Part shown: piece after piece, positions 1 to 24,628 of the stretch
Layout: each line of letters opens with the position of its first letter
Numbering within the stretch: position 1 is the first letter of the stretch
IMG/VR virus record: IMGVR_UViG_3300030103_001864
Location: 1 to 24,628 of that record
Length of the DNA stretch: 24,628 bases
Strand: one strand, 5' to 3'
Source of the DNA: a virus
The notes under the pieces: generated by a model
The model's input: the letters and a program-made list of their open reading frames with translations, nothing else
The model's database searches: none
What the model was told of the DNA's origin: nothing
Program-made: the position numbers and the translations under genes

Positions 1-27
1 AAGAGAAAAGTTTCTTGTAAGTTTCAT
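1..27 (-). CDS. Partial N-terminus, probable M15-type peptidase (endolysin)
   Basis: Only the first nine codons lie in the window, reading MKLTRNFSL, and the gene runs off the left edge. Its ATG overlaps the stop of the upstream 71-aa gene in a TAATG junction, the same coupling used elsewhere here, so the start is credible. From family knowledge, phage cell-wall peptidases of the M15 (D-Ala-D-Ala carboxypeptidase-like) type often begin with a very similar MKL(S/T)xNFSL string. That and the neighbouring small membrane proteins suggest an endolysin that cleaves host peptidoglycan at the end of infection. The identification rests on nine residues and position, so it is tentative. Confidence 0.45.
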
Positions 28-242
28 TAATTTAATATTAACTTTTTAATAGATAAAGATCCATCGATATTTTTTTCTAGTTCTGCTGAACCCTTATAAC
101 ATTTATAAGATACAGATTCATTGTATTGTCTCTCAGCCTGACGCTTACCACGTAAACATTGTGCCATACCTTCAGCTTGATAACGGGCCTCTTTGATCTC
201 TCCGTTTACAAACATCAAAAGGGCCACCACAACTTCAATCAT
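27..242 (-). CDS. Small signal-anchored protein with two Cys, unknown
   Basis: This 71-aa protein has a hydrophobic N-terminus (residues 2-12, rich in Val, Leu, Met) followed by a basic, charged body. That fits a signal anchor or weak signal peptide with export to the periplasm. Two cysteines, C29 and C48, could form a disulfide there. I recognise this type of small protein from uncultured marine phages but know no function for it. Its start overlaps the stop of the upstream 56-aa gene (ATGA), and its stop overlaps the start of the probable peptidase (TAATG), so it sits inside a coupled run. Position between a membrane coiled-coil protein and a candidate endolysin suggests a lysis accessory role, for example a spanin-like part; this is inference. 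Confidence 0.7.
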   Translation of the reverse strand: MIEVVVALLMFVNGEIKEARYQAEGMAQCLRGKRQAERQYNESVSYKCYKGSAELEKNIDGSLSIKKLILN

Positions 243-409
243 AAAATCTTACCTTTGTTTTCACCTTGCTTGACAACATATTTTTGTGTACCATGTTTGC
301 CAGTTTCTACTTCTTTTTTTAAATCTTTTGCCATTTGCATTTGTTTAGCTTCTTTGTTTATATTAGATATGTAGTCTAAAACTTTTCTAGTGATTCGTCC
401 CGTTGCCAT
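239..409 (-). CDS. Small basic protein (56 aa), unknown
   Basis: The 56-residue frame starts MATGRITRKVLDY and ends with a Lys/Gly-rich tail. The ATG at 409 lies inside the end of the 141-aa gene (23-nt overlap in another frame). The TGA at 239-241 overlaps the ATG of the 71-aa gene as ATGA. These junctions match the coupling seen throughout the block and are the main reason to call it real. The protein is strongly basic (Lys/Arg-rich, few acidic residues) with a probable helix over residues 6-34, and it has no membrane segment. It could bind nucleic acid or a membrane surface, but no function can be assigned. Confidence 0.68.
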   Translation of the reverse strand: MATGRITRKVLDYISNINKEAKQMQMAKDLKKEVETGKHGTQKYVVKQGENKGKIL

Positions 410-812
410 TGTATTTCATATCCCTGTTTGCATCTTTTAATTTTTCTATATCTACTAAAACTTTATCCATTTGTTTTGATAAAAATTCTATGTTGACTTT
501 GTTTAAAGCCATGTCCTCGATGTGTTTGTTTATACGATCCGTGGTCTTGTACAAATCCTCCAACATCATGTATTGCTCAGAATCCGCAGGCAATGAACCC
601 ATCTGTCCACGTGGCCATTTAATTCTAAACTCTGTATTCTCTTCCAGATCTTTTTCCATTATCTGAAGTCTGGTGTCTGCAATATTTAAACGTTCTAATA
701 TTTGAAAATAACCCATGGTGCCGAGTGCTACGATAATTATCAAACTAGCAACCGTCTTCATCGGCATCTGCACGGCAGCCTCCTCCGATAGCTTTAATGG
801 TTTGTCGCTCAT
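387..812 (-). CDS. Single-pass membrane coiled-coil protein
   Basis: This 141-aa protein has a short cytoplasmic N-terminus, one membrane helix at about residues 21-37, and a long charged helical region (about 38-60 and 78-130) that looks coiled-coil. A conserved-looking stretch with WPRG and LPADSEQY sits near residues 66-80. I recognise this architecture from uncultured marine phages, where the function is unknown. An inner-membrane anchor with a periplasmic coil resembles an i-spanin or a holin-associated protein in plan, and a candidate endolysin lies three genes downstream, so a lysis role is a reasonable inference. Its ATG overlaps the stop of the 30-aa peptide (ATGA). Confidence 0.72.
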   Translation of the reverse strand: MSDKPLKLSEEAAVQMPMKTVASLIIIVALGTMGYFQILERLNIADTRLQIMEKDLEENTEFRIKWPRGQMGSLPADSEQYMMLEDLYKTTDRINKHIEDMALNKVNIEFLSKQMDKVLVDIEKLKDANRDMKYNGNGTNH

Positions 813-901
813 CTAACTGGTCCTCCACAAAATGCCAGAATACAAAGAGCAATAATTAACACTGCTGTGAATCTATAATCCATCCTGGCTACCCCTATCA
901 T
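809..901 (-). CDS. 30-aa hydrophobic membrane peptide
   Basis: The frame from ATG at 901 gives 30 residues, mostly one hydrophobic helix (about residues 12-26) with a short basic N-terminus and the ending CGGPVR. The ATG overlaps the zinc-ribbon gene's TAA (TAATG), and the TGA overlaps the next ATG (ATGA). This perfect fit at both ends supports a real gene despite its size. An internal ATG at 883 would give 24 residues, but the coupled start at 901 fits the local pattern better. It may be a small membrane peptide working with the following membrane coiled-coil protein, perhaps in lysis. No homology is claimed. Confidence 0.55.
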   Translation of the reverse strand: MIGVARMDYRFTAVLIIALCILAFCGGPVR

Positions 902-1059
902 TACGTTAACCAACTAATAATTTTTTCCCACCATTTGTTTCCTGGTGCCTGACTCAAACTGCAATCACAGTGAGCACATTTATTAATACCTTCGTGAACG
1001 TGATGACTTATCTTGTGTCCGCATAAATCACACATCTTTGCTTGTGGTTGTTTAATCAT
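901..1059 (-). CDS. Zinc-ribbon miniprotein (52 aa)
   Basis: The 52-residue frame carries CDLCGH at residues 10-15 and CAHCDC at 28-33, a CxxC...CxxCxC arrangement typical of small zinc-ribbon or zinc-knuckle domains, with three further histidines between the pairs. The C-terminus is Trp-rich (NKWWEKIISW) and could be an amphipathic helix. A good Shine-Dalgarno (GAGGAG) lies 6 bases upstream of the ATG. The gene overlaps the end of the 216-aa gene by 8 nt, and its TAA overlaps the next ATG. Such miniproteins often bind nucleic acid or a host protein such as RNA polymerase; the target here is unknown. Confidence 0.7.
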   Translation of the reverse strand: MIKQPQAKMCDLCGHKISHHVHEGINKCAHCDCSLSQAPGNKWWEKIISWLT

Positions 1060-1702
1060 GTTTCTTCTCCTCTATTTCGTAGAAAAATTTATCGGTATCC
1101 TCTGTCTTCCATTTACCAGTATCCTCTACATTCCACTCGTTAGTCTGTACTTTCCAGTCAGGAATGTTGTCCTTTACTGTGAAAGAAGGCAGATCCCAAA
1201 TACATCTGTTGTTGGGTTGAGCTGCATAATTGCCGTCATTTAAAGCTATTATGTGGGCACACTTGTGTTCGTGTGGTATTTCTGAATGATCAGAATCTAT
1301 TATATTACCCTCTGGATGAGCCCAGTCAACAGTAAATAAATAGGACCCATTATGCCATTTTTTATCTTTTCCTATGTATTTGCCAGATGCTGCGCTTAAA
1401 ATATTCCAAGTAGTAACAGCAGGATAATAACTAAAAGAATTCCAAAGTTCCAATTCATCAAGTCTTTTATGTGGAACATCTTTCGGTTGAAAACCACGTT
1501 GAATAAAAGCCGTAATTGGGAGACGATAAAAGACTGCACCATTTTCCATAATGGCGTGCCATAGAATAGCACGGCCGCCCATGCTTGTGAGGCCAAAGAT
1601 AATACAGTCTTCAACTTCTCCTTTATGTTTTTTAAGATCATATAAATACTCCCTTCTTATTTGAGCATATTGTACAGGAATATTTGCATTTAAGTAAGCC
1701 AT
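1052..1702 (-). CDS. Conserved marine-phage hypothetical protein (216 aa)
   Basis: This 216-aa soluble protein has mixed alpha/beta composition, many aromatic residues (WNSFSYYPAVTTW near 87-99), a central HEHKCAH cluster near 144-150 and an acidic C-terminal tail. There is no signal peptide or membrane helix. I recognise this protein type as frequent in uncultured marine phages, next to replication or lysis genes, but no function is established. It starts 9 nt after the DNA polymerase stop with a clear AGGAGA Shine-Dalgarno, so it is co-transcribed with the replication genes. The His/Cys cluster could bind metal, but this is a guess from composition. Confidence 0.78.
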   Translation of the reverse strand: MAYLNANIPVQYAQIRREYLYDLKKHKGEVEDCIIFGLTSMGGRAILWHAIMENGAVFYRLPITAFIQRGFQPKDVPHKRLDELELWNSFSYYPAVTTWNILSAASGKYIGKDKKWHNGSYLFTVDWAHPEGNIIDSDHSEIPHEHKCAHIIALNDGNYAAQPNNRCIWDLPSFTVKDNIPDWKVQTNEWNVEDTGKWKTEDTDKFFYEIEEKKHD

Positions 1703-1711
1703 AATTTCTCC

Positions 1712-3661
1712 TTATTTTATTGTACCCCAATTCGGTCCAGATTCATAGTCAACCTTATTAGGAATTCTTAATTCAACTGCATGTTCCATTATATCTTTTA
1801 TTTTATTAGCTTGTTCATCTGATTCAACAGATATATCAAGCTCATCATGTATCTGTATATGCGGTGTGATGCCTTCCTTGTATAATTCTAACATAGCTTT
1901 TTTAGTCATGTCTGCAGCTGATCCTTGTATTAATTTATTTAATGCTTTGTATGTAAATGCTCTGCGATGACCGTTTTCATGCCAATAATTTTTTTGTTTG
2001 TTACCATCTTTATCTAAAATAAATTCTCCTTCTTCATCTTTCATATGTGGACCCATGGCTTGTAGTTCTAACATTCTTTCATGATCTTGTGCTGGTACAA
2101 ATCTACCCCAATCATTACCTTTTAATATGGGTTCGTATTTTGGAAATCTACATTTTCTATTTAAAATAGTTTTTATTCTACCCTGGCTTTGTGCTGCTCT
2201 CATTAATTCATTTGTTAATTGTTTTACGAAAGGTACTTTTGCGTGATAACTATCAAATAAATTTTTAGCTTTAACTGAACTTACACCTAACTCTGCTTCT
2301 AACTTTGCTTTACCCATACCATAAAACAATCCAAGGTTAATTACCTTAGCTTGACTTCTTGGTATCTTTGCCATGTCCGCTACAACCTGGTGAAAGTCTG
2401 CTTTAGGATCTGAATCATATGCGTCTGCAATTTTATTTACAGAAGCTAAACCAAATCTTAATGCATACTCTGTAACTAATCTTGGTTCTTGTTGCGAGTA
2501 GTCAAAACTTCCCCACTTACAACCTTCTTCAGGTATAAATAAACTTCTAATTAATGGTCCTGTTTCTGGATCTTTTGCAGGTATCTGTTGTAGATTTGGA
2601 TTAGAATATGAAAACCTGCCAGTCACAGTTCCGCCATCATCAGAACGTATTTGATTTATTTCTGCATGTATTCTACCATTGTGTTGATGTCTTAAAATTG
2701 TATCTATGAAAGTTGTATTAACCTTGTTTATTCTTCTAGCTTCTGCTATCTTTTGAATTATAGGATGTTCATGATTCGAAAGGAAATTTTTTGTAAATGA
2801 AGGTGCACCAGTCTTTGCTGTTTTTTCAAAAGGTAATTTTAAATGTTCAAAGACTTTTTGTATACTTCGCGCAGCCCATATTTGAGTTTCTATTCCTGTT
2901 TCTATTTTTACTTGGTGGATTAATCTTTCTTCTTTTGTCGTTAGCTCTCGCTTTAGTGTATGAGCTCTTTGAGCGTCAACTCTCACACCAAGAAATCTCA
3001 TATCAACCAAACAAGGAAAAAGATCAGTCTCTAAATTAAATATATCTTGACAATCTTCTTCGTATAATAATTTTTTAACGTGTTGCCAAAGTTTAAAAGT
3101 TAACTCTGCATCTTTTTCAGCATAAGCTCCTACTTCACTTGCAGGTAACTTCCACATCTCTGCTTTTGGATCAAGTCCTCTAGACTTAGCTGCTTCAGTT
3201 AAAGCTTTTTCATTTTTACCTTCGTTAAGATAATGCCAAGACAAAGCATTTAATGTGTATGCAAATCTATTCTCATCTAAAACAGAACATGCAATCATTG
3301 TATCTACGATTAAACCATTGATTTTTATACCTAAATTACGTATCCAACATACATCATACATAGCGTTATGAAATATTTTTGTAGCTGGACATTCACAAAT
3401 ATCTTTAAACCATTCTAAAGTTTTAACCCTGTTTGTATTTGGTCCTTCACCATGAGCAATTGGAAAATACCATTTGTCATTAAACGTAGCCACAGCAATA
3501 CCTACAACTTCACCATTACCTGTAACAGCACCAGATCCTTTTGATTTTAAATCAGGATCTCTTGTCTCTAAGTCAATTGCAATCTCATCGTAATCTCTTA
3601 GATCAGGATATTCTGTGGGCTGTACCCATTCGGTTTGTGTTAGATATTTAGGTATCTTCAT
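1712..3661 (-). CDS. polA: Family A DNA polymerase with 3'-5' proofreading domain
   Basis: This is the replicative DNA polymerase of the phage, synthesising DNA from dNTPs on a primed template. The N-terminal third is a DnaQ/Pol I-type 3'-5' exonuclease: Exo I D30/E32 in AIDLET, Exo II N99/D103, Exo III Y180/D184. The polymerase domain has TGRFSYSNPNLQQIP (347-361), motif A DYSQQEPR (387-394), motif B K439-Y447 and motif C HDE (605-607). No 5'-3' exonuclease is present, as in T7 DNA polymerase, and at 649 aa the length is near T7's 704. The position equivalent to E. coli Pol I F762 is Leu443. The ATG overlaps the DUF3310 stop (ATGA). Confidence 0.97.
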   Translation of the reverse strand: MKIPKYLTQTEWVQPTEYPDLRDYDEIAIDLETRDPDLKSKGSGAVTGNGEVVGIAVATFNDKWYFPIAHGEGPNTNRVKTLEWFKDICECPATKIFHNAMYDVCWIRNLGIKINGLIVDTMIACSVLDENRFAYTLNALSWHYLNEGKNEKALTEAAKSRGLDPKAEMWKLPASEVGAYAEKDAELTFKLWQHVKKLLYEEDCQDIFNLETDLFPCLVDMRFLGVRVDAQRAHTLKRELTTKEERLIHQVKIETGIETQIWAARSIQKVFEHLKLPFEKTAKTGAPSFTKNFLSNHEHPIIQKIAEARRINKVNTTFIDTILRHQHNGRIHAEINQIRSDDGGTVTGRFSYSNPNLQQIPAKDPETGPLIRSLFIPEEGCKWGSFDYSQQEPRLVTEYALRFGLASVNKIADAYDSDPKADFHQVVADMAKIPRSQAKVINLGLFYGMGKAKLEAELGVSSVKAKNLFDSYHAKVPFVKQLTNELMRAAQSQGRIKTILNRKCRFPKYEPILKGNDWGRFVPAQDHERMLELQAMGPHMKDEEGEFILDKDGNKQKNYWHENGHRRAFTYKALNKLIQGSAADMTKKAMLELYKEGITPHIQIHDELDISVESDEQANKIKDIMEHAVELRIPNKVDYESGPNWGTIK

Positions 3662-3897
3662 TTTTTATCTTTTAATTTTTTTATTTCTAAATCACAATAA
3701 TGTTTAATTTTTTCTAAATCTTCTATTCCATTTTTGTGTAAATATCTGCAAACATATTTCACAACGTTGCCCTGGAAGAATGATAAATCATTTTTTGAAA
3801 TAAATTCATAGGGTTGAATGTGAAAGTCCTTGTAGTGGGATCCTCCAATTTGTTTATCTTGTGGAAAAGCTTCGTCAAGCATTTTTTTATTTGTCAT
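3658..3897 (-). CDS. DUF3310 protein, T7 gp1.7 C-terminal-like
   Basis: This 79-aa protein matches the DUF3310 pattern: GGSHYKDFHIQPYEFI at residues 18-33, then NVVKYVCRY at 44-52 and a C-terminal helix with EDLEKIKHY. The family includes part of T7 gp1.7, a nucleotide kinase acting on dTMP/dGMP, so a role in nucleotide supply or sensing is plausible, but the short stand-alone form has no proven activity. It overlaps the upstream helicase stop and the downstream polymerase start by 4 nt each (ATGA), which ties it to replication. No P-loop is visible. Confidence 0.85.
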   Translation of the reverse strand: MTNKKMLDEAFPQDKQIGGSHYKDFHIQPYEFISKNDLSFFQGNVVKYVCRYLHKNGIEDLEKIKHYCDLEIKKLKDKK

Positions 3898-5321
3898 AAT
3901 TGATACTCCTTTATTTTCTTTTTTGCTTTCAGTTTATATAGATTATTTCTAGCTCTAGTTGTGCCCACGTACCACACTCTATGCTCTTCATCTTGTTTGT
4001 CAACACTTAGACGTATACTTTTTTGTACTTTAGCACCTTGATGTAAAGATAAAATTACATTGTCTTCTTCACCACCTTTTGCAGCATGAATTGTAGATAG
4101 CCATACCCTTGCTTTTTCAGAAAGTTTTTCACCCCCAGAAATTATATTTCGAATATAAAGTATTTCTTTTTGATCAGCTACAAAGATTTCGTGCCAGCTT
4201 TTTTCAGGATTCCAATTGCCACTGGGAATATATTCTACAACATCATTTATTTCTTTTTCTTCTAATTTTCCCTCTCTTACCCACTTTGTATATGCCATGG
4301 CAGCATTGTATATACCAACGTTAAAACTTTTACCTTTGTTACTTTGATAATAAATATTTTTATTTTTTAATTCTTTCATAATATCTAACAGATTACTTTT
4401 AGTTCTTGTAAGCACTAACCATTTGCCTTGAGACAAATCAACTTGTCCTAAATTATTTATATAACACGCAAGACCTTCTTGCGCTCGTGGAAGATATTCT
4501 TTGTGTTTCCTGATGCCTGCTATCTTACTCACAGCTATTTGTGATTGTTCTTGTACTGCCCTTGATACTCTTCTTGAATATCTTAATACTCTTTCATTAG
4601 CAGGTTCTTTAATAAATCTATTAACATCAGCACCAGCCCAAGCAAATATAGCTTGATCATCGTCGCCAGCTAAATACATATCTTCACAATTTTCTCTTAA
4701 TTTATCATACAGTTGCCATTGTAAAGGTGATAAGTCTTGCGCTTCATCTATAAAAATAGCTTTAAACTTTGGAAACTTATCTGATTTAATTGCTTGTTTT
4801 ATTAAATCATTAAAATCTAGTAGATGCATTTTCTTTTTATATTCTTGTAAGTTTATATAAATATGACTTAAAGTATTCCAGTCTATATCTTTTCTATCGT
4901 GTTCGTTAAGATCAAACTCTTCACGTATATCTATGTCTTTGTTAATAGCTTTGCCTATCATTTGAAAGTATGGATTATTACATGTTAAGAAATGTGTTTG
5001 TTCTTCATTATACTTATCATTAAAACTTACTCTTACGTTTAACATTTTACCCAATGCTTCGTAATGATGTGGTTGAATTATGTCTTCTTCGTTTTTGTTT
5101 AACAGATGAAAACAAAATGCATGTAGAGTTTGAAAGTATGGAAGTTCTTTTTCATTTACATCAATTCTTTCTTTTGCTTCACCTGCTGCTTTTTTTGTAA
5201 AAGCAAAATAACCTATCTTATGATAAGGCGTACCTGTCCTTACATATGCTTTAACTCTTCTAAGCAATCTAAAAGTTTTACCTGTACCAGGTGGTCCGTA
5301 TATTTTAATTGGCTTTTTCAT
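3894..5321 (-). CDS. UvrD/Rep-like superfamily 1 DNA helicase
   Basis: This 475-aa ATP-dependent helicase should unwind or translocate on single-stranded DNA during replication or recombination. Visible SF1A motifs: Walker A GPPGTGKT (9-16), Ia FTKKAAGEAKERI (41-53), TLHAF (65-69), Walker B DEAQD (192-196), III GDDDQAIFAWAGAD (219-232), V STIHAAKGGEEDNV (409-422) and VI YVGTTRARN (451-459). It is shorter than bacterial UvrD/PcrA (about 700 aa), lacking most of the accessory subdomains, and close in size to T4 Dda. The start codon overlaps the end of the upstream glycosyltransferase by 17 nt. It sits directly upstream of DUF3310 and polymerase, so a replisome role is likely. Confidence 0.93.
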   Translation of the reverse strand: MKKPIKIYGPPGTGKTFRLLRRVKAYVRTGTPYHKIGYFAFTKKAAGEAKERIDVNEKELPYFQTLHAFCFHLLNKNEEDIIQPHHYEALGKMLNVRVSFNDKYNEEQTHFLTCNNPYFQMIGKAINKDIDIREEFDLNEHDRKDIDWNTLSHIYINLQEYKKKMHLLDFNDLIKQAIKSDKFPKFKAIFIDEAQDLSPLQWQLYDKLRENCEDMYLAGDDDQAIFAWAGADVNRFIKEPANERVLRYSRRVSRAVQEQSQIAVSKIAGIRKHKEYLPRAQEGLACYINNLGQVDLSQGKWLVLTRTKSNLLDIMKELKNKNIYYQSNKGKSFNVGIYNAAMAYTKWVREGKLEEKEINDVVEYIPSGNWNPEKSWHEIFVADQKEILYIRNIISGGEKLSEKARVWLSTIHAAKGGEEDNVILSLHQGAKVQKSIRLSVDKQDEEHRVWYVGTTRARNNLYKLKAKKKIKEYQL

Positions 5322-6012
5322 CGGTTCTTTTAAAAGTATCTAATAAAGTTCCCGTGAATCCAAAGTTACCATGATGTGTTGTTTCACCATCAACCACAGC
5401 ATAAAATTTAAAACCTGCTTGTGTTGCAAGATTAGAAAAATGTGTATCTTCTCCCCACCAATAACCAGATTTATTATCAAAAACTGTGTCCCAAAAATTA
5501 TAAAAGTATGAATTAGCTTTCTCAGATATAATTTCTTTTTGTTTTATTTTTAAACCAGGGTGGTCTTTTATTAATTTTTCATAGACTTTTCTACTTATCA
5601 AAGTTAATCCAGCAGGACCTATTGTTATTTCAGTCAAACCTTTGTCATCTATTCTAATATCTGTTGGGTCTTTAAAAGCTACAGAATATTTAATTGTATT
5701 GTCTTCAGTTTTTTTTCTGTATGGTGTGCATATAAAATCCTTTCCAGATAAAATCATTCTACCTATAACCTTAGGATCAAATTCTACATCAGAATCTATA
5801 AACAATTGATAGTCATAACCTGATTCTAAAAACATTGCAGTTAAAACATTTCTTCCATAACCTACGTATGGACATTTAAAAGTTCCTATCTCTACTTTTA
5901 TTTTAGCTTGTGTAAATTTATCAAAAAGTTTTAATAATGATAAACATGTTGCTACGTGCATTGTATCGTATGTAGGCATACATATAAATACACTTGGTAT
6001 TTTTTTCGTCAT
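5305..6012 (-). CDS. GT-A fold glycosyltransferase in the replication block
   Basis: This 235-aa protein has features of a GT2-like (GT-A) glycosyltransferase: a first beta strand with CMPTYD (11-16), GRN (53-55), the metal/nucleotide-sugar DxD in FIDSD (71-75), a GPAG loop (132-135), GED (187-189) and a late HH (213-214). It would move a sugar from a nucleotide donor to an unknown acceptor. It is a divergent paralogue of the 295-aa protein at 18285-19172, with the same motif order. Its start overlaps the primase stop (ATGA) and its end overlaps the helicase start, so it is expressed with replication genes. That placement allows DNA modification as a target, though host or virion glycans are equally possible. 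Confidence 0.8.
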   Translation of the reverse strand: MTKKIPSVFICMPTYDTMHVATCLSLLKLFDKFTQAKIKVEIGTFKCPYVGYGRNVLTAMFLESGYDYQLFIDSDVEFDPKVIGRMILSGKDFICTPYRKKTEDNTIKYSVAFKDPTDIRIDDKGLTEITIGPAGLTLISRKVYEKLIKDHPGLKIKQKEIISEKANSYFYNFWDTVFDNKSGYWWGEDTHFSNLATQAGFKFYAVVDGETTHHGNFGFTGTLLDTFKRTDEKAN

Positions 6013-7637
6013 ACTATATTCTCCTTATCTTCTATTTTTATTTTTTCCTCTGGTATATTTTCTTTCATCAAATCATCAGCAGGTATTTTTAAACACCTAA
6101 CTGCAGGAAATGATTTTTCATTTTCTCCTTTTGGAAATCTTTTTTGAAAACCAAACTCTCCTTTAAAATGTGTTTTAATTAAAGTTCCTGTTCTTGGTCT
6201 ATCTTTTGTCCATTCATTTCTTTTTATCTCTTCGTAAAATTTATCGTAATCAAAGTAATAATATTCATCATCTTTTAATACAGCTCCACTTTTAAACGAT
6301 GCATATGTTTTTGCCTCTGGTCCATTTACATAATCTTCTAAATATTTTTTTAACATTTCTATTGGATTAGTACCAGCAGGTGGTTTAATATCCTCTTTAG
6401 TGGCCCATAGAGCGTCCAGGATAGGCTGATATTCATTATTCTTAATGATAGGAGGAAATATAGATGTTTGGTCTGCTATAAGCGCTCTCATCTCCTTCAT
6501 TTCTGCTATCTTTTTTATATGTTTTGCATGTATCTGAACTACCTTACTGTCAGATAATTCTACGTTAAAAAAATATTCTGGATCAGGTTTGTAATCTATT
6601 TTAATTAAACCTGATATCTGAGGCCAACTGCTTTCTTTATGACTACCAATACCAAACTTTCTTCTAAGACAAGTTCCTTTTGCACAATAAGCAGAGATAG
6701 GTAAGTCATGACATGTATGACCTGCTGTATCTTTGTCCCAACTTTTTATTTTTTCATGTACTTTAGCATCACCCCAAGTGTCATCATATTCTATAAAATC
6801 TCTTGCAGCTTGTAATAATTTTTTCTTCCAATCATCTTTGTGTTTCTTTTTAGTAAACACCATGTAGTTAAATAAAAATCTATCTCTTTCATCTTTTAAT
6901 TTGTTCCCTGATTCCTGAACCTGTTTGCATATCATCTGTAAACATGGAGGACCATCAAGTAAATCTTCTGGTCCACCTGTTAATATTTCTTTTACTTTTT
7001 TATTAGATACTTCTTGTAATGATTCTTTTGTTTGTAGATTATCTTTTACTACGTTTAAAAAATCTTCTAACTCTAATTCTTTTCCGTCAGGTAATAATGC
7101 TTTACGTTCTGTCTTTTTAAAATAAGGTAAATTAATAAATGATCCAGATGTTCTAACATTATCTTGATTCATACCCAGCTGTGTTTGTTTAGGAAATATT
7201 TCTGTCTTTGATGACAGTCCAAATAAAAATAATAAATTCTGCAAAAACTCTCTAATTAAAGTTGCAGGTACTTTTTCTTTTGTAAATACATAAATGTGAA
7301 GGCCATTACTTTTTGATTTGATGGGAACAACAGGAAGATTTTTATCTTCAATTACTTTTAAATAATGTCCAATATCAAAACTAGAATAATCAGATGGATC
7401 AATATCTATTGCTCCAAAGCTAGCCATGCCATTATCATCACATGCTTGTATACCTATTGCACGTTTACCTTCTAAATGATCTTCGTAATCTTTTTCAGAT
7501 ATACTTCTTTTTGACCAACCATAATCACCTGGATCAAATTTTAATTTGTTTGTTTGTGGATCATGGTAGCCATTGTTTACATTACAGAAACCAAAGTCTC
7601 TTTCTAGTCCACTAAAATATTTTTTAAAATCTTTCAT
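6009..7637 (-). CDS. Archaeo-eukaryotic-type primase with PriL-like Cys region
   Basis: This 542-aa protein is a DNA primase or primase-polymerase of the AEP superfamily. The catalytic core has DID (78-80), the nucleotide-binding SNGLHIYVF with H114, and TEIFPKQ (145-151) as the third acidic motif, followed by GSFINLPYF (165-173); this set resembles the AEP domains annotated in TOTE-type systems and marine phages. A helical region with PPC (C232) and later C309, C318 and C323 before RKFGIG resembles the Cys-rich C-terminal domain of primase large subunits and may bind Fe-S or zinc. Residues 340-542 are unassigned, ending with a charged module containing RFPKGENE. No helicase motif is present. 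It starts behind a GC-rich stem-loop that includes its GGAGG. Confidence 0.85.
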   Translation of the reverse strand: MKDFKKYFSGLERDFGFCNVNNGYHDPQTNKLKFDPGDYGWSKRSISEKDYEDHLEGKRAIGIQACDDNGMASFGAIDIDPSDYSSFDIGHYLKVIEDKNLPVVPIKSKSNGLHIYVFTKEKVPATLIREFLQNLLFLFGLSSKTEIFPKQTQLGMNQDNVRTSGSFINLPYFKKTERKALLPDGKELELEDFLNVVKDNLQTKESLQEVSNKKVKEILTGGPEDLLDGPPCLQMICKQVQESGNKLKDERDRFLFNYMVFTKKKHKDDWKKKLLQAARDFIEYDDTWGDAKVHEKIKSWDKDTAGHTCHDLPISAYCAKGTCLRRKFGIGSHKESSWPQISGLIKIDYKPDPEYFFNVELSDSKVVQIHAKHIKKIAEMKEMRALIADQTSIFPPIIKNNEYQPILDALWATKEDIKPPAGTNPIEMLKKYLEDYVNGPEAKTYASFKSGAVLKDDEYYYFDYDKFYEEIKRNEWTKDRPRTGTLIKTHFKGEFGFQKRFPKGENEKSFPAVRCLKIPADDLMKENIPEEKIKIEDKENIV

Positions 7638-7644
7638 AAAATAA

Positions 7645-7670
7645 GGCGCCTCCAGTCTCCCTTCAGCGCC
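7645..7670 (-). promoter_or_regulatory. GC-rich stem-loop overlapping the primase Shine-Dalgarno
   Basis: In the 50-nt gap before the primase, GGCGC and GCGCC can pair as a 5-bp stem with a 16-nt loop. The downstream arm runs into the GGAGG of the primase ribosome binding site (about 7647-7653, 9 nt before the ATG). The heptamer GAGGCGC also occurs twice, at 7646-7652 and 7666-7672. This is a clear GC island in an AT-rich genome. It could reduce ribosome access to the primase message or be a protein site. There is no U-run, so it is not a typical terminator. Confidence 0.4.
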
Positions 7671-7687
7671 TCTGTTATAACAACTTA

Positions 7688-8458
7688 TTATACTATGTCT
7701 TGTTTCTTTTGACTAGCATCATATTTAGGTTTAGCAGTACCTTTAGAAACTTGTTCTTGAAGTTTTGCTGCTATCTCAAATATTGCTGCATCATCTTTGT
7801 TACCCATATCAAGATTTCTTTCTCTTGATGGTTTGTAAACATGCCAGCTTTTGCTGCCCGCAGTTTTGCCAACTGTATTTAATTTATATACAGCTGAATA
7901 ACTTGCAGGATTAAACGGACCTTGATCATCTGTGAATCTAAGATTCTTGATTAGGTTGTTTAACTCCCTCGCCGGAGATAGATTAGAAGATCTCATTGGG
8001 ATTACTGCAGGTTTTGGTTCACCATCTACCAATGCTAATGCATAAAAGTATGCAGTCTTCTCAACATAATTACCGTTTGGTAATCTGTATCTTCCATTCT
8101 TTTCCTCCGTAGCATCAGCAGGAATATCTAAATGTGTTCCTACTGGAGCAGAAGCACTATCGCCTCTCTCCTGCCACTCAGGATACCTAGTTTGAGAGTG
8201 AGCAATTACAACTTGTAATCCCTCTTCCCCATCTATAAGTTTACCAAAACCTGATGCGTAAATCATACCAGGTTTAGCTCCTTCTACATGTTTGGCATCT
8301 CTTTCGTTACACTCTGGAGAAAGTTGATGAAGAATTTTTAAGATCGGTGTCGAAACATCGTCGTTCTTAATTTCCTCTGATCCTTTCCCAGCATGCTCTC
8401 TGAGATTTATTGTTGCTAATGCACCCGCATTAGTCTTCTTTGCTACTTGACTTTCCAT
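7688..8458 (-). CDS. Candidate phage ssDNA-binding protein (256 aa)
   Basis: This 256-aa soluble protein has the layout of a large phage family: an N-terminal tail, then a region with VSTPILKILHQLSPEC (35-50), GAKPGMIYASGFGKLIDG (60-77), GLQVVIAHSQTRYPEW (80-95), then a globular part and a Lys-rich C-terminal tail. Some annotators treat this family as ssDNA-binding, but I know of no direct proof. Position agrees: it lies between a coiled-coil protein and the primase. The N-terminus contains TINLREHA, shared with the upstream protein. Start: AAGGAG lies 5 nt before the ATG at 8458. A two-copy 8-nt repeat precedes it. Confidence 0.72.
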   Translation of the reverse strand: MESQVAKKTNAGALATINLREHAGKGSEEIKNDDVSTPILKILHQLSPECNERDAKHVEGAKPGMIYASGFGKLIDGEEGLQVVIAHSQTRYPEWQERGDSASAPVGTHLDIPADATEEKNGRYRLPNGNYVEKTAYFYALALVDGEPKPAVIPMRSSNLSPARELNNLIKNLRFTDDQGPFNPASYSAVYKLNTVGKTAGSKSWHVYKPSRERNLDMGNKDDAAIFEIAAKLQEQVSKGTAKPKYDASQKKQDIV

Positions 8459-8469
8459 AGTTACTCCTT

Positions 8470-8488
8470 GTTAGTCTGTTAGTCTGTT
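8470..8488 (-). repeat. Two-copy 8-nt direct repeat before the 256-aa gene
   Basis: On the plus strand the 8-nt unit GTTAGTCT occurs twice in tandem plus GTT, 19 nt in all. The repeat contains the stop codon of the 186-aa gene (8479-8481) and abuts the AAGGAG of the 256-aa gene (8464-8469). The same 8+8+3 plan, with a different unit, precedes the 186-aa gene. It is low in secondary structure and may be an mRNA operator. Confidence 0.6.
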
Positions 8489-9039
8489 GATTTAGGTTTG
8501 TTAGTTATCTTTGTTCGATAGCCAGCAAACGTACTGAAATACTCTGAGGGTATCTTACCACCACGTTCGTGGAGATCCCTCAAAGCAACTCTAAGGGTCC
8601 CGGCATTCACTGAAACTTTTTGTTCCGGTTGATAACCTTGACCTTTTGCGAGGTCAGCATATTGCTGCGCCTCGTTGTCTTCGTCCTTTCCAAACCTCAC
8701 TGTGATTTCATTTTTCACAATGTTGCCTAGTCCGTTCTCTCGAAGCCATTGATATGCCTCTGCTCTTTTTGGGGCAAGTGCAGTGGCAAAAAATTTATTA
8801 TCTATTTCTAACTCTGAACCATCTTTTAGTTTCATTGTTTTAAGATTCATAGCAAGCATCATATCTGGAATTATTACTTCAGATAAATAGCTTTCATTTT
8901 CTTCTAGATCTTTAATTCTATCTTTATAATTTTGTATTTCTTGTTGGATGTCTTGAAGTTTTTTTATTTCGTCGGAAAGTTTTTCTGGATCTGTTTGTGT
9001 CACCTGACTAGGTGCATGATCCCTAAGATTTATAGTCAT
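8479..9039 (-). CDS. Coiled-coil phage protein (186 aa), replication-linked, unknown
   Basis: The protein has an N-terminal tail with TINLRDHA (2-9), a charged coiled coil at about residues 18-55, then a globular part with KTMKLKDGSELEI (68-80), AYQWLRENGLG (95-105), a VRFGKDEDNEA segment (114-124), and a C-terminal region ending with PSEYF and a basic tail. This arrangement, including the WLRENG and FGK segments, is a widespread phage family without established function, usually beside an ssDNA-binding-type gene, as here. It starts with AAGGAG placed before ATG 9039 and is the first gene after the strong promoter at 9085-9114, so it should be abundantly expressed. Confidence 0.8.
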   Translation of the reverse strand: MTINLRDHAPSQVTQTDPEKLSDEIKKLQDIQQEIQNYKDRIKDLEENESYLSEVIIPDMMLAMNLKTMKLKDGSELEIDNKFFATALAPKRAEAYQWLRENGLGNIVKNEITVRFGKDEDNEAQQYADLAKGQGYQPEQKVSVNAGTLRVALRDLHERGGKIPSEYFSTFAGYRTKITNKPKSTD

Positions 9040-9048
9040 GTTACTCCT

Positions 9049-9067
9049 TAATAGTTTAATAGTTTAA
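9049..9067 (-). repeat. Two-copy 8-nt direct repeat before the 186-aa gene
   Basis: On the plus strand the unit TAATAGTT occurs twice in tandem plus TAA, 19 nt in all. It touches the AAGGAG of the 186-aa gene (9044-9049). The plan is the same as at 8470-8488, with a different unit, at almost the same distance from the start codon (9 versus 11 nt). This leader is very AT-rich and should be unstructured. Confidence 0.6.
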
Positions 9068-9084
9068 ATTTATATTTGCACTAT

Positions 9085-9114
9085 CGTATATATAGGAGAA
9101 TTTTATGTTGTCAA
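9085..9114 (-). promoter_or_regulatory. Sigma70-like promoter for the replication operon
   Basis: On the minus strand a perfect TTGACA (9114-9109) is followed after 16 nt by TATATA (9092-9087), or after 18 nt by TATACG. The -35 box starts directly after the TAG stop of the 112-aa gene (9115-9117). Transcription would start near 9080 and read into the 186-aa gene and on leftward. It is the best promoter in the window and would let host RNA polymerase drive the replication genes. Confidence 0.65.
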
Positions 9115-9453
9115 CTACTTTTGAAAAATATTTAATTCAATAGGGTAGTAACCTTTTTGTGTTCTATCGTATTTTAAATATTTAAATTTACCGTTTGTCA
9201 TTTCTGAAACTACTGCACACACTACACCAATAATAGCAGGGTCACCATAAAGTAACAAATAGTCATCAGAGGTAAAATCTTTTAAAGAATTTTTTATTTC
9301 TAAAACCAATGGTCCTGGTGAAAACTGCATTTGTTTTAATCTTGGAAACATAACCTTAATTTCGCCATATTTTATTGCAGGGGTAATATCAATTTTAGGT
9401 TGACCTGTTTCTCTATCTAATGGAATGTCTTGTACTAAATAAATTTTGTTCAT
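9115..9453 (-). CDS. Conserved hypothetical protein (112 aa)
   Basis: This small soluble protein has no signal peptide or membrane helix. Its N-terminal half has PKIDITPAIKYGEIKVMFPR, its centre FTSDDYLLLYGDPAIIGVV and its end YYPIELNIFQK, mostly predicted beta with a short helix. I recognise no domain. Proteins of this kind occur beside replication genes in marine phages. It is the first gene of the leftward block, divergent from the SNF2 helicase across a 49-nt gap that holds promoter-like boxes for both directions. The early position suggests a host-takeover or replication accessory role, but no function can be given. Confidence 0.78.
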   Translation of the reverse strand: MNKIYLVQDIPLDRETGQPKIDITPAIKYGEIKVMFPRLKQMQFSPGPLVLEIKNSLKDFTSDDYLLLYGDPAIIGVVCAVVSEMTNGKFKYLKYDRTQKGYYPIELNIFQK

Positions 9454-9481
9454 TGACTTTATACTTTCTATACATTATATA
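9453..9481 (+). promoter_or_regulatory. Divergent promoter region between 112-aa gene and SNF2 helicase
   Basis: Rightward: TTGACT (9453-9458), a 17-nt spacer and TATATA (9476-9481) form a good sigma70-like promoter. It implies a very short leader of about 15 nt before the helicase ATG at 9503. Leftward: the minus strand of 9474-9479 reads TATAAT, a perfect -10 for the 112-aa gene, but its -35 is poor. The two -10 boxes overlap, so the two directions may exclude each other. Also, the rightward -35 overlaps the start codon of the 112-aa gene. Confidence 0.55.
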
Positions 9482-9502
9482 ACTTTTTAGAAAGAAAAGT
9501 AA

Positions 9503-10942
9503 ATGATTAACTACAAATTTAAAACTGAGCCTTATGCTCATCAATTAAAAGCGTTAGAACGTTCTTGTGAAGAAAAATATTTTGCGTATTTTATGGAGAT
9601 GGGTACTGGTAAGTCAAAAGTATTAATTGATAATGCTGCTTATTTATACAATCAAGGTAAAATAAATGGCTTACTTCTTATTGCACCTAAAGGTGTATAT
9701 AAAAATTGGTATGAAGATCAAATACCTACTCACCTACCAGATTATATAAATAAAAAAGTTGTCCTTTGGAAAAGTTCTGACAAAACTATTGGACAAGAAA
9801 AGAAAATAAATTCTGTGTTACAAACTGGTACAGAGTTTCATATTTTAATCATGAATGTAGAAGCTTTTTCATATGATTTTGGTAAAGCATTTGCTCGTAG
9901 ATTTTTAAGTTGTCACAATGCTATGATGGCAATAGATGAATCTACAAGTATAAAAACACCTGGTGCTAACAGAACTAAAAATATTTTAAAGCTAAGAGAT
10001 CTTGCTAAGTACAGAAGAATATTAACAGGTTCACCTGTAACTAATTCACCATTAGATTTATTTAGTCAATGTGAGTTCCTTGAACCCTGGCTCTTAAAAA
10101 CAGATTCTTTTTATGATTTTAGAGCAAGGTATTCTATTATGAAATCTATTAACCTTGGATCTAGAAGTGTGAATATAGTAACAGGTCACAGAAATCTTGG
10201 AGAACTGTCTAGATTAATTGAACCCTTTTCAATGCGTGTATTAAAAGATGATTGTCTAGACTTACCTAATAAAACTTTTATGAAACGTCAAATTACTATG
10301 ACACCTCAACAAGAAAAAGTTTACAAAGAAATGAAAAAATATGCAATGGCACAACTTGATGGTAAAACTTTAACTACTAATAATGTTATGGTTCAATTAA
10401 TGAGACTGCATCAAATTTCTTGTGGTCACTATACATCTGATGATGGAGAGATATTAGATATACCTAATCATAGAGTAACAGAACTTATGGAAATACTTTC
10501 TGAGTTAGAAGGTAAAGCTGTTATATGGTCTAACTATCAAAAAGACGTAGATACAATTATAAAAACTATTAGAAAAAAATATGAGAGTGATGATATTGTA
10601 GTAGACTATTATGGTTTAACACCTCAAGAAGAGAGACAAGAAAATATAAAAAAATTTCAAGAAGATCCTAAATGTAGATTCTTTGTAGGTACAACTCAAA
10701 CAGGTGGGTACGGCATTACTTTAACTGCTGCAAGTACAATGATTTATTTTTCTAATGGTTATGATTTAGAAAAACGTTTGCAGTCAGAAGCACGTATTGA
10801 TCGTATTGGACAAAACTATCCAATGACTTATATTGATATTATCACTGAAGATACAGTTGATACAAAAATTGTTAAGGCTCTTCGTGACAAAGTAAATATT
10901 GCAACTCAAATTATGGGTGAAGATTTAAAAGATTGGATTTAA
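9503..10942 (+). CDS. SNF2-type superfamily 2 DNA helicase/translocase
   Basis: This 479-aa ATPase has the SNF2/Rad54 plan: a Q-like AHQLKALER (12-20), Walker A MGTGKS (33-38), Walker B DEST (145-148), LTGSPVTN (174-181), the second RecA lobe with IWSNYQ (341-346), motif V GTTQTGGYGITLTAAS (396-411) and motif VI SEARIDRIGQ (428-437). Such proteins move on double-stranded DNA and displace bound proteins; in phages they are found near replication and recombination genes. It is the only rightward gene inside 24 kb of leftward genes, with its own promoter-like boxes. Its TAA overlaps the stop of the convergent 72-aa gene. The Shine-Dalgarno is weak (GAAAAG). Confidence 0.93.
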   Translation: MINYKFKTEPYAHQLKALERSCEEKYFAYFMEMGTGKSKVLIDNAAYLYNQGKINGLLLIAPKGVYKNWYEDQIPTHLPDYINKKVVLWKSSDKTIGQEKKINSVLQTGTEFHILIMNVEAFSYDFGKAFARRFLSCHNAMMAIDESTSIKTPGANRTKNILKLRDLAKYRRILTGSPVTNSPLDLFSQCEFLEPWLLKTDSFYDFRARYSIMKSINLGSRSVNIVTGHRNLGELSRLIEPFSMRVLKDDCLDLPNKTFMKRQITMTPQQEKVYKEMKKYAMAQLDGKTLTTNNVMVQLMRLHQISCGHYTSDDGEILDIPNHRVTELMEILSELEGKAVIWSNYQKDVDTIIKTIRKKYESDDIVVDYYGLTPQEERQENIKKFQEDPKCRFFVGTTQTGGYGITLTAASTMIYFSNGYDLEKRLQSEARIDRIGQNYPMTYIDIITEDTVDTKIVKALRDKVNIATQIMGEDLKDWI

Positions 10943-11157
10943 AATAATCCTTTGTCCAAAGCTTTCTCTAACAGCAGAAGTGATACTGCCCCAACAGTAC
11001 CCAATAACACCCAATAGATCTTGTCTATCTTACCGCCCAAATCGTGTATACCATCATGCATGTGTTTAACATCTTTTTTTAATCCTGTTATGTAGCCATA
11101 AATAGATAGCAAATGCTCTCTTGTATTTTTGGGTTTAAGTTTATCTCCGTTTGGCAT
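10939..11157 (-). CDS. Small C-terminal-anchored membrane protein, holin/XhlA-like
   Basis: The 72-aa protein has a charged amphipathic N-terminal half (HDGIHDLGGKIDKI near 35-47) and a single membrane helix at about 48-63 with a short Lys/Asp tail. This plan resembles the XhlA-type small phage membrane proteins linked to lysis, or an accessory holin, but the similarity is in shape only. It is the last gene of the virion block: its start overlaps the stop of the 1343-aa gene (TAATG) and its stop overlaps that of the convergent helicase. It could also be a virion membrane-contact protein. Confidence 0.7.
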   Translation of the reverse strand: MPNGDKLKPKNTREHLLSIYGYITGLKKDVKHMHDGIHDLGGKIDKIYWVLLGTVGAVSLLLLEKALDKGLF

Positions 11158-14100
11158 TATGTAATTATTCCACGTTGTCTTAATCTTATTTGTTTTTCTT
11201 CTTCAGATAATAAAGCATTCTCTACTGAGGTCAATCCTCCATTATTTGGCACGTTATTTAAGTTAGCTTGAGCTGTTTGTATTACTTGTGGATTAGGCAT
11301 AGCTGAAGTTACATTACCTGGTAAAGGCGGTGTTTGTATTCCTGCAGAAAACATATCGTCATCTATGTATGTTGTAATATCTATATCAAAATTCTCTTCT
11401 AAAGATAAGTCTCTTAAATCATCTCTAATGTCTAGTATAATATCTTCTACTTCTTCAAATGGATTTTCTTCACCAATTCTATCTGCTATTTCAGCAAATT
11501 CTTTTCTAATATTTCTTGATGGATAGTAGGGATCAAACCTGTCATTTATAATATCGTTATAATCTCCTCTCAATTGTCTTTCTCTAAACTCTCTAGATAT
11601 TTCATCCTCATCTGCATTTAATAAATCTGCAGCTTGAAGATCTTTTAACATTTCTTTTTGTACATTAAATCTTGCTTGATTAGCTTTTATGTATCTATCA
11701 ATAACTTCTACAGGTGTTTTTGGACCACCTGATAATAATGAATCACCAAGTCCACCACCTGTAAATAAACCTCTAGATTCTCTAATACCTCTTTGATACT
11801 GAGCAATCTTAAATCCCATTGATCTTATAGGATCTAACTTAACAGCTCTATACCCGGCAAAACCTAAAAGTTCATCTGGTAATTCAAAAAACTCACCACG
11901 TTTTGATGGTTTATCCATAGCTGCTTGATATAATCTTGTTAATTGTGGGTATGAAAAAGGTAGCATTGATTGTGCAAGATGGTCTATTCCAATTTTAATT
12001 TTATCACCGCCTGGAGTTTGATCAGTATATAATGCTCTACCATCATCTGTTACTCCATTTCTTAATGTTAAATCTGTTAAAGCTTCTGTGTAAATAGATT
12101 CAGATATAAATGGTGATGCAAGTTCACCAGCAGCCTCTGACATACCTGTTAACAAACCTTTCATTAAAACTTCTTCATCTTCTATTCCGTTTTGAATATT
12201 GTTTAATAAAGTTTGTAATGGTCTAATAGCCACGTCATATGCATTACCATGACTAAAGTCTATGTATTTTAACTCACCTGTTTCTTCATCTCTAATAGGT
12301 AAAATAGTTGAGTTTTCTGACCATTTAGGTAAGTATCTTTTAATAGCTTCTAATTCATCGTTGGTTACATCGTATAAAGATTGGAAACCTTTTTGTATTC
12401 CATAAGGAGCTGCAGCTAATACAGTTGTCATACCTAGTAATCTTTTAATACCAATGTTTCTTAACGCTGGATCTTTTATTTCTCTAATAGCTCTTTGACC
12501 AATGTTAGTTGTTGTTCTTAATATTTCAGATGGGAAAGACATGAACGTACCAAGAGGTAAACGTCTTAACGCTCTAACAGTATCAGATACATAAGCATAG
12601 TTTGGAACTGTATTTCTTACAATATCAGCTGCTTCATTATCTAACATTTCCTCTGTAAACTCTCTACCAGCTCTGCTATATGCATTTTTTAATCTGTATC
12701 TTTCTACAGCATAGTTAGCTATTTTAAACAAATCATCCTCAGCTGTATATAAATCTTCGGCACCTTTCATTACAGCTTTAGCTCCACGTGTAGCTGAACC
12801 TAAAAGTTTTCTACCCATAGACTCTAGTGGTTTTTCTAAATTTAAATTACCACCATAACCAATGTCTCCTAATATATTTCTAAAATCATTTACATTTGTT
12901 TGTGAGTTAACAACACCTAGTCTTAAAAATTTTCTATATGCTTCTTGAAAATCTTTCTCACTGTATTTGTATGGAGTATATTTAGATGCAAACTTTTTAA
13001 TACCTGCGCCAGGTTCTACTGTTTTAAGAGCTTCATTAAATGCTTTTGCAACTACCGCAGGATTTTCAAAAAAAATACCATTGGCGGCAGAGAATCCTGT
13101 TGCAGAGAATATATTTCTAAAGTGAGTTACCGGTGCAAGAATTGTTTTAGCTACTTGTGATGCAGCTTTTGGAAATAAAATTAAATTACGATAACCCCAT
13201 GTTGCTAGTTTCTCGACGCCTGTTGCATCTTTTCTTGGTTCAAATAAAAATTTTAAAATTTTACCACTTTCTGATAATGCATCAGCAATAGCTCTTGATG
13301 TATATTTACCTGCTAAAGGATTTATTGCGTAGTCATCTTTAAATGCGTTTGCTACATAATCATCTAGTTTTACAATTTCTTGATTAGGCAAAGCGTCCTC
13401 TGCTAAATTTCTAGTTCCAAAGAAAAAACCTTTGGTCCCTGGTGCAACAACTCCCCCACCTTTTTCTATTTCTTTTACAACTTGTTTTCTAAAATAATCT
13501 TGATCATCTAACCTTTGAAACATTTGATTTTTTCTAGCAACTGAAGATAGTCTTGTCATTCCATTGTACAATGAAAATCTAGGATCATTCATCTCACCAA
13601 AAAATTCTCTAAATACTTTACTACCTTTACCAATGGGTTCGATGATGTCACCTTTTCTACCAGCTCCTCTAAGAGCCGATGTTCTTCTTTTACCAGTTAA
13701 CACTTTACCTTCAGCGTCTTTTACTAATACTTGTTTAAAAAATTTTTGAGTTAAAGTATCATCAGCCTCTGCTGTTCTTGATGTGTATTTAAAGAAAGGT
13801 AAAGAGTTTGGTTTCTTAGCTGCTATAGCTGTATCAATTAATCTATTTAATTGTTCATCAACCTGGTTAACACTTGCAAATGGTTTACCAGATTTAGCTG
13901 CATATCTTATAAATAATTCTCTAGCATTTTTGTAAGCATCTCCTGTTGGTGTATATCTAACAAAAGGTAGTATAGGTTTCTCTTCAAATATTCTATACGT
14001 GCCACCTAAATAATCTTTTACCCTTTGTCCCATAATAGATTTTAATGGTGTAATATTTTTCATGTCTCCACCTAATTTAGAGGCTGTAGAAATAAGAGTA

Positions 14101-15188
14101 GTAAATGCTTCTCTTGCTTTACCTAAAGTTCCAAACAATTGATTAATCTCTGGTCTTTTTAATCCTTTTATTTTTAATTTTTCTGTGAGATCCATTACTA
14201 CATCGTCTTTGATTCCTTTAGTTAAGTCTCCAGAGAACATAGCATCATTAAGAGTTTCTAATATTTCTGCTTTTTCTTTACCAGTTGATTGATTAAAAGT
14301 AGTTTTTATAGTTGGAAACATTTTATTAAGAGGTTTGTCAAACTCTTTAACTAATTTCATAGCTTCATTTGTATCAGCCATTGTGGCTCCTTTTTCAGCC
14401 ATTTTCTCTTCAAATATTTTTTGTGGTTTAGCACCTCTTGCTCTCACCGCACTAAATATTTTATTAAAAAATTGATCTAATTTAGAATTACTAAACTCAA
14501 TATATTTACCAGTAGTGGCAGCTGCTTTAATACCTTTACCTACACCATAAACAACCGGTGTAAGAAACAAAGACTCGCCTCCAAATTTAACCCTATTTAA
14601 TAATTTTCTACCAGCATCTTTAGAAGGATCAGCTAACTCTTCATTATCTAGTTCTGTTGGTCCTCCTATTACGTCTCCAATACTTCCAATATTTTCAACA
14701 TCTGTTACAAGCGTTTCCCCCGCTGCACCTCCAGCAACTGCTGCTGCAAATCTTTTTGTTTTAGCTGCTCTATTTAATTCATCAGCTTTACCTGCACCTT
14801 TTAATAAGTCAGGTCTTTTAAGATCTAAATATTTATTTGCTTTTTTACCTGATAAAGCTTTTGTTGCCATCTTACGAGCAACACTAAAACCTATTGATCC
14901 AGGTATACCAATTTGCACCAATGCTTCTGTTAATCTACCTGCTGCTTTTTCTTGTGCTATTTCTTCAAATGGGTTTAGTTTATCAAAAAATACTTCTACG
15001 TCTGTTGCAAGATCTGTACCTGCTCCTAAATCAATTAACTCTGCTCCTAATGAAACCACACCCTCAGGTACTTTAATTAACCCTGAAGCTACACCTGCTA
15101 GAGCTGCACTAAAAGCATTTCTTTCATTACCTAATTCTTCATCAGCTAAACCCATGAAGCCTTCTGGATCATAATTTTCTAATGCCAT
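11157..15188 (-). CDS. Large internal virion/DNA-ejection-type protein (1343 aa)
   Basis: This is the largest protein in the window. It is mostly helical, with hydrophobic Gly/Ala-rich segments near the N-terminus (ALAGVASGLIKVPEG at about 28-42; FAAAVAGGAAGETL near 146-160; around 200-225) alternating with charged helices. A membrane-like part lies near residues 680-740, and the C-terminal 200 residues are acidic and Asp/Glu-rich. No lysozyme or protease motif was found. The family is familiar from uncultured marine phages without known function. Size, amphipathic composition and place in the virion block suggest an internal core protein ejected into the host, comparable in role to T7 gp15/gp16; this is inference. 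An AGGAGG (15193-15198) overlaps the upstream stop. Confidence 0.85.
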   Translation of the reverse strand: MALENYDPEGFMGLADEELGNERNAFSAALAGVASGLIKVPEGVVSLGAELIDLGAGTDLATDVEVFFDKLNPFEEIAQEKAAGRLTEALVQIGIPGSIGFSVARKMATKALSGKKANKYLDLKRPDLLKGAGKADELNRAAKTKRFAAAVAGGAAGETLVTDVENIGSIGDVIGGPTELDNEELADPSKDAGRKLLNRVKFGGESLFLTPVVYGVGKGIKAAATTGKYIEFSNSKLDQFFNKIFSAVRARGAKPQKIFEEKMAEKGATMADTNEAMKLVKEFDKPLNKMFPTIKTTFNQSTGKEKAEILETLNDAMFSGDLTKGIKDDVVMDLTEKLKIKGLKRPEINQLFGTLGKAREAFTTLISTASKLGGDMKNITPLKSIMGQRVKDYLGGTYRIFEEKPILPFVRYTPTGDAYKNARELFIRYAAKSGKPFASVNQVDEQLNRLIDTAIAAKKPNSLPFFKYTSRTAEADDTLTQKFFKQVLVKDAEGKVLTGKRRTSALRGAGRKGDIIEPIGKGSKVFREFFGEMNDPRFSLYNGMTRLSSVARKNQMFQRLDDQDYFRKQVVKEIEKGGGVVAPGTKGFFFGTRNLAEDALPNQEIVKLDDYVANAFKDDYAINPLAGKYTSRAIADALSESGKILKFLFEPRKDATGVEKLATWGYRNLILFPKAASQVAKTILAPVTHFRNIFSATGFSAANGIFFENPAVVAKAFNEALKTVEPGAGIKKFASKYTPYKYSEKDFQEAYRKFLRLGVVNSQTNVNDFRNILGDIGYGGNLNLEKPLESMGRKLLGSATRGAKAVMKGAEDLYTAEDDLFKIANYAVERYRLKNAYSRAGREFTEEMLDNEAADIVRNTVPNYAYVSDTVRALRRLPLGTFMSFPSEILRTTTNIGQRAIREIKDPALRNIGIKRLLGMTTVLAAAPYGIQKGFQSLYDVTNDELEAIKRYLPKWSENSTILPIRDEETGELKYIDFSHGNAYDVAIRPLQTLLNNIQNGIEDEEVLMKGLLTGMSEAAGELASPFISESIYTEALTDLTLRNGVTDDGRALYTDQTPGGDKIKIGIDHLAQSMLPFSYPQLTRLYQAAMDKPSKRGEFFELPDELLGFAGYRAVKLDPIRSMGFKIAQYQRGIRESRGLFTGGGLGDSLLSGGPKTPVEVIDRYIKANQARFNVQKEMLKDLQAADLLNADEDEISREFRERQLRGDYNDIINDRFDPYYPSRNIRKEFAEIADRIGEENPFEEVEDIILDIRDDLRDLSLEENFDIDITTYIDDDMFSAGIQTPPLPGNVTSAMPNPQVIQTAQANLNNVPNNGGLTSVENALLSEEEKQIRLRQRGIIT

Positions 15189-15196
15189 TTAGCCTC

Positions 15197-16048
15197 CTAG
15201 TTTTGTATTAGTTCTTCAAATGTAATGCCTCTTACGTATTCAAGTTTACCATCTCTAGCAATTACTCTAGTATAGGTATCTGTAATATCATCATAGTATA
15301 CACCTTGAGCAACATTTCTTTTTAATTGATTAGGTTTTTTAGTTGAAAATAATTTTTTAGCTCTCGGTAATTGTATATTTACTTTTGCAGCTTTTAACTT
15401 ATCAAAATCACTTAGTTCAAAGTTAGCTCTGTTTTTAGCAGTAGGCATATCTTTCATGTCTCCTGCTTTAACCATACTCTCCGCATAACTAAATACTTTT
15501 TCTTCAGGTGAATCTGTTTTTAAAAAATCAGAAGGTTTTCTATAAGTGGAGTCTATAAATTCTTTCATTTTAGAATTTAATCTTGCATTATATTCTTCTG
15601 TAGTTTCCATATCTAATTGTGGCCCTATAGATATTTCAGCTTGCTTTCTAATTTTTGCAAGATTATCTGTTCCTAAAGTATCTATAGCTTTAGCTCTTAG
15701 TGCAATATTTTCACTGTCTTTTGATCTTCTAGTTTTAATTAAATCTTTTATTGGGTCTTTAGCTGCAGCAGCAGAAGTTCTTATAAGTCCTGCAAAACCT
15801 GAACCTTGAGGTGTTTGAGTTAATAAGTTTGGTCCAAATTGTAATAAGAAATCTGTAGCTGGATCAGAACTCATGTCTTGTCCACCACCTCTAACTAAAG
15901 AAATAAAATCTGTAATGTCTTTTTCTCCAACGTTTAATGCAGGGTTAGAAGATCCTACATCATAATTACTTCTGTCCACAATACCAGTCATGATACCGTC
16001 ACCGACGTTACCACCTTTTCTAAACATAGGTCGTCTTAATGTTTTCAT
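15197..16048 (-). CDS. Virion-block protein with RRPMFRKGG N-terminus (283 aa)
   Basis: The protein opens with a basic tag, KTLRRPMFRKGGNVGDGIMTG (residues 2-22), which I recognise as a recurrent N-terminus of marine phage proteins near the tail genes. A region of mixed, helix-rich sequence follows, with a charged middle (about 105-200) and a C-terminal part with VYYDDITDTYTRVIARDG (248-265). No catalytic motif or membrane helix is seen. It is coupled to the 298-aa gene by TAATG and lies 8 nt before the 1343-aa gene. It may be a small internal or scaffold-like virion protein. Function unknown. Confidence 0.75.
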   Translation of the reverse strand: MKTLRRPMFRKGGNVGDGIMTGIVDRSNYDVGSSNPALNVGEKDITDFISLVRGGGQDMSSDPATDFLLQFGPNLLTQTPQGSGFAGLIRTSAAAAKDPIKDLIKTRRSKDSENIALRAKAIDTLGTDNLAKIRKQAEISIGPQLDMETTEEYNARLNSKMKEFIDSTYRKPSDFLKTDSPEEKVFSYAESMVKAGDMKDMPTAKNRANFELSDFDKLKAAKVNIQLPRAKKLFSTKKPNQLKRNVAQGVYYDDITDTYTRVIARDGKLEYVRGITFEELIQN

Positions 16049-16944
16049 TAGTTTCCTAGTCCAAAACCTTTGTATATGCCGGCTAGAGTTGCTCCTGTTC
16101 CTAAAGCTGTTTGCATTATTCCAGGAGTAGGAGTGAATGTTTGTTGTGTTTGTCCTGGGTATCCTGATATTAAACTAGTTACCCCTGAACCATATTGATT
16201 AGCTGCAGTTAAAGGTTGCATTAATTGTTGTTGTAATAGTTGTTGTTGAGCTGTTAATTGTGCTTGGTTCTGCGCTTGGTTCTGTGCACCTAAACTAGAA
16301 AGAGCTCCAATGTCTTGACCCATAAATCCTTGTTGTGCTGAACCTAATCCTAGAGCAGCTTGACCTAATCCTAATTGTTGTTGAGCTAGTTGTTGTTGAT
16401 TTTGAAAAGCTTGTTGTGCCGCATTTTGAGCTTGGCCAAAACCTTGTTGTAATAATTGTGCTTGTATACCTGCTCTGTTTCTATCTGATGTAGATTGATA
16501 TTCTGCTCTTTGTACACCTTCTCTACCACCACCAAAGGCACCCGCTGCAATTGCAGCTGCTGGCACACCTTGTGCTCCTTTTTTAGCTTGAACATCAAAT
16601 TCAGCAAGAGTTGTATCAATAACATCTTGTTGATATGGAGACATAAATTGTTTGTATGCACTAGGTCCCATAAACTGACCTGCTTGTCCTGCTAATACAC
16701 CTGCTTGTTGTTGAGCTTGTTGAGCTTGATTTAAAAACGGTTGATAAGCACCAATACCTGAAACAGCTAAATTTTCTGCTTGTTGTTGTAACTTATCTTT
16801 ACCTGCTACAAACTGTGGACCAAATACTTTAGAGAGATCAGCACCTTTATAACCACCGACTGCTTTTGAAAGCATGTCTAAAAAAGTTTTACCGCCTGCC
16901 TCTATAAACTCTGGTGGTAATACTTGTGTTTGTTGTACAGCCAT
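16048..16944 (-). CDS. Gln/Ala-rich virion protein, ejection-type (298 aa)
   Basis: An N-terminal part (1-60) is followed by a long helical region very rich in Gln, Ala and Gly, especially 70-95 and 165-250. A segment with PYQQDVIDTTLAEFD (103-117) and GAFGGGREGV (136-145) is a recurrent signature of marine phage virion proteins. The C-terminus (255-298) is Gly/Thr-rich and hydrophobic. Such Gln/Ala-rich helical proteins resemble ejection proteins of short-tailed phages (for example P22 gp7/gp20) in composition; sequence homology is not shown. Start and stop overlap both neighbours by TAATG. The low-complexity Gln stretch comes from CAA/CAG runs and creates long open frames in other frames that are not genes. 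Confidence 0.78.
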   Translation of the reverse strand: MAVQQTQVLPPEFIEAGGKTFLDMLSKAVGGYKGADLSKVFGPQFVAGKDKLQQQAENLAVSGIGAYQPFLNQAQQAQQQAGVLAGQAGQFMGPSAYKQFMSPYQQDVIDTTLAEFDVQAKKGAQGVPAAAIAAGAFGGGREGVQRAEYQSTSDRNRAGIQAQLLQQGFGQAQNAAQQAFQNQQQLAQQQLGLGQAALGLGSAQQGFMGQDIGALSSLGAQNQAQNQAQLTAQQQLLQQQLMQPLTAANQYGSGVTSLISGYPGQTQQTFTPTPGIMQTALGTGATLAGIYKGFGLGN

Positions 16945-18227
16945 TATACTACTCTCGATTCTAGTTTTTTCATTGTGTCATACATAAGTTGAGCACCTTT
17001 ATTAATATCTCCTCCGCCTGCATTTCTTACAGCATCAGCGGTAAATACAAATTCGTTATTAGATAACATCGCTGGGATATCATCTGCTTTTTCTTTTACA
17101 CCAACTGGAGGAATAAATCCACCTGTTTCTCTAAGGTCTAATTCTTTAACACCTTTAGGGTTAATATTAATAGGTAGGCTCTCGATGCCTGATGCCATCT
17201 CTACTTTTTGATCAGTTCCCATAGCATAACCAATACGACCACCGTCTGCATAGCCACCTTGACCTGATGAATATTCAGAGGTATCTCTTTCAACAGCTTC
17301 TGCTATTTGGTCTGCAGTGTAACCTAAATTTTGATAATAACCTGTTAAGTATTTTCTTAAAGAACTTACATCTCTTGTAATCATTTCTTGTTCTTCTTCA
17401 CCCATTCCGGCTAATGCTCCTAATGCAGAACCTCCTAAAAATACTTTACCAAAGTTTTTTAATGCTGCACCTTCACCTACAGATTTTTTAAAAAGAGAGG
17501 GTAAACCAATATTTCCTAAAAAACCTTTACCTCCAAGACCAAAAGGTAGCCCAAAAGCATTAATACCTAAACCTATAGCTGCTAATCCTAAAGGAGATTT
17601 AATTACATTTCCTACGCCTTTAACTAAACCTTTAACTCCTTTTTTAATTCCTTTAACTATACTTCCTAATCCATACTCTTGTCTGTCTGTTTCCATACCA
17701 CCATCAGCAAATCCAAACCTAGAGCTTTGACCTCTCATCATCATTTGCATTAGGTTACCAGGTATTTGTACTGCACCTAATCTAGGATCACCAACTCCGG
17801 CGATGCTTTGCATTCCTCCAGGTGCATCTACAGCAGGTCTAGGATTAAGAGGAGCTATAAAATTATTAACAGCTGGTCCTAAACCTCCTCCTAGAGCTGG
17901 TATTCTAGGACCAACTCCTTCAGCAGTTTGCAATGGACTTATTTGTCCTCCTGAAGGTTGACCTATTTGACTTTGTAATGAATCTATAGATGTATTAATA
18001 CCTTGTAACTCTTGTTCAGCAGAATCTATGCTTGAACTTAAACTATTTAATCTAGGATAAATACTACCGCTCTCACCTAAATCTTGAATACGTCTTCCTC
18101 CGCCTTGTTGTAAAAGACCAGCCAACATAGGCATTGTTGAAGATGAAGTTGGTCCTCCTCCAGCTGCCATCTGTGGATCTATTTGTTGCGCTAGCGCTGC
18201 TGCTTGTGGACTTGCGAATCTTGTCAT
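16944..18227 (-). CDS. Glycine-rich virion protein with C-terminal AMLS/EFVF module (427 aa)
   Basis: The first 175 residues are low-complexity (Gly, Ser, Gln, Pro). A Gly/hydrophobic stretch at about 187-245, with repeats such as KGIKKGVKGLVKGVGNVIK, could form a membrane-active helix. FADGG (about 174-178) and YADGGRIGYAMG (about 325-336) are short tags also common in marine phage proteins. The C-terminal 65 residues carry KADDIPAMLSNNEFVFTADAV, a module also seen at the ends of other tail-associated phage proteins. Function unknown; a tail or ejection part is likely. There is no Shine-Dalgarno before the ATG. Instead TATATAAA ends 3 nt upstream (18237-18230), which could give a nearly leaderless message. 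Confidence 0.76.
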   Translation of the reverse strand: MTRFASPQAAALAQQIDPQMAAGGGPTSSSTMPMLAGLLQQGGGRRIQDLGESGSIYPRLNSLSSSIDSAEQELQGINTSIDSLQSQIGQPSGGQISPLQTAEGVGPRIPALGGGLGPAVNNFIAPLNPRPAVDAPGGMQSIAGVGDPRLGAVQIPGNLMQMMMRGQSSRFGFADGGMETDRQEYGLGSIVKGIKKGVKGLVKGVGNVIKSPLGLAAIGLGINAFGLPFGLGGKGFLGNIGLPSLFKKSVGEGAALKNFGKVFLGGSALGALAGMGEEEQEMITRDVSSLRKYLTGYYQNLGYTADQIAEAVERDTSEYSSGQGGYADGGRIGYAMGTDQKVEMASGIESLPININPKGVKELDLRETGGFIPPVGVKEKADDIPAMLSNNEFVFTADAVRNAGGGDINKGAQLMYDTMKKLESRVV

Positions 18228-18284
18228 AGTTTATATATTTAAAAAAGTTAAAAGCAGGCATAGAAGTCCTGAAAATACTACACT

Positions 18285-19172
18285 TTATTTGATTTTTGTA
18301 TCTTCGTCAAGCGGTTTGGCATGTTTTGCTGGCCTGTGACCTTGATATAAATCATCATAAAATCTACCACAATATTGAAACTCTCCAACATGTGTTATTA
18401 CATCCATTACATAGATATGTACTTTACCACCCATATCACCCCATCTTTGACAAAAACCAAAGTCTTCACCAAAATAACGTTTAGTTGTAGGGTCATGTAT
18501 TGTATCAAAAAGGTTATACATATTTGGTTTCTTTTCTTCTTTACCGTTAATGTATGTAGGTTGAAATATTTCTAACTGAGGGTATTGTTTTATCATATCC
18601 TCTAATACTTTTCTTTTAATTAACATGCACCCTGTTGGAGCATGTGTTACTTCTATAATACCTTTCTCAGCTATTATATTATGATTATCTTTTACTTTAA
18701 TTGGATAAGTAAAACCTGCTCTTGATAAGTCTTGTGCAGATGTAATGGCGTCTTGTTTATTATTTATTCTTCTCCATACTTTATCCCAATCTAACATCTT
18801 CATAGGATAAGGACATGAGATAACATCTTTATCAGCTTTCAACATTTTTTCTATTGTAGAAAACTCAAAGTCAATATCTGAATCTATAAATAAAAGATGT
18901 GTATAATTGTCAGGGTGATTTAATGTTTCTGCTACACATAAATTTCTACCTTGTGTAACTAAAGAGGATTTTAACAAAGTAAAACTAACCATTATTTTTT
19001 TCATCATACATTCTTGTTGAAACTTTAAAACTGCTTGTGTGTAATGCATTGAGGTATCACTATGGCAAGGTGTACATACCATTATTTTATATGGAGAAGC
19101 ATCACCTACATTTATCTCTGTTACTTTTTCTTCTGGTTTATCAAACCAAATAGGTTTATTTGGATTTTGCAT
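18285..19172 (-). CDS. GT-A fold glycosyltransferase in the virion block (295 aa)
   Basis: The protein has a GT2-like layout: a 25-residue N-terminal extension, a first strand with IMVCTPCHSD (30-39), GRN (75-77), the DxD in FIDSD (95-99), an APTG loop (178-181), GED (235-237) and THVG (260-263). It would transfer a sugar from a nucleotide donor. Motif order and spacing match the 235-aa protein at 5305-6012, so the two are paralogues. It overlaps the end of the GT4-type gene by 17 nt, and both lie between tail proteins. Likely targets are a virion protein or a host surface glycan; the acceptor cannot be read from sequence. Confidence 0.82.
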   Translation of the reverse strand: MQNPNKPIWFDKPEEKVTEINVGDASPYKIMVCTPCHSDTSMHYTQAVLKFQQECMMKKIMVSFTLLKSSLVTQGRNLCVAETLNHPDNYTHLLFIDSDIDFEFSTIEKMLKADKDVISCPYPMKMLDWDKVWRRINNKQDAITSAQDLSRAGFTYPIKVKDNHNIIAEKGIIEVTHAPTGCMLIKRKVLEDMIKQYPQLEIFQPTYINGKEEKKPNMYNLFDTIHDPTTKRYFGEDFGFCQRWGDMGGKVHIYVMDVITHVGEFQYCGRFYDDLYQGHRPAKHAKPLDEDTKIK

Positions 19173-20100
19173 TAATAGCTCCTTTTAAAAATCTAGTCCA
19201 ACCATTGGCTATTTTATTCCAATTGTAATAAATATTTACATAATGTGATTGTGAGTCTACATGATTATGTATCTGAGGATCATGTAAAGTATTTGCTGCA
19301 GCTTCTATACCAAAAGCAAACTTTTCTGCTAATCTTCTATGGTTATCATCGTAAGGTATATACATTGGAAACTCTGCACCTGTTTCAAATAATGCCCCTA
19401 GATTTGTTGTAACACAGTACAAACCACCGGACATACATTCTAGCAAAGATATACAAGATGTTTCTTCAAAGATACTAGGATACACATACATATTATATTT
19501 GTGCATGTTTGATTTTATATAATCATTAGGCTTGTAACCTATGTAGTTCACATTAGGTAAAGCTTTTGCTTGTTCGTATAACTCTGTAAAGTTGTGATCA
19601 TTCTGTTCATAAAAATTTTTTCCATACACTTCTGTAGAAGAATATACATCTAAACTAATCAAAGGATTTTCTACTAATTGCATTGCACCTAGTAAAACAG
19701 ACAAACCTCTCCAAGGTGTATTTTGGTGAATAATTTTTATAGGTTCACCTTCTTTATAGTGTTTAGCTTTTTGTATATTATCTATACCATTTTTTATAAC
19801 AACACATTTTTCTAAAGGTAATCCAAACATCATTCTAAATTTTTCAAAGTTCCAATGTGAATTAAATACATACCAATCATACTTGTAATGATTACTTTTA
19901 TCTTTGAACCATGGTGCCAGATTCGGTTGATCATAAGAATTTTTTTGCCAAAGTATATTTACCTTGGTTGGATGCAATGGAATCTTTTCAGGTATTGAAG
20001 TTGTTATTTGTACTTGATCTAATAACTCTTTATCAACGTATTTTTCTAAATAGTTAAATTGTAACTCGGTGCCACCTTTAGGTGCTTGATTTATTATCAT
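19156..20100 (-). CDS. GT4-like (GT-B fold) glycosyltransferase
   Basis: This 314-aa protein has the two-lobe GT-B plan. The N-terminal lobe begins at once with APKGGTELQ (6-14), the glycine loop of GT4 enzymes. KNGID (103-107) and TPWRGL (128-133) mark the linker and donor site, and FEETSCISLLECMSGG (211-226) contains the EX7E motif (E213, E221) typical of retaining GT4 transferases. It is somewhat shorter than bacterial GT4 proteins (about 350-400 aa), mostly at the N-terminus, and the first strand is barely included. The start overlaps the upstream 76-aa gene by 23 nt and has only a weak Shine-Dalgarno. It is co-expressed with the GT-A enzyme downstream, which points to one glycan pathway. 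Confidence 0.87.
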   Translation of the reverse strand: MIINQAPKGGTELQFNYLEKYVDKELLDQVQITTSIPEKIPLHPTKVNILWQKNSYDQPNLAPWFKDKSNHYKYDWYVFNSHWNFEKFRMMFGLPLEKCVVIKNGIDNIQKAKHYKEGEPIKIIHQNTPWRGLSVLLGAMQLVENPLISLDVYSSTEVYGKNFYEQNDHNFTELYEQAKALPNVNYIGYKPNDYIKSNMHKYNMYVYPSIFEETSCISLLECMSGGLYCVTTNLGALFETGAEFPMYIPYDDNHRRLAEKFAFGIEAAANTLHDPQIHNHVDSQSHYVNIYYNWNKIANGWTRFLKGAINAKSK

Positions 20101-20308
20101 TTTTGCTCATTGCTTTCTGTAATAAGTTTAGACCTTTTGGTGATACTTGAACTGTTAGATCTTGTACCACGTGATCTGCTTTCGTTTCTGTATTAGGATC
20201 ATTTATATCCGCATCTCTTTCTGCTTCATCTTTATAAATTTTACCTGACTTAACATTTCTAATTGTAACTACTGTTGTACAATTTATTTTTAATATATCA
20301 TTATCCAT
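20078..20308 (-). CDS. Small conserved hypothetical protein (76 aa)
   Basis: This soluble protein has a short beta-rich N-terminus (INCTTVVTIRNVKSGKIY, residues 8-25), an acidic middle (DEAERDADINDP), then a strand and helix VQDLTVQVSPKGLNLLQKAM at 48-67. No domain is recognised. It overlaps the 116-aa gene by 8 nt and the glycosyltransferase by 23 nt, so it belongs to the same coupled run. It may be a minor structural or accessory protein of the tail. Confidence 0.72.
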   Translation of the reverse strand: MDNDILKINCTTVVTIRNVKSGKIYKDEAERDADINDPNTETKADHVVQDLTVQVSPKGLNLLQKAMSKNDNKSST

Positions 20309-20651
20309 TTTGTTGTGACCTGTCTATTAAAGCATAACTTATGGCGCCTTGTATTTTATTACTGCCCGTCGCTGCTTGCACTGTTATAGCATCTCCTGCT
20401 TCTAAATTCAAGCCTTGAGGTGCAGCATTTACTTGTGACTTAGCTGCTACGTCATCTCTAAAAAATTCATACTCAGTGTTTGAATCAGATGAATCAACTA
20501 AATTCATATTTACTACAATAGCTGATGATGCATCGTTATTTGCACAATAAACACTTTTAATTATAATTGCTCCACTAGTAGGGCAAGTAAGCACCGTTGC
20601 TTTAGCTGTATCAGCTTGTTTAAAACCTTGATTTTTATATTGTATAGTCAT
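20301..20651 (-). CDS. Small beta-rich virion protein (116 aa)
   Basis: The 116-aa protein is predicted almost entirely beta: repeated short strands, with TAKATVLTCPTSGAIIIKSVY (15-35) and AGDAITVQAATGSNKIQGAISYAL (85-108). Composition and placement fit a small phage capsid decoration or tail-surface protein, a type common in marine phages next to the tail hub; no specific family is claimed. Cysteines at 23 and 37 may be structural. It starts at the TAATG shared with the 54-aa gene. Function is inferred from fold and context only. Confidence 0.75.
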   Translation of the reverse strand: MTIQYKNQGFKQADTAKATVLTCPTSGAIIIKSVYCANNDASSAIVVNMNLVDSSDSNTEYEFFRDDVAAKSQVNAAPQGLNLEAGDAITVQAATGSNKIQGAISYALIDRSQQNG

Positions 20652-20815
20652 TAGGATAAAAAGTAATTATATGCATCTTGTTCTTCTTTCAAGTCATTTT
20701 GAAAAGCAAAATTTAATTCCATTTTAATAGTTTCAATTGATTGTAGAATTTGTCTTTGATTTTCTACATCATATTCTTGTTTAGGTTCTGGTATATATGC
20801 GGTTACTTTAGCCAT
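20651..20815 (-). CDS. 54-aa helical protein in the tail block
   Basis: The frame from ATG 20815 to TAA 20651-20653 gives 54 residues: MAKVTAYIPEPKQEYD, then a helical stretch with ILQSIETIKMELNFAFQNDL and the end EEQDAYNYFLS. Both ends are TAATG junctions, with the 336-aa gene upstream and the 116-aa gene downstream, and without it the 160-nt gap would be odd in so dense a block. It is a recurrent kind of small protein in marine phage tail regions. The shape, one amphipathic helix with an acidic end, could be a tail assembly chaperone or a minor part, but this is not established. Confidence 0.72.
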   Translation of the reverse strand: MAKVTAYIPEPKQEYDVENQRQILQSIETIKMELNFAFQNDLKEEQDAYNYFLS

Positions 20816-21825
20816 TATCTAAATTTTCCTGCGCCACCCCTTCTTCCTCCAGTTCCTCCAGAAGTACCTGCGTCTTGTCCAACTCCTCTGTCTCCACCAA
20901 ATGCATCTCCTCGTGGTCCGTCTCCTTGACCTTGACCAGAAAAAAGACCTTTAAAGTTTTGATCAAACTCTCTTCTATCTTTCATCTTTTGTTTTTCTGT
21001 TCCTCTTATTGCAGCCTGTTCTCTAGCTTTTCTATCTCTTCTTCTTTGAAGGTACTCTGCAAAGTTAGAAGATTTTGCAAAATCTGTTGATTGTATTCTT
21101 GCATTAAGTGGTTCTAATAATTTTGCTATGCCACGTACAGGGCTAAACCTAGATAAAAATTCAAATAAACTACCTATACCTTTAGATTTTTTTTCTTGTT
21201 GAGGAAACTCATCATAAGCATCAATAGTAATACCAGCATCATCTGTAAAAGGTGCGCCAGTAAAATTACTTGGTGCCTGTTGTATGATACCTGTTCTTTG
21301 TAAACCTGGAAAAGGTGCTACACCTGTGCTTTGTAAACCTGGAAAAGGTGCAAAATTTCTTAAACTCATTGGTGCTGCTATATCTATATTACTTCTACCA
21401 ACTTGAGATGCTGAAGGTGCAAAAGTATTTTGCAACATCTGTACGTCACTCATAGTAGTGGTAGGGTATCCATATGACCCTGCTGAACGTTGTGCTGTTA
21501 AAGGAAAACCAAATTCGTTAGTTAAAGAGGCTTCTTGAATAGTTGTATCTTCAGGAAATTGTTGTTGTAAGTTTTCTATTTCTTTTTCTAATTCTTGAAT
21601 TTGATTATATTTTGATGGGTTTATTTCTTTTAATTCTTCTAAGACATCCCCTTGCATGCCTCCGGTTATTTTATTTTGTTGTTCTCTTAATTCTTGTATT
21701 TTTTCTAACGCTTTTTCTTCATCACTTTTTCCAAATCCAAGAAATGCTATTTGATCATTACTATTATCAAAAGCATCGTTTACACTAAAAATACCTGTAT
21801 TGTCCCTATTAAAATTTATAGCCAT
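20815..21825 (-). CDS. Virion-block protein with coiled coil and Gly/Arg-rich tail (336 aa)
   Basis: The protein has a coiled-coil region at about residues 34-92 (Glu, Lys and Gln rich), a Ser/Pro-rich middle with two 11-aa copies of APFPGLQxTG at about 158-179, a short segment FLSRFSPVRGIAKLLEP near 222-238, and a C-terminal third of Arg/Lys helices ending in a Gly/Arg/Asp tail. I recognise no domain. It is coupled by TAATG to the tail hub gene upstream and to the 54-aa gene downstream. It may be a tail-linked or ejection-type protein; the basic Gly/Arg end could touch DNA. Confidence 0.75.
   Translation of the reverse strand: MAINFNRDNTGIFSVNDAFDNSNDQIAFLGFGKSDEEKALEKIQELREQQNKITGGMQGDVLEELKEINPSKYNQIQELEKEIENLQQQFPEDTTIQEASLTNEFGFPLTAQRSAGSYGYPTTTMSDVQMLQNTFAPSASQVGRSNIDIAAPMSLRNFAPFPGLQSTGVAPFPGLQRTGIIQQAPSNFTGAPFTDDAGITIDAYDEFPQQEKKSKGIGSLFEFLSRFSPVRGIAKLLEPLNARIQSTDFAKSSNFAEYLQRRRDRKAREQAAIRGTEKQKMKDRREFDQNFKGLFSGQGQGDGPRGDAFGGDRGVGQDAGTSGGTGGRRGGAGKFR
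21289..21351 (-). repeat. 33-nt tandem repeat inside the 336-aa gene
   Basis: A 30-nt string at 21289-21318 recurs at 21322-21351 with one mismatch, a period of 33 nt. In frame it gives two copies of an 11-residue unit APFPGLQ(S/R)TG(V/I). The near identity at DNA level implies a recent duplication, and copy number may vary between related phages. Confidence 0.8.
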
Positions 21826-23999
21826 TATCTTCTTCCATCTGGTTTTGCGTCAAGTCTTAGTGTACCGTAACGCCATGTTTCACCCACAGCATCACATTCT
21901 ATTTTAAGTGCTACTAATCTTGCTCTTGCACGAGTGTCTACTTTATCAGTAGATGAGCTTATTGTAAAGGGTCCAAGTGGTGAGCTTGCAGCTGTGCCTG
22001 TTGGATAATTGTTTAATAGCAAAGTAATTTTAGAGTTACCAGTTAACACTTGAAAGTCTGGTATAAATCTTTTTACAGACATTATAAACTCACCATCTCC
22101 GCTAAAATTAGCAACACCTGAAGATGAGAAGCTAGAAGAGCTAGTAATATCATAATCCCCTGATTGAATAAAAGCATCAATAGAAGTAGTACCAGAACTG
22201 TTTACTTGATCAGTTCCTTTTTCATGTTCATAATATGTAGATGCACCAAAAGTATTTGTAATTCCTTGTATATCAAAATTAGGTGTAGCTGTCTTATCGT
22301 ACTCAGTTGCATAAGGAAGTTCAAATACACCTTGATCTAAATAGCTAGTTCTAGCTAAAGAACTTGTAGTAAATAAATTCTCTGCATAATTATATGTTAC
22401 GCATCTATCTATTTGTGAAGAACCATTTTTAGGATAGAACCAATTAATTTCATTATATAAATTATTGTGTTCAGAATAAACAAGAGGGCCTGAAGTATAA
22501 TTAAGTCCAAGGTGATCACCGTTTGTAGTAAACACAAAGTCTTCTACTAAACAAGGTATGTATTTAACTGTACCATCAAACTTAAAGAAGCCACCTTCAC
22601 TAGACATCCAGTATACTTCACCATTAGAATAAGTTAAAGCGTTCTGTCCAATGCATCCACAGTTAGTACCAACTTGTTTTAAAGAGAAAGTAAAAGGAGG
22701 TCCTACATATTGAATAACATAAGCTGCAAGATCAGTTAATACTAATGTATAGTCTTTACCTGAAACAGCAGCAATAATTCTATTACCTTTATCTAATCTA
22801 AAACTACCTGCCGTGTTAGTAGCAGTTGGTTGATATTCATTAAAGTTTTCTTGATCACTAAATCTAATAAACATAGGATCTAAAGTTGTTACATCTCCAA
22901 TAGTTGTTTCAGTTCCAAAATGAAACACGTGTCTATCTCTATCAGAAACTTGTGTTAATCTACTAGCAGTTGGTGCGTTAGCCATTACAGTTGCTCTATT
23001 ATTTTTTGGATTGTTTGCACCTGCATTCCAAGTAAATGTTTTACCACCATGAATTGTTGCAATTAATATTTGACCAAAGTTATCGAGGCTCCAGAGGCCT
23101 GCATCAAAAACCACGTTAGAAGATAAAGAAGCTGATCCCCATCCAATATAATATTCAACCGTAGCACCACTACTGTGCGCTGACCTAGTTCCTGCTACAG
23201 CTCTTGTTATACCTGTTAAATCATTACCAGTTACTCCCGTATAAGAAATAAATTCTGCTCCTACTTTTATAACTCCTGTTAACGGAAAACCAGTTGTTGA
23301 TGTTAATGTAATACTTGTACCTGATCCTCCTGTACCAGCAGTGTCATCATTCAAAGCACCATTTAAAGTATTTGTAAATCCAGAAGATCCAGCCCATGCA
23401 GCTGTACCCCAACCAAGACCTGCAGTTTGGAAAGTTGTACCTACGAATACATACGGATCAATTTGTGCAGATCCTGTACCTGAAGAACTACCTGCTGAGG
23501 TAGTAGGCATAATAATTTCAAATGTGTTTGAAGTCACATTTCTTATTTCAAAAGTATTATCTTCAAAAACAGTTGTTGTGTAACCAGAACCTGTAGGAAC
23601 AGTAACAGAAGAAAATTTTACATATCTCCCATTTGCTAATCCATGAGCTGTTTTATTAACTGTAACTGTTGTAGAACCAGATACTGATGTAAATGTAGCG
23701 CCAGTAATCGCTGTATCTAATGGAGTAATATCATAAAACCGGTTGTCATTAAATAAAAACAAACCTTGAGAAGTTCCTATAGCGGCATATTGTTCACCTG
23801 TTATAGAAGTAAAATCATGTTGTGCTCTTGCTGCTCCAGGTAATGTATTATTATTTGTAGTTAACTGTGACCAACCACCTATCTTTTCAGGTAGTCCATA
23901 TCTAAATCTAACAAAGTCTCCATCAACCCACTGCGATTCTGCACCAGACTCAGTGATTTGTTTGTCGAAACCAGGCTTGAAATTTAATTTTTGTAGCAT
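21825..23999 (-). CDS. Tail hub / phage stabilisation protein, P22 gp10-like
   Basis: The N-terminus, with LNFKPGFDKQITESGAE (5-21), WVDGDFVRFRYGLPEKIGGW (24-43) and AIGTSQGLFLF (73-83), matches the opening of the phage stabilisation / P22 gp10-like hub family of short-tailed phages. Repeated beta blades follow. Two inserted modules are visible: residues about 98-180 (Thr/Ser/Gly-rich) and 226-283 (an ITLTSTTGFP to AVAGTRSAHSSGATV unit common in phage tail proteins). At 724 aa it is longer than P22 gp10 (about 470 aa), partly because of these modules. It would close the portal channel below the head. There is no Shine-Dalgarno. TATATAAC ends 7 nt upstream of the ATG (24014-24007), so the message may be nearly leaderless. 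Confidence 0.82.
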   Translation of the reverse strand: MLQKLNFKPGFDKQITESGAESQWVDGDFVRFRYGLPEKIGGWSQLTTNNNTLPGAARAQHDFTSITGEQYAAIGTSQGLFLFNDNRFYDITPLDTAITGATFTSVSGSTTVTVNKTAHGLANGRYVKFSSVTVPTGSGYTTTVFEDNTFEIRNVTSNTFEIIMPTTSAGSSSGTGSAQIDPYVFVGTTFQTAGLGWGTAAWAGSSGFTNTLNGALNDDTAGTGGSGTSITLTSTTGFPLTGVIKVGAEFISYTGVTGNDLTGITRAVAGTRSAHSSGATVEYYIGWGSASLSSNVVFDAGLWSLDNFGQILIATIHGGKTFTWNAGANNPKNNRATVMANAPTASRLTQVSDRDRHVFHFGTETTIGDVTTLDPMFIRFSDQENFNEYQPTATNTAGSFRLDKGNRIIAAVSGKDYTLVLTDLAAYVIQYVGPPFTFSLKQVGTNCGCIGQNALTYSNGEVYWMSSEGGFFKFDGTVKYIPCLVEDFVFTTNGDHLGLNYTSGPLVYSEHNNLYNEINWFYPKNGSSQIDRCVTYNYAENLFTTSSLARTSYLDQGVFELPYATEYDKTATPNFDIQGITNTFGASTYYEHEKGTDQVNSSGTTSIDAFIQSGDYDITSSSSFSSSGVANFSGDGEFIMSVKRFIPDFQVLTGNSKITLLLNNYPTGTAASSPLGPFTISSSTDKVDTRARARLVALKIECDAVGETWRYGTLRLDAKPDGRR

Positions 24000-24046
24000 A
24001 TAGTGCGTTATATAGTAGTTTTATAGATAAAGAAAGTAGCATAATA
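24000..24046. promoter_or_regulatory. AT-rich divergent gap, possible promoters
   Basis: This 47-nt gap separates the leftward hub gene from the rightward oxygenase gene and must hold or follow promoters for both unless transcription reads in from outside. Minus strand: TATATA at 24014-24009 is a fair -10, but the -35 region (ACTTTC) is poor. Plus strand: TTATAGATAAAG near 24020-24032 is only weakly promoter-like. No hairpin is seen. A phage-specific late promoter is possible. Confidence 0.3.
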
Positions 24047-24592
24047 ATGGATCATTTAGAAGCAATTGTTGAGATAAAAAATATAATAGACCCTGCTTTT
24101 ATAGATAAAACAATACCTTTCATAAATAAAAAAAGTAAAACTCATTTAGGAATTAATAAAGGAGTGGATAAAAATATCAGAAATGTAAAAGGCTATTCTT
24201 TAAATGATCACACTACTACGAATAAATTTTATTGGAATTTTATAAAAACAGAAATAGAAAGATTATATATTTACTACAAAGCAAAATTTCCTATAATGAA
24301 AAGCAATATAATTAATCAAATAGATCTTTTAAAATATGAAATTGGAGGTAAGTATAATTTTCACACAGATCATTTTAGCACTACTGCTAGACACTTAAGT
24401 GTTATTATGAATTTAAATGATAATTATGAAGGTGGAGATTTAATATTTGCAGATCAAAAAGAAAAAGAAATTAAAAGATTAAAATTAACTAAAGGTTCAA
24501 TTGTATTTTTTCCAAGTAATTTTATGTACCCTCATGGTATAGAACCTATAACAAAAGGAACGAGGTATAGTATAGTTGCATGGCTTCAATAA
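24047..24592 (+). CDS. 2-oxoglutarate/Fe(II)-dependent oxygenase (prolyl hydroxylase-like)
   Basis: The 181-aa protein has the double-stranded beta-helix signature: iron ligands H106-T-D108 (HTD) and distal H163 (PHGIEPI), and R173 for 2-oxoglutarate (TRYSIVAWL). GGDLIF (129-134), the KGSIVFFPS segment (149-157) and other spacing resemble 2OG-FeII_Oxy_3/prolyl 4-hydroxylase-type enzymes. It should hydroxylate an unknown substrate using 2-oxoglutarate and oxygen. Such genes are common in marine phages, especially cyanophages, but substrates are mostly unknown. It is one of only two complete rightward genes in the window. Its Shine-Dalgarno is weak (AAGAAAG, 10 nt or more upstream). Confidence 0.9.
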   Translation: MDHLEAIVEIKNIIDPAFIDKTIPFINKKSKTHLGINKGVDKNIRNVKGYSLNDHTTTNKFYWNFIKTEIERLYIYYKAKFPIMKSNIINQIDLLKYEIGGKYNFHTDHFSTTARHLSVIMNLNDNYEGGDLIFADQKEKEIKRLKLTKGSIVFFPSNFMYPHGIEPITKGTRYSIVAWLQ

Positions 24593-24612
24593 ATCAAAAG
24601 GAGGATAAATTA

Positions 24613-24628
24613 ATGAAAGAAAAACCAG
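24613..24628 (+). CDS. Partial N-terminus of a rightward gene
   Basis: The frame reads MKEKP and runs off the right edge. A very strong Shine-Dalgarno, AAGGAGG at 24598-24604, lies 8 nt before the ATG, the best in the window, and it starts only 20 nt after the oxygenase stop on the same strand. This supports a real start and an operon with the oxygenase. Five codons cannot identify the product. Confidence 0.6.

What the first reader, a model, noticed from the sequence alone, without database searches (positions are those of the whole stretch)
8464..9067. Twin 8-nt repeat leaders ahead of two adjacent replication genes that share an N-terminal motif
Seen: before the 186-aa gene (9049-9067) and the 256-aa gene (8470-8488) there is an 8-nt unit twice plus 3 nt, exactly 19 nt each, touching AAGGAG at nearly the same distance from the ATG. 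The unit sequences differ (TAATAGTT and GTTAGTCT), so the plan is kept but not the bases. Known: T4 gp32, an ssDNA-binding protein, represses its own mRNA by binding an unstructured leader. Inference: the candidate ssDNA-binding protein may bind these unstructured leaders and set its own and its partner's dose. The repeat in the 256-aa leader also contains the upstream stop, which links termination and re-initiation.
Basis: partly seen in the sequence, partly recalled or inferred. Interest (0 to 1): 0.7.

Follow-up and report, generated by a model that had tools for sequence, protein, structure and literature searches.

The report
Conserved octamer leaders before phage SSB-like gene
In a very common kind of ocean virus that infects SAR11 bacteria, the messenger RNA just ahead of a probable single-stranded-DNA-binding protein gene carries two or three copies of an 8-letter motif whose spacing is kept across relatives while its letters drift, which looks like a landing strip for a protein that controls how much of that protein is made, although no binding has been shown.

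Summary
Both leaders hold an exact 20-nt period-8 tandem repeat ending at the Shine-Dalgarno; shuffled windows give 0.017 such repeats, this one has two. In its clade the 256-aa leader keeps two or three 8-nt units (consensus ARACYAAY), with spacing fixed, letters drifting and distance to the SD varying by 0-3 nt. Copies within a leader are hardly more alike than copies across leaders, so selection on a spaced motif fits better than fresh slippage. The 186-aa leader is weaker and sometimes lacks it. Distant relatives lack it, bacterial genomes show only chance matches, and other genes of the phage do not have it. The 256-aa protein (PF23977) is modelled as an OB fold; weak structural matches are mostly ssDNA-binding proteins, RB69 gp32 among them. 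T4 gene 32 has a similar layout (5-nt UUAAA repeats flush with the SD). Best reading: an unstructured mRNA operator, most likely autogenous, or a translation enhancer; not shown. A separate, covariation-supported hairpin precedes the primase gene.

The parts
9048..9067 (-). Period-8 repeat in the leader of the 186-aa gene: [AAACTATT]x2 running into AAGGAG
   Evidence: TRF, chance estimate, relatives
8469..8488 (-). Period-8 repeat in the leader of the 256-aa gene: [AGACTAAC]x2 running into AAGGAG; holds the stop codon of the 186-aa gene
   Evidence: TRF, chance estimate, relatives
8486..8493 (-). Third, more diverged unit AAATCAAC, 5' of the two exact units, still inside the 3' end of the 186-aa gene
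   Evidence: Register table of units over 37 leaders; 1-mismatch match at 8478-8493
8479..9039 (-). 186-aa gene: Pam3 gp33-like / DUF7307 (PF23984), phrog_2378; long coiled coil plus small domain
7688..8458 (-). 256-aa gene: Pam3 gp34-like (PF23977), phrog_2402; predicted OB-like fold, candidate ssDNA-binding protein
9087..9118 (-). Probable sigma-70-type promoter (TTGACA ... TATATA, seen again in relatives) that would start the mRNA about 45-50 nt ahead of the 186-aa ATG; not flagged by the consensus scan
   Evidence: read; same TTGACA..TATATA in L478 and L415; inference, no mapped start
7638..7672 (-). Conserved hairpin between the 256-aa gene and the primase gene (separate element)

Best explanation
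The period-8 leaders are an array of single-stranded mRNA binding sites, consensus ARACYAAY, laid flush against the Shine-Dalgarno. Primarily they serve the 256-aa gene, which encodes a probable OB-fold ssDNA-binding protein; a shorter version sits ahead of its operon neighbour, the 186-aa gene. When the protein is in excess over phage ssDNA it would bind the array side by side, perhaps one subunit per 8-nt unit, reach into the SD and block the ribosome, as T4 gp32 does on its UUAAA repeats. Shown: the array, its spacing conservation with letter drift, its restriction to these two leaders, the predicted lack of RNA structure.
For: Array conserved across the HTVC027P-like clade: mean lag-8 self-match 0.68 over 39 distinct 256-aa leaders against 0.37 in shuffles (z 19), 0.62 against 0.36 over 12 representatives (z 8.7); best lag 8 or 16 in 38 of 39. 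A is at unit position 1 in 37/37, 37/37 and 36/37 leaders for the three units; the distance from array to SD varies 0-3 nt while unit spacing does not. Copies within a leader are no more alike than across leaders for units -2/-3 (p 0.75) and barely for -1/-2 (p 0.06), which argues against recent slippage as the whole story. 45 of 46 contigs with the exact doubled motif among 2.9 million viral contigs have it directly ahead of one of these two genes. In 50 contigs the 256-aa leader has three units where the 186-aa leader has none by a strict count, so the array belongs above all to the SSB-like gene. OB-like model with RB69 gp32 core at Z 5.1 over 151 residues and SSB or RPA entries filling much of the list. 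Leaders unstructured: 77% of 256-aa leaders with MFE above -1 kcal/mol. T4 gene 32 leader, read here, is TTAATTAAATTAAATTAAAAAGGA: A/U repeats flush with the SD, reported as essential for gp32 autorepression together with a pseudoknot (PMC535899).
Against: No binding or repression data. Structural Z values are below 8, where common folds also score, and the highest row is phiC31 RDF, not an SSB; no sequence relation to gp32 (hhalign probability 0.1%). No pseudoknot-like nucleation structure was identified ahead of the array, whereas T4 needs one. The window's own 256-aa leader has some predicted pairing with the start of the gene (-5 kcal/mol, no better than shuffles). Distant relatives carry the same protein without the array. 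SSBs have little sequence preference, so a strict consensus is not obviously what one would need. The relatives share descent, so the z-scores overstate independence.
Confidence: 0.4

Rival explanations
1. Translation enhancer: a G-poor, unstructured A-rich spacer that lets 30S subunits or S1 land and lets ribosomes that stop at the 186-aa stop restart on the 256-aa gene. The octamers arise by slippage and are kept because they are unstructured.
For: Leaders almost lack G (64 of 1898 letters) and fold weakly. The stop codon of the 186-aa gene lies within or at the edge of the array, and the stop-start gap clusters at 18-21, 24-26 and 32-35 nt, as if whole units were added or lost.
Against: Does not by itself explain exact 8-nt spacing kept with drifting letters, nor why copies are not homogenised within leaders. 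Other genes of the phage, capsid included, do without it.
Confidence: 0.3
2. The array is read by another RNA-binding protein, a RegA-like general translational repressor of the phage or a host protein.
For: The unit has a UAA in most copies; RB69 RegA is reported to select UAA triplets in vitro (reference title in PMC3014915).
Against: RegA-type repressors act on many leaders, whereas this array is confined to two. No RegA homologue was sought.
Confidence: 0.13
3. Frame-independent stop cassette: a unit of 8 nt (not a multiple of 3) that carries a stop puts stops in all three frames just ahead of the SD.
For: 28 of 39 arrays have stops in all three frames against 19% expected from shuffles.
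Against: That follows from any period-8 repeat with a stop. Units that lack both possible stops are not depleted (Fisher p 0.48). The 186-aa leader has no translated gene running into it.
Confidence: 0.05
4. DNA-level element, such as iterons for an origin or operator sites for a transcription factor.
For: Direct repeats at the head of the replication operon.
Against: Position is locked to SDs of two genes, including one inside the operon; the units overlap a stop codon; only two or three copies.
Confidence: 0.07

Closest known systems
T4 / RB69 gene 32 translational operator (gp32 autogenous repression)
   Same: Unstructured A/U-rich tandem repeats directly abutting the SD of a phage ssDNA-binding protein gene; operator letters diverge between related phages while the arrangement is kept (PMC535899)
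   Different: T4 repeat is 5 nt (UUAAA) and follows a pseudoknot; here it is 8 nt (ARACYAAY), no pseudoknot was identified, and a second copy sits ahead of the neighbouring gene; no binding shown
M13 gp5 repression of gene II mRNA
   Same: A phage SSB that represses translation of another replication gene (as cited in PMC535899)
   Different: No tandem octamer array known to me there; protein not compared here
Pam3 gp34-like family (PF23977, phrog_2402)
   Same: The 256-aa protein is a member by Pfam score 143 against cut-off 27
   Different: Family has no assigned function; distant members lack the leader array

Membership tests
gp32-type autogenous SSB operator | Repeated A/U-rich elements overlapping or abutting the RBS of the SSB gene | tested here: met
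gp32-type autogenous SSB operator | Leader intrinsically unstructured | tested here: met
   prediction only:
gp32-type autogenous SSB operator | Pseudoknot (nucleation site) 5' of the repeats | not tested
   no pseudoknot search was run; the sequence 5' of the 256-aa array is coding in the 186-aa gene
gp32-type autogenous SSB operator | The SSB binds the leader and represses its translation | not testable with these tools
   needs binding and translation assays
gp32 protein family | Sequence homology to gp32 | tested here: not met
   hhalign of A1 against T4 gp32: probability 0.1%; no convincing sequence hit among solved structures
OB-fold ssDNA-binding proteins | OB fold | tested here: inconclusive
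   pLDDT 77.8 model; Foldseek best E 4e-3 to RPA; VIA-align Z 5.1 to RB69 gp32 core, many SSB rows at Z 3-4, top row phiC31 RDF Z 7.5
OB-fold ssDNA-binding proteins | C-terminal tip ending in PF or similar (common in cellular SSBs, not in all phage SSBs) | tested here: not met
   array clade ends DIV; HTVC023P- and DSL-LC04-type relatives end VPF / IPF
PF23977 Pam3_Gp34 | Score above gathering cut-off | tested here: met
   143.2 bits, cut-off 27

The most novel reading that the evidence does not exclude
A pelagiphage SSB unrelated in sequence to gp32 regulates its own and its neighbour's translation through an RNA array with one octamer per subunit, an independently evolved counterpart of the T4 gene 32 operator that works without a pseudoknot and whose unit letters drift while the 8-nt pitch is fixed by the protein's footprint.
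Probability: 0.3. Interest if true: 0.75.

Novelty: new variant of a known kind. Interest (0 to 1): 0.52.

Why it matters
How an ssDNA-binding protein with little sequence preference singles out its own messenger is an open question from T4 gp32. An array with a fixed 8-nt pitch and drifting letters, found in dozens of relatives of a cultured phage (HTVC027P on SAR11), gives a natural mutational series that could separate spacing from sequence. It would also be a first regulatory clue in a group of abundant ocean phages whose replication genes are mostly unnamed, and it points to a function for PF23977.

Tried and rejected
Host-type leader: the doubled motif next to an SD-like stretch has 7 matches in 257 billion bases of bacterial and archaeal genomes, about what chance gives (my estimate about 4), none in SAR11, several not ahead of any start codon. 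This tests the exact motif only. Recent slippage as sole cause: not favoured, because copies within a leader are not homogenised, though unit number does vary between close relatives. Stop-cassette selection: no depletion of stop-free units. Known RNA family: no Rfam match in 7500-9600 near its gathering score. Sequence homology of the 256-aa protein to gp32 or any solved structure: none. The 186-aa model gave only coiled-coil matches, so the annotation 'putative DNA ends protecting protein' in DSL-LC04 could not be confirmed. The HTVC027P transcriptome paper (PMC12753301) does not discuss these two genes by name in the parts read. One viral contig (L419) with the motif ahead of another gene is a TTAGTTTG microsatellite contig.

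Full report
What was claimed.

Check of the observation. The repeats are there, exact and 20 nt long each. In 60 dinucleotide shuffles of the window, period-8 exact repeats of that length occur 0.017 times on average. The stop codon of the 186-aa gene is inside the second repeat. The N-terminal motif TINLR[DE]HA is shared by both proteins, and a pattern check of the window and of the first 50 kb of HTVC027P found no other credible gene with it.

Where it lives. The window belongs to a 33-kb virus record whose closest cultured relative is Pelagibacter phage HTVC027P (85% and 87% identity for the two proteins). The two genes head a replication cluster: 186-aa, 256-aa, primase, a 235-aa gene, UvrD-type helicase, a short gene, DNA polymerase A. 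The 256-aa protein is PF23977 (Pam3 gp34-like), the 186-aa protein PF23984 (Pam3 gp33-like) and the 112-aa protein upstream PF23992 (Pam3 gp32-like).

Relatives. Leaders were taken from several hundred viral contigs. In the HTVC027P-like clade (59 leader-protein pairs in the tree) the 256-aa leader keeps two or three units of 8 nt, e.g. AGACTACT AAACCAAT AAACCAAT AGGAGG, AAACTACT AAACTAAC AAACTAAC AAAGGAG, AAATCAAT AAATCAAT AGACAAAT AAAGGAG. The lag-8 signal is far above shuffles and above every other lag, with only its multiple 16 near it. The 186-aa leader carries one well-kept unit and a second, looser one; in a few contigs it has none. In 50 contigs the 256-aa leader has three units where the 186-aa leader has none by a strict count; 14 contigs score zero in both by that count, at least some because the unit next to the SD has diverged (AAACATTA). 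In HTVC023P-, 023Pt_psg01- and DSL-LC04-type phages the two genes nearly touch and there is no array, so the array looks like an innovation of one clade.

Specificity. Of 46 viral contigs with the exact doubled motif plus AAGGAG, 45 have it ahead of these two genes. Within the window and the first 50 kb of HTVC027P there is no further convincing instance. Genomes of bacteria and archaea give only chance-level matches.

Selection or slippage. If the arrays were young slippage products, copies within one leader should resemble each other more than copies from different leaders. They do not, or hardly (6.08 against 5.86 matches of 8, p 0.06; 5.62 against 5.70, p 0.75). Meanwhile the distance to the SD varies by 0-3 nt but the pitch stays at 8. 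This is what a reader with a fixed step would impose. Relatedness of the leaders means that the p values and z-scores are indicative only. Unit number does change between close relatives, so slippage probably supplies the variation. For the 186-aa leaders the -1/-2 units are more alike within than across leaders (p 0.001), so some homogenisation or shared descent cannot be excluded there.

The protein. AlphaFold2 on a 42-sequence alignment gives a model of mean pLDDT 77.8. Foldseek against the PDB ranks RPA first (E 4e-3), with WHY2, CST, Pf3 SSB and SsbA among the next rows. VIA-align puts phiC31 RDF first (Z 7.5), RB69 gp32 core second (Z 5.1, 151 residues), then BRCA2 OB domains, CST, T4 gp32, PRD1 SSB P12 and many SSBs at Z 3-4.5. 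This supports an OB-like fold and fits an ssDNA-binding role; it does not prove it. There is no sequence relation to gp32. Distant members end in VPF or IPF, like the protein-interaction tip of cellular SSBs (general knowledge); the array clade ends in DIV.

Mechanism. T4 gene 32 is the closest parallel: its leader, read here from the T4 record, has ATTAA repeats flush with AAAAAGGA, and those UUAAA elements together with a pseudoknot are reported as essential for gp32 autorepression (PMC535899). The leaders here share the layout but with an 8-nt unit and without an identified pseudoknot. I therefore favour an mRNA operator read by the 256-aa protein (0.4), with an enhancer or restart spacer as the main rival (0.3).

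A second element. Between the 256-aa gene and the primase gene nearly all clade members keep a hairpin, GGGCGCC-GAA-GC-GAGA-GU-GGA-GGCGCCC in its common form, ending just ahead of the primase ATG. It is supported by covariation: 59 cells with changes on both sides against 20.5 in shuffles, covariation score 0.471 against 0.156, and at most 0.142 in slid controls (fold_alignment). The window copy folds at z -3.2. A covariance model finds it once in the window and once in HTVC027P at strong E-values, and not in the stretches of distant relatives searched. Rfam has no match in this region. Upstream of it lie a variable hairpin and a short palindrome (GTTGCAAC, CTTGCAAG or GTTATAAC). This may be a separate control of primase and may be the more structured half of the operon's regulation.

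Noticed in passing
window 7638-7696, - strand: Conserved structured RNA between the 256-aa gene and primase: G/C stem with a GAA/GGA internal loop and GAGA tetraloop, strong covariation in 35 relatives, no Rfam match; preceded by a variable hairpin and a short palindrome (GTTGCAAC / CTTGCAAG / GTTATAAC).
   Followed up: partly
window 8479-9039 and 7688-8458: The two adjacent proteins share an N-terminal TINLR[DE]HA motif seen in no other gene checked; perhaps a common docking peptide.
   Followed up: partly
256-aa protein C-terminus (window 7691-7705): The clade with the leader array ends in DIV, while array-free relatives end in VPF, IPF or TPY like an SSB tip.
   Followed up: no
L419, viral contig IMGVR_UViG_3300018080_000684: About nine tandem copies of GTTAGTTT and, further on, inverted AAACTAAC copies next to an SD: the same octamer as a microsatellite in an apparently unrelated contig.
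   Followed up: no
structure model mdd207579de57 against PDB 9teh_I: The 256-aa model's best structural match is the phiC31 recombination directionality factor (Z 7.5, 154 residues), hinting that this RDF may share an OB-type ancestry with phage SSB-like proteins.
   Followed up: no
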